This document shows positions 1-64,000 of a stretch of 64,000 nt of DNA, in pieces. Every line of letters begins with the position of its first letter. Position 1 is the first letter of the stretch. This DNA is from Calditrichales bacterium MX18-03 (GTDB taxonomy: Bacteria; Bacillota; Clostridia; Lutisporales; Lutisporaceae): assembly GCA_021083345.1 (NCBI GenBank), contig JAJGRE010000002.1:496001-560000 (forward strand), read 5' to 3'. The notes below the pieces were generated by a model. It saw nothing but the letters and a program-made list of their open reading frames with translations, made no database searches and was not told the DNA's origin. A program made the position numbers and the translations under genes.

Positions 1-96
1 CAATAACGATGCACGTCTTTCACCGATGCTTCCATTTTAGATTTTAAATATGTAGAATTTATGGATTTCTGATTTTTTTGTGGGGATTGCAAAAAA

Positions 97-167
97 AGAG
101 CCAAAAAAAGTGCACCTCCAAATATTAGATTTTTGTCTAACATTTGGGGTGCACTTTTTTTGGCTCT
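97..167 (-). terminator. Long intrinsic terminator of the Gly/Met-rich operon
   Basis: The arms 97-130 and 134-167 form a near-perfect inverted repeat of about 33 bp with one bulge. Read on the minus strand it ends in a run of seven T (complement of 91-97). The right arm overlaps the stop codon of the 42-residue gene at 166-294. The T-run exists only on the minus strand, so it terminates leftward transcription. The outer part of the stem is itself A7/T7-rich, which is unusual. Positions 1-96 show no gene that I can support. Confidence 0.85.
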
Positions 168-294
168 ATAAAAAATTCATAATGAAAATTGACGTAATCA
201 CGACTCCAATTACATAAACCAGGCAACCGGGTCCACCTAAGAGACCCCTGCCGCAGCCTCTGCCAAAGAAGCCTCCGCCGCCTCCGCAACCCAT
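166..294 (-). CDS. 42-residue Gly/Cys-rich single-pass membrane peptide
   Basis: Translation starts MGCGGGGGFFGRGCGRGLL and ends in a hydrophobic segment at about residues 24-42 (start CLVYVIGVVITSIFIMNFL). A perfect ribosome binding site (AAAGGAGGT, complement of 301-309) sits 6 nt before the ATG at 294. The stop is at 166-168 inside the terminator stem. The Gly/Cys-rich N-terminus has three Cys plus one at the membrane edge. It is the last gene of the operon starting at 1112 and recalls the Gly-rich peptide at 24775. I know of no function. The start, RBS and terminator fit make it very likely to be real. Confidence 0.75.
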   Translation of the reverse strand: MGCGGGGGFFGRGCGRGLLGGPGCLVYVIGVVITSIFIMNFL

Positions 295-311
295 AAAGAT
301 ACCTCCTTTTC

Positions 312-662
312 TTACATGCCGCCCATCATGCCATTCATCATACCCATGCCGCCTTTCATGCCCATTCCACCCATCATACCGTTCATCATACCGCTCATCC
401 TGCCCATGCCGCCCTGCATGTTCATACCACCCTGAATGTTCATGTTTCCGTACATGTTCATATTGCCATTCATATTGTTTGGCATATACATGCCGTTCAT
501 GGGCATCCCATACATGTTCATATTATTATAGTTGCTCCCGTAACCCATGTTCATACCATTATAACCGAAGCTGCCTATTCCCATCAGTATCACAAAGCTT
601 AATACGATTCCTGCCATGGATACGATTGCCAGCTTAACCCAAGGACCTCGCATCATATTCAT
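312..662 (-). CDS. Met/Gly/Asn-rich membrane-anchored protein
   Basis: This 116-residue protein has one N-terminal hydrophobic segment (about residues 9-30), likely a membrane anchor or uncleaved signal. The rest is extremely low in complexity: about 33 Met residues, with NMNMYG/GMYMP-type units followed by GMMNGMMGGM-type units at the C-terminus. Dense Met motifs on the outer face are known in proteins that bind Cu(I)/Ag(I) (CopM, SilE and PcoE types), but there is no homology claim here. It sits between the zinc-ribbon protein at 699-1112 and the 42-residue peptide, probably in one sigma-54-dependent transcript. The RBS GGGAGGT lies just upstream of the ATG at 662. Function is unknown; a metal-binding or structural surface protein is an inference. 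Confidence 0.7.
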   Translation of the reverse strand: MNMMRGPWVKLAIVSMAGIVLSFVILMGIGSFGYNGMNMGYGSNYNNMNMYGMPMNGMYMPNNMNGNMNMYGNMNIQGGMNMQGGMGRMSGMMNGMMGGMGMKGGMGMMNGMMGGM

Positions 663-698
663 TACCTCCCTAAAGTATTTTTCGTGTAGTGCTGCTAT

Positions 699-1112
699 TT
701 ATGCTGTCTTTATCACAATCTCCTTACCACAGTGCGGGCATATCTTCCAGTCTACATTGAGCTCATAGCCGCATGCGCTGCATTTTCCCTTTATGCCGGT
801 GCCTCTCAAAGTGCATTTTACGGCTTCAATATCTTCTGCGGTAAATAAGTTCTTCGCCCATACGCCAATCCCGACAATCATGCTTATGACAAATACTGCG
901 AAAAGCACCTTAACAAGCAGGTATAACCAATAAGCGAAAGATGTACCGTATCCGAATCCGCCGCCCATGTACATGTGACCGCCTCCATAGACTCCTCTTG
1001 TGTGATAGCCTAAACCCAGTCCCGTACCCATCAGCAGTGAACTGATCAGCCATAGACCGACAAGTCCCAGTAGTGAAACAACAATTAGTTTTTTTAACAT
1101 ATCCTGTCTCAT
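699..1112 (-). CDS. Membrane protein with C-terminal zinc ribbon
   Basis: The protein has 137 residues. An N-terminal TM helix (about 8-28) is followed by a Gly/Tyr/Met-rich loop (GGGHMYMGGGFGYG) and a second TM helix (about 60-84). The C-terminal cytoplasmic zinc ribbon has CSACGYELNVDWKICPHCG, two CxxC knuckles. RBS AAGGAG precedes the ATG at 1112. It is the first gene after the sigma-54 promoter at 1160-1175. The ribbon closely resembles those in the two proteins encoded at 4176-4439 and 4436-4765, so the two operons encode related membrane zinc-ribbon proteins. No known family is recognised. The role may be metal or redox sensing or a scaffold for the Met-rich protein. Confidence 0.75.
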   Translation of the reverse strand: MRQDMLKKLIVVSLLGLVGLWLISSLLMGTGLGLGYHTRGVYGGGHMYMGGGFGYGTSFAYWLYLLVKVLFAVFVISMIVGIGVWAKNLFTAEDIEAVKCTLRGTGIKGKCSACGYELNVDWKICPHCGKEIVIKTA

Positions 1113-1159
1113 GATTTAAACTCCTTCCTTCCACTGTTATTCTTTTCATCAATATACAT

Positions 1160-1175
1160 TGCAATCCTTATGCCA
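1160..1175 (-). promoter_or_regulatory. Sigma-54 (-24/-12) promoter of the Met/Gly-rich operon
   Basis: The minus strand reads TGGCATAAGGATTGCA. It has GG at -24, GC at -12, exactly 10 nt between them, and TTGCA as in the consensus TGGCACG-N4-TTGCW. The start codon at 1112 lies about 40 nt downstream of the inferred transcription start near 1149. The NtrC-type activator encoded at 1418-2767 is the obvious partner. Confidence 0.8.
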
Positions 1176-1321
1176 AAGTGCCACTTCAGAAACTCTTTCC
1201 ATAAAATAAGGCTATAATGTTTATAAAATACTGAAGTTGTAGGTTTCTTCATTACTTTGCCTGCATTTTGATATCCTACACCTTTTCAAATAGCCGCTTT
1301 TTCGTCCATCCAAACAATGAC

Positions 1322-1337
1322 TGTGCGAAATCACACA
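1322..1337. promoter_or_regulatory. Candidate enhancer (activator) site
   Basis: TGTGCGAAATCACACA is an interrupted palindrome (TGTG-N8-CACA) about 155 bp upstream of the sigma-54 promoter, a normal distance for a bacterial enhancer. I see no second clear copy, so the assignment is weak. The rest of 1176-1367 is AT-rich with no gene. Confidence 0.3.
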
Positions 1338-1367
1338 CCCCGTTGTTCAAAAACACACAAAAAGTAA

Positions 1368-1396
1368 AAGGACCAACAAAATCATTGTTGATCCTT
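1368..1396 (-). terminator. Intrinsic terminator after the NtrC-type gene
   Basis: The stem arms AAGGATCAACAA and TTTGTTGGTCCTT surround a 4-nt loop. They are followed on the minus strand by TTTACTTTTTG. It lies about 20 nt after the stop at 1418 and ends the four-gene two-component operon. Confidence 0.8.
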
Positions 1397-1417
1397 AGGC
1401 CGATAATAAACTGCATC

Positions 1418-2767
1418 TTATAACCCGAATTTCTCCATTCTATATATCAATGCATGGCGTGAAATGCCCAGAAATTTTGCTGCTTGTGTCTGATTGCCTC
1501 CTGTACGCTCCAAAGCTTGTCTGATAAAGCTTTTTTCAACTTCTTCCAGCTCAATGCCCTCTTCGGGCAAAACAAACAGTTCCTGCTTCTCATTGTAAGC
1601 GCCTCGTATTACCTCCTTGGGAAGCAATGCAGGATTGATCTGCCCCTCCTTTGAAAGAATCACCATCCTTTCGATGATATTTTCAAGCTCCCGGATATTT
1701 CCTGGAAAATCATACTTCATCAGAATTTCCAGTACCCTTATGTCCATCGCAACTTTACCTTTTTTCAATTCATTTCCGTACTTACCGATAAAGTAATCGA
1801 CCAAAAGCGGCAGGTCTTCCTTCCGCTCCCTAAGTGAAGGTATATGTATCGGTATTACCTTCAAACGGTACAGCAAGTCCTCTCTGAACTTGCCATCCTC
1901 CGTCATCTTATCCAGGTTCCGGTTGGTTGCCGCCAGAATCCTCACATCGGCTTTCAATACTTCCGTCCCGCCCACTCGTTCAAACTCTTTTTCCTGCAAA
2001 ACCCTTAACAGCTTGATCTGCAATGCCGGACTGATTTCACCGATCTCATCCAAAAACAAGGTGCCCTCTTGAGCCCGGTCAAAACGTCCGGGCTTTCTTG
2101 CCTGAGCCCCTGTAAAAGCACCCTTTTCGTAACCGAAAAGCTCACTCTCCAACAGGTTCTCGGGGATCGCACCGCAGTTCACCCGGATAAATGGCTTATC
2201 CCGCCGCGAACTTTTCTGATGGATAGCTGCGGCTGCCAGCTCTTTACCGGTCCCGCTTTCACCTGTAATCAGAACTGTAGCATTGGTATCTGCAACCCGG
2301 CTTATCAACTCGTATACTTCCTGAATTTTTCTGCTGTTGCCTATCATTTTTCTATCAAATACATTGGCTATTTCATCACGAAGGTAATCAACCTCTCTGC
2401 TCAGCTCATCTATATTGAGTACCTTTCGGATTTTCAGCTTCAGCTCTTCGATGTCAAAGGGTTTGGGGATGTAGTCAACGGCACCTAGCTTCATTGCAAG
2501 AACAGCAGCCTCGGTATTGCCGTGAGCCGTTATTATGATGACAGGGGTTTTGTCGTTGATCTGCCTGACCCTCCGCAATACTTCCATGCCGTCCAGCTTC
2601 GGCATTCGATAATCCAATATTATAAGATCCGGCTCACTGTCAAGGAACTGGTTAAAGGCATCTTCTCCGTCAACGGCTTCTACGGCATCAAAGCCGGCTT
2701 CCTTCAGGTTTTTCTGCAGTACCCACCGCATATTCTTTTCATCGTCTGCTATTAGAACCTTTTTCAT
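1418..2767 (-). CDS. NtrC-family sigma-54-dependent response regulator
   Basis: The 449-residue activator has a receiver domain (phospho-acceptor Asp52 in LDYRMP), a central AAA+ sigma-54 interaction domain with Walker A GESGTGKE (near 165) and the sigma-54 contact loop GAFTGA (near 213), and a C-terminal Fis-type helix-turn-helix (about 422-449). I chose the ATG at 2767 rather than an earlier in-frame start. It begins the receiver fold (MKKVLIADDE) and overlaps the kinase stop as ATGA. It is the last gene of the operon from 4765. It should activate the two sigma-54 promoters at 1160 and 4804, giving positive autoregulation. Architecture is certain; targets are inferred from adjacency. Confidence 0.92.
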   Translation of the reverse strand: MKKVLIADDEKNMRWVLQKNLKEAGFDAVEAVDGEDAFNQFLDSEPDLIILDYRMPKLDGMEVLRRVRQINDKTPVIIITAHGNTEAAVLAMKLGAVDYIPKPFDIEELKLKIRKVLNIDELSREVDYLRDEIANVFDRKMIGNSRKIQEVYELISRVADTNATVLITGESGTGKELAAAAIHQKSSRRDKPFIRVNCGAIPENLLESELFGYEKGAFTGAQARKPGRFDRAQEGTLFLDEIGEISPALQIKLLRVLQEKEFERVGGTEVLKADVRILAATNRNLDKMTEDGKFREDLLYRLKVIPIHIPSLRERKEDLPLLVDYFIGKYGNELKKGKVAMDIRVLEILMKYDFPGNIRELENIIERMVILSKEGQINPALLPKEVIRGAYNEKQELFVLPEEGIELEEVEKSFIRQALERTGGNQTQAAKFLGISRHALIYRMEKFGL

Positions 2768-4179
2768 ACCGAAGCGTCCGCCTCCTTTTTTGCGGGCAAC
2801 AGCACCACGAAGGTCGTACCCTGCCCAACCTTGCTTGCTACATTGATTATCCCGCAATGCTCATCCACAATCCTGTGTACAATAGAAAGGCCTAAGCCTG
2901 TACCTTCCTCCTTCGTCGTGAAGAAGGGATTGAATATCTTTTCCAAATTCTCTGAAGAAATCCCCATCCCGCTATCCTGAATTATGATGCGTATATGATT
3001 GTCCTCCACATAGCAGGTTGACAGCGTCAGTGTCCCGCCATGAGGCATCGCCTCAACTGCATTAAAAATAATATTGATAAACGCTTGCTTCAGCAAGTCC
3101 ATATCGCCTTCGATATCCGGCACTTGATTCTTCTCAAAGACCATTTCAACCTGGTGCTGCTCCACATATTTCTTTACAATGATCAGCACGTCATCCAGAA
3201 TGTAATTGATAGAATACCGACCTGTTTTGCTTTTGCCCGGCTTAGCGAAATCCATCAAAAGCTTGACGATCCGATTAGCTCTTTCGATCTCTTCGTCGAT
3301 AATCTCCAGCTCCGTTTGCGCTTCCGGGTTATTTTTCAGTTCATTCCGCATTGTCTGCTCAATGGCTTTTATTATTGCCAGGGGGTTCCTGATTTCATGG
3401 GCAATGCCTGAGGATAGCTCACCGAGTGCCGCCAGCTTATCATTCCTTTGTATGTGCTGCTGCAGTCTCTTCAGCTCGGTTATGTCTTCGATGATAATAA
3501 CCAGGCCCTTATTGGTGTTATTATAATACAGCGGAAACAAGCTGATGTCCAAGTTCATTTCACCCAGTTCCCTGCTAATATCCACCTGCGTTTTTTCCGG
3601 TTTGTTCTCGCATGCAGATTTTATAATTTTGTCTTTCATATTCTCACAGCACGCAAATATCTCATAAAAGCTCTGTCCGATGCAGTCACCTTCTACATTG
3701 AGAATCTCTTTTGCCCCTTGATTGATAATGGTTATCAGCATATCCTTATTAATGACAACGACACCGCTTTTTATGCTTTCAATAATACTATTTGAATAGT
3801 TCTCCATGATCATATAGCGACCCAGTTCTTTCTCAAGCACCGTAATTTTTAGGTTTTTCTTCTCTGTAAGGATCCCAGCAAGCAAACTGACGGAAAAGAA
3901 CAGTGCAATATCAAAAAGCTCTCCAACCGCTTGCTCACCTACACGAAGTGAAAGCAGGATATGGGGTGAATAGATCATACTAATGATGATCGCTGTAAGG
4001 ATACTGCCTTTATAGCCATATCTGAAGGCAGCCAGAAGAATCGGGAAAATATACAGCAGCCTGTAGAAGCCGGGTAATGGTGTATCCAGGCTATTGTTGT
4101 AATAATGGACGGCACTGATGGCGGCAATCAGAAAAAGTACACTCATTTCATATGCAAATTTTCTAGTGAAATGCTTCAA
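2764..4179 (-). CDS. Membrane sensor histidine kinase (NtrB/AtoS-like)
   Basis: This 471-residue kinase has about four N-terminal TM helices (residues 10-105) with very short external loops. A short helix leads to a PAS domain (about 130-235), then HisKA with the phospho-acceptor His261 in GIAHEIRNPL, then HATPase_c (N box near 370, G1 box DSGMGIS, G2 box GTGLGLSIV). With so little outside the membrane it probably senses a membrane or intracellular signal. It overlaps the preceding zinc-ribbon gene (4176-4179) and the following regulator (2764-2767) by ATGA, so translation is coupled. The cognate regulator is the NtrC-type protein. The signal is unknown; the neighbouring zinc-ribbon proteins could be accessory sensors. 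Confidence 0.9.
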   Translation of the reverse strand: MKHFTRKFAYEMSVLFLIAAISAVHYYNNSLDTPLPGFYRLLYIFPILLAAFRYGYKGSILTAIIISMIYSPHILLSLRVGEQAVGELFDIALFFSVSLLAGILTEKKNLKITVLEKELGRYMIMENYSNSIIESIKSGVVVINKDMLITIINQGAKEILNVEGDCIGQSFYEIFACCENMKDKIIKSACENKPEKTQVDISRELGEMNLDISLFPLYYNNTNKGLVIIIEDITELKRLQQHIQRNDKLAALGELSSGIAHEIRNPLAIIKAIEQTMRNELKNNPEAQTELEIIDEEIERANRIVKLLMDFAKPGKSKTGRYSINYILDDVLIIVKKYVEQHQVEMVFEKNQVPDIEGDMDLLKQAFINIIFNAVEAMPHGGTLTLSTCYVEDNHIRIIIQDSGMGISSENLEKIFNPFFTTKEEGTGLGLSIVHRIVDEHCGIINVASKVGQGTTFVVLLPAKKEADASV

Positions 4180-4439
4180 TGCGACTCCCCCTGCTCCGGC
4201 CTTTTTTCACAGTAAGGACAGTACTTCCAGGCAACATCCAGCTTTTCTCCGCAGTGAGGGCACTTAACGTTTAAGGTTTCTCGGCAAATAGGGCAGACAT
4301 TATAGTTTTTTTCAACCGGGCTGCCGCAAGATGGGCACTTCTTCCCATTTTCCTGCTTACTGCTGCCGCTGTTGTCAACACGGTAAATTGCAATATAATA
4401 GATCAAGGCTGCAATCACGCTTAAAAGAAGGAGTGTCAT
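4176..4439 (-). CDS. Small membrane protein with double zinc ribbon
   Basis: The 87-residue protein has an N-terminal TM helix (about 2-19) and a cytoplasmic tail carrying four CxxC knuckles (CPSC, CPIC, CPHC, CPYC), which make two consecutive zinc ribbons of the double-zinc-ribbon (DZR) type. It is translationally coupled to both neighbours by 4-nt overlaps, which suggests stoichiometric production with the kinase. Zinc binding is a confident family inference. A role as kinase partner or adapter is speculation based on operon position. Confidence 0.8.
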   Translation of the reverse strand: MTLLLLSVIAALIYYIAIYRVDNSGSSKQENGKKCPSCGSPVEKNYNVCPICRETLNVKCPHCGEKLDVAWKYCPYCEKRPEQGESH

Positions 4440-4765
4440 TTACCATCACCCTTTCTTCCTTCGATTCTTGTACCGCAGCCGGGACATATTTTCCAAGTCT
4501 CGCTCTCGATTTCCAACCCGCACTGCCTGCATTTCCTGCTTGTTTGAGCCGACATGATCAATGCTGCCAAACCGGCTGTCGCCAGTATCACAAGGATCAT
4601 TACCAGGTATCCGGGATTAAAATAATAACTGTAATTATTCATTCCTCTATGCATCATACCCATTCTCGGGGTTTGGTAGGCCATAAAAGGCATAACCATG
4701 TTATATATGAGCAGAAGTGCAATGATTGCCAGAACGATGTATAAAGCCGTTTTTCGAACATTCAT
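4436..4765 (-). CDS. Two-pass membrane protein with C-terminal zinc ribbon
   Basis: The 109-residue protein has a TM helix at about 6-27, a Met/Tyr-rich external loop (RMGMMHRGMNNYSYYF), a second TM (about 52-72) and a terminal zinc ribbon (CRQCGLEIESETWKICPGCG). The ATG at 4765 is preferred to one 27 nt upstream because GGGGGTG is correctly spaced before it. Its layout (TM, Met-rich loop, TM, ribbon) is the same as the protein at 699-1112, so the two are likely paralogues heading the two sigma-54 operons. The stop overlaps the next gene by ATGA. Function is unknown. Confidence 0.75.
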   Translation of the reverse strand: MNVRKTALYIVLAIIALLLIYNMVMPFMAYQTPRMGMMHRGMNNYSYYFNPGYLVMILVILATAGLAALIMSAQTSRKCRQCGLEIESETWKICPGCGTRIEGRKGDGK

Positions 4766-4803
4766 AAAAACACCCCCTAGCATTAATTCCAATCAATTTA
4801 TAT

Positions 4804-4819
4804 TGCAAATTACATGCCA
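4804..4819 (-). promoter_or_regulatory. Sigma-54 (-24/-12) promoter of the kinase/NtrC operon
   Basis: The minus strand reads TGGCATGTAATTTGCA, with GG-N10-GC and a consensus TTGCA. The ATG at 4765 lies about 27 nt after the expected start point. It is nearly the same as the element at 1160-1175, indicating that one sigma-54 activator controls both operons. Confidence 0.8.
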
Positions 4820-4900
4820 ATCCGATTCATCCCTTACATATTCCTTATTCTATTCTACACCATATTGCACGAAAGAAATAAGTACTAACGTATAAAAAAT

Positions 4901-4956
4901 AAAAAGGACCTACTGCTTTTCTGCTTCAGTTCAGAAGTCATACCGCAAGGTCCTTT
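4901..4956 (-). terminator. Terminator downstream of the amino-acid ABC operon
   Basis: The arms AAAGGACCT (4948-4956) and AGGTCCTTTTT (4901-4911) pair, and an internal CTTCTG-type helix lies in the loop. The minus strand continues ATTTTTT. It terminates leftward transcription arriving from the ABC ATPase gene at 5172. Confidence 0.7.
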
Positions 4957-4991
4957 CCCATTTTTCCCATGGCTGCTTGACATTCAAGCAT

Positions 4992-5156
4992 TCATATCAG
5001 CGTTTGCAGGATCATCCGCACTGTAATTGCCCACGCAGGACATATTGATTTCGCATGCTCTACCTCAGCAAGCAGCTCATCCGCAAGTTCAACATCCAAT
5101 GATACGGACTTCCCGTCATAATCCGCTCTAAAGACATCGGGGCATGCGGTTCCTTT
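4992..5156 (-). other. Open frame without start codon, possible gene remnant
   Basis: Between the ABC ATPase stop (5172) and the terminator (4901-4956) the minus strand holds one open frame of about 54 codons. It translates to protein-like sequence (for example YDGKSVSLDVELADELL) but has no ATG, GTG or TTG at its head and no ribosome binding site. It could be the remnant of a small gene, or an untranslated tail of the ABC transcript. No family is recognised. Confidence 0.25.
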
Positions 5157-5171
5157 TTATTCTTACAGCTT

Positions 5172-5936
5172 CTAAGCGCTTTTATTCAGTACCTGGCCCA
5201 AAAACCTTTTGGTCCTTTCGTGAGAGGGGCTTCCAAAAATCTTCTCCGGCGTATCGATTTCGACAATCCTGCCCTCATCCATGAAAACCACCCTGTCGGC
5301 GACCTCCCTGGCAAAGGCCATCTCATGGGTCACGATCAGCAACGTCATATCCTGCTTTGCCAGATCCCTGATCACGTTAAGCACTTCACCCACAAGCTCC
5401 GGGTCAAGGGCTGACGTGGGCTCGTCAAAAAGCATGATCTTGGGCTTCATTGCCAGCGATCTGGCAATGGCAACCCTTTGCTGCTGTCCGCCTGAAAGCT
5501 TTGAAGGATACACATCCATCTTATCGGAGAGTCCTACCTTCGCCAGCAATTCTATTGCATCCCTCTTCGCATCCTCTTGTGCTGCTTTTTTTACCACAAC
5601 GGGACCCAGCATGACATTTTCAAGTGCAGTCAAATGAGGAAACAAGTTGAACCTCTGAAACACCATTCCGATTTCAGAGCATAACGCATTTACTTCCCGG
5701 TTCGCCGGCCTTTGAATGTCCCTATCATCCTGCCTGTCATCCAGCAGCACATTGTCAATAAATATTCTCCCGCTGGTAATCCGCTCCAGATGGTTGAGCG
5801 ACCGGAGGAGGGTGCTTTTCCCTGAGCCGCTGGGGCCTACAATGCAGACCACTTCGCCTTTTCCCACCGTCATGTCAATACCCTTCAGCACCTCAAGCGC
5901 ACCAAAGCTTTTATAGACGTTTTCAATCCTAATCAT
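5172..5936 (-). CDS. tcyC: Polar amino-acid (probably cystine) ABC transporter ATPase
   Basis: The 254-residue cytoplasmic ATPase has Walker [10 protein letters not shown] (about 34-42), a Q-loop, the signature [16 protein letters not shown] and Walker [15 protein letters not shown] followed by a switch His. This is typical of the GlnQ/HisP family for polar amino acids. It is last in the SBP-permease-ATPase operon, about 60 nt after the permease stop. The substrate cannot be read from the ATPase. Cystine is inferred from the binding protein, the CymR-like site upstream of the operon and the adjacent cysK and larE. The symbol follows the Bacillus tcyABC naming and is tentative. Confidence 0.9.
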
Positions 5937-5998
5937 AACGTACGTTCTCCTTTTCCGTTTTGAAAGTATAAGCTAAGCTGCTTTTTCAGGCAATAGGC

Positions 5999-6670
5999 TT
6001 ACAGATGCTTCGCAAAACGGACTTCCATTCTTGACTGCAGATAAGCCAGTACCGAGCAAAACAGCAAGTAAATGAGCGCCGCTTCGGAATAAAGCCATAA
6101 CGGCTCGTATGTGCGTGCTGTAATCTGCTGTGCAACCTGAAACATCTCCGTTACGGTTATTGCCGCCGCCAAGGATGTATCCTTGACCAGGCTGATGAAG
6201 GAATTGGCCAGGGGCGGCACTGCAACCCGGATAGCCTGTGGAAGGATGACATGCCGAAGCGCCTGTCCCTTCGACATGCCAAGGGCATGGGCAGCTTCCC
6301 ACTGTCCCTTGGATACCGACAGTATGGCTGCCCGTATCGTTTCGGAGCTATAGGCTCCCACACTCAGCGTAAAGCCGATGATACCCGATACCATGGCATC
6401 CAAAGTAATTCCGATACTGGGCAGGCCATAGAATATGATAAAAAGCTGTACCAGCAAGGGTGTTCCTCTTATGATCCACACATAAAACCCGGCAAAAGCT
6501 GCCAGGGGTTTTATGTGTGAGATCCTTACGATGGCAACGATAAAGGCAATCGCAATGCCAAGAACGAAGGATATGATGGCAAGAGGCACTGTAAAGGCTA
6601 ACCCTGCTTTCAGCAATGGTACGAAGGAATGGATCAGTATATCGACAACTCTTGCCATTCTATCCGTCAT
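5999..6670 (-). CDS. tcyB: Amino-acid (probably cystine) ABC transporter permease
   Basis: The 223-residue inner-membrane permease belongs to the HisM/GlnP family. It has about five TM helices and the EAA loop (EAAHALGMSKGQALRHVILP) that docks to the ATPase, plus the family N-terminal signature IRGTPLLVQLFI. The RBS GGTGAG is 6 nt from the ATG at 6670. It lies 21 nt after the binding-protein gene. A single permease gene implies a homodimeric channel, as in TcyB. Confidence 0.88.
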   Translation of the reverse strand: MTDRMARVVDILIHSFVPLLKAGLAFTVPLAIISFVLGIAIAFIVAIVRISHIKPLAAFAGFYVWIIRGTPLLVQLFIIFYGLPSIGITLDAMVSGIIGFTLSVGAYSSETIRAAILSVSKGQWEAAHALGMSKGQALRHVILPQAIRVAVPPLANSFISLVKDTSLAAAITVTEMFQVAQQITARTYEPLWLYSEAALIYLLFCSVLAYLQSRMEVRFAKHL

Positions 6671-6691
6671 TGGATCTCACCTTTCCTGAAA

Positions 6692-7519
6692 TTATTTGGA
6701 CACATCTTCTCCGAACCACTTTTCGGAAATCTTCAAATAGGTGCCGTCACTCATCATATCGCTTAATGCTTTGTTTACAGCCTCAACAAGCTCGACATTT
6801 CCCTTGTTGAACAGGATGCCTTGCTGATCCTTGGTGTCTGCCTGATCAACCACCTTTATCGGTGCATCCGGTCTTTGCTTCTTAAAATCCAGGTAGGATA
6901 AGCTGTCGTTGACTGTTGCATCGATGCGCTTTGAAGCCAGCAGGTCAATGGATTGGTTGAACCCGTCTACCTGAATAATTTCTGCACCGAAGGATTTTGC
7001 CACCTCAGCAAAATTACTGGTCAGGGCCTGTCCGGACTTCTTTCCCTTTAAATCTTCAAAGGTCTTGATTTCATTGTTATCCTGGTTAACCACCAACACG
7101 GCCTTAGCTACGATATACGGTGTTGAAAAATCATATTTTTCCAGTCTGTCTGCTCTAATCGTTACTTCATTGACCACCGCATCAAACCTTTTTGCATCCA
7201 GGCCGGCAAACATGCCATCCCATTTTGTTTCGATGAACTCTGCCTTAACGCCCAGTCTTTTTGCAACTTCCTCGGCAATTTCAACGTCAAAGCCTGTCAG
7301 TTTGCCGTCTTTATCATGGAAGGTAAAAGGTGCATAGGTGCCTTCTGTCCCGATTTTGATAACGCCGTCTGCCTTTATTTTATCCAGAAGGGTCTGTTCT
7401 TTGGGTTCAGCAGCAGGCTGCTCGGCAGGTGCTGCTGCCTGTTGCGGCGCACTGCAGCCGGAGAGGGCAACAACCAATACCATGATAATTGCTGTGATGG
7501 TTAGTACTCTTTTTTTCAT
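6692..7519 (-). CDS. tcyA: Cystine-type substrate-binding lipoprotein
   Basis: The 275-residue periplasmic-binding-protein fold (SBP_bac_3) begins with a lipoprotein signal ending in LSGCSAP (lipidated Cys22), an Ala/Pro/Glu-rich linker, then YAPFTFHDKDGKLTGFDVEIA and the segment KWDGMFAGLDAKRFDAVVNEV. The latter is characteristic of L-cystine binders (FliY/TcyA/TcyJ). RBS TTGGAGGAG precedes the ATG at 7519. An operator resembling those in front of cysK and the Rrf2 gene lies upstream at about 7545-7568. Cystine specificity is a family-plus-context inference; another sulfur amino acid is possible. Confidence 0.85.
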   Translation of the reverse strand: MKKRVLTITAIIMVLVVALSGCSAPQQAAAPAEQPAAEPKEQTLLDKIKADGVIKIGTEGTYAPFTFHDKDGKLTGFDVEIAEEVAKRLGVKAEFIETKWDGMFAGLDAKRFDAVVNEVTIRADRLEKYDFSTPYIVAKAVLVVNQDNNEIKTFEDLKGKKSGQALTSNFAEVAKSFGAEIIQVDGFNQSIDLLASKRIDATVNDSLSYLDFKKQRPDAPIKVVDQADTKDQQGILFNKGNVELVEAVNKALSDMMSDGTYLKISEKWFGEDVSK

Positions 7520-7544
7520 TTTTACTCCTCCAATTATTGTTTTA

Positions 7545-7568
7545 ATTATTATTTTTCCTATTGGAATA
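7545..7568 (-). promoter_or_regulatory. Candidate CymR/Rrf2 operator upstream of the ABC operon
   Basis: The minus strand contains CCAATAGGAAAAATAATAATT. It matches the element upstream of cysK (TATAGGAAAAATAATTAA, about 9697-9714) and more loosely the one before the Rrf2 gene (CCTATAGGATTAGTAGG, 10256-10272). The shared core TAGGAAAAATAAT suggests control by the Rrf2 protein encoded at 9793. Confidence 0.5.
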
Positions 7569-7624
7569 ATGGGTTTTACTGTATGCTAACACATTTGAAT
7601 GAATTGCCTTAGGCTTAAGGAGTA

Positions 7625-7815
7625 CCAGGTAACACAGAAAACACAGATGATTTCACCGAAGGACACGGCAGGGTTTTTTAGTCTATTCAGCAATATCCAG
7701 AGTTTATGGGGTACTCAGATTATCGGTTCATGCTGGCCTAAATAGATTTCTCCTATTTTTCTCCAACAGTGCGTTCAGTGAGTATTCCGTGTCTTCAGTG
7801 TTATCCGTTCCCCTG
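7625..7815. repeat. Degenerate ACAC-GAA inverted repeat in a non-coding stretch
   Basis: The left part (about 7629-7672) contains repeated ACAC-GAA units (TAACACAGAAAACACAGATG, then TCACCGAAGGACACGG). The right part (about 7765-7805), read in reverse complement, has the same units in the same order (TAACACTGAAGACACGG, then CTCACTGAACGCACTG). The two halves thus form an imperfect inverted repeat about 180 bp long. There is no open frame with an RBS here. It resembles dispersed intergenic repeats more than a gene; whether it is mobile or transcribed is unknown. Confidence 0.5.
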
Positions 7816-7835
7816 GGCCTGGTATCCTATTCTAT

Positions 7836-8666
7836 CTATTTATTCCTGCAGATTTCATCCTCATTCAGACTCAAATTCATGCTGCCGGTGGCGTAGCCCG
7901 TCAAATCCATGGTTACATAAAGGTAACCAAGGCTTTTCAACTTGCTCACCACCGCATCGGCATGCCTTAGAAGCTTTTCAAAATCCCGCTTGCCGACTTC
8001 GATCCGGGCAATCCTATCATGATGCCTCACCCGTAATTCATTGAAACCTAAGTCCCTGAGAAAATCCTCTGCTTGGCCGACTGCCTGCAATTTCTCCGGC
8101 GTAATCTTCATGCCGTAAGGAAACCTTGAGGATAGACAGGCAAAGGAGGGCTTATCCCAGGTCGGCAGACCATTATGCTTTGACAGTTCGCGGATGTCTT
8201 CCTTTGTGAGTTGTGTTTCCTTCAAGGGACTCCTTACCTCCAGCTCCCGCGCGGCCCGCATTCCCGGCCGGTGGTCGTTGCAGTCGTCAGAATTGGAACC
8301 ATCCAGCACATACCGGATATTCTCCTTTGCCGCAATTTCCGCAAGCTTTGAAAAAAGCTCATGCTTGCAGTGATAGCAGCGATCCGGGGGGTTATCCGAA
8401 AAACCCGGTATTGCCAGTTCACTGGTTTCAATCACCAAATGCCTGACACCGGTTTGCGCTGCAAAAGCTTTCGCCTCCTCCAGCTCCCTTCGGGGATAGG
8501 TTTCCGAGCTGGCTGTAACAGCCAGCACATTATCCCCAAGTGCTTCCCTCGCAGCCCACAGCAGAAAGGTGCTGTCAACACCGCCTGAGAACGCAACCAA
8601 TACGCTGCCCATTTCTCTTATGTTCTTCTTTAGTTCCTCAAGCTTATCATAAATATCTTTCATCAT
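7836..8666 (-). CDS. larE: LarE-type ATP-dependent sacrificial sulfur transferase
   Basis: The 276-residue PP-loop protein has the pyrophosphatase motif SGGVDS (about 27-32) and the LarE segment PSFACLSSRFPYG. Its Cys177 corresponds to the sacrificial Cys176 of Lactobacillus LarE, which donates its sulfur to the pyridinium dithiocarboxylate precursor of the nickel-pincer cofactor. It lies 3 nt after cysK, so it is co-transcribed with cysteine synthesis. No larB or larC is present in this window. Without them the product may serve another sulfur transfer. The family assignment is strong. Confidence 0.88.
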   Translation of the reverse strand: MMKDIYDKLEELKKNIREMGSVLVAFSGGVDSTFLLWAAREALGDNVLAVTASSETYPRRELEEAKAFAAQTGVRHLVIETSELAIPGFSDNPPDRCYHCKHELFSKLAEIAAKENIRYVLDGSNSDDCNDHRPGMRAARELEVRSPLKETQLTKEDIRELSKHNGLPTWDKPSFACLSSRFPYGMKITPEKLQAVGQAEDFLRDLGFNELRVRHHDRIARIEVGKRDFEKLLRHADAVVSKLKSLGYLYVTMDLTGYATGSMNLSLNEDEICRNK

Positions 8667-8669
8667 ATT

Positions 8670-9605
8670 TTATACTTCCTGGAAAAGCACGGTAGACAGG
8701 TACCTCTCCCCTGTATCAGGCAGCAGCACCAGAATTTTCTTACCGGCGTTTTCCGGCTGCTTTGCCAGCTCCGTTGCCGCATGCAAGGCAGCTCCGGAGG
8801 AAATCCCCACCAGCAAGCCCTCTGCTTTCGACAGGCTGCGCGCTGCCGCAAAGGCCTCTTCATTTTTCACTCGGATAATCTCATCGATTACAGCCTTATT
8901 CAATACATCCGGAACAAAGCCGGCTCCGATGCCCTGTATCTTGTGGGGTCCCGGATTGCCGCCTGAAAGCACCGGTGAATCATCAGGCTCAACCGCAATG
9001 ATCCTCACATCCGGTTTGCGCTGCTTCAACACTTCGCCGACACCGGTTATGGTTCCGCCTGTTCCTACGCCGCCTACAAAAATGTCGATATCACCTTCCG
9101 TATCGCGCCAGATTTCTTCTGCCGTCGTCTTTCTGTGAATCTCGGGATTTGCAGGGTTCTTGAACTGCTGGGGCATATATGCGTTAGGTGTCTCTGCGGT
9201 CAGCTCCTCCGCTTTGCGGATAGCACCCTTCATGCCTTCCGGTCCCGGTGTCAGAACCAGCTCAGCGCCTAATGCGGCAAGCAGGTTTCTTCTCTCTACA
9301 CTCATGGTCTCCGGCATAGTGAGTACCAGCCTGTAGCCCTTAGCTGCCGCTACAAAGGCCAATGCGATGCCGGTATTGCCGCTGGTGGGCTCAATAATGA
9401 CGGTATCCTTATTGATCAGGCCTTTATCTTCAGCGTCCTTGATCATGGCATAGCCGATTCTGTCCTTTACGCTTCCAGCAGGGTTGAAATACTCCAATTT
9501 TGCCGTTATTGTGGCCTTAAGCCCCTGCTTTTCATTGTAATTGGCCAGCTCCAGTAAAGGCGTATTTCCGATCAGTTCCGTCAGGTTCTTTGCTATTTTT
9601 GACAT
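8670..9605 (-). CDS. cysK: Cysteine synthase A (O-acetylserine sulfhydrylase)
   Basis: The 311-residue PLP enzyme condenses O-acetylserine with sulfide to give cysteine. The Schiff-base Lys47 is in [10 protein letters not shown]. The substrate loop TSGNTGIA and the phosphate-cup [11 protein letters not shown] are intact. The ATG at 9605 is chosen over an earlier in-frame codon because AAGGAGG stands 8 nt before it. It is preceded by a structured leader (9631-9687) and a candidate CymR operator, and followed immediately by larE. Confidence 0.95.
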
Positions 9606-9630
9606 TTTTATTTCCTCCTTGTTTAATGTT

Positions 9631-9687
9631 AAGGGACACACCTTGCTCCAGCAGGGGGTATTCCTTTTACGTTAAGGAATGTCCCTT
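9631..9687 (-). ncRNA. Structured leader of cysK (three-way junction)
   Basis: In transcript sense the leader has a closing stem AAGGGACA/UGUCCCUU. Inside it is one hairpin AUUCCUU-N7-AAGGAAU and a second, CCUGCU/AGCAAGG with a one-base bulge. This makes a compact three-way junction that ends about 16 nt before the cysK RBS. No T-run follows, so it is not a simple terminator. I do not recognise it as a named riboswitch class. Confidence 0.45.
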
Positions 9688-9696
9688 GTAGGTTAA

Positions 9697-9714
9697 TTAT
9701 TTTTCCTATAGATT
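9697..9714 (-). promoter_or_regulatory. Candidate CymR/Rrf2 operator upstream of cysK
   Basis: The minus strand reads TATAGGAAAAATAATTAA, the same core as upstream of the cystine-type ABC operon. It lies just before the structured leader, where a repressor would block cysK transcription. Confidence 0.5.
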
Positions 9715-9738
9715 TAGTTGGTATTCCACCAAGCAACA

Positions 9739-9766
9739 GGCTTAAGCATTGTCGCTTAAGCTTAAG
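9739..9766. repeat. CTTAAGC inverted repeat between rrf2 and cysK
   Basis: CTTAAGC and GCTTAAG (9741-9747 and 9754-9760) form a 7-bp hairpin with a further CTTAAG next to it. No T-run follows on either strand, so it is at best a weak terminator for the Rrf2 gene or a protein-binding palindrome. Confidence 0.3.
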
Positions 9767-9792
9767 TTTCTTGCATGCGCTGCTGCTTGAAC

Positions 9793-10239
9793 CTAAATGT
9801 AAAACATATGGTATTCCGATTTTGTCATTTTCTTATAGTCTTCCACCAGCTTCTCCAGCGTGATGCCATCCACAACTTCATTTATACTGGCATTTATACT
9901 GTCCCATACAGCGCCTTTTATACAGGCCTCTGTCTTGTTACTCTGTTCTCCTGCAGCCGTCTTGTCGTCTATGACCGACAGATCACCTTCCAATACCCGC
10001 AGAATATCGCCTACCGTTATGCCTGCTGCGCTTTTCGCCAAGACGTAACCTCCCTGGGCACCTTTGATGCTATTGATGAGGCTTGCTTTCCTCAAAGATG
10101 AAAAGACCTGCTCCAGATAGTTTTCCGAGATTCCTTGCCTTTCAGCGATACTTTTCAATGCCACGTGGTCAACGGCTGAGTTGACGGCCAGATCCACCAT
10201 AGCCCTGAGTCCGTACCTTCCTTTTGTAGAAATCTTCAT
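9793..10239 (-). CDS. cymR: Rrf2-family regulator (CymR/IscR-like)
   Basis: The 148-residue protein has an N-terminal winged helix (MKISTKGRYGLRAMVDLA, recognition helix QGISENYLEQVFSSLRKA) and the GGYVLAKSA wing typical of Rrf2 proteins. The central region lacks the three clustered Cys of IscR and has a single Cys near residue 109, so an Fe-S cluster is unlikely. This agrees with CymR, the cysteine-metabolism repressor that acts with CysK. The ATG at 10239 is preferred to a GTG 9 nt upstream. A strong promoter and an operator-like site precede it. Symbol by context. Confidence 0.8.
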   Translation of the reverse strand: MKISTKGRYGLRAMVDLAVNSAVDHVALKSIAERQGISENYLEQVFSSLRKASLINSIKGAQGGYVLAKSAAGITVGDILRVLEGDLSVIDDKTAAGEQSNKTEACIKGAVWDSINASINEVVDGITLEKLVEDYKKMTKSEYHMFYI

Positions 10240-10255
10240 TTGCGCCACCTTTTCC

Positions 10256-10313
10256 TACTAATCCTATAGGTTTTATTATTAACTAATATACACTATAAAC
10301 CCATATTTGTCAA
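10256..10313 (-). promoter_or_regulatory. Promoter and probable operator of the Rrf2 gene
   Basis: TTGACA (complement of 10308-10313), a 17-bp spacer and TATATT (complement of 10285-10290) form a near-consensus sigma-A promoter. Downstream, CCTATAGGATTAGTAGG (10256-10272) overlaps the leader, as expected for autorepression. Confidence 0.7.
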
Positions 10314-10407
10314 CGCTATCAAATAATTATTCCGATATTTTTTCTCCATATTATCTACATATTCACGTATTATTATAAAAGCATCACAAGAGGAAGGTGG
10401 TTAAAAA

Positions 10408-10662
10408 ATGTACGATCAAGTCGATCCTGCAAAAGAAGGAAATATAAATTCAAAATCTTGCCATAAAAAGAGTAAGCTGCATGGTGCTTTGATGCTGCTT
10501 TGCTGCTTTTTGCCCATAGCTGCCCTGGTATTTTTCAATTACCGTGGAAGTACGGGCACCAGCATTGGACAGGTAGTTCCATATCTTATGATCCTGATTT
10601 GCCCTTTAAGCCATATTCTGATGATGGCCTTTATGCGCGACGGCAAAGGCAAGTGCCACTAA
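10408..10662 (+). CDS. Small two-pass membrane protein (DUF2933-like)
   Basis: The 84-residue protein starts with a polar segment containing CHKK, then a TM helix (about 27-43, LMLLCCFLPIAALVFF), a short Gly/Ser/Thr loop and a second TM helix (about 56-74), and ends in KGKCH. RBS GGAAGG is 9 nt before the ATG. The pattern recalls the short DUF2933 membrane proteins, but I only see the general form. It is divergent from rrf2 and its last 4 bases overlap the 3' end of hom on the other strand. Confidence 0.6.
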   Translation: MYDQVDPAKEGNINSKSCHKKSKLHGALMLLCCFLPIAALVFFNYRGSTGTSIGQVVPYLMILICPLSHILMMAFMRDGKGKCH

Positions 10663-11627
10663 GCCACTTGCAGCGCCAACGCTATAATATCGCTGACGAC
10701 GGCGCTGCCAGTGGGCATTTCACCGGCACCCTGCCCGTAAAACATCAGCTCATTGACGGCATTTCCCTTGACCAGCACAGCATTGTTGACCCCGCTTACA
10801 CCGGCAAGGGGATGGTTCAAGGGAATCACTTCGGGGCATACTTTCAAGCGGTATGTCCCATTGATCTTCTTGGCACTGGCAAGCAGTTTGATGCAGAAAT
10901 CCGCTTCCCTGGCAGCTGCAATATCACGCTGTGTCACACCTGTTATCCCCTCTGTCTGTATGCTCTTTACATCAAGCTTTAGTCCAAAGGCCAGATAAGC
11001 AAGGATCGCCAGTTTGTTGGCAGCATCAACGCCCATGACATCTGCCGCCGGATCTGCCTCCGCATAACCCAGACCTTGCGCTTCCTTCAGCGCCGTGTCA
11101 AAGTCCTTCCCCGACTCCGTCATCCTGGTCAGAATATAATTGGTCGTACCATTGAGAATCCCCGTAATCTCCAGGATAGCGTTAGAAAGCAGGCTTTGCT
11201 GCAGCGCACTGATAATGGGAATACCGCCGCATACGCTGGCTTCATACTTTATCGTTCTTCGCTGCGCGTCTGCCGCTGCAAAGATATCACTCCCATGCTG
11301 TGCCAATACGGCTTTATTGGCCGTGACCACCTGTTTTCCCGCCTGTAATGCACGGATGATATAATCCCTTGCCGGTTCAATACCGCCGATGACCTCAACA
11401 ATGATGTCAATACTGGGATCGGCAACAATGCTTTCGAAGTCGGTAGTCAATATTCCCTCCGGCAGCTCCACCGCCCTTTTCTTTTCCGGATTTTTCACAA
11501 GAACCCTGGCCACCTCCAGGCAGCAGCCTGCCTTTTCTTCAATCATAGGACCGTTGTCCCGGAGAATTTTCCAGGTACCGGTCCCCACCGTCCCCAGTCC
11601 CAACAAGGCAACTCTGACTTTTTTCAT
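10659..11627 (-). CDS. hom: Homoserine dehydrogenase, short form
   Basis: The 322-residue NAD(P)-dependent enzyme converts aspartate semialdehyde to homoserine. The Rossmann motif GLGTVGTGTW, the catalytic region with GILNGTTNYIL, and AQGLGYAEADPAADVMGVDAANKL are all present. It ends after the catalytic domain and lacks the C-terminal ACT domain of the usual 400-430-residue enzymes, so threonine feedback may be absent. It is the last gene of metY-metA-hom under the SAM riboswitch, so this copy is probably devoted to methionine synthesis. Confidence 0.93.
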   Translation of the reverse strand: MKKVRVALLGLGTVGTGTWKILRDNGPMIEEKAGCCLEVARVLVKNPEKKRAVELPEGILTTDFESIVADPSIDIIVEVIGGIEPARDYIIRALQAGKQVVTANKAVLAQHGSDIFAAADAQRRTIKYEASVCGGIPIISALQQSLLSNAILEITGILNGTTNYILTRMTESGKDFDTALKEAQGLGYAEADPAADVMGVDAANKLAILAYLAFGLKLDVKSIQTEGITGVTQRDIAAAREADFCIKLLASAKKINGTYRLKVCPEVIPLNHPLAGVSGVNNAVLVKGNAVNELMFYGQGAGEMPTGSAVVSDIIALALQVA

Positions 11628-11656
11628 ACTGTGCTCCCACCTTTATACAATTTCAA

Positions 11657-12574
11657 TCAATCGATTTCCCCCAGATTGTAGGGCGTTTCCTGATAAACAT
11701 AGTAATTCAGCCAGTTTGAAAAAAACAGGTTGGCATGCCCGCGCCATGTTACGACGGGCTCTTTTGCGGGATCATCCCCGGGATAGTAGTTCCTGGGTAC
11801 TTGAATGGGCAGCCCGGCATTGGCATCTCTGTCATACTCGGCTTTCAATGTCAGGGGATCATATTCCGAATGACCGGTTACAAAAATCTGTCTTCCTGTC
11901 TTGGTCCCCACAATGTAGACGCCTGCTTCCTCCGAATCCGACAGAAGTTCCAGGCCTCCAACCGCTTCGATATCCGCCCGCCGAATTTCGGTATGCCGGG
12001 AATGGGGTGCATAGAAGACATCGTCGAAGCCTCTGAAAAGCTTGACATTCCTGCGGTTGATCCGATGCGGGAAAACGCCGAACATTTTTTTATCCAATGC
12101 GTATTTCGGAATGCCGTAGTGATGGTACAAGCCTGCCTGCGCCCCCCAACAGATATGCAGCGTCGAGTAGACGTTGTGCAGGCTCCAATCCATGATTTCC
12201 CTAAGCTCCTCCCAATAAGTCACTTCCTCGAAGGGCATCTGCTCTACCGGTGCTCCGGTGATGACCAGTCCGTCAAACTTCTCACCCTTGATGTCTTCAA
12301 AGGTGTTATAAAACCTGAAGAGGTGCTCCTGGGTTGTGTTCTTTGACTGATGCGACACCGGATGCAGCAAGGTGATATCCACTTGCAGCGGCGAATTGCC
12401 CAGAAGCCTCAGCAGCTGGGTCTCGGTGGCAATCTTGGTGGGCATCAGGTTCAGTATGGCTATTTTCAGCGGCCGGATATCCTGATGACAGGCCCGGCTT
12501 TCCGTCATGACGAATATGTTCTCTCCGCTCAGTGTTTCCACTGCCGGCAGATCATCGGCAATATTAATGGGCAT
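11657..12574 (-). CDS. metA: Homoserine O-acetyltransferase (MetA type)
   Basis: The 305-residue enzyme acylates homoserine. Catalytic Cys142 (HICWGAQAG), His235 and Glu237 (GHSEYD) fall at the exact family positions. Residue 111 is Glu; in MetA proteins Glu111 selects acetyl-CoA whereas Gly111 selects succinyl-CoA, so acetylation is predicted. This matches MetY, which uses O-acetylhomoserine. The ATG at 12574 with GGAGGAG is preferred to a TTG 6 nt upstream. It sits 12 nt after metY. Confidence 0.93.
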
Positions 12575-12586
12575 CGTCAACTCCTC

Positions 12587-14085
<1,499 letters not shown>

Positions 14086-14107
14086 TATCTTATATGCAAT
14101 TTTGATT

Positions 14108-14137
14108 ATATTACCATGAGACAAAAATAGATGTCAA
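14108..14137 (-). promoter_or_regulatory. Sigma-A promoter of the metY operon
   Basis: TTGACA (complement of 14132-14137), an 18-bp spacer and TAATAT (complement of 14108-14113) lie immediately upstream of the riboswitch. Confidence 0.65.
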
Positions 14138-14155
14138 GTGAGAATTTTTTATAAT

Positions 14156-15028
14156 TTAAATTAATGTTATTCCCCATACCACCGGCTTTGCAAGCAGAAA
14201 GGGTGTCCTTTTGATGCAGGAATGACCGATGAACTTTGTATTGCCTTCCTCCAAAAGCTTCATAACAGCCGCTCCGTAGGTGATCCCTTCCGCCTGCTCA
14301 ATAGGCTCAGCCTTGCACAGCCCTAATTGGCTACACGCCGTGGAGGTTTTTCCGCAGAGGTGTACAATGGCCCCCGCCAGCTGACCTTCCACCCGTTTCA
14401 GGATGTTGTAAGAGATCTTGCCGCTGATTTCCCTATAGACCTTCGGACCCACAATATCCATTGAACCCGCCGGATCACCATAGGACAGGATTTTCGCGCC
14501 TCTCCTGATCCCTTCCAGCATGTACCTGATGATATTATCCTCTATAACCTCCATCAGCCGATCAGTCTGTTCCTTGTCTTTTCTGATCTCTTTATAAAAG
14601 GTCATGGGCTCAATCAGGGAGGAAATGATGGTAAAGGGGCCCTCGATGCTGAGTGCAACTGCCTCTCCTTGGTTGGATAGCAGCTCGACACTGTCCAGCA
14701 CTTCCTTTATCCTGCCTTTGCCAAAATCAATCATGACGATATGCTGCATTTCTTCCAATGAACTGAAAGCATAGTTTTCCACCCTTGGACCGAACTTATC
14801 GTCCCCCAGCTTGATATGGCCACCCAAAGCCTCTGCCTCAACCGTCACACAAAATGGCACCCTGCAGATGACATCCTGCTTATAATAACGCAGCGCTGAA
14901 GCAAGAACTGCGATATCCCGACTGCTTTGATGAGCGGTGGGGAAGCTGATTCCGGTAGCAGCCTTTACCGCCTCAGGTATCTGCTCAAGATTTTCACCGC
15001 CGCATTTGAAATCTACCATTTGCTCCAT
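14156..15028 (-). CDS. UroD/MtaA-superfamily methyltransferase, short form
   Basis: The 290-residue TIM-barrel protein belongs to the uroporphyrinogen-decarboxylase superfamily branch with MtaA/MtbA/CmuA, which moves methyl groups between corrinoid proteins and thiols. The zinc-ligand pattern His-x-Cys (HLCGKTS) with a later Cys (GHSCIKR) is present, as is the family segment VPFCVTVEAEALG. It lacks the usual first 30-40 residues (the ERL...PVDRPP segment), so it is shorter than its two relatives at 18373 and 19372. It is the last gene of the corrinoid operon, 4 nt after the permease. The methyl acceptor is unknown. Confidence 0.75.
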   Translation of the reverse strand: MEQMVDFKCGGENLEQIPEAVKAATGISFPTAHQSSRDIAVLASALRYYKQDVICRVPFCVTVEAEALGGHIKLGDDKFGPRVENYAFSSLEEMQHIVMIDFGKGRIKEVLDSVELLSNQGEAVALSIEGPFTIISSLIEPMTFYKEIRKDKEQTDRLMEVIEDNIIRYMLEGIRRGAKILSYGDPAGSMDIVGPKVYREISGKISYNILKRVEGQLAGAIVHLCGKTSTACSQLGLCKAEPIEQAEGITYGAAVMKLLEEGNTKFIGHSCIKRTPFLLAKPVVWGITLI

Positions 15029-15032
15029 CGAA

Positions 15033-15866
15033 TCACCCCGCTATCAAGAATATTATTTCGCCAACCAGTATGCTGACACCAAACAGCAGGAGAAGAACCT
15101 TCACCGCCTTTTTCAGTTCCAAATCCTTCAATACCACCAGGATACCATAGCCGGTATTGGCACAAAGCCCGGCAATCAGAGCACCAAGGCCAATGCCCCC
15201 CTGAATGTACCCTTCTGCAAGAACAACGGAAGACATACAACTGGGAATTGCACCGATGAAGGCAGCAATAACCGGCTGAAACACGCTGTTTTTGCCCAAT
15301 AGGCTGTAAAACCCTTCTGCTCCGATTCTTTCCAGTCCCAGGTTCATCAAAAACACGGTAATAACCAGAAAAACAGCAATCTTTAGGGTGTGGTAGATAT
15401 TATTGATGACACTATTATCGCTCTTCCTGCATCTGGGGCAACTGCATCCGATTCCGCAGCCTTTGATCCGGTTCCGCTTTTCCTTGATCAGAGCATTGAT
15501 GGCGTAACCGGCGCAAACGGCCACAATGATCTTGATAAGCAGCAGCAATGCGACCAGCCCGATCTGTTCAGGGTGCACACCCAATATGATCAACGCCTCA
15601 TCCGAGCCCGCCAGAAACACAGCCAAAAGCATACCGAGAGAAATATATCCATTAGCATAGAGCTTTGCAAAAGCAACTGAAATGCCGCATTGGGGGATAA
15701 CGCCAAGCAAGCCGCCGCCAAGGCAGTCAAAGCTTGAAAACCGTTCCAGCAGGCCGTTTTCCTTATTGAGCTTCAGCACGACCAAATCTACCGACAGAAA
15801 TATAACGAATAAAAGCGGGACAACCCGCACAACGTCCTTTATGCTGTCGATCAAAATTTCAACCAT
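15033..15866 (-). CDS. ArsP_2-like 10-TM permease (putative metal/metalloid exporter)
   Basis: The 277-residue membrane protein has two homologous halves. Each half has a conserved GAIPSCM/GVIPQCGIS-type membrane motif, and a cytoplasmic loop between them carries KGCGIGCSCPRCRKS with four Cys. The paired Pro-x-Cys motifs and layout match the putative 10-TM heavy-metal exporter family (ArsP_2, DUF2899). The start overlaps the end of the CobW gene by 16 nt, so the two are coupled. The substrate is unknown. The Cys-rich loop suggests a soft metal or metalloid; in a methyltransferase operon, a methylated species or cofactor metal is conceivable. Confidence 0.7.
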   Translation of the reverse strand: MVEILIDSIKDVVRVVPLLFVIFLSVDLVVLKLNKENGLLERFSSFDCLGGGLLGVIPQCGISVAFAKLYANGYISLGMLLAVFLAGSDEALIILGVHPEQIGLVALLLLIKIIVAVCAGYAINALIKEKRNRIKGCGIGCSCPRCRKSDNSVINNIYHTLKIAVFLVITVFLMNLGLERIGAEGFYSLLGKNSVFQPVIAAFIGAIPSCMSSVVLAEGYIQGGIGLGALIAGLCANTGYGILVVLKDLELKKAVKVLLLLFGVSILVGEIIFLIAG

Positions 15867-16798
15867 TTGAAAATGCCTCCTGCCTTAACCTTGAAAAGCT
15901 GCTTCAGCTCCGTTTCCCTCAGACTCCTGCCGATGAGGCAAAGCTTGCCGCTGCTCTTTATGTTGCTTTGATTGATCATGTAACTGCCGTTGGTATAGCT
16001 GAAGTCGTAATAATAGTCTGTTCCCACCAGGAAGCCTTTGCCCCTCAGCACGTGACCATATAAAGGATCCGAAAGCCGGGTGAGCACCGCCTCTACTTCC
16101 TTCCGTGTAAACTTCACCGAAGTTTCGATAGCAAAGGTGTCAAATTGATTATCACTGCAAGGTTTGTATTCCGTCCGGAAAAGCGACTTGGAATCCAGCA
16201 CCAGCTCAACACCGCTCAAAAGCCCTTTTATATCTTCATGGGACAACAGCTCCCAGTTGGCAGTCACCAACGGTGCATCCGCATTCAACGCTCTCAGCGA
16301 GGCCGTTATTTCATCAATGGTCTCGGCGTTTACGAACTGGCTTTTGCTCAGCATCAGCGCAGAAGCATTGGTTATCTGATCCTCAAAGAACTCGCCGAAT
16401 ACCTCCCGCTGTGAAAGGTAATGAACACTGTCCACTATGGTAATCAGCGTATTGATGCTGCACTGGGCTTTAAACTCCGGTTTTTGAAGCACCTCGATGA
16501 TTTCGCTCAGAATGCTGATGCCGGTGGGTTCAATGATGATCCGTTCCGGTTGAAAATCCTTGATGATCCGCTCAAAAACCTTCACAAAGTCCTTTTTCAT
16601 GATGCAGCAGATACAGCCGCTGGAAATCTCAAAAACCTCAAAGCCGTCCCGTTCCACCAGGTCCCCGTCGATTCCGATCTCTCCGAATTCGTTTTCAATC
16701 AGGACAACCTTGTCATTCTCATAAGCCTTCAAAAGCTTTTTGATGAGCGTGGTTTTTCCTGCCCCCAGAAAGCCTGAAATCACATCCACTTTTATCAT
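15851..16798 (-). CDS. CobW/COG0523-family GTPase
   Basis: The 315-residue P-loop GTPase has Walker A GFLGAGKTTL (about 9-18), the metal-binding CxCC motif (Cys62, 64, 65 in SSGCICCIM) and a C-terminal CobW domain. These proteins act as metallochaperones or insertases (Zn, Co, Ni). The ATG at 16798 follows GAGGTG; a TTG 12 nt upstream is rejected. Lying between RACo and the permease in a corrinoid operon, it may supply zinc to the UroD-type methyltransferases or cobalt to the corrinoid. That is inference. Confidence 0.85.
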   Translation of the reverse strand: MIKVDVISGFLGAGKTTLIKKLLKAYENDKVVLIENEFGEIGIDGDLVERDGFEVFEISSGCICCIMKKDFVKVFERIIKDFQPERIIIEPTGISILSEIIEVLQKPEFKAQCSINTLITIVDSVHYLSQREVFGEFFEDQITNASALMLSKSQFVNAETIDEITASLRALNADAPLVTANWELLSHEDIKGLLSGVELVLDSKSLFRTEYKPCSDNQFDTFAIETSVKFTRKEVEAVLTRLSDPLYGHVLRGKGFLVGTDYYYDFSYTNGSYMINQSNIKSSGKLCLIGRSLRETELKQLFKVKAGGIFKWLKF

Positions 16799-16806
16799 AT
16801 CGCACC

Positions 16807-18372
16807 TCAAAAACTCAATTCCTTGATAAAATACGGCTGAAAATCATCCCGCGTCGACAGCTCTATAACGGCAATCTCATGCTGCAGGGCTTCCATCCGC
16901 CGCAGCAACGCACTGCTTGTAAGCGCCAGCCTGGCACCTTCCACAGAAGAATTGCCGACGAAGCTGATTTCTCCCTGGAAGCCTTTCGGAATCAATCCGA
17001 TTGCCTTGATGCTCTCAGGGTTGATATGGTAACCGAAAGCCCCCGCTATGACTGCTTCCCTCACCGTTTCCACCGGTACGCCGATCTCTTTCAGCAGCAT
17101 TGACACCCCGGCTGCGATTGCACCCTTGGCAAGCTGGATCTGCCGGACATCCTTCTGTGTAACGGCGATATCCCCGGTAATATGAAAGGCTTTATCCCGC
17201 AGCCGGTTTCTGATGCGGTGATCCATTGCGGGATTAAACTTTCCACTCTTCAGCACCACTTCCCGTTTCACAAAAGCAGCTGCCACATCGATAAGCCCGC
17301 TGCCGCAAATGCCTGCGGGTGCAGCGCCGTCAATGGTTGTATAGGATACATTGAAATCCTCGTCGATTTCAAAGGTATCTATGGCCCCGGCCTCCGCCCT
17401 GCAGCCGCAGGAGATGTTCATCCCCTCCAAAGCCGGACCTGCAGCCGTTGAGGTAGCTGCCATCCTTCCATCGGCAATGGCAACGATTTCACCGTTGGTG
17501 CCGATATCAATAAAAACGGCTGCGTGGGTTTTCTTATCAAAAGAAGTCGCTGCCACACCTGCAAGAATATCGGCACCCACATAGCCCGAGGCTGAAGGCA
17601 GCAGTGTAATCCTGCCTTCAGGATGAATCGGAATGCCGATGCACTGAGGGATCAGCTCCTGCTTATCAATAAATACCGGCCGATATGGCGCTTTGGCTAT
17701 GGGCATGGGATCAATTCCCATAAAAAGATGCAGCATGGTGGTATTGCCGGTGATCGTTACGCGATGTACCTTTTCCCTGCAGCACTCACCCGTCAGTTGA
17801 CCGATCAGTTCGTTGATTTTTCCAACTATGGCATCCTTCAGATGCTCAAGCCCCTTGGGATTGGTCATGCAATAGGTGATCCGACTTAGAACATCACTCC
17901 CATATCGGGTTTGCGGATTAAGACAGGATATCCGTTTCAGGACGCTGCCATCCCTCAAATCCACCAGATAAGCGGAGACACCGGTTGTCCCAATATCAAC
18001 GGCAACGCCGAGCACCTCTCTCATGCTCCCTATCTCTAAGGCTCTTTTTTCGACAGAAGCATCGACGCTCATATAGCCCCTGTCAACTGTCCTAAGCTCG
18101 GCAGGAGCCTTCTTTATCCTGACCTCCGCATCACCGGTCACCTTTGCAAGGCACGCCAAACGAACCCCCTTGCCGTCACCAATATAAGTCCGCTCCTGCT
18201 CGGTGGGTTCACTCAGGCTTCCGGCTGCCAGAACCTTGCATTTACCGCATAGACCCAGACAATTGCATGGCGTCTCAAGGAATAGGCCGGCCTGCCGTAT
18301 ACACGCTGATAAAGTGGTTCCTTGCTCTACTTCAATCGTTCTGTTTTCTTCAACGAAATGTACCCGTGCCAT
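16807..18372 (-). CDS. RACo-type reductive activator of corrinoid proteins
   Basis: The 521-residue protein has an N-terminal plant-type [2Fe-2S] ferredoxin domain (Cys36, 42, 45 and 74) and then a linker plus ASKHA ATPase core (DUF4445), with VAVDIGTTGVSAYLVD, FIDIGTNGEIV and CGSGLIDV as phosphate-binding segments. Such enzymes (AcsV/RACo class) use ATP to drive reduction of inactive Co(II) to Co(I) corrinoid. It abuts the methyltransferase gene at 18373 without a gap. Its partner is most likely the corrinoid protein at 20429. Confidence 0.9.
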   Translation of the reverse strand: MARVHFVEENRTIEVEQGTTLSACIRQAGLFLETPCNCLGLCGKCKVLAAGSLSEPTEQERTYIGDGKGVRLACLAKVTGDAEVRIKKAPAELRTVDRGYMSVDASVEKRALEIGSMREVLGVAVDIGTTGVSAYLVDLRDGSVLKRISCLNPQTRYGSDVLSRITYCMTNPKGLEHLKDAIVGKINELIGQLTGECCREKVHRVTITGNTTMLHLFMGIDPMPIAKAPYRPVFIDKQELIPQCIGIPIHPEGRITLLPSASGYVGADILAGVAATSFDKKTHAAVFIDIGTNGEIVAIADGRMAATSTAAGPALEGMNISCGCRAEAGAIDTFEIDEDFNVSYTTIDGAAPAGICGSGLIDVAAAFVKREVVLKSGKFNPAMDHRIRNRLRDKAFHITGDIAVTQKDVRQIQLAKGAIAAGVSMLLKEIGVPVETVREAVIAGAFGYHINPESIKAIGLIPKGFQGEISFVGNSSVEGARLALTSSALLRRMEALQHEIAVIELSTRDDFQPYFIKELSF

Positions 18373-19371
18373 CTATCTGCAGCCCTTCTTCACGTATTCT
18401 GTCATGCTTCTCAGATTTTCAACCGGTGTGGCCATACTGAGTCCGCAAGCAGGCGATAGGATATCAGTTCCTGATTCCAGGCAATGCCGGGTAGCAGCCT
18501 CAATCTTACTCTTCTCTCCGGTATGGAGCAGCTGTGTATTGACATTTCCCATCAGTTTCGCCTTCAACCTTGCCTTTACCGATTTCAGGCTCACCACGGA
18601 GTCAAAGCTGACAGCATCGGCCTTGACCAGGTTCAAGCTATCGACAATGGTGTTGGCATTGCCGCAGATATGGATGATCACAGGCACCCCGAAGCTGTGT
18701 ACGACATCAATGATCTCGTTATATAAGGGGACGGCGAACCTTTCAAAATTCCTTGCTCCCAGAATTTCTCCCGTAGCAGTGGGATCCGAAACGGCGATGA
18801 CATCCGCTCCCCCCTTGATCATCTCAATGGCATATGCCTTGGAATAATTTCCGATAAACTCAAAAAAACGGTACACCCGGTCCGGATCCCGTCTCAGCAT
18901 TTTCAATATGTCCAATGGATCAACCGCCGAGGTGGCGGTGCTGATATGCCCGGTAATATTACCGATAACCGGAATATCCTCGTTTTTCAGACACCTAATA
19001 GCTTCAAGCGTAACCTGCATCCTTTTGCTCTGAATCGGCGCAACACACTTTTCCATGATGGCCTCAAGGGCTGCCTGGTTGTATTCCTGCACCTTGGGTT
19101 CGATCCGTTTGTCCCCCAGGTCGATTTTCGCACCCAAAGGTTCCGATTCCACCGTCATGCAGAAGGGCACGCCATAGTTTTCAAAGCCCGTAAGGTCATG
19201 TACCCGCCGTGCTACCTCCACCATGGTATTCACATCCGCATTATGGTTCTTTTCAACATCGCCCAGCAGCTCCGTTACACTGGCATTCATCATGCCGCCG
19301 GGGCAAATGACAGGAGGCCGGTCCACCGGCACGCCTGTCAGGGCATTCATAAGCCGCTGCTTTTCGTTCAT
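18373..19371 (-). CDS. UroD/MtaA-like corrinoid methyltransferase
   Basis: The 332-residue protein has the complete MtaA-like fold: N-terminal LTGVPVDRPPVICPGG, VPFCMTVESEPLG, GNITGHISTAT, and zinc ligands His-x-Cys in IIHICGNAN plus a C-terminal Cys in LSPACGLS. It probably transfers a methyl group between a substrate or thiol and the corrinoid protein. It begins one base before the stop-free junction with the gene at 19372. Which of the three UroD-like proteins demethylates the substrate and which methylates the acceptor cannot be read from sequence. Confidence 0.82.
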   Translation of the reverse strand: MNEKQRLMNALTGVPVDRPPVICPGGMMNASVTELLGDVEKNHNADVNTMVEVARRVHDLTGFENYGVPFCMTVESEPLGAKIDLGDKRIEPKVQEYNQAALEAIMEKCVAPIQSKRMQVTLEAIRCLKNEDIPVIGNITGHISTATSAVDPLDILKMLRRDPDRVYRFFEFIGNYSKAYAIEMIKGGADVIAVSDPTATGEILGARNFERFAVPLYNEIIDVVHSFGVPVIIHICGNANTIVDSLNLVKADAVSFDSVVSLKSVKARLKAKLMGNVNTQLLHTGEKSKIEAATRHCLESGTDILSPACGLSMATPVENLRSMTEYVKKGCR

Positions 19372-20427
19372 TTACTCACCTTTATTGTAATCATAAGCCC
19401 CATAGCTTCTTGCTGCATCCATCATGGCCTGGATGTGCTCAAAAGGCACCTTTGTGGGGATTTCACAGCCGCTGGATAAAAAGAAGCCGGGCTTGTAATC
19501 CTTCATGGTCTCAATGGCTTCCTTACATACCTGGTGGATCCGTTCCACCGGACCGAACAACAGATCGGTAGCCGGTGTAATATTGCCCAGGATCACAGCC
19601 CTGCCTGCCACCTTTTCCTTTGCCACCTCCAGGCTGCATTCGTCTAAGCTTACCACGTCCGTACCGGAATCCGCCATCTGGTCCACAATTTTGTGCGTCT
19701 TTCCGCAGATATGAAGGGGTATGAGCGCACCCAACTCATGCGCCAGGTCTATCAGCTCCTTGATATAGGGAAAAGCAAATTTCTGGTACATCTTGGGGCT
19801 GAATATGCTGCCTGATGCAATGGGTTCCAGGATAATCGGCATGGCGCCGTGCGCCACTACTTCACGGATGAAGTTCTTGCAGCTGTCGGTAGCCATTCTG
19901 AGCAATGTATGGCAAAGCTCCGGATTGGCATAGGTATCCTTGGCAAAGCGTTCTGTTCCTCTGAGTGTCGCAGCTGTAGAAACCGGACCTGAGAAACAGA
20001 CGGAAAGGAAAACCTTGTCACCGATATTCCGGTTCAGGATGTCCAGGGCTTCATAAAAAACAGGAAATTTCCCGTCGTGCTTTTCTGCTACCTTGATCTT
20101 GCTCAAGTCCTCAATAGAATTGACTGCCGGCACCTCACTGTTGGCCGGTTCGTCGTCCGAGTAAACCAACTCGGCTCCCATAGCTTCTGCAACGTAGGAG
20201 CAATTTGTAAAAAGGTATACCAGATCAAACCCGAATTTTTCGTAGGCAGCAATATAGGATTTTGCCATAACCTCAGGATCCAGCTGGAATTCCATAATGT
20301 TTTTGCCTATCAAATGTGCTGCATTGCTTGTAACGATAGGCATGCAAATGATACGGTCCAGCGGCTTCCCTTGCAGGAACGCCAGCACCCGTTCTCTTGG
20401 CGTTAATATATCTTCTCTGATCTGCAT
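19372..20427 (-). CDS. UroD/MtaA-like corrinoid methyltransferase
   Basis: The 351-residue paralogue has the N-terminal LTPRERVLAFLQGKPLDR, CFSGPVSTAATLRGTERF, the zinc pair His-x-Cys in IPLHICGKTH and a third Cys in FLSSGCEIPTKVP. The C-terminal SSGCE..TKVPFEH..AM is typical of MtaA/MtbA proteins. It lies 1 nt after the corrinoid-protein gene, its most likely direct partner. Substrate unknown. Confidence 0.82.
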   Translation of the reverse strand: MQIREDILTPRERVLAFLQGKPLDRIICMPIVTSNAAHLIGKNIMEFQLDPEVMAKSYIAAYEKFGFDLVYLFTNCSYVAEAMGAELVYSDDEPANSEVPAVNSIEDLSKIKVAEKHDGKFPVFYEALDILNRNIGDKVFLSVCFSGPVSTAATLRGTERFAKDTYANPELCHTLLRMATDSCKNFIREVVAHGAMPIILEPIASGSIFSPKMYQKFAFPYIKELIDLAHELGALIPLHICGKTHKIVDQMADSGTDVVSLDECSLEVAKEKVAGRAVILGNITPATDLLFGPVERIHQVCKEAIETMKDYKPGFFLSSGCEIPTKVPFEHIQAMMDAARSYGAYDYNKGE

Positions 20428-20428
20428 C

Positions 20429-21076
20429 CTATGACCTCCCCATTATCTCTTTCACTCTTCTTACGGCTTCGCTGGCATCCTTCGTATAGAGGTCAGCGCC
20501 TATCCTGTCGGCAAAGCTCTGAGATATGGGGCCGCCGCCGATCAGCACCTTGTATTTGTCCCGGATGTTCTTTTCCTTCAGCTTATCGATAACGGTTTTC
20601 ATTCCGTCCATTGTCGTTGTCATCAATGTGGACATGCCGATGAAATCACTGCCCACTTCTTCTGCTTTGTTGATAAAGCGATCCAGCGGAACATCTCTGC
20701 CCAAGTCATAAACTTCAAAACCGGCTGCCTCCATCATGATCCTAACGAGGTTTTTGCCGATATCATGGGTATCGCCTTCTACAACACCGATGACAACCTT
20801 GACGGGCTTCTCCAGCAGGTTTTTATCCAAGTGCGGCTTGACGATGTCAATGCCTGCATTCATGGCATCGGAGCAAATCAGCACTTCCGGAAGGAAGTAT
20901 TCTTCTTCTTCATAAAGCCTGCTGACTCTGTCCATCCCGGGAATCAATGCCTGAGTAATGGTTTCATAAGCAGGTATATTTATTTCCAGTGTTTTTTTGC
21001 ACAGCTCCACCACTGTGTTTTCTTCCATGTCCACAAGCGCCTGACTGATTTGACTGAAAAGTGCTTCCTTGTCCAT
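20429..21076 (-). CDS. Corrinoid (methyl-carrier) protein
   Basis: The 215-residue protein has a four-helix cap (about 1-88) and a Rossmann B12 domain with the base-off/His-on motif EGDTHDIGKN (cobalt ligand His104), followed by STLMTTTMDGM and IGGGPI. This is the MtaC/MtbC/MtvC family that carries the methyl group on cobalt. RBS GGGAGGG stands 6 nt before the ATG. As first gene of the operon it would be shuttled between UroD-type methyltransferases and reactivated by RACo. No MttB or MtaB-type substrate methyltransferase is in the window. Confidence 0.92.
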   Translation of the reverse strand: MDKEALFSQISQALVDMEENTVVELCKKTLEINIPAYETITQALIPGMDRVSRLYEEEEYFLPEVLICSDAMNAGIDIVKPHLDKNLLEKPVKVVIGVVEGDTHDIGKNLVRIMMEAAGFEVYDLGRDVPLDRFINKAEEVGSDFIGMSTLMTTTMDGMKTVIDKLKEKNIRDKYKVLIGGGPISQSFADRIGADLYTKDASEAVRRVKEIMGRS

Positions 21077-21113
21077 TCAAAACCCTCCCAAATTATTCCT
21101 GATTCTAAATATG

Positions 21114-21164
21114 CAATAATTATTGTCGATTAAATAACAATGCTATTATACAGGAATAATTATT
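21114..21164 (-). promoter_or_regulatory. Promoter region of the corrinoid operon with paired palindromes
   Basis: CAATAATTATTG (21114-21125, perfect palindrome) and AATAATTATT (21155-21164) repeat with centres 40 bp apart, about four helical turns. A TATAAT on the minus strand (complement of 21146-21151 region) lies between them. This looks like a bipartite repressor or activator site around the operon promoter. The -35 box is poor. Confidence 0.45.
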
Positions 21165-21232
21165 AGTCGGGTATGCTTATTGATAACTTCTATAGCCCTG
21201 CAATGTCACATAGAATTTATCGATTCAGTCTA

Positions 21233-21265
21233 AAAAAATAAGGCTGTCTGTTGCCAGACAACCTT
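21233..21265 (-). terminator. Intrinsic terminator after the EamA gene
   Basis: The arms AAGGTTGTCTG and CAGACAGCCTT with loop GCAA are followed on the minus strand by TATTTTTTT. It lies 18 nt after the transporter stop at 21284 and separates it from the corrinoid operon. Confidence 0.85.
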
Positions 21266-21283
21266 GAAATGCTTAACTTTGTA

Positions 21284-22219
21284 TCAACCGCTTTGTTTTT
21301 GAGGTTTGTCACGAAAAACCGTTATGATGACCACCGCTGCGATAATGATCAAGGCAGCAACAGCGGTATTGACGCTTAATGTTTCTCCTGCGATCAGCCA
21401 GCCCAGGAAAACAGCAACCACAGGGTTGACAAACGCATAGGTGGATACCCAAGTAGGCTCCGCATTTTTCAGCAGCCAGATGTAAGCGCTGTATCCAATG
21501 ATGGAACCGCAGGAGATCAGATAAAAGAGTGCGATCAGGGAGCGTCCCGTTATGCTTTGCAGGTTAAACACGGCCCAGTCTCCCGCAAAGACCGAAGCGC
21601 CCAGAAGCAACGTTCCGCCTGTCAGCATTTGCATGCCGGTGGATTGTATAGCCGAGTCGGGAAGTCTGATGCTGCGTGAAAGAAGGGAACCTACCGACCA
21701 GGAAAATGCAGCAAAAACCAGTGCCAGCAAACCGATGATGCTTATTTTTCCGCCATCTGCAGTACTGCCTGGGCGGATCACCATAATGGCAATCCCCACC
21801 ATTCCAAGAAGGATCCCTGTAATAATCCCCATATTGGGTTTGGTCTTGCCTTTGCCAATCCAATTCATCAAAACGATCCAAATCGGCACTGTTGCCAGGA
21901 TCAAAGCAGCGATACCGGACGGCACAGTTTTTTCAGCCCATGCCACGATACCGTTTCCGCCCAGAAGCAGCAATGCACCCACAATGCCTGCGTTAAGCCA
22001 TTGCCGCCTGTCCGGCATTCCTGCCCCCTGGTACCTTGCCAGGCTAAAAAGAACCAGTCCGGCTGATACGAACCGTATTCCCGCCATCAGGAAGGGCGGG
22101 AAGCTCTCGATGGCAACCCGCATGCCGATATAGGTGCCTCCCCAGAAAAAGTAAAGTGCAAATAGTGCCATGGCCACGCGAAGTTTCTGCTTGTCCTGAT
22201 CCGTTGAACCCTCTGTCAT
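21284..22219 (-). CDS. EamA/DMT-family membrane transporter
   Basis: This protein of about 311 residues has ten TM helices in two EamA repeats (FFWGGTYIGMRVAIESFPP in the first, SCGSIIGYSAYIWLLKNAEP in the second). The family exports metabolites such as amino acids. The ATG at 22219 was chosen; a GTG and TTG a few codons upstream are alternatives because the RBS spacing is ambiguous. It closely follows ogt and may be co-transcribed. Substrate unknown. Confidence 0.82.
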   Translation of the reverse strand: MTEGSTDQDKQKLRVAMALFALYFFWGGTYIGMRVAIESFPPFLMAGIRFVSAGLVLFSLARYQGAGMPDRRQWLNAGIVGALLLLGGNGIVAWAEKTVPSGIAALILATVPIWIVLMNWIGKGKTKPNMGIITGILLGMVGIAIMVIRPGSTADGGKISIIGLLALVFAAFSWSVGSLLSRSIRLPDSAIQSTGMQMLTGGTLLLGASVFAGDWAVFNLQSITGRSLIALFYLISCGSIIGYSAYIWLLKNAEPTWVSTYAFVNPVVAVFLGWLIAGETLSVNTAVAALIIIAAVVIITVFRDKPQKQSG

Positions 22220-22234
22220 ATCCTTCACCAACCT

Positions 22235-22723
22235 TTATTTGTTCATTGCTTCCAGCCTCAGGAGGAACTGCTTAATGTCCAAGTGCTCTCCCAGATATCC
22301 CGTCAGTCCGCCGTCTTTGCCGATGACCCGGTGGCAGGGTACGAATATGGGCAGCGGATTGCGCCGGTTGGCCTGTCCTACAGCCCTGCAGGCTCTCGGA
22401 CGACCGATAGATGCTGCCAGTTCGGCATAACTCCGGGTCTCCCCGTAAGGTATTTCCTGCAGCGCTTGCCATACGCTCTTATAAAACACAGTCCCTTCAT
22501 AGGATAAAGCAACAGAGAATTGCTTTCTTTTGCCGCAAAAATACTCATCAAGCTCTTTCACCGCCTGTCGGCATATGCCGGGGTCCCGCATCACCGGGCC
22601 CTTCAGCCTCTGGTATTCCTCCCAGTGCTCCTCCAGCAATATCACGCTTTTGATCCCGTCATTCCCGGCCAGAAGATGTACCCGTCCAAAAGGTGTTTCG
22701 TAATGATCATATACAATACTCAT
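22235..22723 (-). CDS. ogt: Methylated-DNA-protein cysteine methyltransferase
   Basis: The 162-residue protein has the suicide Cys130 in IFVPCHRVIG, with the Asn hinge and RAVGQANRRNP helix that bind O6-methylguanine. The ATG at 22723 begins the normal N-terminal fold. The start overlaps the end of adaA by 17 nt. Together the two genes form a split Ada system: AdaA senses methylphosphotriesters and activates ogt, and Ogt repairs bases. Confidence 0.93.
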   Translation of the reverse strand: MSIVYDHYETPFGRVHLLAGNDGIKSVILLEEHWEEYQRLKGPVMRDPGICRQAVKELDEYFCGKRKQFSVALSYEGTVFYKSVWQALQEIPYGETRSYAELAASIGRPRACRAVGQANRRNPLPIFVPCHRVIGKDGGLTGYLGEHLDIKQFLLRLEAMNK

Positions 22724-23303
22724 TGATACTACCCCTCTGCATCTCACTGTAATTTCGCCGGTATTCCCTGGGAGAGGCCCCTGTCTCGGCACGGAATGCG
22801 GCATAAAAGCTCGAAAGGCTTGAAAAGCCCACCAGATAACAGATATCTGTATTGCTCAGCCTGTTTTCTTTCAGGTGCATTCCTGCTTTTTCGATCCGTA
22901 GGCGCTGCAAAAACGCTTTGGGGGTCATGCCCTTAAACTTCTTGAAAGTCCGCTGCAAGTGGAACGGGCTGACCCCTACCCGCAGGGGAAGTGCCTCCAA
23001 TATGTCAAAAGTGCCGTATTCTCCCGTCAGAATCAATTCTACCGCTTCACCGATCTCCAGCACTGCATCGGCGGGCAAATGGAGCAGCTCCGGCCTGCAG
23101 CGTTTGCAGGACCTGAAACCGGCAGCCTCAGCAGCTCCGGGACTGTCGAAATAAACGACATTTCCCCTGTTGGGCAGCTTGGACCGGCATGAAGGCCGGC
23201 AGAAAATCCCGGTGGTCCTGACACCGTAGTAAAATACCCCGTCATAGGATGCATCGTTATTTGCAACCGCTTCCCACCTGGCTGCATCCGTCAAGCTCAT
23301 CAT
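22707..23303 (-). CDS. adaA: AdaA-type methylphosphotriester sensor and AraC activator
   Basis: This protein of about 198 residues begins with the Ada zinc domain. Cys35, Cys39, Cys66 and Cys69 (FCRPSCR and SCKRCR) are the Zn/methyl-acceptor ligands. It ends with an AraC HTH (about 100-190; VGVSPFHLQRTFKKFKG and NTDICYLVGFSSLSSFYAAFR). The start is the tandem ATG at 23303/23300 rather than an upstream TTG. It is the adaptive-response activator of the overlapping ogt gene. Confidence 0.9.
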   Translation of the reverse strand: MMSLTDAARWEAVANNDASYDGVFYYGVRTTGIFCRPSCRSKLPNRGNVVYFDSPGAAEAAGFRSCKRCRPELLHLPADAVLEIGEAVELILTGEYGTFDILEALPLRVGVSPFHLQRTFKKFKGMTPKAFLQRLRIEKAGMHLKENRLSNTDICYLVGFSSLSSFYAAFRAETGASPREYRRNYSEMQRGSINEYCI

Positions 23304-23402
23304 GGCACAACGCCCCTTTTCCTGTTGTTCCGCTACCTCGCAGCTTTTTTTCAATTATAGCATGCCGGCGGCTATAAAGCGTCCTGATTCTTGCGCAGTA
23401 AT

Positions 23403-24083
23403 TTATAATGCAAAATCTATGGCTGCTCTGGCATGCAGCGCCAGCGTGTCCAGCAGCGGCAGCCGGGAATGCTGCTGCTCTAATAGCAGCGGTAATTCCG
23501 TACAACCCAGGATGACGCCCTCCACATCATAGCAGCCGATGATATCCAGCATTCTGCTCCGGGTCTCATCTGACTGCTTATGGATGACGAGCTCTTCAAA
23601 AATGATGGCGTTGATTTCATCCTGGTGTTCTTCCGTGGGTGTCACCACCTGGATGCCGAATTCTCTAAAGCCGTCCTGGTAAAAACTTCCTTGCATCGTA
23701 TATTTGATGCCGGTCAGAAGCACTTTTTTCAGCTTCAGCCGGGCCGCTCTTTTTGCTGTTGTCTCGACAATGCTGATCATTGGAAGCTGAACCTTGTCTT
23801 TCACCTGATGAAAAACCGAATGGGGCGAATTGGCGGCCATGATGGCAAAATCTGCGCCAGCCCTTTCCAAGGATTGGATGCCGCTCACAATGTACGCAAT
23901 ATATTCGTCCGTTCTGTGTTGGTCTTCCAGATCGGTAAAATATTGAAAATCCAGGCTCTTTATGATGATTTCAGGATAGTAATAATCCTTTTTTGCCGCA
24001 TAATAAAGATCAGTAATGGTACGGTAGTACTGAATGGTAGAAGCCAGGCTGATTCCGCCGAGAATGCCGATTGTCTTTTTCAT
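23403..24083 (-). CDS. Aspartate/glutamate racemase-family protein
   Basis: The 226-residue Asp/Glu/hydantoin racemase fold starts MKKTIGILGGIS. The second catalytic Cys is present (ILGCTELPLLL). The first is replaced: where active racemases have a Cys before the NT/H motif, this reads AANSPHS. Members with this substitution (YgeA-like) show narrow or weak activity. It lies 15 nt downstream of cheX. Function uncertain; amino-acid racemisation is the best guess. Confidence 0.8.
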   Translation of the reverse strand: MKKTIGILGGISLASTIQYYRTITDLYYAAKKDYYYPEIIIKSLDFQYFTDLEDQHRTDEYIAYIVSGIQSLERAGADFAIMAANSPHSVFHQVKDKVQLPMISIVETTAKRAARLKLKKVLLTGIKYTMQGSFYQDGFREFGIQVVTPTEEHQDEINAIIFEELVIHKQSDETRSRMLDIIGCYDVEGVILGCTELPLLLEQQHSRLPLLDTLALHARAAIDFAL

Positions 24084-24098
24084 ATCCGCTGCCTCCCC

Positions 24099-24560
24099 TT
24101 AAAATGATGTTAATACCACATTGATTTCAAAAGACATCCCGCTGTGGAAAATCATCGGTATTGCAATGATGGCCGCCTTTGATATGGAAATGTTCATTCC
24201 GCTTCCCGTCAATACCGTCGGCGGTGAGATGCCCATGTTGGTGTTTCTCTTCGAAAAAATTGTCAGTGCATTACCGGAAATGATATTGGCCAGCTCTGCA
24301 ACCGCGCTTTTTGACATTTCATCCAGCTTCTCAACCGGCATTCCCATCATCAGGGATGCAATATATAAGGCGGACTGCTCCTTCATGGTAAAAATGATTT
24401 GACCCTTCAAGCCGCCCACGACCCCGAATACGATTGCCATGTTGTCGCTCTCAAAACCGGATTTTTTCTGATAGGCCGTCCCTCTCTTTATTTTTACATT
24501 GGCCATTTTGCTCAACACCTCTGAAGAGGCTTCTATAAACGGATTAATGCAGTCGATCAT
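24099..24560 (-). CDS. cheX: CheX-type CheY-P phosphatase
   Basis: The 153-residue protein of the CheC/CheX/FliY phosphatase fold has the active-site helix with Glu and Asn in SAVAELANIISGNA. It has one such helix, as CheX has. No flagellar or chemotaxis operon is adjacent. It might dephosphorylate a stand-alone receiver, including those encoded at 28.5-34.8 kb, but that is only proximity. Confidence 0.82.
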   Translation of the reverse strand: MIDCINPFIEASSEVLSKMANVKIKRGTAYQKKSGFESDNMAIVFGVVGGLKGQIIFTMKEQSALYIASLMMGMPVEKLDEMSKSAVAELANIISGNALTIFSKRNTNMGISPPTVLTGSGMNISISKAAIIAIPMIFHSGMSFEINVVLTSF

Positions 24561-24674
24561 TTTTGCTCACCTTTCTCTTCTGTTATCCTGATGAATCCTT
24601 AGCAGCCGCTTCACGAAGAATTGGCCTACAAATTCATCTTAGCAGAAAGTAACGGCCAATGGAAGATAATATCT

Positions 24675-24703
24675 GTAACCAAACAGCGGTCTGTACATAT
24701 GAT
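24675..24703 (+). promoter_or_regulatory. Sigma-K-like sporulation promoter
   Basis: GTAACC (ACC at 24678-24680), 15 nt, then CATATGAT (24696-24703) matches the sigma-K form ACC-N15-CATANNNT. The same arrangement with identical spacing precedes the gene at 25632. The leader to the RBS is about 55 nt. Confidence 0.5.
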
Positions 24704-24774
24704 GGTACTGAGAAAGGAGAACAAGCAGAAAGACTGCTTTGCGCTTCTTCATCATAATATTGGAGGTATAAGGT

Positions 24775-24993
24775 ATGGGTAACGGATTATTCGGCTTCGG
24801 CGGGGGATGCAATCCCGGCACATCGGTATCACCGTTAGGCGGCTTGTTTGAATGCAACGGCTTCCTTCTCCTGCTTCTGTTGTTCATCTTGTTGGCTGCG
24901 GGTCCGTCCTGGGGTATTGATAACAACTACTTCTTTATCATTATCCTCGCTGTCATCGGCTTCGGCGGCTTCGGCAGGACCTTCGGTCTGTAA
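24775..24993 (+). CDS. Gly-rich small membrane protein, probable sporulation protein
   Basis: The 72-residue protein has a Gly/Phe-rich head with two Cys, a strongly hydrophobic helix (FLLLLLLFILLAAG, about 29-43) and a second at about 51-64, ending in GFGGFGRTFGL. RBS GGAGGT lies 6 nt before the ATG. The sigma-K-like promoter upstream suggests mother-cell expression late in sporulation, where similar Gly-rich small proteins are known in coats. Compare the 42-residue protein at 166-294. Function unknown. Confidence 0.7.
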   Translation: MGNGLFGFGGGCNPGTSVSPLGGLFECNGFLLLLLLFILLAAGPSWGIDNNYFFIIILAVIGFGGFGRTFGL

Positions 24994-25007
24994 AACATAT
25001 GGAAAAC

Positions 25008-25033
25008 AGCCCGCTCCTATCCAGGAGCGGGCT
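25008..25033. terminator. Bidirectional terminator between convergent genes
   Basis: AGCCCGCTCC pairs with GGAGCGGGCT across a 6-nt loop. On the minus strand it is followed by GTTTTCC. It serves the VOC gene (stop 25054) and, less clearly, the gene at 24775. Confidence 0.7.
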
Positions 25034-25053
25034 GCTGATTATCAGGTCCATTG

Positions 25054-25422
25054 CTACGATTGTACATAGGAACAGGTCTCCAGCCTGTTGCCTTCGCTGT
25101 CGATAAACCAGAACCATTTTACATCATAAAGCACCTCTATTTCGCCAACCACGACGCCTTTTTCCTTTAAGTACTGATAGGCTTCTTCAATATTTTCAGC
25201 ATAAAGGTTAAAGGGCGCATAAGTCATCGGTTGAAAACCCGTCTCGCCTCTATGCTGCACTAAAGTGACGGGCGACCCGCAAACCTCTATGGCGGCAAAT
25301 CCGCCTTCACTGTTATGCCAAAGCAGCGAGCATTCCAGTACGGACATATACCATTCAATGGCCCTAGGCAAGTTTGCTACCCAAAGAAAATAGGAATCAA
25401 CACTTTTAAACGGTACCGGCAT
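25054..25422 (-). CDS. VOC-superfamily (glyoxalase-like) protein
   Basis: The 122-residue single VOC domain starts MPVPFKSVDSYFLWVANL, then AIEWYMSVLEC and a C-terminal KWFWFIDSEGNRLETC. The final Glu occupies the metal-ligand position of glyoxalase/dioxygenase folds. The ATG at 25422 has GGAGG 7 nt upstream; an in-frame start about 30 codons earlier is rejected. The substrate is unknown. Such proteins may be isomerases, lyases or antibiotic-binding proteins. Confidence 0.75.
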   Translation of the reverse strand: MPVPFKSVDSYFLWVANLPRAIEWYMSVLECSLLWHNSEGGFAAIEVCGSPVTLVQHRGETGFQPMTYAPFNLYAENIEEAYQYLKEKGVVVGEIEVLYDVKWFWFIDSEGNRLETCSYVQS

Positions 25423-25574
25423 TCCATTCCCTCCCTTCCGATTAACAAGCAAGTATCCTCCTGCTTGATTTTCAGGTCCTACTACACTATATTCAGAACC
25501 AAAATTTCTGCTCATGGATTTTCTGCTGCGACTGCTTTTTTAGATACATCGGGGCTTATTCAAAGAAAAATGTA

Positions 25575-25600
25575 ACCAAGCCGGAGCTTGTTCATAGAAT
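25575..25600 (+). promoter_or_regulatory. Sigma-K-like sporulation promoter (second copy)
   Basis: ACC (25575-25577), 15 nt, CATAGAAT (25593-25600). GTAACCAA and the spacing equal those of the promoter at 24675, although the spacers differ. Confidence 0.5.
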
Positions 25601-25631
25601 GTAGTGAGGATAAGACAAGGAGGTGAAAAAT

Positions 25632-25934
25632 ATGAAAAAAGCATTTGGCTGCTACCCGGAAGGCGCTCCGGAAAGCAATGACGCTGTTGCGGCTTGCGGC
25701 GAAAAGTACCCAACAAGACCCTGCCCGCAAAAGCCGGGAACAGTCCTTAGGATTTTTATTCCGGCAGGTGCCGTCATCAATCTGCTGAACCTTATCGAAA
25801 TCAGCTCTCCCAGCGGCATATGCATCATTATCAGAATCCCGCTGCTTGGCGGGTTATGCGGTGACTCTGCCTGGGATTCCATCATGAATTCCATCCGTGC
25901 AGCAGGTGGCAAGATTGAATTCACAAATGAATAG
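25632..25934 (+). CDS. Small Cys-containing protein of unknown function
   Basis: The 100-residue protein has an N-terminal polar half with four Cys (FGCYPEG, AACGEKY, PCPQ region), then VLRIFIPAGAVINLLNLIEISSPSGICIIIRI and LLGGLCGDSAWDSIMNSI. It is moderately hydrophobic without a clear TM helix. RBS AAGGAGGTG is 7 nt from the ATG at 25632. With the sigma-K-like promoter it is a candidate spore-associated protein. Not recognised. Confidence 0.6.
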   Translation: MKKAFGCYPEGAPESNDAVAACGEKYPTRPCPQKPGTVLRIFIPAGAVINLLNLIEISSPSGICIIIRIPLLGGLCGDSAWDSIMNSIRAAGGKIEFTNE

Positions 25935-25945
25935 AAGACAAATAA

Positions 25946-25982
25946 GGCTGCCGGCAAATTTTATTTGCCGGCAGCCCTTTCC
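25946..25982. terminator. Shared terminator of convergent genes
   Basis: GGCTGCCGGCAAA pairs with TTTGCCGGCAGCC across a 5-nt loop. The plus strand continues CTTTCCCTTT and the minus strand TTATTTGTC, so it may serve both the gene at 25632 and DUF2935. Confidence 0.75.
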
Positions 25983-25990
25983 CTTTACAG

Positions 25991-26923
25991 TTACTTTAGC
26001 GACATATCATAAAAGGATCTCAGCATCCTCAGATAGTGGTTCGCTTCTCTTAGAACATGATCACTCAGGAGGGGCGGGATGATGGAACTGATTTCGCATT
26101 CCAATATGCCTGCTGTTCCCTCTTCCTTGAATTCCTTCAGGCAGCTCACCTCAACAAGACTTTCCTTTGTCACATCCGGAAGCATGCCGGGGCTCTGCTG
26201 CAGCTTTTTCGTCTTTTCAAGAAGTGCATCCAGTTCCTTAGCAAAGGTATCCGCTTTTTGAATGAGTTCTTCCTCCGAGGGATCCAAATAGCCCCTGATA
26301 AAGGTTGCATGCTCATACATGATTTCATTCCAAAAGCGCTCCTGATGACTGATGTCCCTTACACTGTCGATGTCGTCCCGTTTTTCAAGCATATCCAGCA
26401 TGTGCAGATAATGCTCCGTCTCTTCAGCCACATGCTTGATCATGGAGGGGTAGGTGTAGCTGAAGGCCTTGCAGTCTATGGCATCCCTGTAAAGTGTCGA
26501 AAGGAACTCCAATGCCTCCTGTGTTAGAGCATGAGCCCGTTTGTTCAGGCCGGCAACGCGGGGAAGCAGCTGGTCAGGCAGGCTATTTTTTCTTTCCGGC
26601 TTCAGGGCAAGCTCCTGCTTTGTCAATTTCATGTCGATGGGTATTCCTGTCAAGGCTTGCGTCTTCTTCTCCGCCGGTAAGGTCATTCCGGTAACCAGTT
26701 CCTCAGAAGCATAGACTTCTGGGCTGACGTTACCATCTGTCAGATCCAGGGCTTCCTCCAACAGCTTCTCATAGTCGTTTTTCATGGCAATCAGTCGGTA
26801 TGCCTCTCTCGTAGCCTTAGGCGGCAGAGAAACTGCCGCAAAGATGGCATGCTCCTTGGCAATTCTTGTGAAGAACAGGTTCAGCTCTAGTGAGAGCTTG
26901 ATAAAATCCCGGTCCGATAACAT
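25991..26923 (-). CDS. DUF2935-family protein (ferritin-like fold)
   Basis: The 310-residue protein has two tandem DUF2935 repeats. The first starts near LELNLFFTRIAKEHAIF and the second near RFWNEIMYEHATFIRGYLDP. Each carries the EH pairs and a later HYL (TEHYLHML and EANHYLRML) expected of a four-helix metal site. The ATG at 26923 follows GGGG and is preferred to one 12 nt upstream. Common in spore-forming Clostridia; function undetermined. Confidence 0.85.
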   Translation of the reverse strand: MLSDRDFIKLSLELNLFFTRIAKEHAIFAAVSLPPKATREAYRLIAMKNDYEKLLEEALDLTDGNVSPEVYASEELVTGMTLPAEKKTQALTGIPIDMKLTKQELALKPERKNSLPDQLLPRVAGLNKRAHALTQEALEFLSTLYRDAIDCKAFSYTYPSMIKHVAEETEHYLHMLDMLEKRDDIDSVRDISHQERFWNEIMYEHATFIRGYLDPSEEELIQKADTFAKELDALLEKTKKLQQSPGMLPDVTKESLVEVSCLKEFKEEGTAGILECEISSIIPPLLSDHVLREANHYLRMLRSFYDMSLK

Positions 26924-27020
26924 GATATCCCCCATTTCTATATCATTATGGCAGGTATGAAACCAAATTTATACCATTATATTTCCACCTCAACTTTTTT
27001 GTGACTAAGGAACAAAAGTA

Positions 27021-27066
27021 AAAAAAGAGACATCGGCAATAGCACTCAGCAACCGCCTATGTCTCT
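27021..27066 (-). terminator. Intrinsic terminator of the CBO0543-like gene
   Basis: The minus strand has AGAGACATaGGC pairing with GCCGATGTCTCT, followed by TTTTTTTAC. The left arm includes the stop codon of the gene ending at 27057. Confidence 0.8.
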
Positions 27067-27497
27067 TGAGGACTCAACCATTCAGCTATCCACATCAGAT
27101 TGGTAAACCCGCCCAGGTTCAAGAATAATGCCTTGAGAATGTTCCATCGGATATGCCGGAACCCTCCCAGCCGGATCATCAGAATTTCCAGCACAAGCAG
27201 AAATACTGCACAGCCGGCAATAAAAGCAGCTCTTCCCCAATGGCTTCTCATGGGACGTAAACGGTCAAAGATCATACCGCCCGGAAAAAAGCTGAGCCAA
27301 TAGGGCAGCGGCAATCCTGACACCATCCTGCCGGTATGGCTATATTGAAAAGCATCCAGTTGAATCAATGGCGTATCAATAACAAAAACAACAATCATCC
27401 CCGCCACACCCATTTTCCAGTGTTTTTTCCATTGCCGGACAGGCACTGCCAGCAGTGCAGCTGTCCAAGCTGCAGCGGCAAAGAGGCACCAAGCCAT
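27057..27497 (-). CDS. Four-TM membrane protein (CBO0543-like)
   Basis: The 146-residue protein has about four TM helices (2-18, 30-46, 62-76, 88-108) and the segment DTPLIQLDAFQY, ending NLMWIAEWLS. This form is like the CBO0543 family of clostridial membrane proteins of unknown role. The upstream RBS is weak. The neighbouring genes give no functional hint. Confidence 0.6.
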   Translation of the reverse strand: MAWCLFAAAAWTAALLAVPVRQWKKHWKMGVAGMIVVFVIDTPLIQLDAFQYSHTGRMVSGLPLPYWLSFFPGGMIFDRLRPMRSHWGRAAFIAGCAVFLLVLEILMIRLGGFRHIRWNILKALFLNLGGFTNLMWIAEWLSPQET

Positions 27498-27570
27498 ATT
27501 GCGTCAGCCCGCTTTCTCTTTAAATTTACATACCAGACTATTTATAGAATTCCCAAACCAGTCTGGATTA

Positions 27571-27612
27571 TTGATTTGAATCACATACGCAATGGCTCAT
27601 ATTGGCTATAAT
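27571..27612 (+). promoter_or_regulatory. Crp/Fnr-type site and promoter of the hemerythrin gene
   Basis: TTGATTTGAATCAC (27571-27584) matches the Fnr/HcpR palindrome TTGAT-N4-ATCAA at nine of ten positions. A consensus TATAAT (27607-27612) lies downstream and no -35 box is seen. With a start near 27619 the site centres at -41.5, the classical class II activator position. Confidence 0.6.
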
Positions 27613-27657
27613 CAAATCAAAAGAGTAGAACAAAACCACATGAGGAGGTAGAAATCT

Positions 27658-28437
27658 GTGGAAAATTATATGAATAAAAGTGTTAAGAGTGTTATCTCAA
27701 CGTTTCCCGAAGTCGGGGCCCTATTGGTACGGTTCGGGATCGGGTGCGTGACCTGCAGCATGGGAACATGCCTTTTCAAGGATATTATTGATATACACCA
27801 CCTTCCCAAACAGGAAGAAACTGAATTGATGACACAGGTCAAAAGGATCATTTTCCCTGATAAAGAGACGTCATCACCTTTGCACTTCGACTTCACCCAA
27901 AACACTCCGGTCAAACCCGTTAGATACTCGATGCCGATCAGGATGCTGGTTGACGAGCACAGCTTGATCAAAGCCTTTCTGTCCGGCATACCCAAACTTA
28001 CAGAGGCAGTAGAACGCCCAGGGGCTATTGATGAATCCATCCTTCTGAAAAGTGTGGACTTTATAAGAAGCTATGCGGACCGGTTCCATCATGCCAAAGA
28101 GGAGGATATCCTGTTCAAATATGCCGAAGAGGACTCCGACATCATAAAAGCCATGCAGGAGGAGCACCAGACGGCAAGAAGCTATGTCAAAGCCATTCTG
28201 GCAGGCTTGGAGGAACAGGACGGCACTTTGATTGCCCAAAACCTGGAACGTTACAACCGGCTTCTGCAGCAGCATATCAAAAGAGAGGATGAGATCCTCT
28301 ATCCTTGGTTTGAGCGAAAGCTATCCGACAAGCAGATCGGTGAGATATCCCTGCAGTTTGAAGACATTGACCGTTCGGTGGGGAAAGGCTTTACCTACAA
28401 GTGGCTGACCTTCATTCATCAATTGGATAATCTTTAA
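27658..28437 (+). CDS. Hemerythrin-domain protein with ScdA_N/DUF1858-like head
   Basis: The 259-residue cytoplasmic protein has an N-terminal small domain with CVTCSMGTC (three Cys, about 30-38), similar to DUF1858/ScdA_N. A C-terminal HHE four-helix domain (about 92-230) carries His/Glu ligands in DEHSLIKAF, RFHHAKEEDILF, EEHQTARSYV and QQHIKREDEILYPWFE. Di-iron binding follows from the family. Such proteins bind O2 or NO or help repair Fe-S centres (RIC/YtfE). It starts at GTG 27658, 8 nt after GGAGGT. The Fnr-type site fits a nitrosative or redox stress role. Confidence 0.85.
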   Translation: MENYMNKSVKSVISTFPEVGALLVRFGIGCVTCSMGTCLFKDIIDIHHLPKQEETELMTQVKRIIFPDKETSSPLHFDFTQNTPVKPVRYSMPIRMLVDEHSLIKAFLSGIPKLTEAVERPGAIDESILLKSVDFIRSYADRFHHAKEEDILFKYAEEDSDIIKAMQEEHQTARSYVKAILAGLEEQDGTLIAQNLERYNRLLQQHIKREDEILYPWFERKLSDKQIGEISLQFEDIDRSVGKGFTYKWLTFIHQLDNL

Positions 28438-28455
28438 ATAAGTTCGGATAAAGAG

Positions 28456-28490
28456 AGCCAGGTCCGGTCAATACCGTTCCTGGCTTTTAT
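28456..28490 (+). terminator. Terminator of the hemerythrin gene
   Basis: AGCCAGG and CCTGGCT enclose an internal CGGT/ACCG helix, followed by TTTTATGC. It lies about 20 nt after the stop. Confidence 0.8.
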
Positions 28491-28491
28491 G

Positions 28492-29478
28492 CTATATTTC
28501 AATCACTGTAACTTGATTACGGCCTGATTCCTTGGAACGGTACAGTGCCATATCGGCTTTTCCAACAAAATCCTCCATGACATCGGTAGCTTTCGGAACA
28601 ATGGTTGCCGCTCCCAGACTGACAGTCACCACTGGTGCCGTCTTTGAGAAACCATGGTCAATTGCCAAAGCCTCCACCTGGAAACGGATGGCCTCTCCGA
28701 TGACTGCTGCACCTTGGCTGTCGGTATCCGGAAGCACGATAACAAATTCTTCTCCTCCATAGCGTGCGGCAAAATCCATCGGACGCTTCAATGCAGCGGT
28801 CATGGCTTTTGCAGCCCTTACCAGGCATTCATCCCCTTGAAGATGTCCATAATGATCGTTGTAGGCCTTAAAGTTGTCAATATCCAGCATAATGACTGAA
28901 ATGGGCTTCATTTCCCTTGCCGCTTCCTTCCAGCTGCTTTCCATATACCGGTCGAAGCTGCGACGGTTGGGTATGCCTGTCAAGGCATCCTGTACAGAGA
29001 GGCTTTCCAGCTTGACATTCTCCACTTTTAGCGCGGTCAGCTCCCTGATTTTTTGCTCCAGTTCCTCTTTTTGCTTTTGCAGCTGTATCCTTTGCCTGTA
29101 CAGGTCCAAAAACACCCTTACCTTGCTTTGTAGGATGATCGGTTCTATGGGCTTGAACAGATAGTCAACAGCACCCAGTTCATAACCCTTGAAAATGTGC
29201 CATTGCTCCTTATTGATAGCCGTAACGAATATGATGGGGACATGGCGTGTCCTCTCGCTTCCCCTCATCAGCTCAGCTGTCTCGAAGCCATCCATTTCCG
29301 GCATCTGGACATCCATCAGCACCAGTGCAAAATCGTGATCCAGCATCAACCCTAATGCATCGTTCCCTGAAAAAGCCTTGAAGATATTGCAGTCCATTTT
29401 TTCCAGAAGCCCCTCCAGGACCAGCAGATTTTCCGGTCTGTCATCAACAATCAATATGTTGATAAAACTATTTGACAT
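28492..29478 (-). CDS. Response regulator with diguanylate cyclase output (REC-GGDEF)
   Basis: The 328-residue protein has a receiver domain with acceptor Asp in LVLMDVQMPEMDG, a coiled linker (about 125-155) and a GGDEF domain with the active motif RYGGEEF. The RxxD inhibitory site (RPMD) lies five residues before it, so c-di-GMP synthesis with product inhibition is predicted. There is no EAL domain. It is the last gene of the hybrid kinase-cheR-cheB operon and overlaps cheB by 11 nt. It is the likely output of that kinase. Confidence 0.9.
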   Translation of the reverse strand: MSNSFINILIVDDRPENLLVLEGLLEKMDCNIFKAFSGNDALGLMLDHDFALVLMDVQMPEMDGFETAELMRGSERTRHVPIIFVTAINKEQWHIFKGYELGAVDYLFKPIEPIILQSKVRVFLDLYRQRIQLQKQKEELEQKIRELTALKVENVKLESLSVQDALTGIPNRRSFDRYMESSWKEAAREMKPISVIMLDIDNFKAYNDHYGHLQGDECLVRAAKAMTAALKRPMDFAARYGGEEFVIVLPDTDSQGAAVIGEAIRFQVEALAIDHGFSKTAPVVTVSLGAATIVPKATDVMEDFVGKADMALYRSKESGRNQVTVIEI

Positions 29479-30046
29479 TTCCTTCACCCGCTAATTCAAT
29501 TATTTTTTTACCGATTTCATCCAAGCTTAGCCGATAGTCCATCACAGCTGCTTTCAGAGCAGCCCTCGGCATGGCATCCGCCTCTGCGGTCTCCGGATCC
29601 TGCACGATGGTGACGCCGCCTTTTTCCTTTATACGGCACATACCCTTACTGCCGTCGCTGTTGGCACCGGTGAGCAGGACGCCGATCAACCTGTCCTTGT
29701 ATACGTCTGCAGCCGTTTCAAAGAGTACATCGATTGCAGGCCTGGCATAGTTCACCTTTTCATCAATGGATAACTGCAGGCAGCCTTCATGATCCACCAT
29801 CAGATGATAGTTTGGCGGTGCAATATATGCCACACCAGCCGCCGCTTTTTCTTTTTCCTCAGCCTCTACAACCGAAATCCGGCATAGATTTTCCAAGTAC
29901 TTGACCAGGTAATTGTCCGAATGCGGGCTCAGATGCTGTACAATCATAATCGGCATAGGAAAATCATGAGGAAGCTGTATCAGGATTTTCTTTAATGCAT
30001 TCATGCCGCCTGTTGAAGTACCTATAACGACTGCTTCATAGCCCAT
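29468..30046 (-). CDS. CheB-type methylesterase domain, stand-alone
   Basis: The 192-residue protein consists of the CheB catalytic domain only, without the usual N-terminal receiver. The Ser of GTSTGG, the His of VQHLSPHSD and the Asp of LTGANSDGS form the triad. It pairs with the CheR protein encoded immediately upstream. Since no MCP is in the operon, the methylation target may be the hybrid kinase itself or another receptor. Confidence 0.88.
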   Translation of the reverse strand: MGYEAVVIGTSTGGMNALKKILIQLPHDFPMPIMIVQHLSPHSDNYLVKYLENLCRISVVEAEEKEKAAAGVAYIAPPNYHLMVDHEGCLQLSIDEKVNYARPAIDVLFETAADVYKDRLIGVLLTGANSDGSKGMCRIKEKGGVTIVQDPETAEADAMPRAALKAAVMDYRLSLDEIGKKIIELAGEGNVK

Positions 30047-30056
30047 TTGTTACACC

Positions 30057-30908
30057 TCACACTCCGAACCGCTTCCTGAAAATTTTCTCATTCTCTGCAA
30101 AGCTCTGGAAATGCTCTGCGCGGCTTGTAAATTTCAAGCTCTCCTTGCTGCCGAGGCAAAGGAACCCACCATGGCACAGGCTGTCATAGAACAGTCCGAT
30201 GACCCTGTTTTGCAGCTCCTTCCCAAAGTAGATCAGGACATTCCGGCAGATAACAACGTTCATTTCGCCGAAAACACCGTCGGTAACCAGGTTGTGATCG
30301 GCAAAAATAATCCTTTTCCGCAAGGATTGATCCAGTATCACCGAATCATAATCAGCAAGGTAGTAGTCGGCAAAGGATGCTTCACCGCCGGCCAATTGAT
30401 AGTTGTGGGTATAATCCTTCACTGTATGGATGGGATAGATCCCTTCTTTGGCTTTTTGCAGCACGGTTTCATTAAAATCGGTGGCATAGATCTGCGCTCT
30501 GTCATATAAACCCTCCTCCTTCAGCAGAATGGCCATGGAATAGACCTCTTCACCGGTGGAACAGCCTGCATGCCATATTCTGATGAAAGGGTAGGTCTTC
30601 AGTACCGGTACAACATCCCGCCTGAAAGCTTTGTAAAATGAAGGGTCCCGGAACATCTCCGTCACATTGATGGAAAACTCTGTCAGTAGGGATTCAAAAA
30701 AAGCGCGGTCCCGTAAGACTTGTGGAAGCATATCCAGTACACTCTTATAATCCGATAAGGAAAGCCTTCGCAGGATCCGCCGCTTGATATGGACCTTTGA
30801 ATAACCGCTGAAGTCATAGCCGTACTTCAGCCGGATGGCTTCCAACAGCAGCCTGATCTCTATTTCCTCGTCATCCATATCATGGAAGGTGTAATAATCC
30901 TGTTTCAT
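30057..30908 (-). CDS. CheR-type SAM-dependent methyltransferase
   Basis: The 283-residue protein has an N-terminal helical domain (about 15-90, IKRRILRRLSLSDYKSV) and a Rossmann methyltransferase domain with the SAM motif HAGCSTGEEVYSMA and CRNVLIYFG. It transfers methyl groups to glutamates of chemoreceptors. The ATG at 30908 overlaps the stop of the hybrid kinase as ATGA; this is preferred to an ATG 12 nt upstream. Confidence 0.9.
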   Translation of the reverse strand: MKQDYYTFHDMDDEEIEIRLLLEAIRLKYGYDFSGYSKVHIKRRILRRLSLSDYKSVLDMLPQVLRDRAFFESLLTEFSINVTEMFRDPSFYKAFRRDVVPVLKTYPFIRIWHAGCSTGEEVYSMAILLKEEGLYDRAQIYATDFNETVLQKAKEGIYPIHTVKDYTHNYQLAGGEASFADYYLADYDSVILDQSLRKRIIFADHNLVTDGVFGEMNVVICRNVLIYFGKELQNRVIGLFYDSLCHGGFLCLGSKESLKFTSRAEHFQSFAENEKIFRKRFGV

Positions 30909-33900
30909 TTGTATAACCATACCCTTAACAATGAAATTAGTTTACTGATATCAATGGGTTTCATCAAATAATCACTGGCACCTGCCTCGATGCATTTCTG
31001 ACGGTCTTCCTTCATGGCCTTGGCAGTCAAAGCAATGATGGGTAGCTTGCGGAATGCCTCCTTGCTCCGGATTTCCCGCATGGCCGCATAGCCATCCAGT
31101 TCCGGCATCATGATGTCCATGATGACCAGGTCGACATCGGGGTTTTGCTGCAGCTTCTGAATCCCTTCCTTTCCGTTGCGCCCGACGATCACTTTAACAC
31201 CCTTCTCCTCCAGCACGCTGGTCAGTGCGAAAACATTGCGCATGTCATCATCCATGATCAACAGCTTTTTTCCCGTCAAAGAAGCTTCCCGCTCCTGTCC
31301 TGTCCTGACCACCTTAACTTTTTTGTCCGCTGCTTTCATATCCAGCTTATGCAAAAACAGACTGACTTCAGCGGTTAATCTTTCAATGGCCCGGCTGCCT
31401 TTGATGATGATGCTTTCAGCATACCGCTGAAGCTTTGCCTCTTCATCTTCGGTCAAGCTGCCGTCCGTATAAACAATGGCAGGTATCTGCATGCCCAGCT
31501 CATCCCGCAGCCTCGCCAGCAGCTCAATTCCGGTCATATCCTTCAACCGTGTATCCAGTATGATGCCTCCGAATTCACCTGTCCTCAAAAGCGCCATCGC
31601 TTGATTTCCTTCTTCAGCAAAAGTAACCTCCATGCTTTTTTTCACTGTCGCAGACAGAATGTCGGATTTCTGATGTGTATCGCCCCCTACCACCAGTACC
31701 TTGCTAAAAGGCTGTGCAATGACTTTTTCAATGCGGCCAAAGGCATCATTCATTTCATCCATGCTTACGGGTTTTTTTAAGTAACCCACGATATCTTTAC
31801 TTTCGCTGATGCGGCTGCTTGTCTCTGCTCCGGTTACCACATGAACCGGTATGCCTGCTGTTGACCGGTTTCCTTTCAGCTGTTGGATCACATCCCAGCC
31901 GTTCATTCCCGGCAATCCAATGTCCAGTAAAATTGCGTCCGGCCTTCTTTCCTCCGCCAGCCTGATCCCCTTTTCACCGTTTTCAGCCGTCATCGGTATA
32001 TAGTCTTTTTCTCTAGCCAGCTGCGATAATATGCCTGCGAATACAGGATCATCTTCAATAATAAGGAGCATTTTTTCGTTGGTTTCCTGCAGAACTTCTA
32101 TAATTGGCTCAGCATTGTCCACACCATCCTGCTCATTCACGACACCGTTCTCCTGCTCCAGATCGCCTTCCTGCTTCATTTCCAGGGGTAACACCAATGT
32201 AAACCTGCTGCCTTTGCCCGCTTCACTCTCAAGGTGAATCTCGCCCCCCAGCAAATGAGCCAGTTCCCTGGAAATTGAAAGGCCTAGTCCGGTACCGCCG
32301 TATTTTCTGCTGGTGGTGCCGTCCGATTGCATGAACGCATCGAATATGACGGCTTGCTTTTCTTTTGGGATGCCGATCCCTGTATCACTGACGGAAAGGC
32401 ATATCAGAGCCCCGCTGTTACCCTTCATTTTGAAGGTACCGCTTTCAGGCAGCGCTGCCGACAGTTTGACGCTGCCTTTTTCCGTGAACTTGAAGGCATT
32501 AGACAGCATATTGGTCAAAATTTGCCTGAGTCTTTGACTGTCTGTTACAATACATTCCGGTACACCAGCTCCGGTCTCAATCGTAAAATCGATACTCTTA
32601 TCAGCGGCTATTTGTGCGAAGATCCGCTCCAAATCTCCAAACAGTTCCCTGATATTGGCCTTGTCAGGGGTAATCTGCATTTTGCCTGCTTCCACCTTTG
32701 AAAGGTCCAGTATGTCATTGATGAGCTTAAGCAAATCTGCACCCGCCGTGTGGATGGTTTTGGCAAACTCCCGCTGTTTCTCCGTTAAAGGCTCATTGTC
32801 CGCTTTATTTGCCAACAGTTGGGACAATACCATGATGCTGTTCAGCGGCGTCCGAAGTTCATGGGACATATTGGCCAGGAACTCAGATTTGTATTTGTTG
32901 GCCGCTTCCAAGTCCTTCGCCTTTTCCTCAATATCCCGCTGGGCATTCCTCAGATGGTCATTCTTCTCACTTAGCTCGCTCCGCTGCTGTTCCAGTCTTC
33001 TGGACCGCTCTTCCAATTCTTCATTGGTAACCCTCAGCTCTTCCTGCTGTGCCTGAAGCTGCGCTTCCGACTCCTTCAGCGCTTTTGCCTGCTCCTCAAG
33101 CTCCTCATTGCTCTGCCTCAGCTCTTCCTGCTGAACCTGCAGCTCTTCTGACTGGGTTATGGTCCTTTCCAGCAATTCCTTCACTTTTACCTGGTTTTCC
33201 GTTGTATTCAAACTGATGGCAATGCTTTCGGAGACAGCTTTCAGGAATTCCAGCCGGATTCCATCGAAGGGTTCAAAGCTTCCAAGTTCCAAAACACACT
33301 TCACGTTCCCCTCATAGACGCATGGAATGATGGCTACACTGTTGGGCACTGCTTCTCCTGTACCCGAAGCAATATGAATATAATCCTCCGGAACTTTACT
33401 GACCACAAATGGCTGCTTCTCCAATATGGCCTGCCCGATCAGACCTTCTCCCTGTCTGTATTCACCGGCAATGCCCTTGCGCCTGCTGAAGGCGTAGCTG
33501 CCCGTCAGCTTGTAATATTCATTATCCGACTTCACATAAATGGTACCCACACCGGCATCCAGATATTTTGCTACATAGTTGATGATATTATGGCTTAATT
33601 TAATGATGTCCAAATCCCCGCGCATTTTTTCATTCAACTCCGCCAGTCCTGTTTTCAGCCAGCTTTGGTTCTTGTCATGACTCAGGATCTGCTGAAGCTT
33701 TTCCATAAAACGGTTGAAGTTTTTTGCCATTTCACCCAGTTCGTCGCTGGAGCTTTCCTTCAGCCTAACGCGCAGGTCGGTTTCGCCCTCCGCAATCGCC
33801 TTGAAAGTATTCGTAACGGTCTTAACAGGCAGCACCACAATCTTCACAATACCCAGCGATACCAGGAAGGCAAACAAAAGGGCAAATCCTGCAATGGTCA

Positions 33901-34798
33901 GCATAATGGCCGTTGATGCATCGATCCTGGACTTCACCATGGGTCCGTATTTCTGCTGCTCATCCGCCACGGAAAGCATCAGTTCTATAGCATGCCCGCT
34001 GATTTCCGGACCGATTTCATCCATCCTGCCGATTATCTGATTCCTATTATTAATAAGGGATTCCATCTCGCTGAACCGCTGCTGATAGGCATCCTTATTC
34101 CTTGAAACTTCTTCAAACAGCCTGCCAAAAGCTTCATGGGTCATCTGTCCTTCCAACAATGACAAACGCTTGTTCATCTGCTCAAAATTACCATGTACAG
34201 CTGCTGCGTATTGTGCTTCATTGTTTTCCATAAACTTGGCAGCGTTCAATCTTGCTAAAAGCAAGTATCTGCGCACGTCTGCGCATAGATAGATCGTTTT
34301 TTCGTCCTGCTTTTGATAAGCAGATTCTATGATCTTTGTCAAATCCTCTTCTATAGAGGATCCCAGCGTGCTCATAGACTGGTACAGCTTGTCCCTGGGC
34401 TCCTTATAAGCAACGACCGCATCGAAGCCTTTTTTATATTCTTTTGCATGCTGAAGGATTTCCTCTACTTGCTTTGCTCTTTCATTGTCATGGACCCCGT
34501 CCTTAAGCTGCGCGATTTTTTCTTCCATCACACCGTAATTCGCTTCAAAGATCTCCTGGTTGATACTGTTTCCTGTCTGAATGAAGCTCTTAAAGGCCAG
34601 ACGGCTTTCAAGAAGGTTTTTCAGAGTGTCTTCCGTCAGAGCAGTATGGGAAGTCAGATCCCTGTAGTAGGCGAAGTCCTTGCTGATGTTGTTCAGACCC
34701 AAATATCCGAACAAAACGGTGACAACCAGCAGCAGGATAATCGTACCAAATCCCAGCATCACTTTTGTTGCCAGCTTCAAATTGTTTAATAGCTTCAT
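30905..34798 (-). CDS. Large hybrid histidine kinase (HAMP-GAF-HK-REC-REC-REC)
   Basis: The 1297-residue membrane kinase has TM1 (about 12-33), a helical extracytoplasmic sensor of about 260 residues, TM2 (about 297-322), HAMP, GAF (about 400-545), a Gln/Glu-rich coiled coil (550-650), HisKA with His in MSHELRTPLNSI, HATPase_c, then three receivers. REC1 has LLDIGLPGMNG and REC3 has VIMDIMMPELDG. In REC2 the acidic pocket is degenerate (VVGGDTH in place of the paired Asp), although an Asp is kept in LDTRL. It heads the operon with CheR, CheB and REC-GGDEF. Confidence 0.92.
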   Translation of the reverse strand: MKLLNNLKLATKVMLGFGTIILLLVVTVLFGYLGLNNISKDFAYYRDLTSHTALTEDTLKNLLESRLAFKSFIQTGNSINQEIFEANYGVMEEKIAQLKDGVHDNERAKQVEEILQHAKEYKKGFDAVVAYKEPRDKLYQSMSTLGSSIEEDLTKIIESAYQKQDEKTIYLCADVRRYLLLARLNAAKFMENNEAQYAAAVHGNFEQMNKRLSLLEGQMTHEAFGRLFEEVSRNKDAYQQRFSEMESLINNRNQIIGRMDEIGPEISGHAIELMLSVADEQQKYGPMVKSRIDASTAIMLTIAGFALLFAFLVSLGIVKIVVLPVKTVTNTFKAIAEGETDLRVRLKESSSDELGEMAKNFNRFMEKLQQILSHDKNQSWLKTGLAELNEKMRGDLDIIKLSHNIINYVAKYLDAGVGTIYVKSDNEYYKLTGSYAFSRRKGIAGEYRQGEGLIGQAILEKQPFVVSKVPEDYIHIASGTGEAVPNSVAIIPCVYEGNVKCVLELGSFEPFDGIRLEFLKAVSESIAISLNTTENQVKVKELLERTITQSEELQVQQEELRQSNEELEEQAKALKESEAQLQAQQEELRVTNEELEERSRRLEQQRSELSEKNDHLRNAQRDIEEKAKDLEAANKYKSEFLANMSHELRTPLNSIMVLSQLLANKADNEPLTEKQREFAKTIHTAGADLLKLINDILDLSKVEAGKMQITPDKANIRELFGDLERIFAQIAADKSIDFTIETGAGVPECIVTDSQRLRQILTNMLSNAFKFTEKGSVKLSAALPESGTFKMKGNSGALICLSVSDTGIGIPKEKQAVIFDAFMQSDGTTSRKYGGTGLGLSISRELAHLLGGEIHLESEAGKGSRFTLVLPLEMKQEGDLEQENGVVNEQDGVDNAEPIIEVLQETNEKMLLIIEDDPVFAGILSQLAREKDYIPMTAENGEKGIRLAEERRPDAILLDIGLPGMNGWDVIQQLKGNRSTAGIPVHVVTGAETSSRISESKDIVGYLKKPVSMDEMNDAFGRIEKVIAQPFSKVLVVGGDTHQKSDILSATVKKSMEVTFAEEGNQAMALLRTGEFGGIILDTRLKDMTGIELLARLRDELGMQIPAIVYTDGSLTEDEEAKLQRYAESIIIKGSRAIERLTAEVSLFLHKLDMKAADKKVKVVRTGQEREASLTGKKLLIMDDDMRNVFALTSVLEEKGVKVIVGRNGKEGIQKLQQNPDVDLVIMDIMMPELDGYAAMREIRSKEAFRKLPIIALTAKAMKEDRQKCIEAGASDYLMKPIDISKLISLLRVWLYK

Positions 34799-34956
34799 AA
34801 ACATTCCTCACTCACTTAGGTATTTTTACACACTGAAGCCATGTTTCGGCATAGGCCTCATCTTCTTCCAATGCCCATTTCTTGTTGAAACTTGTCGAAC
34901 TATCCTTACTATTAATCTATCATAATTTATTGATGCCTTCAAGAAAGACAGCAGAT

Positions 34957-35005
34957 AAAAAGCCGGGCACTCACAGGATACTTTGCCCTGTGCTTCCCGG
35001 CTTTT
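34957..35005 (-). terminator. Terminator of the SIMPL gene
   Basis: AAAAGCCGGG and CCCGGCTTTT enclose a 29-nt loop with its own CACAGGG/CCTGTG helix. TTTTTATC follows on the minus strand. It lies before the hybrid kinase operon. Between it and 34798 I see only AT-rich leader sequence. Confidence 0.8.
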
Positions 35006-35033
35006 GCCACTTATACGCATAGTCCCAGTACTA

Positions 35034-35693
35034 CTATTCTCTATACTCAAAAACCGCCCTGATCCTCGCTGTCACCTCCAGGATTCCTGGCTGCATCTGC
35101 GTCGCTACCTCAGCCTTCAGCATAAACGGTTGAGGTGCTGCGCCCTGGCCGGTTTCCTCAACTATACTGACAGGTGTCTTGTTGACCTGAACATCCAGTG
35201 TGCGCTCAACTTCTCCCGCTTTTCTTACAGCATCCATGATAGCAAGCCTGAGCGCTTGACGGTAGTAAGCATCCGGATTGGATAGCATGAAATCGATATC
35301 TCCTATGACATTTGCTCCGCTTGCAACCGCTGTGTCAATTACCCGCCCTGTTTTTGAGATATCTCTTACATTAACTCTGTATAAATGCGTTACTTTATAT
35401 CCCGTAAAAACCTGTTTGCCCTCTTGATAGTCGTATTGCGGCTCAACAGCATACCGCTGCGTCTGTATATCCTTTTCGTTTATACCCATTTCCAGTAAAG
35501 CCCGTACAATCTGGTCCGTTATTTCCGCATTCTCCTGCTGCGTCTTCTCCAGGTTCATTCCTTCCGTCATAACGCCAATGGTCACAGCTGCCATATCCGG
35601 GCTGGCCATGACACTGCCAACACCTTCCAGCTTCATGTGGCTGCCTGGCCTTCCATGCCAGAATCCTTGCGGTATCATCATATCCCGGTACAT
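35034..35693 (-). CDS. SIMPL-domain (DUF541) protein
   Basis: The 219-residue protein starts with a short head and then GVGSVMASPDMAAVTIGVMTEG, which is the SIMPL/DUF541 start. It continues with INEKDIQTQRYAVEPQYDY and a C-terminal TARIRAVFEYRE. Unlike many relatives it has no clear signal peptide, so it is probably cytoplasmic or released by another route. The ATG at 35693 follows GAGGTGAG. Function of the family is poorly known (oxidative or envelope stress). Confidence 0.85.
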   Translation of the reverse strand: MYRDMMIPQGFWHGRPGSHMKLEGVGSVMASPDMAAVTIGVMTEGMNLEKTQQENAEITDQIVRALLEMGINEKDIQTQRYAVEPQYDYQEGKQVFTGYKVTHLYRVNVRDISKTGRVIDTAVASGANVIGDIDFMLSNPDAYYRQALRLAIMDAVRKAGEVERTLDVQVNKTPVSIVEETGQGAAPQPFMLKAEVATQMQPGILEVTARIRAVFEYRE

Positions 35694-35717
35694 ACCCCTC
35701 ACCTCTCCAAATTAAAA

Positions 35718-35743
35718 GCGATCCATATTATTATATGAACCGC
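35718..35743 (-). terminator. Weak terminator after the interrupted hydrolase
   Basis: GCGGTTCATAT pairs with ATATGGATCGC with wobble pairs, and TTTTAATTT follows on the minus strand. Confidence 0.5.
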
Positions 35744-35762
35744 CTGTTATCCTGCTGCTTGG

Positions 35763-36413
35763 TTATTTTGATTTTTTTAGAAACCAGTCGTACAGTGCCG
35801 GGTCTTCATAGGCTTCAACCCAGGAGGCGTGGCCTGTTTCCGGGTAGACAGACAACCGTACATCTCCCCCGGCGGCTTTTACTGCAGCCACCATAGCTTC
35901 CGACTCGCTTAGCGGCACGATATCATCCTTCGCACCGTGAAATGCCCAGATGGGCATTTCTTTCAGGAGCTCCGCCCATTGGGGATCACCGCCTCCGCAT
36001 ATGGGCGCCATTGCCGCAAATCTTTCAGGATGCAGTGCGCCTAACAGTCATGCTCCATAGCCGCCCATACTTAATCCGGTCAGGTAAACTTTATTCAGAT
36101 CTATTGGATATCTGCTTGCGATTTCATCCAGCAATAATATCAGTGCCTCGATCTCATCCCCCCACCAGCTTCCCTCCGGGCATTGCGGAGAAACGGCAAT
36201 GAACGGGAAGTGCTCCACCTCTTCCACCCGTTTGGGGATGCCGTTTCTTTTTACCAGCTCCAGATCACTTCCGCATTCGCCTGCACCATGTAAAAATAGA
36301 ATCAAAGGCCATTTCTTGCCACTTTCCAGGCAACCTTCGGGAAGATACAGCAAGTAATCCAAGGCCAGCCGCTTGATAATTTCCTTTTCAATCCGCTGCG
36401 CTTTCTGCTTCAT
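35763..36413 (-). pseudogene. Alpha/beta hydrolase interrupted by an in-frame TGA
   Basis: Two minus-strand frames, 36413-36051 and 36047-35763, are in the same phase and separated only by TGA at 36048-36050. Together they give a 216-codon feruloyl-esterase/phospholipase-like hydrolase with the oxyanion loop FLHGAGECGSDLE, the nucleophile Ser in GLSMGGYGA, then HPERFAAMAPICGGGD, the Asp in GAKDDIVP and the His in TGHASWVEA. In this family the residue after GGYG[A/T] is normally Trp, so TGG to TGA is the simplest explanation. It is the last gene of sugar module A. It may be a recent nonsense mutation, a sequencing error or a readthrough site. Confidence 0.8.
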
Positions 36414-36453
36414 CCTAACACATCCTTTGGGTAAATTCAGGGAATGCAGCCGT

Positions 36454-36693
36454 TTAGCCGCCACCGAAGGGTGTGACCAGAATGATCTCCGCATTATCCG
36501 GTATAACGGTATCAAAGGGGCAGGCCGCATCATGGATACAGGCAACCGCCACCTCTGCCGGCTTGGTACCCAGGATGACAATCAGCCCGTTGATATCCGT
36601 CCCATCCGGAATGAAGCCCTCCCATAGCCCCGGCGTGCCGGGACCGGAAAGCCTTCTTAACGTCCCGTATAATCTTACCTTCACATGCACCAT
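36454..36693 (-). CDS. MoaD/ThiS-like sulfur-carrier protein
   Basis: This protein of about 79 residues has a ubiquitin-like beta-grasp fold (VKVRLYGTLRRLSG, then DNAEIILVTPFGGG) ending in a free Gly-Gly-Gly tail, which MoaD/ThiS proteins need for adenylation and thiocarboxylation. It has a His-Asp-Ala-Ala-Cys-Pro segment near residue 57, unusual for MoaD. It lies 18 nt downstream of the aldehyde oxidoreductase and probably supplies dithiolene sulfur to its tungstopterin. It has a counterpart at 49079-49348. Confidence 0.78.
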   Translation of the reverse strand: MVHVKVRLYGTLRRLSGPGTPGLWEGFIPDGTDINGLIVILGTKPAEVAVACIHDAACPFDTVIPDNAEIILVTPFGGG

Positions 36694-36711
36694 GTTCATC
36701 TCCAAATCATC

Positions 36712-38646
36712 CTACGAGACTTTTACAAATTCTCTCACCCAGCCTACATTCAGCTCCTCCAGCTTTGCCGCGGACGGTATGCCGTCGTCGCTCCAGCCCA
36801 TCATGCCGTAATACAGCTTAACGCCTTCATAGAACTTTTCTTTGTCTATATAGTGGCCTTTCAGCGTCCCTTCACGCATGGGCTCAAAAAAGCGTTCCGG
36901 CAGCCGGTCGTCCTCTGCTGTGAAGCCATGGATGCAGTTGAAAGCTCTTGCCATGGTGACGCCACGCTCACCGGCCTTCAATAGTTCAAACAGGCTTGTT
37001 CGCCAGCCCGTTACACAGTTTATGATATCAACCAGCTGGTTGAGGCTCATCGCTCTGAACTCCGGCACCGACGTAAAGATGCACCAATCCAGTACGTCAT
37101 GGAGCCCCCAAATATATTGAAGGTATACAAACAGGCGAACCTTCGCCGCACTGATATCCTCACTGGGTACAGGATCGATCAGTCCTACGGGACTCAGATC
37201 TTCCAAGTCTACCCAGTTGCACTCGGTGGAATAATCGCCAGGCTTATTGAACCAAGGGTCGTGGGCTGCCTGAAGGTGATCGGCACCGGTGGGCGAGACG
37301 GCATAACCCAGTGCAACGCCCCATTTTCCCCTGGGCTCATGATTTGCAAACTCCTGTCCTTTTACCTGTACCGCATACTTTTCGGTGTCCCTGCCTACTC
37401 GCCTTGCAGCACCACGGCTGCCCTCCGCCAGCAGGTTTCCAATCCCTTGCCTTTTGGCTATCATCTCGATGAGCTCAAGAACCTTCTCGGGATCATTCCA
37501 TTTCAATTCGATGCCGCCGGTATCCTCTTTGGTCAGCAAGCCTTTTTCAAAGCATTCCATCGCCCAGGATAGGGTGCAGCCTGTGGATATGGTATCCAGT
37601 CCCAGTGCATTGCATCGTTGATTGCTGGCTGCCACAGCATAGATATCATCAATGCCCAGGTTGGATCCCAGCAATCCAATGGATTCATACTCCGGTCCGC
37701 CATATTGCCGGGTAATTTTGAAGCGGCCCTTTTCACCCTCTATGGATCGCTTGCAGGCAACGGCACAGCCAAAGCAGGTCTCTCCCCTGCCTTTCAGTTC
37801 TCTGTTCATGGTTTCGCCGCCGATGGCCTCCGCGCCTTTGAAGGAACCATCCTGAAAGTTGTAAGTGGGCAGCATGCCGGCGACACTAACGGGAAAAACC
37901 CCTTTCGAAGTGCCCAGCTCATGGTGAAGGCTGATGGCAGGATGCCCTTTTCTGCTGCGGGCGAACCAGGTTGCTATCCGGTTTAGACCCTCCGGATCAA
38001 CTGTGTTCAACTTGCGCTGACTTCCCTTTACAACAATTGCCCGCAGGTTTTTGCTGCCCATGACGGCACCCAGACCGCCGCGGCCGTGAAAATTTTTCAG
38101 ATCACTGGTGATGCACGCAAACTTTACCAGGTTTTCCCCTGCAGGACCTATTTGAAGTACGTGGGCTTTGCTTGAATGTCTTTTTGTAAGAATCTCCTGC
38201 ACATCACCGGTTTCGTTGCCCCACAATTCTCCGGCATCCAGCAGCTGGACCCTGTCATCTTCAATACTGATATAAACCTTGCTTGCCGCTTTTCCCTCAA
38301 TAATGATGCCGTCCCAGCCTGCAAACTTCAGCTCTGCGCCCCAGAAACCGCCGCACTGCGAGTCGGCAAGCCCGCCGGTCAGCGGTGACAGGGCGGCCGC
38401 TGTATGCCTGGCCTGGCCTGATATCGGCGCACCGGTAGTGCAGGAGGTCATAAACATCAACTTGTTCTCTTCTCCCAACGGATCGATCTTTGGCGGCAGC
38501 TCCTTAATCAGATAATGCAGCGCGAAGTTACGTCCGCCCATATAGACCCGGTAAAAACGCGGTCCAGGTTCCTCCACTGTCACCTTCATAGCAGTCAGAT
38601 CGACCCTCAGTATGCGTCCCCGAAATCCGTAATATTTCTGCTCCAT
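36712..38646 (-). CDS. Tungsten-type aldehyde ferredoxin oxidoreductase (module A)
   Basis: The 644-residue AOR-family enzyme oxidises aldehydes to carboxylates with ferredoxin. The N-terminal domain has YYGFRGRILRVDLT, GPAGENLVKFA and GRGGLGAVMGSKNLRA (pterin binding). The [4Fe-4S] ligands are in ETCFGCAVACKRS and a distal Cys in VLDWCIF. Also present are the bis-pterin helix PRGKWGVALGYAVSPTGADH and CNALGLDTIS. It follows the isomerase gene by 16 nt and precedes a MoaD-like gene. No separate Fe-S subunit is encoded, so it is likely a single-subunit enzyme. The substrate may be a sugar-derived aldehyde, judging from the operon. Confidence 0.93.
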   Translation of the reverse strand: MEQKYYGFRGRILRVDLTAMKVTVEEPGPRFYRVYMGGRNFALHYLIKELPPKIDPLGEENKLMFMTSCTTGAPISGQARHTAAALSPLTGGLADSQCGGFWGAELKFAGWDGIIIEGKAASKVYISIEDDRVQLLDAGELWGNETGDVQEILTKRHSSKAHVLQIGPAGENLVKFACITSDLKNFHGRGGLGAVMGSKNLRAIVVKGSQRKLNTVDPEGLNRIATWFARSRKGHPAISLHHELGTSKGVFPVSVAGMLPTYNFQDGSFKGAEAIGGETMNRELKGRGETCFGCAVACKRSIEGEKGRFKITRQYGGPEYESIGLLGSNLGIDDIYAVAASNQRCNALGLDTISTGCTLSWAMECFEKGLLTKEDTGGIELKWNDPEKVLELIEMIAKRQGIGNLLAEGSRGAARRVGRDTEKYAVQVKGQEFANHEPRGKWGVALGYAVSPTGADHLQAAHDPWFNKPGDYSTECNWVDLEDLSPVGLIDPVPSEDISAAKVRLFVYLQYIWGLHDVLDWCIFTSVPEFRAMSLNQLVDIINCVTGWRTSLFELLKAGERGVTMARAFNCIHGFTAEDDRLPERFFEPMREGTLKGHYIDKEKFYEGVKLYYGMMGWSDDGIPSAAKLEELNVGWVREFVKVS

Positions 38647-38662
38647 AATACGACCTCCACTC

Positions 38663-40039
38663 CTACCAGACTTTATATTGAATGCCCTTCAGCTTGCAGA
38701 ACATGACCAGTTGCTCCGTACAGCTCCCTGAAACCATGTGAATGTGGTTGGAGCCGAAAAAGTCGAGAAAATCTATTCCCGCAGCAGTCTTTACGAAAGC
38801 TTTGGGGAAAGCACCTGTGGTTTGCGCCATTTCTTCTTCGGTGGCCTCCACAACTTCACCGGATAGTATAGCCATCCGGTATGCGCCATTTTTTCTGCAA
38901 AGCCTTGCCATTGTCACCTTCTGAGGCTTCACAACCCCGCTTAAGGCCCCACCGCCCCCTGTACCAAATACATGGGGCACCATTTTTACTTTGGCTAGCG
39001 GATCGTCAGCCTCCGGTTCAGCATAAAAATCCAACGGCATGGCACCGCAGTTTGCCAGTGTCCATACCCCATTCTCCCGGTTAAACCACCTTATATCCAG
39101 CAGAGCTGCCGCATTGCCCCCGGTAAGCAGCCTCAGTATCTGCATTGTCAATGCGCCGTCCGCATCGGACTCACAGGCATGCACCAGGGTCTGCTTCCTG
39201 CCTTTTTCAGCCTTACTGCCGTTCAGCATCATATGCGCCAGGCAATGGGCTACGTAGCCGTCGCTTAACTCCGGCTGGCACTTGACCGCAATCAGGTCCA
39301 GGCGGTATTTCTCTATCAGCTTCACCGTTGCCAGGTAGCCTCTGATCTGCTTATCCAGTGCTTTTGCGTTAAAAGCACCGCCATATTCAACCCCGCCCAA
39401 GCCGCTGCGGAACCATCGGGCAAAAGCCTCCACCTCGCCCCCATCCAGCTTCTCAGCAATATCTACGATTTCGTATTGATCGATATTCTCCACATTCACC
39501 CCAAAGAGCTGCTGCCATTGGGAAGGATCGATATCCGCCGTAGCGATTCCGAGACTTCTACCTCCGAACCGGCCAAGGGTTTGCCCCCTCAGTTCGTTAA
39601 TAGCTGCCGACGCTCTGATGAATGCCGATACATGCATCTTTGACAAGTGGTCCTCATGGTCAAAAACCCGCAAGTGGTCACAGCCCATTTGATCCAACGC
39701 CCCACCCGACCCCAGAAGGCCTACCATGCTGGAGGTTTCAGGCCGGTTGTTCCCCAGCAAAAGCACCGGCAGCTTGATATGGTTGTAAAGTTTGATGGAA
39801 AGAATGGGCTCCGCCCAGATGGGTATATGGATGATCAGGGTCTGCGGACCGCAGGACCTCACCTTCTGGACAAAGCCTTGGATATCCTGGTCCGACCGTA
39901 TGATCTCCGACTCCACACAGGCAAAATCCTTGCGGATCCAATCCAGGGATTTCAGCTCTTCTTCCACAAGGGGTCTGCGTTTTTCATAAAAATCCGATCT
40001 TCCGTCTGCTATATTTGCAATTGCAACTTGCACGCCCAC
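38663..40039 (-). CDS. L-fucose/L-arabinose isomerase-family protein
   Basis: This protein of about 458 residues has an N-terminal part that reads like FucI/AraA-fold proteins (IIHIPIWAEPILSIKL, LLLGNNRPETSSMVGLLGSGGALDQMG), a middle segment with VKCQPELSDGYVAHCLAHMMLNG and CESDADGALTMQ, and a C-terminal metal-site-like HVFGTGGGG and FGSNHIHMVSG. Aldose-ketose isomerisation of an imported sugar is plausible. The true substrate is not readable. A GTG start at 40039 with AGGGG about 9 nt upstream is chosen over a GTG at 40048. It lies between the ABC permease and the AOR gene. Confidence 0.75.
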   Translation of the reverse strand: MGVQVAIANIADGRSDFYEKRRPLVEEELKSLDWIRKDFACVESEIIRSDQDIQGFVQKVRSCGPQTLIIHIPIWAEPILSIKLYNHIKLPVLLLGNNRPETSSMVGLLGSGGALDQMGCDHLRVFDHEDHLSKMHVSAFIRASAAINELRGQTLGRFGGRSLGIATADIDPSQWQQLFGVNVENIDQYEIVDIAEKLDGGEVEAFARWFRSGLGGVEYGGAFNAKALDKQIRGYLATVKLIEKYRLDLIAVKCQPELSDGYVAHCLAHMMLNGSKAEKGRKQTLVHACESDADGALTMQILRLLTGGNAAALLDIRWFNRENGVWTLANCGAMPLDFYAEPEADDPLAKVKMVPHVFGTGGGGALSGVVKPQKVTMARLCRKNGAYRMAILSGEVVEATEEEMAQTTGAFPKAFVKTAAGIDFLDFFGSNHIHMVSGSCTEQLVMFCKLKGIQYKVW

Positions 40040-40051
40040 AGATTGCACCCC

Positions 40052-41026
40052 CTAACTTTGTTTTTTTCTGCTGTTCAGGTAAACAGCGATCAATATGACT
40101 GCACCCTTGATGGCAGGCTGTATCGTCGGGGGTACGTTAAGCAGGCTCATGATATTGTTGAGCACGCTCAGAATGAATAATCCGACAATGGTTCCTGCAA
40201 CTGTCCCCACACCCCCGGAAAAGCTTGCACCGCCTATAGTGACGGCGGCAATGGAGTCCAAAGGCAGCCACTGGCCTGTGTTGGGGTCTCCCATGCCTAC
40301 TCTTGAAACGAACAAGATGGCCGCGATCGAGGAAATCAAGGCTGAAAGGATATAAACGGATACTTTCACATAGCGGACGGGCAGTCCGGAGAAGTATGCT
40401 GTATTGTAATTCCCGCCGATGGCATATATGAAATGGCCATAACTGGTTCTCATAAACAAGCTGATCAAGATCACCACAGCGATGCACACCAGAATGGGGT
40501 TGGGAATACCCAGGAATGAACCGCCGAAGAAGCCCAGGAGCTTCTCGTTGATTTCCCCGCCGCCCAAGGTGTTGTAAACAGCGGCACCGCCGCAAAGCAC
40601 CTTGGATAATGAATAAATGATCTGCATCATGGCCAGTGTCACCACAAAGGAAGGCAGCTTCCTGTAGGTCACCAGCACACCGCTTACCATACCCAGCAGC
40701 ATCGATATCAGCACCGCCAGTCCAATGGCTGTACCCAGCCCCAGATCCTGAAAAAGCACGATCACGACGCTGCTGATGGCGGTTATGGCGCCTACACTCA
40801 GGTCAATACCTCCCGTCAGGATAATGAGAAACTGCGCCAGCGCAACCAGGATCAGAATGGCATTCTGGTTCAACAGATTAATGATGTTGTTTAAATCAAG
40901 AAAGATTCCTTTTGAGAGGATGGTTGCCATGACCATCAATCCCAGCAATATGAGAACGGTTTTTGCCAGGTCCCTTTTATCAGACCCGGGATCTATCTTA
41001 AATGCATTTTGTATCAAAGCTTTCAT
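40052..41026 (-). CDS. Ribose-type sugar ABC permease (second subunit, module A)
   Basis: The 324-residue BPD_transp_2 permease has about eight to ten TM helices. It contains the family motifs LTGGIDLSVGAITA and YAIGGNYNTAYFSGLPV, and AAVTIGGASFSGGVGTVAGTI near the end. It forms the channel with the permease encoded just upstream and uses the RbsA-like ATPase. Spacing is 13 nt. Substrate: a monosaccharide, identity unknown. Confidence 0.9.
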   Translation of the reverse strand: MKALIQNAFKIDPGSDKRDLAKTVLILLGLMVMATILSKGIFLDLNNIINLLNQNAILILVALAQFLIILTGGIDLSVGAITAISSVVIVLFQDLGLGTAIGLAVLISMLLGMVSGVLVTYRKLPSFVVTLAMMQIIYSLSKVLCGGAAVYNTLGGGEINEKLLGFFGGSFLGIPNPILVCIAVVILISLFMRTSYGHFIYAIGGNYNTAYFSGLPVRYVKVSVYILSALISSIAAILFVSRVGMGDPNTGQWLPLDSIAAVTIGGASFSGGVGTVAGTIVGLFILSVLNNIMSLLNVPPTIQPAIKGAVILIAVYLNSRKKQS

Positions 41027-41039
41027 ATTTTTCCCCTCC

Positions 41040-41999
41040 CTACCGCTTAGACTCGCCGGGACGGCGCACCAGACTGAAGGATACCGCCAGCAGGATCAGA
41101 ATCCCCTTCAGGGTCCCCTGCCAGAACGGCGATATCTCGGCCAGGTTCAGCATGCTGTTGATGACACCGAAAATCAGAACACCAGACAAGGTTCCCAATA
41201 CGGTGCCCTGACCGCCAAAAAGGTCGCCGCCGCCAACCACGACTGCAGCAATACTCTCCATTTCATAGCCGCTGCCGCCGATGGGAGAACCCGAGGTCAG
41301 TCTTGCACTCCAGATCAGTCCGCCGATGGCTGTAAGCAAGGCAGACAGTGAATAGACCAGCAGCTTGACATTCTGAACATTGACACCGCTGAGTATGGTG
41401 CAGTCTTCACTGCTGCCGACGGCGTAAATATATCTGCCCAGCCGTCTCTGGGTCAGGAAGTAATGAATGATGACACATGCTGCCGCCAGAAGCAGCGCCG
41501 AAATTGGTATCCCAAGGAAAGTGCCCTTGCCGATGACAGCAAATCCAGCTTCTTTGATGGGAACAGGTTTGGCGTTGGCGATCAGCATAGCCAGGCCCCT
41601 GGCAATTCCCAGCATGCCCAGGGTTACGATGAAAGCCGGCATTTTTGTCCTGGAGACCAGCAGACCGTTCATCACGCCCAGCAAGGTCGTCATAGTCAAA
41701 CCACAAATAACCCCTGCTGCAAGACCATAACGGCTCATGACCACGGAAGTGACAATGGAGGTCAATGCCACCATGGATCCCTGCGACAGATCAATCCCGC
41801 CGGTCAGGATGACCAGCAGCTGTCCCAGAGCCAGAAAGCCTATGACGGAATACTGGAACAGAACTGCCGTCAGATTTCTTTCCGATACGAAGTTCGGTAC
41901 CGCAGCTGCTCCGAAGATGAAAAGCAGGACCAGGGCAACCGGGGCACTGTATCTGCCAAGCCATACCAAGGTACGGCTGATATTCAAGCTCTTGTTCAT
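41040..41999 (-). CDS. Ribose-type sugar ABC permease (first subunit, module A)
   Basis: The 319-residue BPD_transp_2 permease has LTGGIDLSQGSMVALTSI, FIVTLGMLGIARGLAM and AAVVVGGGDLFGGQGTVLGTLSG. The ATG at 41999 overlaps the ATPase stop as ATGA. The two permeases are diverged paralogues, so the channel is heterodimeric, as in some rhamnose or AI-2 systems. Confidence 0.9.
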   Translation of the reverse strand: MNKSLNISRTLVWLGRYSAPVALVLLFIFGAAAVPNFVSERNLTAVLFQYSVIGFLALGQLLVILTGGIDLSQGSMVALTSIVTSVVMSRYGLAAGVICGLTMTTLLGVMNGLLVSRTKMPAFIVTLGMLGIARGLAMLIANAKPVPIKEAGFAVIGKGTFLGIPISALLLAAACVIIHYFLTQRRLGRYIYAVGSSEDCTILSGVNVQNVKLLVYSLSALLTAIGGLIWSARLTSGSPIGGSGYEMESIAAVVVGGGDLFGGQGTVLGTLSGVLIFGVINSMLNLAEISPFWQGTLKGILILLAVSFSLVRRPGESKR

Positions 42000-43504
42000 T
42001 GTACGCCACCTCCCAACTGCAGTGCATGGGACAGGACCTTCTCCTCCGTAGCATCCTTCCCAGTCATTTCCGACACAAGCCTTCCCTTGGACATAACAAG
42101 GATCCGGTCGGATTGGGTCAAGAGCTCCGTCATATCCGAGGAAACCATGAGAATGGCTTTCCCATTGTCTTTCAGCTCCTGCATCAGTGCATAGATCTCG
42201 GTTCTGGCACCGACATCCACACCTCTGGTGGGCTCATCGAGAATCAATATATCGCAATCTGCCGCAAGCCATTTTCCCAGCACAATCTTCTGCTGGTTGC
42301 CGCCGCTGAGGTTGCTCACCTTCAAGGCGGGATTCTGCGGCCTGACTTCCAACTTCTTAATGAGCCCATAAACTTTTTCTTTTACGCTCTTCCAATTGAC
42401 AAGCCCCTTCCGGGCCGTCACTTCAACATAGCTGTAGCCGGCATTTTCAGCCATGGACCGGACGCCTACCAGACCGTTTTCCTTGCGGCTTTCCGGTACC
42501 ATGCCAATGCCCAGCTTCAAGGCTTTCAACGGGGATTTGATCTGAACCGCTTTTCCTTTGACAAGAATTTCTCCGCTGTCAACCGGGTCGGCTCCAATCA
42601 GCAGCCTCACGGCTTCCGTCCTTCCGGCGCCGACCAACCCGCCGATTCCCAGAACCTCCCCCTTGTGAAGCTCAAAGGAAACATTCTCCACAACGCCGTC
42701 CCGCGTCAGGTTTTTTACCGACAGCACCACTTCTCCTTTGGCTGCCGGTTCCACCCGCTGTGTAAAATCGATCTCCCTGCCCACCATGGCCTTGACCAGG
42801 CTCACCTTGTCAAATTCACCGATGGCGCCAGTCTTGATCAGACAGCCGTCTCTCAGGACTGTGATCCTGTCTCCAATCTGAAAAATCTCCTCCAGGTGGT
42901 GTGAAATGTATAAGATCGCCATGCCCTGCGCTTTCAGGTCCTTTATGATCCTGAAAAGCAGGTCTACTTCCTTGCTGGTAAATACCGAGGTGGGTTCATC
43001 CAATATCAGAACCTTGCTGTTCATGGAAAGCGCCTTGGCAATGGCCACCATCTGCTGCTGGGCAATCTTCAGCATGCCCACGGGAACCCCCATATCCACG
43101 CTGCCGCCCATGTCGTCAAAAATCTTCATCGCCAGCCGGTGTGCTTCCTTCCAGTCGATGCTTCCGCTTTTTTTCAGGGGTTCCTGTCCCAGGAGAATGT
43201 TTTCAGCGGCATTGAGATGCGGTACCAGGTCAATCTCCTGATAGATGGTGTTGATACCGTTTTCACGGGCCCATCTAGGCGTCATGTGCACCACTTCCTT
43301 GTCCTGGTAAAGGATCATTCCGCTATCGGGTCTATATGCGCCGGAAATGATCTTGATCAAGGTTGACTTTCCTGCACCGTTTTCACCCAGCAGGCAGTGC
43401 ACCTCACCCGGAGAAAGCGCCAGTGATACACCCTTCAACACACCCACACCGGAGAACGATTTGCTGATATTGCTCAGTTTAAGAATGGGCTTTGCGTCCG
43501 CCAC
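41996..43504 (-). CDS. RbsA/MglA-type sugar ABC ATPase (module A)
   Basis: The 502-residue protein consists of two fused ATPase domains. The first has Walker A GENGAGKST and Walker B VLILDEPTSV. The second has the usual degenerate Walker A GLVGAGRTE, signature LSGGNQQK and Walker B ILILDEPTRGVDVGA. It starts at GTG 43504, 9 nt after GGAGGG. A strong hairpin lies between it and the binding protein. Confidence 0.93.
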   Translation of the reverse strand: MADAKPILKLSNISKSFSGVGVLKGVSLALSPGEVHCLLGENGAGKSTLIKIISGAYRPDSGMILYQDKEVVHMTPRWARENGINTIYQEIDLVPHLNAAENILLGQEPLKKSGSIDWKEAHRLAMKIFDDMGGSVDMGVPVGMLKIAQQQMVAIAKALSMNSKVLILDEPTSVFTSKEVDLLFRIIKDLKAQGMAILYISHHLEEIFQIGDRITVLRDGCLIKTGAIGEFDKVSLVKAMVGREIDFTQRVEPAAKGEVVLSVKNLTRDGVVENVSFELHKGEVLGIGGLVGAGRTEAVRLLIGADPVDSGEILVKGKAVQIKSPLKALKLGIGMVPESRKENGLVGVRSMAENAGYSYVEVTARKGLVNWKSVKEKVYGLIKKLEVRPQNPALKVSNLSGGNQQKIVLGKWLAADCDILILDEPTRGVDVGARTEIYALMQELKDNGKAILMVSSDMTELLTQSDRILVMSKGRLVSEMTGKDATEEKVLSHALQLGGGVQ

Positions 43505-43526
43505 TTGATTTCCCTCCAGTTTGTTG

Positions 43527-43558
43527 AGAAAGTGCGGAAGCTTCCTCCCGCACTTTCT
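43527..43558 (-). promoter_or_regulatory. Intercistronic hairpin between binding protein and ATPase genes
   Basis: AGAAAGTGCGG and CCGCACTTTCT form an 11-bp perfect stem without a T-run. Such hairpins stabilise the upstream binding-protein mRNA or partly terminate, giving excess binding protein. A similar element occurs in module B (50398-50430). Confidence 0.65.
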
Positions 43559-43578
43559 ACTATTGAATAAGCTTAAGA

Positions 43579-44643
43579 TTAGAATTCCAGGCCTGCAGCC
43601 TTGATAGAATCAAAGTACTTCTGTGCTTCGTCTTTCTTATCGGAATCAAATACTTTTATATCAACCTGCTGTCTTGCCGGGACATCTTTCCCATTGATGA
43701 TTTCCAAGGCGCTCTTGATGGCCAGTTCGCCGAAGTACGGCGGGGTCTGTGTTTCACGGGCAATTTCTCCATTGATGACAGCTTCGACAGCCTTTATATG
43801 TCCGCCTTCACCAAGAACAAATCCCAGCAGTTCATCACGGCCTGCGCTCTTGATGGCCTGAAGGGCACCCATTGTCATGTCGCTGTAGTCGGAACGTACA
43901 ACGTCAATCTTGCCCTTTGGGAAAGACTGAAGGAAGTTTTCCATTGTGGCCAGTCCGCCTTCCTTAGTGAAGCCGGCATCAGCCGTTGCAACTGTCTTTA
44001 TGTCGGGGTATTTTGCCATGACTTCATCCCAGCCTTTGTTGGCATCGATGACAGGTGATGCACCGGCCATCCCTTGCACATGCGCAACACTGCCCATGGG
44101 TTTGCCGTACTTTTTGGTGAGCAGCTCAACGGTCTTTTCTGCCAGCAGCTGGCCGGAAAGTACGTGACTCTGTGTAATCTCGGTCTTGTACATTCCCTTG
44201 CCGGGCTCCGCATCAATGGTTCTGTCTATGATAATCAACGGCACCTGTGCTTTTTCACACATTTCCACAACCGGAACCAGCGCTTTGGATTCAAGCGGTG
44301 CCACAATCATGGCGTCCGGCTTCTGTGCCAGCATGTTTTCGACGTCTGCCAACTGCTTGGAGGGGTCTTGGTTTGCATCGGTGCTGATCAGCTTAACGCC
44401 GAATTTCTTTGCCTGTGCTTCCATATCCTTCTGGTTGGTTACCCGCCATGCATTAACAAGCTCACCGTTGGCATAAGCGATGACGATTTCTTTCTTTTCA
44501 GCTTCCTGAGCTGCTGTTGGCTGTGCCGCTGCAGCTTCACTCTGCGTATCTGCCGCTTTCGGCGCGCAGCCGATCACCATGGAAGCCACCAACAATATTG
44601 TAAGTATCAAGGCTATTATCTTAGAATTTTTATTCATGCTCAT
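43579..44643 (-). CDS. Sugar-binding lipoprotein of ABC importer (module A)
   Basis: This protein of about 354 residues (Peripla_BP_4 family) begins with a lipoprotein signal ending VIGCAPKA, a short Ala/Gln/Glu linker, and then IVIAYANGELVNAWRVTNQKD and EMCEKAQVPLIIIDRTID. It is the extracytoplasmic receptor of module A. The ATG at 44643 follows GGAG; the next Met (6 nt later) is an alternative. Trp and Arg in the first ligand loop suggest a sugar or polyol, but the identity cannot be read. Confidence 0.9.
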   Translation of the reverse strand: MSMNKNSKIIALILTILLVASMVIGCAPKAADTQSEAAAAQPTAAQEAEKKEIVIAYANGELVNAWRVTNQKDMEAQAKKFGVKLISTDANQDPSKQLADVENMLAQKPDAMIVAPLESKALVPVVEMCEKAQVPLIIIDRTIDAEPGKGMYKTEITQSHVLSGQLLAEKTVELLTKKYGKPMGSVAHVQGMAGASPVIDANKGWDEVMAKYPDIKTVATADAGFTKEGGLATMENFLQSFPKGKIDVVRSDYSDMTMGALQAIKSAGRDELLGFVLGEGGHIKAVEAVINGEIARETQTPPYFGELAIKSALEIINGKDVPARQQVDIKVFDSDKKDEAQKYFDSIKAAGLEF

Positions 44644-44714
44644 TCCCTCTCCTTTACATTTCAAAGTTCATTCATGACCCTCTGTTCGCAAGGTTTACTC
44701 CGTTGAAGAATCGA

Positions 44715-44835
44715 TTGTTGAATTTACGGTTTTTGTGGTATAATAGGTTACACACGCGGATGTAGCCCGGCGTTTTTCTGCTATCTGTTTTCGAAGGCAG
44801 GATAGCGTAATGCGGGGTTACTTCCCTTTTTTATA
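44715..44835 (+). ncRNA. Candidate small RNA with its own promoter, antisense to the leader
   Basis: In the 209-nt gap between two minus-strand genes the plus strand has TTGTTG (44715-44720), an 18-bp spacer and an extended -10 TGGTATAAT (44736-44744). Downstream, 44763-44821 folds into a long hairpin: outer arms GTAGCCC and GGGGTTAC, inner GCTATC and GATAGC. It ends near CCCTTTTTT. A transcript of about 80 nt is predicted. No open frame with RBS is in it. Alternatively the fold could belong to the minus-strand leader of the binding-protein gene. Confidence 0.4.
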
Positions 44836-44852
44836 CTTCTTTTCTGCATGGA

Positions 44853-45920
44853 TCAATATACCTTCCCGTCCATTTCAATCCCTTTTACTTCCTCTAATCC
44901 GGTAATGGCAACGGTATTGAACTGAACAGTCAGACTTTCACCTCCTTTTAAGACGGTATGGCTGCCTCTTTCCATTGCTTTGGGCAGACTGTTGGGAATG
45001 CTGGTCCATGGCTCCAATGCGATGCAGTATACCCGATCCCACCAGGGATACCCCGGTGCACGGCCATATACCAGCCAGAACCATAGATAGGGGAATACTT
45101 CCTTTGGCCAGACAAAACCCAGCCCAAGGCGCTCTTTTGGATCCAGCACGGCGTACCAGCCTTGGGACAGATCCTTCAGGTACAGCAGCTCACTGTAACC
45201 GGCCTCCGGACCGGGTACCAGGGAAAAGTCAACGGTTTTGCCGCCCACAGTCACATGGGGCCAGTCAAAGGCCATTCCCGGTTCCAGTATGCCGCTTTCC
45301 GCAAACCGCGGATCATGGACCTCCGCTTTTCCGGCGGGAACAAAAAGCCTGACGCCTTCCTTCAAAAAGGGTGCTCCGATGGCCGGATGGTGACCCCACA
45401 TGAATTCAAAGGCTTCCGATGACTGATTGGAAACCTTTTCTTCCATAAAAAGCACCGGCTTTCCTTTTTCAAGGCGCAGCTTCTTTTCAATTTTCAAAGG
45501 AGTTCTGATACACGCCACCTGCAATCTGACTTCAACACATTCCGGCGTATCCGTGAGGATGTCGAAGTCCCAGCCCAGATGGGCAACCTCTCCATGAAGG
45601 CCCAATTCGGCACCTCGGTATACCGTAGGTCCGCCGCCGGGCAGTATTTCCTGCCAGCCTCCGTGATAATGGTCCAAAAAAGAACCCGATCCGGAAGCAA
45701 TGGTTTCCCTGTACCTGGCAGGCTCAACGATTCCCTGGGGAGAACGCCATAGGAAGTCGGTATCGGTGGGCTTATGCAGGAATTCAAAAATATCCGCACC
45801 TTTATCCAAAAGGATTCCGATCCGCAGGCTTTCGTTTTCCATAAACAACGTCCGCATTCCTTTGTAAATCAACTGGTCCGTCACTCTGCAGCCAAAATGC
45901 CTGTAACATGCTTTCGCCAT
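44853..45920 (-). CDS. Aldose 1-epimerase-like protein (DUF4432 type)
   Basis: The 355-residue beta-sandwich protein of the galactose-mutarotase superfamily has LDKGADIFEFLHKPTDTDFLW, HYHGGWQEILPGGG, GLHGEVAHLGWD, EFMWGHHPAIGAPFL and a C-terminal EPWTSIPN. The His and Glu/Asp positions fit sugar binding. The family interconverts anomers or acts on modified sugars. It follows LacI by 4 nt; the ATG at 45920 has GGGGGT upstream. It fits a pathway in which free (unphosphorylated) sugar is used. Confidence 0.82.
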   Translation of the reverse strand: MAKACYRHFGCRVTDQLIYKGMRTLFMENESLRIGILLDKGADIFEFLHKPTDTDFLWRSPQGIVEPARYRETIASGSGSFLDHYHGGWQEILPGGGPTVYRGAELGLHGEVAHLGWDFDILTDTPECVEVRLQVACIRTPLKIEKKLRLEKGKPVLFMEEKVSNQSSEAFEFMWGHHPAIGAPFLKEGVRLFVPAGKAEVHDPRFAESGILEPGMAFDWPHVTVGGKTVDFSLVPGPEAGYSELLYLKDLSQGWYAVLDPKERLGLGFVWPKEVFPYLWFWLVYGRAPGYPWWDRVYCIALEPWTSIPNSLPKAMERGSHTVLKGGESLTVQFNTVAITGLEEVKGIEMDGKVY

Positions 45921-45924
45921 GGTT

Positions 45925-46932
45925 CTACCCCCGCTTCCCAATGCTTGTCGTAGATTTTCTGATGATCAACTCCACATCCAGTGTAACCGATTTGGATTTC
46001 TTCTTTTTTTCAAGCTGTTGAATCAGCATCCTGGTGGCTCTGACACCCTTATCAAAGGCAGGCTGCCTGACGGTTGTCAGGGGCGGGCTCACATACTCGG
46101 CTAGGGGTATATCGTCAAAGCCAACCACCGATATATCCTCAGGCACGCGCAGACCTCTCTCCCGGATAGCATTGATTGCACCGATGGCTAATATATCATT
46201 GCTCAGAAAAATTGCTGTAGGGCGCGCTTCGCTGTTCAAAAGCTGCAGCATGGTATCATGTCCGCCTCTGATCAGGGAGTTTTCCGAAACCAGAACCAAC
46301 CGTTCATCATAAGGCAGCTTGTATTTCTCCAGCATATCCCTATAGCCTCTGAGACGGTCCTGGCTGCTGACCAGTGTAGGTTTTCCAATGAAGGCTATTC
46401 TCTTATGACCCAATGCGACCAGATGCTCCATGACCAGGGTTGCACCATAGTAGTTGTCAACATCTACATAGACCATATCCTTTTCAGCAGGAAGCTTTGC
46501 AGTGGCAACAAAGGGTGCGCCTACCTCGTAAAGCGATTCGATGATATTCTTGTGGAAGGATCCTGGACTCATCAGGATAAACCCGTCGATGCGCTTTTGC
46601 TTGTATATGTCCACATAATTGTGGTCATGCGGATAGCACAGCAGGAGGTAATAGCCTCTTTTGTTCACTTCAGTTGAAACACCTCTCATAACCTCCACAT
46701 AAAAGGGATTGGAGAATATATACTCAGCTTCATGCGGAATAATCAGCCCGATGTGCTGGCTTTTCTGCAAGGAAATGGCTTTTGCCAGTGCATTGGGTTG
46801 AAAATCATACTTTTCTATCATGTTCAGTATCAGTTCCCGCGTTTCAGGGCGGACATCCGGCTTATTGTTGATGACTCTTGAAACCGTCGTTTTCGATACC
46901 CCCGCCAGTTTGGCGATTTCATCTATTGTCAT
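45925..46932 (-). CDS. LacI-family transcriptional regulator of module A
   Basis: The 335-residue repressor has an N-terminal LacI HTH ([22 protein letters not shown]), the hinge helix NALAKAIS and a Peripla_BP ligand domain ([41 protein letters not shown]). It is the first gene of the transcript that continues into the epimerase. Its own promoter carries three 12-bp tandem repeats, suggesting autoregulation. Effector probably the imported sugar. Confidence 0.92.
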
Positions 46933-46960
46933 TTCTTCACCCGCTCTCCTTTAGGTTAAT

Positions 46961-46996
46961 CCGCAACCAATACCGTAACCGTTTCCGTAACCGGTT
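46961..46996. promoter_or_regulatory. Three tandem 12-bp repeats, probable LacI operator
   Basis: CCGCAACCAATA, CCGTAACCGTTT and CCGTAACCGGTT follow without gap. The last includes the palindrome AACCGGTT. They lie between the -10 box and the RBS of the LacI gene, where binding would block transcription. Confidence 0.6.
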
Positions 46997-47006
46997 CCAT
47001 AGTTTT

Positions 47007-47035
47007 ATTTTACGCTTTTACCAAAATTTTGTCAA
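47007..47035 (-). promoter_or_regulatory. Sigma-A promoter of the LacI gene
   Basis: TTGACA (complement of 47030-47035), a 17-bp spacer and TAAAAT (complement of 47007-47012). Near consensus. Confidence 0.75.
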
Positions 47036-47089
47036 GGACCACACTTCAGATATTGAAAAATATTTATAGAATATGTCAAGATCGAGTCC

Positions 47090-47136
47090 AAAACAAAAGA
47101 GCCGTATAGGCAGTTTTCACTGCTCTTATCGGCTCT
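47090..47136 (-). terminator. Terminator after the module B aldehyde oxidoreductase
   Basis: AGAGCCGATA pairs with TATACGGCTCT (small bulge), followed on the minus strand by TTTGTTTT. It lies 25 nt after the stop at 47161. Confidence 0.8.
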
Positions 47137-47160
47137 ATCAGAGGGAATGGCATGTGGTGC

Positions 47161-49050
47161 TTATAATAATGGATTGATCCAATCCAAGCTTAATTCTTTC
47201 AGCTTTGCTTCTGAGACTTTTCCGGTATCAGGATCCCAGCCCGCATAGCGGTAATACAGATCCCGTGACTTTATGAAGGCATCCCTGTCTACCTTAAAGC
47301 CTGCAGAAGGACCAACAAGCTCCAGCGGGCTGAACAGCTTCTCAGGCAATACGTCCTCTGCAGGTGTGAAACCTTCTCTCTGGTTGAAGGCATGGAACAT
47401 CTGGATGCGCCGTTCTCCCACCAACATCAGCTCATATAGGTTGGTCTTCCAGCCAGTGGCTGCATTCACAAAGTCTACCAGGTCATTCAGGTCAAACAGG
47501 GTCCAGTGCCCGAATATAAACTGACAGAGGGAAAAAGTATCCACAATGCTGTAATCGCATTGCGTAACCCAGACTAGTCTGCTTTTTGCTTCGTTCAACT
47601 CGGCAGGATCCTCAGCGTCATAGAAGCCCAGCCCCATCATTTTATAGGATAGCGGCGCAGCACCGATTCCACCGTCATGCTCTGAGGATACATGATCAGG
47701 TCCGTAAGGGAGACAGGCGTAAGCCAATGCAAGAGATGCCTTAACCTGGGGCATATGGGCGGGAAACTCCTTTCCCTTTACATGAACAGCCAGCTTCTTC
47801 GCTTCTGCTCCCCATTTATCAGCTACCCTTGCGGTTCCTTCCGCCAGCAAATCTCCCAAGCCTTTGCGTCGGCCGATTTTTTCTACCAGCTCGATAACGG
47901 CTCCGGCATTGCCGAAGTTCAGCGCCAGCCCATCGGTATCGGCTGAGGTGATGATGCCCTTCTCATAGCATTCCATTGCAAAGCCGATAGTCCCGCCGCA
48001 CGAGATGGTATCCATGGTGTATTTGCTGCACAGCTCATTGATCTTGCTGATGCTTACCAGGTCATCTATTCCCAGGTTTGACCCGCACATACCCGCTGTC
48101 TCATATTCCGGCCCCCCGTAAGCAGGGTCCACATATGGCGGCTCCTTCACTTCAACGACACGTTTGCAGCTTTGGGCGCATGCCCAGCAGGTGCCGCTCC
48201 GCTTCCATACGGTATCCCGAAGTGCTTGGGCATTGATTTTTTCTACATTTTCAAAAGTTCCGGCGCTCCAATTTCTGGTCGGCACACCGCCGATGGGCGT
48301 ATGCCATTCAAAGTTCTGGTTGGTGCCCAGCTCCTTGAAGGTGGAAGCAAAAGCGTCTTCCTTCACCTTCTGAGCGGCACTGCGTGCAAACTCTTGAATC
48401 CTGTCTTCATTGAAGAAAACGGGCTTTTTTGTTCCCCTGACGGCAATGGCTTTCAGGTTCTTGGAGCCCATGACGGCACCCATTCCGTTCCGCCCGTTGA
48501 AATGACCCAGCTCATTGGATATGTTGGCGTACCGGACAAGATTTTCTCCTCCCGGTCCGATCATGGCAATCCTCACCAGCTCATCGCCAAGCTCCTCCCT
48601 GATGATTTTCTGTGCCTCTCCGGTAATTTTTCCCCAGGCGTTTTTGGCATCCCTCAGCTCGTACTCCCCATCATGTATCCAGAGATAGACAGGTCGTGAG
48701 GCTTTTCCTGTAATGACCACCGCATCAAAGCCCGTGAACTTGAATTCAGGTGCCCAGTATCCACCTGCCTCACTGCTGGCAATTGTGCCGGTCAGAGGCG
48801 ACTTGGTGGTAACACAATGCCGCGCCGTACCGCTTACTGCAGCACCGGTGACGGGAGAAACGGCAAAAACAATGACATTTCTCTCATCAAAAGGATCAAT
48901 ACCGGGTTCCATATACTTCAAGAGGTAGTAGCCGCCCATGCAGCTGCCACCGACATATTTTCGGTAGAAGCCCGCTTCCGGCTCCTCAATCCGGAAGCTT
49001 TCTGCAGTCAGATCCACATGTAGGATTTTTCCATGATAACCATACGGCAT
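47161..49050 (-). CDS. Tungsten-type aldehyde ferredoxin oxidoreductase (module B)
   Basis: The 629-residue AOR-family protein has YGYHGKILHVDLT, GPGGENLVRYAN, GRNGMGAVMGSKNLKA, [4Fe-4S] ligands in GTCWACAQSCKRV and a distal Cys in TFSLCQF, and the segment PQVKASLALAYACLPYGPDH. It is clearly a paralogue of the module A enzyme but not a recent copy. The ATG at 49050 follows GAAGGGGG; an in-frame extension upstream is rejected. It follows the MoaD-like gene by 28 nt. No partner Fe-S subunit. Substrate unknown. Confidence 0.93.
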   Translation of the reverse strand: MPYGYHGKILHVDLTAESFRIEEPEAGFYRKYVGGSCMGGYYLLKYMEPGIDPFDERNVIVFAVSPVTGAAVSGTARHCVTTKSPLTGTIASSEAGGYWAPEFKFTGFDAVVITGKASRPVYLWIHDGEYELRDAKNAWGKITGEAQKIIREELGDELVRIAMIGPGGENLVRYANISNELGHFNGRNGMGAVMGSKNLKAIAVRGTKKPVFFNEDRIQEFARSAAQKVKEDAFASTFKELGTNQNFEWHTPIGGVPTRNWSAGTFENVEKINAQALRDTVWKRSGTCWACAQSCKRVVEVKEPPYVDPAYGGPEYETAGMCGSNLGIDDLVSISKINELCSKYTMDTISCGGTIGFAMECYEKGIITSADTDGLALNFGNAGAVIELVEKIGRRKGLGDLLAEGTARVADKWGAEAKKLAVHVKGKEFPAHMPQVKASLALAYACLPYGPDHVSSEHDGGIGAAPLSYKMMGLGFYDAEDPAELNEAKSRLVWVTQCDYSIVDTFSLCQFIFGHWTLFDLNDLVDFVNAATGWKTNLYELMLVGERRIQMFHAFNQREGFTPAEDVLPEKLFSPLELVGPSAGFKVDRDAFIKSRDLYYRYAGWDPDTGKVSEAKLKELSLDWINPLL

Positions 49051-49078
49051 GAAGTTTTCCCCCTTCTTCCACTCTTTC

Positions 49079-49348
49079 TTAACCACCGGAGACGGCCGGA
49101 ATGATCTTGAAAACATCGTCCTCCGAAAGCCGTCTGTTTTCATCTTTCTTCAAAGCCCCGATGATGCTGCTTTCGTTCAGCATGATGACAAAGCCTTGGC
49201 GGATGGCATAGGTTTCGTCCAAATAGCTTGTGATATCCTTGACACTGTCTTTCAAAACCGGAGTAACTTCAGCTCTATCCAGCTTCTTTCCTGCAATCCT
49301 GCTGAATTGCCCATAAAACTCTATACCTACTTCGATTTTTTCTTTCAT
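49079..49348 (-). CDS. MoaD/ThiS-like sulfur-carrier protein (module B)
   Basis: The 89-residue beta-grasp protein begins VGIEFYGQFSRIAGKK and ends DDVFKIIPAVSGG with the C-terminal Gly-Gly needed for thiocarboxylate formation. RBS GGGAGGAG. Here it precedes the AOR gene, whereas in module A it follows, so the pairing is conserved although the order is not. That supports a dedicated role in making tungstopterin for the AOR. Confidence 0.82.
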   Translation of the reverse strand: MKEKIEVGIEFYGQFSRIAGKKLDRAEVTPVLKDSVKDITSYLDETYAIRQGFVIMLNESSIIGALKKDENRRLSEDDVFKIIPAVSGG

Positions 49349-49367
49349 ATCGCTCCTCCCAAAGAGG

Positions 49368-50372
49368 CTACTCCGCTTTCCTTTTGGTGAACTGGTCTAT
49401 GGCACAGACCACAATGATTATCGATCCGACTGCGACAGTCTGCCAATACATGTTGACATTCAAAAGCACCAGGCTGTTTTTGATGACTCCCAGGAGCAAT
49501 GCACCCAGAAGCGCGCCCAAAATGGTACCTTCCCCGCCGGCCAAGCTGGTGCCCCCCACGATGGTCGCAGCGATGGAATCCATTTCAAAGTTAGCCCCCG
49601 CATTGGGATTGCCGGCATAAAGCCTGCCCACAATAATCAGGCCGCCTATGGCTGCAAGGACGCCGGTCAGTGTATAGACTGCAATTTTGCACCGGTTGAC
49701 CTTAATGCCGGAGAGCTTTGCCGCCAACTCGTTTCCGCCTATGGCTTTGACCCGGGTACCGAAGACGGTATTGTCAAGCACGTAAGCCCCTATCAGAACG
49801 ATAATAAACATGATGATGGAAAGGATGGGGATCGATGCGATGCTTCCATTGCCAACCCCGATGACAAAAGGGTGATCCACGGATATAGAGAAGCCTTTTG
49901 TAATGACATAGATAACACCCCTGGCAATATTGGCCATTCCCAACGTCACAATGAAAGACGGCAGCTTCAGCTTAGTAATCATTACGCCGTTCAGCCAGCC
50001 CACAATAATACCTGTCAGCACACCCAGTGAAATGGCTGCATAGGGGTTGATCCCCAGCTTGATGAAATAAGACAGCACAATGCCGCAAAGCGCCAGGTTG
50101 TAGCCGATGGAAAGATCGATCCCTCCGGAAATCATGACAAAGGTCTGCCCTACAGCAATGATGGCTATGATGCTGACCTGCCTGAATATGTTGAAGATAT
50201 TGTCGCTGGTAAAAAACGTATCCGGTTTTGCAATGGACATACCGGTGCAAATGATCAGGAGCAGCATGAACAAACCGCTTTCCCTGCGTGCGAACAGGCC
50301 CTTTATGATGCCGGACAGCCTGGTTCTTCTCTTGACACCAGCATCCATAACGTGACTTTCCGGATTTGGCAT
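49368..50372 (-). CDS. Ribose-type sugar ABC permease (module B)
   Basis: The 334-residue BPD_transp_2 permease has VMISGGIDLSIGYNLALCG, FIVTLGMANIARGVIYV, KAIGGNELAAKLSGIKV and SIAATIVGGTSLAGGEGTILGALLG. Module B has only this one permease gene, so it would form a homodimer with the RbsA-like ATPase encoded at 55280. The 79-nt gap to the binding protein holds a hairpin. Confidence 0.9.
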   Translation of the reverse strand: MPNPESHVMDAGVKRRTRLSGIIKGLFARRESGLFMLLLIICTGMSIAKPDTFFTSDNIFNIFRQVSIIAIIAVGQTFVMISGGIDLSIGYNLALCGIVLSYFIKLGINPYAAISLGVLTGIIVGWLNGVMITKLKLPSFIVTLGMANIARGVIYVITKGFSISVDHPFVIGVGNGSIASIPILSIIMFIIVLIGAYVLDNTVFGTRVKAIGGNELAAKLSGIKVNRCKIAVYTLTGVLAAIGGLIIVGRLYAGNPNAGANFEMDSIAATIVGGTSLAGGEGTILGALLGALLLGVIKNSLVLLNVNMYWQTVAVGSIIIVVCAIDQFTKRKAE

Positions 50373-50397
50373 ATCATCACCCCTTTAATGCTTCAAG

Positions 50398-50430
50398 AAT
50401 CATACGCTATCCGGGAATAGCGTATGATTC
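50398..50430 (-). promoter_or_regulatory. Intercistronic hairpin between binding protein and permease genes
   Basis: GAATCATACGCTAT and ATAGCGTATGATTC form a 14-bp perfect stem with a short loop and no clear T-run. Likely mRNA stabiliser or partial terminator, as in module A. Confidence 0.65.
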
Positions 50431-50451
50431 CAGCTTTATGCGTTAACTTGC

Positions 50452-51444
50452 CTAGTTCATATAAGTATCGACATTCTCCGATGTTATAACGATGCTTCCT
50501 GTATCAACATAGTTGGATACCATTCCTCCGTCACAGAGCGTATTGAGGTCCTTTACGATCTGGTCGCCCCATGTCCACTGCCTTTGGGAGATCAGGGAGG
50601 TGATGATGCCGTCTTTTACCCCCTGTACATTTTCCGGAACATTGTCAAAGGTTATGATCTTCTTGTCGTTTTTGGTCCAGCCTCTGGCCTTCCAGATGGC
50701 TGCCGCTACCGGACCGCCGGTGGCATCAATGCCTGAGAATACGTCAAAATCCGGATGCGCTTGAATCATGCTTTCTATAACCGACATGGTGATGCTGGGA
50801 TCGCCCTGTCCGGATTGTATATCCAGGATTTCCACGCCGGGGTAATCCCGCTTGATGACTTCTTTCATCCCGTCAAGGCGCTGGTTCAGGCTCAGCTGTG
50901 TCGGCAGACCCGTGCACACGATGAGCTTTCCTTTTCCGCCCAGTTGCTTTCCGATTTCCTCACCCAGCTTTTGTCCGGCCTTCAGGTTATCGGTCCCCAT
51001 GAAGCCCTTCCGGTTGCTCTTGGGTATGTCTGACTCGAATGCAATCACCTGAATGCCTTTCTCTATGGCCTTGTTTACGATGGGAGCCACAGCCTCGGAG
51101 TCAGTGGGAACCACTGCGATGCCGTCCACTTTCATTGCAATAAGATTCTCCAGGATCTCGATCTGCTGTCTGACATCAAATTTGTCCGGCGCTTTTATTA
51201 TGAGCTTGCAGCCCACTTCCTTGGCATATTTTTCTGCTGTTGCCGCAACCGGCTCAAAGAAGGGATGCACCACCGGGAACACAATGCCGAAGGTTCTTTC
51301 CTTTTTAACTTCCTGAGTGGGTGCCGCATTCTGCTCGCTGCTGGTCTGTGCATTGCTTGCCGGGCTGCTGCATCCTGCCAATGAAACCATAAAGACTAGA
51401 GCCAGTATCAGAGCCATCATTCTGAAGAACAGTTTCCTCTTCAT
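50452..51444 (-). CDS. Sugar-binding lipoprotein of ABC importer (module B)
   Basis: The 330-residue Peripla_BP_4 protein has a lipoprotein signal ending LAGCSSPAS, a Ser/Asn/Gln linker, FGIVFPVVHPFFEPVAATAEKYA and FESDIPKSNRKGFMGTDN. RBS AAAGGGGG. It has its own promoter and is preceded by the YesN gene, which probably controls it. Substrate unknown. Confidence 0.9.
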   Translation of the reverse strand: MKRKLFFRMMALILALVFMVSLAGCSSPASNAQTSSEQNAAPTQEVKKERTFGIVFPVVHPFFEPVAATAEKYAKEVGCKLIIKAPDKFDVRQQIEILENLIAMKVDGIAVVPTDSEAVAPIVNKAIEKGIQVIAFESDIPKSNRKGFMGTDNLKAGQKLGEEIGKQLGGKGKLIVCTGLPTQLSLNQRLDGMKEVIKRDYPGVEILDIQSGQGDPSITMSVIESMIQAHPDFDVFSGIDATGGPVAAAIWKARGWTKNDKKIITFDNVPENVQGVKDGIITSLISQRQWTWGDQIVKDLNTLCDGGMVSNYVDTGSIVITSENVDTYMN

Positions 51445-51506
51445 TAAAAATCCCCCTTTAAATTCTTTTTTACTTCCCGCTGAAGCGCGACCTGTTGCTT
51501 AGCCTT

Positions 51507-51535
51507 ATTATACTAACGGGGTCCCCTTTGCTCAA
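51507..51535 (-). promoter_or_regulatory. Promoter of the module B binding-protein operon
   Basis: TTGAGC (complement of 51530-51535), a 17-bp spacer that contains the palindrome GGGGACCCC, and TATAAT (complement of 51507-51512). The palindrome between the boxes may be a regulator site. Confidence 0.65.
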
Positions 51536-51660
51536 TTCATTATCTTTTTACCTTCTACCGTTTTCTTTTTCAGTTTCCCAGCTTGCATGTCAAAACTTTT
51601 TTCAATATAACATTTTCTTTTGAGCATGGCATATGAACTACGACGGCTGCTGCCGTTCTT

Positions 51661-51698
51661 AAAAATAAAAAAGTGAGCTTATTACAGGCTCACTTTTT
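51661..51698 (-). terminator. Terminator after the YesN-type gene
   Basis: AAAAAGTGAGC pairs with GCTCACTTTTTT across a 9-nt loop, followed by ATTTTTAAG on the minus strand. It lies just after the stop at 51702 and separates the regulators from the transporter genes. Confidence 0.85.
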
Positions 51699-51701
51699 GC
51701 T

Positions 51702-53297
51702 CTATTGGCTTGCAGTATGGGAGCTGCTCCGGTACTCTCTGGGCTTGCAGCCCACGTTCTTCTTGAAGATGTAGCTGAAATAATGGGGGTTCTGATATCC
51801 CACCTCTAAAGCGATCTCCCCCGTCTTCTTGCTGGTTGTATTCAGCAGTCCCTTGGCCTTCCTAAGCCTAACATTGGTCAGGTGCTGAATAAATGTCTCC
51901 CCTGTTTCCTGGCTGAAGATCGTACTGAAATGGCAGGCACTCATATTGACATAGTTTGCAACCAGGTTCAGTGACATGTCGGGATCCCCGCAGTTTTTCT
52001 CTATATACCGCTTGGCACTGGCTATCAGTTCGTAATGCTGGTTATTCTTTATCCTTTCCCGGCATTGATAAGCAATCTCTATACAACCCTCAATATATTG
52101 CTTTAGCTTGTCAAAGGTATCAAGCCGGACTGCAATTTCTTCTATCCGTTCCTGCCTCGGCAGGAGCTGCTCCCCGTTGACACCGATTTCACCCAGAAAA
52201 CCGGCAACGACGTAATTGATCCGGATAGCCAGATAAATGTTCAGAAGGACGCTGGCCTTTTTATCCTTGAGCCGCTCGAAATAGGCATCGATTACAGGGT
52301 GTACCGTATCCCGGCTCCCGTAGCGCAAGGCATGCAGTATCTGTCCGTCGTCAAACCCAAAGTATTCCTTCTGGCTCTCATTGAGCCTATGAAGCTCCTG
52401 CTGCAGTGCGTTCCAATACAGTCCCGTCTCCTGTTCAGCTTTAGTGCCGTTTTCAATATCCCTAAAGGATTTCGTGATTCCTTGAATTCTCTCATGGATA
52501 CTGCCGGCGTCCACCTTTATTGCCAACGTCCGATAGGCTTCCTCCGATACGATTGCATCTGATAAGGTTCTGCATTGCAGCATCAGCACATCTCGGTCAT
52601 CACCTTTCAGGATCAGGATGTATTCATTCAGGCTCCTCCTGAAGCGGATGATATGGGGCATGCTTTCCAGTGCGTCGTTTACAAAGGCTTCCAGCGCTTC
52701 ATACCGGCTGTAGCCCGCCTCCGTATCTGCTTCTATGCTGACACGCACTACCATATAATATCTCGCAAAAATATCTATATCGTAGGAGGGCGCTTTATCT
52801 ACCACCACAGCAGGGGGGATGGCGCCCATGATGAGGTTGTTCAGGAAGCTTTCCCGCAAAAGTGCTTTGTTGTCGTTTATATATTTGCTCAAATTCTGAA
52901 CGTTTGCCGCCAGTTTTTTCTCCTCATCGATATCCCGCGCAACCTTCCCCAAAAGCTCCAGCAGATCCTTGGCACTGAGAGGCTTCAATACATATTCCTC
53001 AACACCGATGCTGATTGCCTTTTTTGCATATTCAAACTCCTGGTGGCCGCTGAGGATAATGATCCTGGTGGCGGGCATGTTTTTCTTGACATAGCGGCTC
53101 AGCTCCAAACCATCCATAAAGGGCATCTTGATATCGGTAATCAGAATATCCGGCTGTGAAGCCTTTATGAGAGGCAGTGCCATTTCCCCATCCGGAGCCT
53201 CTCCGGCAAATATGAAGCCGTTTTTCTCCCAGTCGATGCCATCCCGTATACGCTGCCTGACGACAATTTCGTCTTCAACTAAAAAAATCTTATACAT
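51702..53297 (-). CDS. YesN-type response regulator (REC-AraC)
   Basis: The 531-residue protein has a receiver domain (VEDEIVVRQRI, acceptor Asp in ILITDIKMPFMDGL), a long middle region of about 280 residues without clear motif, and a C-terminal AraC HTH (about 425-525; LNLVANYVNMSACHFSTIFSQETG and TGEIALEVGYQNPHYFSYIFKK). Typical of sugar-responsive two-component systems in Firmicutes. It follows its kinase by 21 nt. The probable target is the binding protein/permease/AOR operon. Confidence 0.92.
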   Translation of the reverse strand: MYKIFLVEDEIVVRQRIRDGIDWEKNGFIFAGEAPDGEMALPLIKASQPDILITDIKMPFMDGLELSRYVKKNMPATRIIILSGHQEFEYAKKAISIGVEEYVLKPLSAKDLLELLGKVARDIDEEKKLAANVQNLSKYINDNKALLRESFLNNLIMGAIPPAVVVDKAPSYDIDIFARYYMVVRVSIEADTEAGYSRYEALEAFVNDALESMPHIIRFRRSLNEYILILKGDDRDVLMLQCRTLSDAIVSEEAYRTLAIKVDAGSIHERIQGITKSFRDIENGTKAEQETGLYWNALQQELHRLNESQKEYFGFDDGQILHALRYGSRDTVHPVIDAYFERLKDKKASVLLNIYLAIRINYVVAGFLGEIGVNGEQLLPRQERIEEIAVRLDTFDKLKQYIEGCIEIAYQCRERIKNNQHYELIASAKRYIEKNCGDPDMSLNLVANYVNMSACHFSTIFSQETGETFIQHLTNVRLRKAKGLLNTTSKKTGEIALEVGYQNPHYFSYIFKKNVGCKPREYRSSSHTASQ

Positions 53298-53318
53298 GCC
53301 TCTGACCCCCTCGTATGT

Positions 53319-55130
53319 CTAATCGATTGGCAGGACAACCCTGACGGAGGTCCCTGTGTTATATTCACTGGATATCGACAAGCCGTACCTTTCTCCGTAG
53401 TATAACTTGATTCTTTGATTGACGTTCTTTATTCCGAAGCCCCCTTGCATATCGGTGTCAGCCTCCGTCTTTCCTATTTCTTCCCGCACCTGTGCCAGCA
53501 GCTCTTCTGTCATTCCGATACCATTGTCGCTCACTTCAAATACCAACCTGTCTTCGTCCAACTTATCGCCATAAATCCGTATCAGCCCGCCGCCCCTTTT
53601 GTTCTTCAGGCCATGATAAAGGGCATTCTCGACCAGAGGCTGCAGGGTCAGCTTCAATATCCGAAGACATAGTATATCCGGGTTGATGCAGATTTCATAG
53701 TCCATAATGTCCTGATACCTGACTTTTTGAATCCTCAGGTAGCTTTGGACATGGGAAAGCTCCTCTCGGATGAGGATCCACTCCTTCCCCTTGCTCAGTA
53801 CGATCCGGAAGAAAGCAGAGAGGTCCTTCGTGATATTGACTACCTCTTCCTTGTTATCTGTTTCCGTCATCCATACGATGGCATCCAGCGTATTGTATAG
53901 AAAATGGGGGTTGATCTGGGCCTGCATCGCCCTGAATTCGGATTTCTTGAGATTTTCCTGGTCAATGAGGCTTTTTTCCAAAAGTGCTTTAATCTTCACC
54001 AGCATGGTATTGAAGCCTTTGCACAGATCGGCTATCTCATCCCTGCTGGCATACTGTGCTTCTACATCCAGATTGCCCTTTTCCGCCAGCTTCATCTTGT
54101 GCCGCAACTCCCGGATGGGCTTGGTCAGCGAGTTTGAAATTTGGGCATATACCAGCACGATGCCCAGGATGCATATACCGCTGATGATGATGGTGATGGA
54201 CTTGATTTCATAAGCTGTCTTCATGATCTCCTTGAGCCTTACTTTTCCGATAATGCTCCATCCCGGCATCTTGAGGGTATTATACACAATGAAGTGTTCT
54301 ACGCCCTGAATCTCTTCGATGAAGTAGCCTTCCTTGCTGCTGGCGATCTCATCCTCAATCTTTCTGGATTGAAAGTCGTTGTGGGTCAGCCCTCCCACAC
54401 GGGTGGGGTCATAGATATACTGGCCGTCCTGTGTCACAACAAAAAACTGGCCTGTATCTCCCAGCTTGATATTGCTGCAGATTTCCTCAATGACTGCTTT
54501 GTCGATGTCAACCAGTATGATACCCTTGATTTCCTTGGTCAGCGGCCGCCTGACGATCTTCGCAATGGTCAGAACATTGTTATAGGGAAGCCTTCTGATA
54601 TCCTCCAGCTTTTCATTTAGGATGATGTGAAGCTTTTCAGGTTCTGTCAGCGCTCTTTTATATACATTGTTTTCCTCCAGTTTTCCGTAGAAGGTATAGC
54701 TTCCTACCCTGTCGCTGATGCTGTTGCCGCTGATCCCAATAATGTTGATATCGACGATGACATCTTGAAAATCATAGATTCCCTTGTATATCTCGAATAG
54801 CTCCCCGATGTCCTTGGCGTAGGCATATTTCTTATCGGTGTCCTTCTCATCCAGGAAGCGGATCAGGAGCTCGTTATTGCCCATATCCAGGGTTTTATTG
54901 ATATTGTTGAAAAAAAGCTCCAGATTGCGGTTGAGCTGTTCTGCTATCTGTGCGGTCGACTTTGAGATGGTTTCCTGCATGCTTTCAAAGTATTTCTGAT
55001 ACGATACCATGCCGATCACGCCCATGGGAATGATGGTTGCCAATGCAAAAATAATGACGATTCTTGTGCGGATGCTGACTGTCAATGGCCTGATGATTCC
55101 GGTCAGGAGGGTTTTCAGAAAGCGCAGCAT
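53319..55130 (-). CDS. YesM-type sensor histidine kinase
   Basis: The 603-residue kinase has TM1 (about 20-42), an extracytoplasmic Cache-like domain of about 250 residues (GNSISDRVGSYTFYG, VVTQDGQYIYDPTRVGG), TM2 (about 290-312), HAMP, His_kinase domain with the phospho-acceptor His in INPHFLYNTLDAI, and HATPase_c (SDNGIGM, GGFGIKNVNQRI). The outer domain probably reads sugar, directly or via the binding protein. It starts at ATG 55130, 6 nt after GAAGGG. Confidence 0.92.
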   Translation of the reverse strand: MLRFLKTLLTGIIRPLTVSIRTRIVIIFALATIIPMGVIGMVSYQKYFESMQETISKSTAQIAEQLNRNLELFFNNINKTLDMGNNELLIRFLDEKDTDKKYAYAKDIGELFEIYKGIYDFQDVIVDINIIGISGNSISDRVGSYTFYGKLEENNVYKRALTEPEKLHIILNEKLEDIRRLPYNNVLTIAKIVRRPLTKEIKGIILVDIDKAVIEEICSNIKLGDTGQFFVVTQDGQYIYDPTRVGGLTHNDFQSRKIEDEIASSKEGYFIEEIQGVEHFIVYNTLKMPGWSIIGKVRLKEIMKTAYEIKSITIIISGICILGIVLVYAQISNSLTKPIRELRHKMKLAEKGNLDVEAQYASRDEIADLCKGFNTMLVKIKALLEKSLIDQENLKKSEFRAMQAQINPHFLYNTLDAIVWMTETDNKEEVVNITKDLSAFFRIVLSKGKEWILIREELSHVQSYLRIQKVRYQDIMDYEICINPDILCLRILKLTLQPLVENALYHGLKNKRGGGLIRIYGDKLDEDRLVFEVSDNGIGMTEELLAQVREEIGKTEADTDMQGGFGIKNVNQRIKLYYGERYGLSISSEYNTGTSVRVVLPID

Positions 55131-55187
55131 ACTCATCCCTTCATTTCATTTTATTTTGAAAATGGAATTGTATTCATATTAATGAAC

Positions 55188-55215
55188 ATTATACCATTAA
55201 CCCCCTGCTTGTCAA
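55188..55215 (-). promoter_or_regulatory. Sigma-A promoter of the yesM-yesN operon
   Basis: TTGACA (complement of 55210-55215), a 16-bp spacer and TATAAT (complement of 55188-55193), both perfect boxes. Confidence 0.75.
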
Positions 55216-55226
55216 ACAAGCAAGAC

Positions 55227-55249
55227 AAAGCCACCCTTTGAGTGACTTT
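55227..55249 (-). terminator. Terminator after the module B ATPase gene
   Basis: AAAGTCACTC pairs with GGGTGGCTTT (wobbles) and GTCTTGCTTGTTT follows. So the ATPase gene is transcribed apart from the kinase operon. Confidence 0.65.
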
Positions 55250-55279
55250 GCCTATAAATTATCTTTTTTATCTGTCCGT

Positions 55280-56779
55280 TTACATGCCGGAAGCAGCCAG
55301 CATGATTTTTTCCTCGGAGAATTCGTCCTTTCTAAATTCTCCGGCAATCCTGCCCTGATGGATGACAATGACCCGGTCACAGACACCCAGCAGCTCCAGC
55401 AGTTCGGAAGATATGAAGATGATACCCACACCTTTTTGTGCCAGGCCTTCTATAATTGAGTATATTTCGGACTTTGCTCCCACATCGATGCCTCGGGTCG
55501 GTTCGTCCAGTATAACCACCTTGGGGTTTACCGCCAGCCATTTAGCAATAACCGCTTTTTGCTGGTTGCCGCCGCTGAAGTTTTTTGCCAGCCTGCCGGG
55601 CAGCGCCGGGCGGACCTGCAAGTCATCTATGAATCTGTCTACGATTTCCCTTTTCTTGTTTTTGACGATGCAGCCCAATCTGCTGATGAGGGGCATATTT
55701 GCCAGGCAGATATTGTCGCCCAGCGGCATTCCAAGAACCAGGCCTTCTTTTTTCCTGTCCTCCGGCACCAGTGCCAGCCCTTCCCGGATTGCATCACTCG
55801 GTGAGCTGATCCGGACAGGCTTGCTATCGATCAGGATTTCTCCTCCGTCAGGCTTTGCCGATCCGAAGATAGCCTTCATGATTTCTGTGCGGCCCGACCC
55901 CACAAGCCCTGCAAAGCCCAGAATCTCCCCTCCTGACAAACCAAAGCTGATGTCCGTAAACTGTTTCTCCTTGCAGAGCCCTTTAATCTCCAGCACATAT
56001 CCGCTCTGAACGGTATCCTTCCTTTCCGGAAAAAAATCCTCCAGGTCCCTGCCTACCATTAGCCTGACGATATCATCCTTTTTCAGCCTTTTGTCCCCAT
56101 TATCAAGGGTTTCAATATACTTGCCATCCCGCAGGATGGTGACGCGGCTGCTCAGCTGCGTCACCTCTTCAAGCCTGTGGGAGATGTAGATTATACTGAT
56201 GCCTTTTGCCAGGAGCTGCCGTATCAACTCGAAAAGCGCCTTGGTTTCTTTTTCGGTCAATACGGCGGTGGGCTCATCCATAACCAGTATATCGACATCG
56301 TTGAATATGGCCTTTCCAATTTCCACCAACTGCTGTGTTGCAACGCTGATATCGGAAACGGACCTACTGCAGTCTATGTCCGCCAAGCCCAGCTTCGCCA
56401 TGACCTCCTGGGCTGCTTTGACCATCTGCTTCTTGTTCAGGTGCAGGCCCTTCCGAAGCTCCTTTCCAAGAAACAGGTTCTCCGCGATGCTGAGCTGCGG
56501 CACCAGATTGAACTCCTGGTAAATGATGCTTATCTTGTTGTCCATGGAGTCCTCCGGGTTCCGGATCTGCACGGTTTTTCCGTTGATTCGGATTTCGCCT
56601 TCATCCGGCGTATAGATGCCGCCGAGAATCTTCATCAGAGTACTCTTGCCCGCACCGTTTTCTCCGCATAAAGCGTGAAGCTCACCCTTTCTAAGCTCAA
56701 AGCTCACATGATCCAGCGCCCTGACACCCGGAAACGTCTTAGTGATACCCTTCATTTCAAGTATGTTTTGCTTAATCAT
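55280..56779 (-). CDS. RbsA/MglA-type sugar ABC ATPase (module B)
   Basis: The 499-residue protein is a fused double ATPase: GENGAGKST and ILVMDEPTAVL in the first half; GLVGSGRTE, FSGGNQQK and VVILDEPTRGIDVGA in the second. RBS GGGGGG is 8 nt before the ATG. The only ABC genes without an ATPase nearby are the binding protein and permease at 49.4-51.4 kb, so I join them. Splitting the ATPase from the rest by the regulator genes is unusual. Confidence 0.92.
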   Translation of the reverse strand: MIKQNILEMKGITKTFPGVRALDHVSFELRKGELHALCGENGAGKSTLMKILGGIYTPDEGEIRINGKTVQIRNPEDSMDNKISIIYQEFNLVPQLSIAENLFLGKELRKGLHLNKKQMVKAAQEVMAKLGLADIDCSRSVSDISVATQQLVEIGKAIFNDVDILVMDEPTAVLTEKETKALFELIRQLLAKGISIIYISHRLEEVTQLSSRVTILRDGKYIETLDNGDKRLKKDDIVRLMVGRDLEDFFPERKDTVQSGYVLEIKGLCKEKQFTDISFGLSGGEILGFAGLVGSGRTEIMKAIFGSAKPDGGEILIDSKPVRISSPSDAIREGLALVPEDRKKEGLVLGMPLGDNICLANMPLISRLGCIVKNKKREIVDRFIDDLQVRPALPGRLAKNFSGGNQQKAVIAKWLAVNPKVVILDEPTRGIDVGAKSEIYSIIEGLAQKGVGIIFISSELLELLGVCDRVIVIHQGRIAGEFRKDEFSEEKIMLAASGM

Positions 56780-56923
56780 GGGTTACCCCCCTGCTTGTTT
56801 TGTAGTCGCAATACTGTCATATTACACTTATTATAGCGGGTGCTTCCCTTTATATAAATCAATATTCTTAATCAAATAGTCAGATTTCTTTTGAACTTGT
56901 AGCGGGCAGAGAGATTACAGGCA

Positions 56924-56957
56924 TAAAAAAACAACCGCCGCAGCGGTTGCTTTTTTG
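56924..56957. terminator. Bidirectional terminator after cooS
   Basis: CAACCGC pairs with GCGGTTG across CGCA. T-runs follow on both strands (complement of 56924-56930, and 56951-56956). The minus side is 2 nt after the cooS stop at 56959. Between it and 56779 I see a TATAAT-like box near 56832 for the ATPase gene. Confidence 0.8.
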
Positions 56958-56958
56958 C

Positions 56959-58872
56959 TTAACTCAGCCCCATACCCCTTCTTTTGGCCATGATGTGGGC
57001 TTCAATATTATTGGCAACCTCCACCGGATCATCGCCCAGTGCGATTTTGCCGCCGGTCAGGCCTTCCACATCCTCTGTCAGCAGCTTGACAAGCTGCGGC
57101 GCCCCCGTTACGAAAGGCGTGGGCGACAGGTGAGTGTATGTACCGTATGCCACTGCAAAGACACCGTCGATGGTAGCCTTCTGCTCCATCCACTCAGGTG
57201 CGGTGACCGCTATGGGAAGATCAGGCACATCTACATTGAGGTGGTCCGCCAACGCTGTTACCAGCATCGACATCCTGCCGGTATCGGTACAGGTACCGAA
57301 GCTCAGCACCGGCGGAATCTTCAGCAGCCCGCAGACATAGCGCAAACCTTCTCCCGCCAGCGGAACTGCGTCCAGGCTGCAGAGACCGGCCACCTCCAGG
57401 CCGTGATTACCGCAGCCGCCGCTGATCACCAGAATATCCCTTTTGATCAGCTCCTTAGTCAGGTTTACCGTATTCCAGTCATGGGGGCCATTCCGCAAGG
57501 TAGCACAATTGGCCAGCGCTACCACCCCTTTGATTTTGCCTCCTGCAATCACGTCAACCAGCGGGTCCAGCTTGTTGCCCAGTGCGCCCAGCACCGCCTC
57601 AGTGGAGAAACCGGCTATTGCCTTTTGTATCCGTTTCGGCACCATCGGCTTGATCTTGCCATGGCGCTTCTTGAAATTCTCGATTGCCAGGTCAATCAGC
57701 CGGTCCGCCATGGCGCCCACATTTGCCGGGTGGTAAGGTATCTGCTCCTGCGCACCCGGAACACCTATGATGGTGCTGATGCTTACCAGCGTTGCCTGGT
57801 ATTTTTCGGCATACATATCAATAGCCGGCGGCGAGCAGTTTTCTTCCATCGCGATCACATCCACCGCACCGGTGGCCAACATGGGCTCGATAGCCAGCCA
57901 ATTGCCCATCAGCCCGGCAAAAACATCATCGATTGGGAAACGCTGCAGCAACTCCTGTCCGGTCTCGATAGAGCCGACGACGCGAAGCCCTTTTGCCCCT
58001 GCAGCCTTTGCTTTCTGCTGCACATCGGCATTTCTGGCTTTTTCTATAACAGCTACACCTGCCCAGGGTTGGTGTCCATTGAACACCACATTGACGTAAT
58101 CCGGATCAAAAATGCCCAGGTCCACATTGACTTCATGGGGCATCGGCGTACCAAACAAAATGTCCTGCACCATTTCCAAACCGATCTGTGTATTGTAAAT
58201 GGTGGCCACACCCAGGCGCAGCGCCTTCTTGGCCAAAGAAACGTAGTCTCCGTCCACATTGGTCAGGCAGCTGGCGATACAGTTCTGTTCTTCATGGACG
58301 GTTCCGGCGGGATATAAGTGGAGCTTCCGCCAGACCTCCTTGCGCTTTTTGGGTGCGAAGGCTTCCACCATCAGATTCGGCTCCTCGGTGCCGATATTCT
58401 GCTGATGCTCTAGGAGATCCGCCAGCTGTACCGCCATCTGGTTGACATCCTGGCTGGTATTGATACCCAGCTTCTCACACATCCACTTCAGCTTGTTTAC
58501 ATCCGTCAGCCTAAAGGGTGTTTTGCCTTCTGCCGTAGCCTTCAGGGTCCGATAGGCTTCATAGGCATGGTGGCTGTACGTGCCGGCCCCCAAAGCATTT
58601 TGGATCAGCAGCTTCCGCATAGCGTTTGCATCCGGCCCGATGCCGCATACGCCTTTATCAATGCCTGACTTCTCATTCCATCGGCAGGGTCCGTGAGAAC
58701 ACAGCTGACAGCTCAAACCCTCCAGACAGAACTTACAGCGGATTTTTTCCTGCGCTGCATACCGGTCGAACACATTGGACATTCCATCTTCTCGAATGCG
58801 CTTCAGCATCTCCTCTACCGAGTCATGATAGCTCACACGGCCTTCCGTCTTTTCCAGTATCGTTTCACTCAT
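56959..58872 (-). CDS. cooS: Anaerobic CO dehydrogenase catalytic subunit
   Basis: The 637-residue nickel enzyme interconverts CO and CO2. The N-terminal Cys cluster (CKFCLEGLSCQLCSHGPC-type, residues about 45-65) carries the D and B clusters. Later motifs EENCSPP, GGCGNHGLEVAG and GTCTDTGRMS carry C-cluster ligands, with HHAYEAYRT for proton relay. Neither cooC (Ni insertion) nor cooF nor acetyl-CoA synthase genes are adjacent. This is therefore a stand-alone CooS, perhaps linked to ferredoxin. RBS AAAGGGG. Confidence 0.95.
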   Translation of the reverse strand: MSETILEKTEGRVSYHDSVEEMLKRIREDGMSNVFDRYAAQEKIRCKFCLEGLSCQLCSHGPCRWNEKSGIDKGVCGIGPDANAMRKLLIQNALGAGTYSHHAYEAYRTLKATAEGKTPFRLTDVNKLKWMCEKLGINTSQDVNQMAVQLADLLEHQQNIGTEEPNLMVEAFAPKKRKEVWRKLHLYPAGTVHEEQNCIASCLTNVDGDYVSLAKKALRLGVATIYNTQIGLEMVQDILFGTPMPHEVNVDLGIFDPDYVNVVFNGHQPWAGVAVIEKARNADVQQKAKAAGAKGLRVVGSIETGQELLQRFPIDDVFAGLMGNWLAIEPMLATGAVDVIAMEENCSPPAIDMYAEKYQATLVSISTIIGVPGAQEQIPYHPANVGAMADRLIDLAIENFKKRHGKIKPMVPKRIQKAIAGFSTEAVLGALGNKLDPLVDVIAGGKIKGVVALANCATLRNGPHDWNTVNLTKELIKRDILVISGGCGNHGLEVAGLCSLDAVPLAGEGLRYVCGLLKIPPVLSFGTCTDTGRMSMLVTALADHLNVDVPDLPIAVTAPEWMEQKATIDGVFAVAYGTYTHLSPTPFVTGAPQLVKLLTEDVEGLTGGKIALGDDPVEVANNIEAHIMAKRRGMGLS

Positions 58873-58903
58873 AAAAAAAGCCCCTTTCTCGTCGTATGTT
58901 GTG

Positions 58904-58932
58904 TTTGCGGCTTAAAAAGCTTGTTCCGCAAA
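58904..58932. promoter_or_regulatory. Inverted repeat in the cooS leader
   Basis: TTTGCGG and CCGCAAA, separated by 15 nt with AAGCTT in the centre, lie about 30-60 nt upstream of the cooS ATG. The repeat could be an operator or an mRNA hairpin. No T-run follows, so a terminator is unlikely. Confidence 0.4.
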
Positions 58933-58979
58933 TATCAACATTATTTTCTACTAAAGAGACAAAAATTATGAAATACTGC

Positions 58980-59810
58980 TTATTTCGTGCTTCCCAGCCG
59001 ATTCTCCCTCAGCATATCTGAAAGCTTTACTTCCGGGTGGCGATATCTGAACAGGTTTGCCCTGTAGTTCCCCAACCGTATGGCTTCCCTTGGGCACCAT
59101 TGGATGCAAGCGAAGCAGCTGACACAATGGTCCGACCAGCAAGGTCTCTGTTCAGCCATGCTGATATTCTGCATGGGGCAAACCCTGACACAGGTACCGC
59201 AGCCGCTGCATTTTTCATCCGCAATGAAGCCCATGGACGCCCATCCGTGCCGCATCACATGCCAAAGCAGGGATGCGATCGACGGCAACGCCTTGAACAG
59301 CATTCCGGACAGAATGAAGCCCGTCATCACATTGGTTGTTTCAAGGCAGCCTTCTTTACGTGCATCCACATAATCTGCAACCACATCCAGCTTAATATCC
59401 CAATTGCGAAACATCTCCTTTTGTTTATCTACAGAGATATCTCCGTATCCGATGCCATTATGGGGCATTTGCACGTTAAATCCTGCTGAGAGCTTTCCCC
59501 CTTGAGCTGCAACATCTGCATCCGCTTTCTTCATGGCCTTTAGCGGTGTAACCCCGTAGGTGCTGACTGCAAAAAGATACTTGGAACCGATGTCTGCCAG
59601 CTTTCCAATAAAATCCGCCAGCAACTTGGGCGGTTTGAAGTCGTAGATGGGAAATACCATACCGATTACGTCTGCTTCTTTTCCGATCAAGTCCTGATCC
59701 ATCACCGACATGACCGGGATCAGCTTCCCATTAAGCCGCCTTGCAATGTCCCTCGCCACTGCAAGGGAGTTGCCTGTTCCGGAAAAATAATAGATTTCTA
59801 CTTTACTCAT
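58980..59810 (-). CDS. EFR1-type flavodoxin/ferredoxin fusion protein
   Basis: The 276-residue protein has an N-terminal flavodoxin-like domain (YYFSGTGNSLAVARDIA as FMN loop) and a C-terminal bacterial ferredoxin domain with two [4Fe-4S] motifs (CSGCGTCVRVCP and CVSCFACIQWCP). EFR1-family proteins are taken as intramolecular electron carriers. It lies upstream of cooS in the same direction with a 107-nt gap. It could feed or accept low-potential electrons of CooS or the AORs. ATG at 59810 chosen for RBS spacing. Confidence 0.87.
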   Translation of the reverse strand: MSKVEIYYFSGTGNSLAVARDIARRLNGKLIPVMSVMDQDLIGKEADVIGMVFPIYDFKPPKLLADFIGKLADIGSKYLFAVSTYGVTPLKAMKKADADVAAQGGKLSAGFNVQMPHNGIGYGDISVDKQKEMFRNWDIKLDVVADYVDARKEGCLETTNVMTGFILSGMLFKALPSIASLLWHVMRHGWASMGFIADEKCSGCGTCVRVCPMQNISMAEQRPCWSDHCVSCFACIQWCPREAIRLGNYRANLFRYRHPEVKLSDMLRENRLGSTK

Positions 59811-59901
59811 CCTCATTACTCCCGATATTTTATTTCTATGCACTGTTCTTTGCCTTATTCATTGATTTTGATCCCATATTATCATAGCAGTTGAGACAAG
59901 C

Positions 59902-59930
59902 AAAAAGCTATAGGGATTATATCCTATAGC
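59902..59930 (-). terminator. Terminator of the LuxR gene
   Basis: GGCTATAGGAT and TCCCTATAGC form a stem around ATAA, followed by TTTTTG on the minus strand. The stem begins inside the last codons of the gene ending at 59924. Confidence 0.75.
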
Positions 59931-60853
59931 CTGTTTTCTCTCACTAAATTGAGCAGTTCCATCTTACTGCTGACATTGGTTTTCTTGTAGATATTGTAGA
60001 TATGATTATTGACTGTCTTGAAGGACCGGTCCAGCTTAGCGCTGATCTCCTTTATGGAGAGTCCGCTGAGCAGCAGCTCCATCACCTCTTTTTCCCGGCT
60101 GGTGATACCGAATTTTTTCAGGAAGCTGTCACTGACCTCCACCTGTTCCATGATGGAGGGTATCTCAACAAAGAAATACTTCGCAGCGAAAATGATGCTG
60201 ACAAGATGGACGGTAAAGTAAAGCAGATTGCGTGTCAGCATGATCCACACCCACTCTTTGATGAATACGACAACCAGTGCCTGGACCGGAATAAAAAGCA
60301 TAATCAGCAAAGCCAGTACCTTCAAGGCTCTCTTCAGGTCGGGGTTATAAATACTGGCCAGGTTTCTCGCAATTTGTATGCTGCAGATGACAAAAGACAG
60401 AAATAATGAAAACAGGATCACCATAAAGAAATAGTTCACAATAGGAGGCAGTACGCTGCCCTCTCTGCCATAGCCGGAAAATACAGGTATTATGACAGTA
60501 AGCAGTATGAAAAAACATGGAACGCCTACCAATACTTTATTGACCGGTGAAAACCGCTTGTTGATAATGCCAAGTGCAAACAATGTAAACGCATAATTGA
60601 TCAGCACGATCATGATTTCAAATAGAATAAACGCCAGCGACATCCATAATCCATACAGTACTGTATCTACATAGTAAGTCATGTAGCTGTATACAGTAGT
60701 GAAGGTAACCGTGAAGGTGGTGGTGAGTATGAAAAATGCATAATAACGGATTTCCTTGATCCTGTATTTCAGATAGAGCAGGAAGCCCAATAATGCTGTT
60801 GTGAATCCCGATAGCAGTGTCAGCACATTGATCAATATATCCAGATGTTTCAT
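59924..60853 (-). CDS. Membrane-bound LuxR-type regulator
   Basis: The 309-residue protein has seven predicted TM helices in the first 225 residues, a short linker and a LuxR HTH (about 245-305; FGITSREKEVMELLLSGLSIKEISAKL and TVNNHIYNIYKKTNVSS). It has no receiver or kinase domain. It resembles 7TM-LuxR one-component regulators that would act from the membrane. It overlaps the exonuclease stop by ATGA (60850-60853). The signal is unknown. Confidence 0.85.
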   Translation of the reverse strand: MKHLDILINVLTLLSGFTTALLGFLLYLKYRIKEIRYYAFFILTTTFTVTFTTVYSYMTYYVDTVLYGLWMSLAFILFEIMIVLINYAFTLFALGIINKRFSPVNKVLVGVPCFFILLTVIIPVFSGYGREGSVLPPIVNYFFMVILFSLFLSFVICSIQIARNLASIYNPDLKRALKVLALLIMLFIPVQALVVVFIKEWVWIMLTRNLLYFTVHLVSIIFAAKYFFVEIPSIMEQVEVSDSFLKKFGITSREKEVMELLLSGLSIKEISAKLDRSFKTVNNHIYNIYKKTNVSSKMELLNLVRENRL

Positions 60854-61779
60854 AAGCCCTCCTTAAGCAGCTTGATAAACGCATCCTCCGTAATGATTCT
60901 GATTCCGGCGCCTTTTTTTATCAGTGCCTCAGCTTTCAGCAGCTTGCTGCTTTTTTCACTGTCGCTTAGCTTGTTATAATCCGTCACGCCGACCACCAGG
61001 TAATTTACATTTGGATATACATAATCTGCACATATGCCGCCGGCATTTACGACCTTCTGCATTGCATTTCTTCTGCTGATGGATTGGAGTGTACCGGTAA
61101 ATACAAAGGTCTTATTGAAGCACGGATGGCTTGCATCCGCAGGCTTTTGTGCAGCCACGATACTGCTTGCCCTGGGAAGCTTCGCCTCCCGTCCGGCAGA
61201 CTGGGATGCTGCTGTATACCCCCCGGGAAAAATCCGGCCCAGCCTGGTTTTTTGCTTCTGGGATAATTCTGCAACCGTTTCAGCCTGATTGAGCCTGCAA
61301 GCTTCAATGATGATCCTGGCAGACACCAGCGCATCCTCCAAGGCGTTATGATGGTTGAAGCGTATCCCAAGATGCGCCGCCATGGAATCCAGTCGGTAGC
61401 TCATCAGGCCGGGCCACGCTTTTCTGGCTGCAGTTACGGAGCAATAATAATCCTGCTCCGGATAGGAAATTGAATATGTATCCAAAATATACCTTAAAAC
61501 ACTCATATCGAAACTGGCATTATGTGCAACCAGAACCCTTCCTTTGATATGGCTATATATCTCATCCCATAACGCATTGAATTCCGGTTTGTCTGCCACA
61601 TCCCTTTCGGTAATCCCATGTATGGAGATATTGATCGGGTGAAAATAAAGCCTCGGGGGCTTGATGAGCCAGTAGAGCTTTTCTTTGATTTCCCCTTTCT
61701 CAACGATAACCACCCCTAAAGAACAGGCGCTGTTCCTGTCTGAGTTGGCTGTTTCAAAATCCAGCGCTGCGAAGTTCAT
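60850..61779 (-). CDS. DnaQ-type 3'-5' exonuclease with BRCT domain
   Basis: The 309-residue protein has an N-terminal DEDDh exonuclease domain: Asp7/Glu9 in ALDFETA, Asp in AHNASFDMSVL, His/Asp in HHNALEDALVSA. A linker of about 40 residues precedes the C-terminal BRCT domain (about 222-305, FVFTGTLQSISRRNAMQKVV). The combination occurs in Firmicutes as stand-alone DNA repair or proofreading proteins. RBS GAGGAG. It is coupled to a membrane LuxR gene. Confidence 0.9.
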   Translation of the reverse strand: MNFAALDFETANSDRNSACSLGVVIVEKGEIKEKLYWLIKPPRLYFHPINISIHGITERDVADKPEFNALWDEIYSHIKGRVLVAHNASFDMSVLRYILDTYSISYPEQDYYCSVTAARKAWPGLMSYRLDSMAAHLGIRFNHHNALEDALVSARIIIEACRLNQAETVAELSQKQKTRLGRIFPGGYTAASQSAGREAKLPRASSIVAAQKPADASHPCFNKTFVFTGTLQSISRRNAMQKVVNAGGICADYVYPNVNYLVVGVTDYNKLSDSEKSSKLLKAEALIKKGAGIRIITEDAFIKLLKEGL

Positions 61780-61888
61780 TTGACTGTCTCCTCTCTTAAA
61801 AGGCCGGTAAGAACGATAGCCGTTAGAATTATCATATCACATCACATGCAGGGGTTCAACGACTCCCAGCGGAGGACCCCTTGTACAT

Positions 61889-61918
61889 TGAATAATCAAT
61901 ACCAACATGGAGATATTA
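61889..61918 (+). promoter_or_regulatory. Candidate sigma-G promoter of the ger operon
   Basis: TGAATA (61889-61894), a 17-bp spacer and GATATTA (61912-61918) approach the forespore sigma-G pattern (TGAATA, CATNNTA), the normal class for germinant-receptor operons. One -10 base deviates. Confidence 0.45.
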
Positions 61919-61952
61919 AGGCATATGAGCGGATGAAAGTGCAGGGAATGAG

Positions 61953-63440
61953 ATGAAGATCGACTTTAAGCTTCAGCAGAATATTGCTGCCATAAAAAAT
62001 ATTTTTCTCAGTGATCAGTCATTGGTATACCGGGAATTCGGAAAAACCGCCGAAGCAGGCAAAGCTTTCTGTGTCATCTACATCGACGGCATGGTGGACA
62101 AAAACTATATCAATGACAATGTCATATCACCCATCATGAGCATGCTGCCCAGGTCCGGCCAACGCCCCACTGATTTTGCAGGATATATCATGAATGAAGT
62201 GATTACCTCCATCCGCATCCATGCCGCCTCCGAAATCGACGCACTGACCCAGGCGCTGGCTGGTGGAAATGCGGTTCTGCTCATAGATGACACCTTCGAA
62301 GCTTTGATAATACAGGCTCACGGTTGGGAGAACCGCTCCATCACTGAGCCCACCACAGAGAAAACCGTTAGAGGTCCCAAGGAGAGCTTTAACGAATCCC
62401 TGATCACCAATTTGGCTTTGATACGAAAAAGGCTCAGGACGCCTCAATTGAAATGCAAATTCCGGACAATTGGTACGCTTACCCGTACCAATGTCTGTAT
62501 TTGCTATATCGAAGGTGTTGCGTCTCATGACATCCTAAGGGAACTGGAAGTAAGACTCAACCAGATCGAGATCGACGGCATCCTGGACTCGGGATATCTG
62601 GAGGAGATGGTCAAAGACTCCCCCTTTACGCCCTTTCCCCTTGCCGGTGCGACGGAAAGGCCCGATATCGCCTGCGCAAAGCTCCTGGAAGGCCGTTTTG
62701 TCCTTCTGTGCGACGGTACGCCATTTTGCGTCTCGCTGCCGTATTTATTCATGGAAACCTTCCAGGCCGACGAGGACTATTATTTCAATTATACCTTTGC
62801 ATCCGTCAACCGGTTCATTCGGTGGATCGGATTTTTCCTGACCACCAGCGTGCCGGCCATCTATGTGGCGTTAACTACCTTTCACCAGGAAATGATCCCC
62901 ACCCAGCTGCTTCTGAGCATCTCAGCTTCACGTCAGGGGGTTCCCTTTCCGACCATTGTGGAAGCATTGCTGATGCTGTTTGTCTTTGAAGTGCTCAGGG
63001 AAGCCGGTGTGCGCATCCCAACGGTCATCGGCCAGGCCATCAGCATCGTAGGCGCATTGGTAATCGGTCAGGCAGCGGTGGAAGCCAAGCTGGTCAGTGC
63101 ACCTATCATCATCGTGGCCGGCCTGGCCGGCATCACAGGCTTCCTGGTTCCCAGGCTAGATGGCGCTATCATCATCCTCCGGTTTACCTTTCTGATCCTG
63201 TCAGCATTCATCGGGTTATATGGGTATTTATTCGGTGTCGTAGGCCTTTTTCTGCACATCGCATCCCTAAGGTCCTTCGGTATTCCCTATATGCTGAATA
63301 CCGGCTCACTGAAGTTCCAAGATCAGAAGGATATGCTTATACGTGCGCCGTGGCAGACCATGACGCAAAGACCGCAGCTGATCGGAAAAAAGAACATGAA
63401 GCGCAAAGCCGATATAGAACCCAACGGAGGCAAGCAGTAA
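61953..63440 (+). CDS. gerA: Spore germinant receptor subunit A
   Basis: The 495-residue GerA-family protein has a cytoplasmic N-terminal domain (about 1-270) with RTDFAGY/PRSGQRPTDFAGYIMNE and TNVCICYIEGVA. Then come about five TM helices (from 290) with VALTTFHQEMIPTQLLLSISASRQGVPFPTIVEALLMLFVFEVLREAGVRIP, whose key family segments (HQEMIPT, REAGVR) are intact. A short basic tail follows. It acts in the spore inner membrane as germinant sensor. RBS AGGGA. The next gene (gerC) starts in the stop codon; a gerB gene should lie beyond the window if the operon is complete. Confidence 0.93.
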   Translation: MKIDFKLQQNIAAIKNIFLSDQSLVYREFGKTAEAGKAFCVIYIDGMVDKNYINDNVISPIMSMLPRSGQRPTDFAGYIMNEVITSIRIHAASEIDALTQALAGGNAVLLIDDTFEALIIQAHGWENRSITEPTTEKTVRGPKESFNESLITNLALIRKRLRTPQLKCKFRTIGTLTRTNVCICYIEGVASHDILRELEVRLNQIEIDGILDSGYLEEMVKDSPFTPFPLAGATERPDIACAKLLEGRFVLLCDGTPFCVSLPYLFMETFQADEDYYFNYTFASVNRFIRWIGFFLTTSVPAIYVALTTFHQEMIPTQLLLSISASRQGVPFPTIVEALLMLFVFEVLREAGVRIPTVIGQAISIVGALVIGQAAVEAKLVSAPIIIVAGLAGITGFLVPRLDGAIIILRFTFLILSAFIGLYGYLFGVVGLFLHIASLRSFGIPYMLNTGSLKFQDQKDMLIRAPWQTMTQRPQLIGKKNMKRKADIEPNGGKQ

Positions 63441-64000
63441 TGAAAAGTGTCAAGCTCCTGTATCTCGTATTTTTGTTGTCAGTAATATGCCTGCTGTGCG
63501 GCTGCTGGAACTATAGGGAGATTGAAAGGCTTGCCATAGCCTCAGGCCTGTCATTAGACTCGCTGGAAGACAAGATTGTACTGAATATAGAAATTGCCAA
63601 TCCCGCATCGGGTCAGGGTGAAGGTACGGTAAAGCCGGTGCTGCTTAAATCCGAAGGAAAGACTGTCTTCGATGCAGTCAGGGAAATCATCGCCAAGTCC
63701 GGAATGAAGGTATACTGGAGTCATGCCAAGGTATTGTTGCTGGGGGAGGAAATGTTTAACGGGAAGCTGATAGGTGCGCTGGATTGGGCATTCAGAGATG
63801 CAGAAACCCGGGAGGATATGTGGGTCCTGGTGGCAAAGGGCCGCAAAGCCAGTGAAATACTAGGAAGCAAGCCTGAGCTGGAAGAACTGGTATCCTTTCA
63901 GCTGGACGCTACCCTAAGGTCCCAGAGATTCATTTCCAGGTTTCCCAGCGTTGAGCTTTGGAAATTGATAGATGATATGACCAGCAGGGAAAATACTGCC
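63440..64000 (+). CDS. gerC: Ger(x)C-family germination lipoprotein, 3' truncated by window end
   Basis: ATG at 63440 overlaps the gerA stop (TAATG), with GGAGG 11 nt upstream. The 187 codons present run open to the end. The signal peptide ends LLCGCWNYREIERLAI (lipidated Cys20 or Cys22, the typical CWD/CWN of GerC). The segments SHAKVLLLGEEMF and EDMWVLVAKGRKASEIL follow as in Ger(x)C N-terminal domains. It anchors on the outer face of the spore inner membrane. The remaining part, about half, is outside the window. Confidence 0.93.
   Translation, partial: MKSVKLLYLVFLLSVICLLCGCWNYREIERLAIASGLSLDSLEDKIVLNIEIANPASGQGEGTVKPVLLKSEGKTVFDAVREIIAKSGMKVYWSHAKVLLLGEEMFNGKLIGALDWAFRDAETREDMWVLVAKGRKASEILGSKPELEELVSFQLDATLRSQRFISRFPSVELWKLIDDMTSRENTA

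Follow-up and report, generated by a model that had tools for sequence, protein, structure and literature searches.

Two small genes in the window (the whole 64-kb stretch of DNA analyzed here) are preceded by the same promoter-like string, which raises the question of which sigma factor directs their transcription and what kind of proteins they encode. An initial annotation had read the string as a sigma-K-type promoter and the products as candidate late-sporulation components of the coat or cortex.

A shared promoter layout before two small genes

The string GTAACCAA-N13-CATANNATG matches the window twice, at 24675-24704 and 25572-25601, both on the plus strand, and its largest count in 100 dinucleotide shuffles of the window was zero. 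As read from the sequence, the 13-nt spacers of the two sites are unlike each other, and the layout that had been placed before 24775 and 25632, with differing spacers, is exact. The features of the two genes are as follows.

24675..24682, plus strand: gene 1 -35 region GTAACCAA, with the sigma-K 'AC' inside (from the sequence; consensus from published passages)
24696..24704, plus strand: gene 1 -10 element CATATGATG (from the sequence)
24762..24767, plus strand: gene 1 ribosome-binding site GGAGGT (read from the sequence)
24775..24993, plus strand: gene 1, a 72-aa Gly/Leu-rich hydrophobic protein with 2 Cys; family 1
25572..25579, plus strand: gene 2 -35 region GTAACCAA (from the sequence)
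25593..25601, plus strand: gene 2 -10 element CATAGAATG (from the sequence)
25619..25624, plus strand: gene 2 ribosome-binding site GGAGGT (read from the sequence)
25632..25934, plus strand: gene 2, a 100-aa protein with 5 Cys; family 2
25946..25976, plus strand: inverted repeat GGCTGCCGGCAAA / TTTGCCGGCAGCC, then a T/C-rich stretch, past gene 2 (read from the sequence); likely a terminator

Both products fit their earlier description as small, Cys-containing, Gly-rich or hydrophobic proteins; an alternative GTG start at 25623 would lengthen gene 2 to 103 aa. Because a glyoxalase-like gene on the minus strand (25054-25515) lies between them, genes 1 and 2 are separate transcription units. No sporulation gene was recognized in the neighborhood from 22500 to 28500. 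AlphaFold models made without alignments (mean pLDDT 49.9 and 62.1) were too weak for a fold search, and the low-confidence model of gene 1 consists of two long helices. One more match to AC-N15..18-CATANNATR, at 1183-1208 on the plus strand and outside ORFs of at least 150 aa, is probably due to chance.

Occurrence of the string in the genome

The annotation had proposed a genome-wide search for the same string, and this search returned three sites in 4,686,761 bases (4.69 Mb), with none for the reversed-pattern control. The third copy (C8:115727-115756, minus strand) is followed by a gene for a 52-aa hydrophobic protein, counted from a start codon with a ribosome-binding site (longest ORF 72 aa), and heads an array that holds three gene 1 paralogues of 69, 69 and 68 aa together with an 83-aa protein rich in Cys and Gly (89 aa if an upstream start is used). 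Since this copy precedes gene 1 paralogues, the first and third sites may share descent. The assertion that the repeated layout is not a simple duplication is right for genes 1 and 2, which have no relationship to each other, and needs correcting as to the third copy. Just past the array (L005, C8:112000-116000), a variant site, GTAACCAA-N13-AATACAATG, lies before a gene for a 69-aa Cys-containing protein. A cluster resembling the array is also found in Lutispora thermophila (L049), where each site is one base off the pattern, and on this ground the window probably comes from a Lutispora-like species of the class Clostridia.

A scan of the genome that tolerated two mismatches gave no excess (14 sites against 14 in the control), and a position-specific relaxed pattern was therefore used. 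This pattern, GTMACMNWN13MATANNATR, has 12 sites in the genome and none in the control, whereas a looser AACC...CATANNNTR pattern remains at background (54 sites against 68 in the control). Nine of the 12 relaxed sites are at promoter positions; of the remaining three, two fall within genes unrelated to this set and one has an ambiguous position. The nine include the sites of both window genes as well as those at C8:115727 and C8:114204; the others stand before genes for proteins of 75, 99 and 119 aa, a glycosyltransferase and a multicopper oxidase. The last of these matches spore coat protein A (CotA) with an E value of 1.3e-182, and its site, GTAACCGA-N13-CATATTATG, has one mismatch to the string; an ORF counted from an upstream start codon would cross the site, and the CotA match begins downstream of it. 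In the passages available of PMC517825, cotA is listed among the genes that sigma-K controls in B. subtilis. The gene yabG also has such a site before it, here with a gap of 17 nt, in all 14 distinct upstream regions, our genome included, or in 13 of 15 loci if the search is limited to 150 nt. The gene yabG is a known sigma-K gene that in C. difficile is under sigma-E as well, according to the part of PMC10681294 consulted. The AC-CATA gap is 17 nt in all 14 distinct yabG promoters (L064-L078), as against 16 nt in the coat-type exact-string sites.

Occurrence of the string in the family and the class

Among 21 further genomes from the same family, 12 carry the exact string and nine lack it in that form; it was also found in one of 19 genomes of the same class. 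Fifteen of the 20 exact sites in these two sets, our own genome left aside, precede an ORF whose small product is rich in Gly, Tyr, Leu or Cys, and many of these products are relatives of gene 1. The other five comprise two sites followed by just short ORF pieces (L016 and L030), like the protein of L015, one upstream of a protein of about 285 aa (L011), one upstream of a gene that by eye resembles a MarR regulator (L023) and one with nothing clear downstream (L029).

In a class-wide sample of 391 genomes, our own included, 26 genomes carry the exact string at 36 sites, and the reversed-pattern control has none. Fifteen of these sites fall outside the family. Ten precede the same protein of about 285 aa as L011 does, all within a single other family (f7), where the frame stops after 85 aa at one locus (L088). 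Two more lie upstream of a small Met/His/Pro-rich protein (L084) and of a 106-aa protein that by eye is like one in another genome, G002 (L087), and three (L085, L086 and L097) are at places that are not promoter positions.

Two protein families and their upstream regions

Family 1 was also collected by protein sequence, and each of the 12 loci obtained in this way, which by contig name come from eight source assemblies, has a strict site 5' of the match. The nearest strict site is 70-926 nt from the match, and at the three loci where it is farthest (L047, L048 and L049) it leads a same-strand cluster of small genes. These loci, 92,906 bases in all, contain 27 strict sites in the orientation of the match and 10 in the opposite one. 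Of 42 copies of family-1 genes across all loci collected up to that stage, a set partly selected by motif, 20 lie within 250 nt of a strict site upstream; the remainder includes many genes at later positions in clusters. Gene 1 and 10 relatives gave no Pfam or NCBIfam match above the cut-off, and no YjcZ-like model of tiny membrane proteins in either library at E values up to 1. A further small-protein family of the form ETVTIFTTSGG...GFTGV...CFVRL occurs behind such sites (L017, L026, L048, L051, L052 and L087) and is shared between the window's family and a genome from outside it (G161); two members that were scanned had no Pfam match above the cut-off.

Family 2 has a patchy distribution. 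Homologues of the gene 2 protein occur in 17 of the 391 same-class genomes and 15 of the 222 sampled genera, our own included, and a search of 21 further genomes from the window's family found none. Among 21 family-2 loci, one with the homologue close to the end of its stretch (L108) and one with an internal stop and no start codon by our rule (L111), both from additional genomes, were left out, and gene copies in overlapping loci (L113, L115 and L116 with L100 and L101) were counted once. In the 150 nt that precede the best start codon, the loose pattern AC-N15..18-[CA]ATANNNT was present in 19 of 19 distinct evaluable copies from 15 genomes, ours included, and the strict pattern AC-N15..18-CATANNATR in 17 of the 19. 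These counts are not independent, since copies within a genome are related, as are the genomes within a family. As background we took 45 regions of the same loci upstream of ORFs of at least 120 aa (both strands, overlapping loci kept), of which 16 had the loose pattern and one the strict. The loose pattern being this common, it is the strict form that carries the evidence for family 2. In 300 rounds of dinucleotide shuffling, the mean counts were 2.6 (loose) and 0.23 (strict), with maxima of 7 and 3.

An alignment of 18 family-2 sequences shows a core like CPQLPGTxLRIFIPAGAVINLLNLIEVTSPSGICLIIRLPLLGG and two invariant Cys residues, C31 and C64 of gene 2. These 18 members had no NCBIfam match at E values up to 0.1 and one chance match in Pfam, with none above a curated cut-off. 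Profile searches of solved structures found no credible relative, the best match of family 2 (E 0.0019) covering 24 profile positions of an exonuclease chain. In a literature search among open-licence papers, none was recognized that deals with the gene 1 or gene 2 protein. At one locus (L080), the family-2 homologue is directly 5' of yqfC-yqfD.

Which sigma factor reads the two genes

As described in the passages of PMC517825 and PMC3789822 that we consulted, sigma-K and sigma-E promoters have the -10 element in common and differ at -35, which is AC for sigma-K and ATA for sigma-E, a distinction made by an Arg in SigK and a Gln in SigE. The window sites read TAACC at -35, with C at the discriminating position, followed by a -10 of the CATANNAT type 16 nt past AC (AC to CATA), in line with the published spacing. 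The genome encodes a SigK that scores above its family cut-off and carries Arg in GISRSY, and a SigE with Gln in GISQSY, the contact residue having been placed by alignment to the published description. The call of a sigma-K-type promoter is supported by this consensus, by these residues, by the elements before the CotA homologue and yabG, and by the retention of the promoter upstream of homologues of both proteins. Two relatives carry sigK in two pieces, separated by about 1.6 kb of inserted DNA (L121, G010:C31:27700-30600; L122, G006:C134:700-3700) with a single ORF of 451-454 aa that by eye resembles a large serine recombinase, a minimal skin-like element; sigK is also in pieces in three further relatives (G004, G009 and G013).

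Sigma-E, which acts at an earlier mother-cell stage, may nevertheless control both genes, either alone or jointly. The -10 is common to the two factors, and C. difficile yabG, with a similar element, is controlled by both even though its -35 lacks ATA (PMC10681294, consulted in part). Against sigma-E stand the AC of the window sites, with no ATA, and the same element before the homologue of cotA, a gene placed under sigma-K in B. subtilis by the passages of PMC517825; we regard it as improbable that sigma-E would be the main transcriber of genes 1 and 2, with or without later help from sigma-K. That the string is a chance match or a functionless dispersed repeat might be argued from the relaxed sites inside unrelated genes and from the exact sites at non-promoter places outside the family. 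Its count across the 391 genomes against an empty reversed-pattern control, its variable spacers and its retention before protein-defined homologues of both families led us to reject this reading, whose probability we consider negligible.

Conservation extends beyond the 'AC' of the -35. In 38 non-redundant family sites (of 48), gathered with GT[AC]AC[AC]...[CA]ATANNAT[AG], which fixes part of the octamer, and many of them related by descent, AA after GTMACM is conserved at 95-97%, TGTA before CATA at 63-79% and a stretch like AA-TGGGAA past the -10 at 66-87%. The AA and the A-TGGGAA-like stretch could indicate that another late regulator, acting with a mother-cell sigma factor, binds some or all of the octamer. 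The clade presumably lacks GerE, a Bacillus regulator. That another regulator acts at the octamer seems very unlikely, since the octamer could also be accounted for by an enlarged -35 recognized by SigK itself, the collecting pattern and common descent may account for part of the conservation, and the distant family-2 promoters strictly keep only AC, the gap (16 or 17 nt) and the -10, besides a less marked TG located 12-13 nt downstream of the C in CATA. A wider reading, which we offer tentatively and hold to be rather doubtful, is that the late mother-cell regulon of this bacterial family would use an enlarged promoter, with a -35 octamer GTMACMAA and a start-site A-TGGGAA, read by SigK with extended contacts or together with a second late regulator; the window genes would be read-outs of that regulon and family 2 a widespread sigma-K protein family.

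The explanation that we favor, and judge to be likely, is that genes 1 and 2 belong to the late mother-cell programme and are each transcribed singly, by SigK after engulfment, with products that join the spore outer layers. SigK RNA polymerase would recognize the -35 'AC' within GTAACCAA and the -10 CATANNATG, 16 nt apart, transcription would be timed after engulfment of the forespore, and each mRNA would yield a small mother-cell protein most likely built into the outer layers. Gene 1 would encode a hydrophobic protein of two helices that contains Gly and Cys and whose family is locally amplified; the gene 2 product would contain Cys, perhaps be rich in beta structure, and belong to a family with scattered members across the class. 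The sequences show the promoter layout, its conservation and a cognate SigK with the specificity residue; dependence on sigma-K, timing and a place in the coat or another outer layer are predicted from them. Because a sigma-K-type switch stands before both genes and their relatives, the products are probably new parts of the spore outer layers. The two families are best read as new protein families of a predicted sigma-K regulon and as probable components of the spore surface; as the initial annotation had it, a place in the coat is plausible, as is one in another outer layer, while nothing we found supports a cortex component.

Comparison with known systems

The promoter is of a known kind, and both protein families are unnamed in the libraries searched (Pfam and NCBIfam). 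Coat proteins are very different among spore formers and hard to detect by homology. A promoter signature conserved within and across genera may offer a computational route to coat candidates; in the present case it singles out two families that lack annotation, of which one occurs in 15 of the 222 sampled genera of the class, and it offers a clear and cheap test of the late mother-cell regulon beyond Bacillus and C. difficile.

CotA and YabG, both coat-related sigma-K products, share with the two small proteins the same or a similar element upstream, in this genome or its relatives; unlike them, they are enzymes, with no kinship in sequence. YjcZ of the B. subtilis sigma-K regulon is Gly-rich and hydrophobic and, as predicted here for gene 1, a very small late mother-cell protein, whereas gene 1 is modelled, weakly, as two long helices and hits no family of this kind in Pfam or NCBIfam at E values up to 1. 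Compared with the sigma-K promoters of B. subtilis and C. difficile, those of this family are putative, as read from sequence, and have the -35 enlarged to GTMACMAA and an added start-site stretch; they have in common the AC at -35, the CATANNAT -10, a spacing within range and a SigK with the Arg residue.
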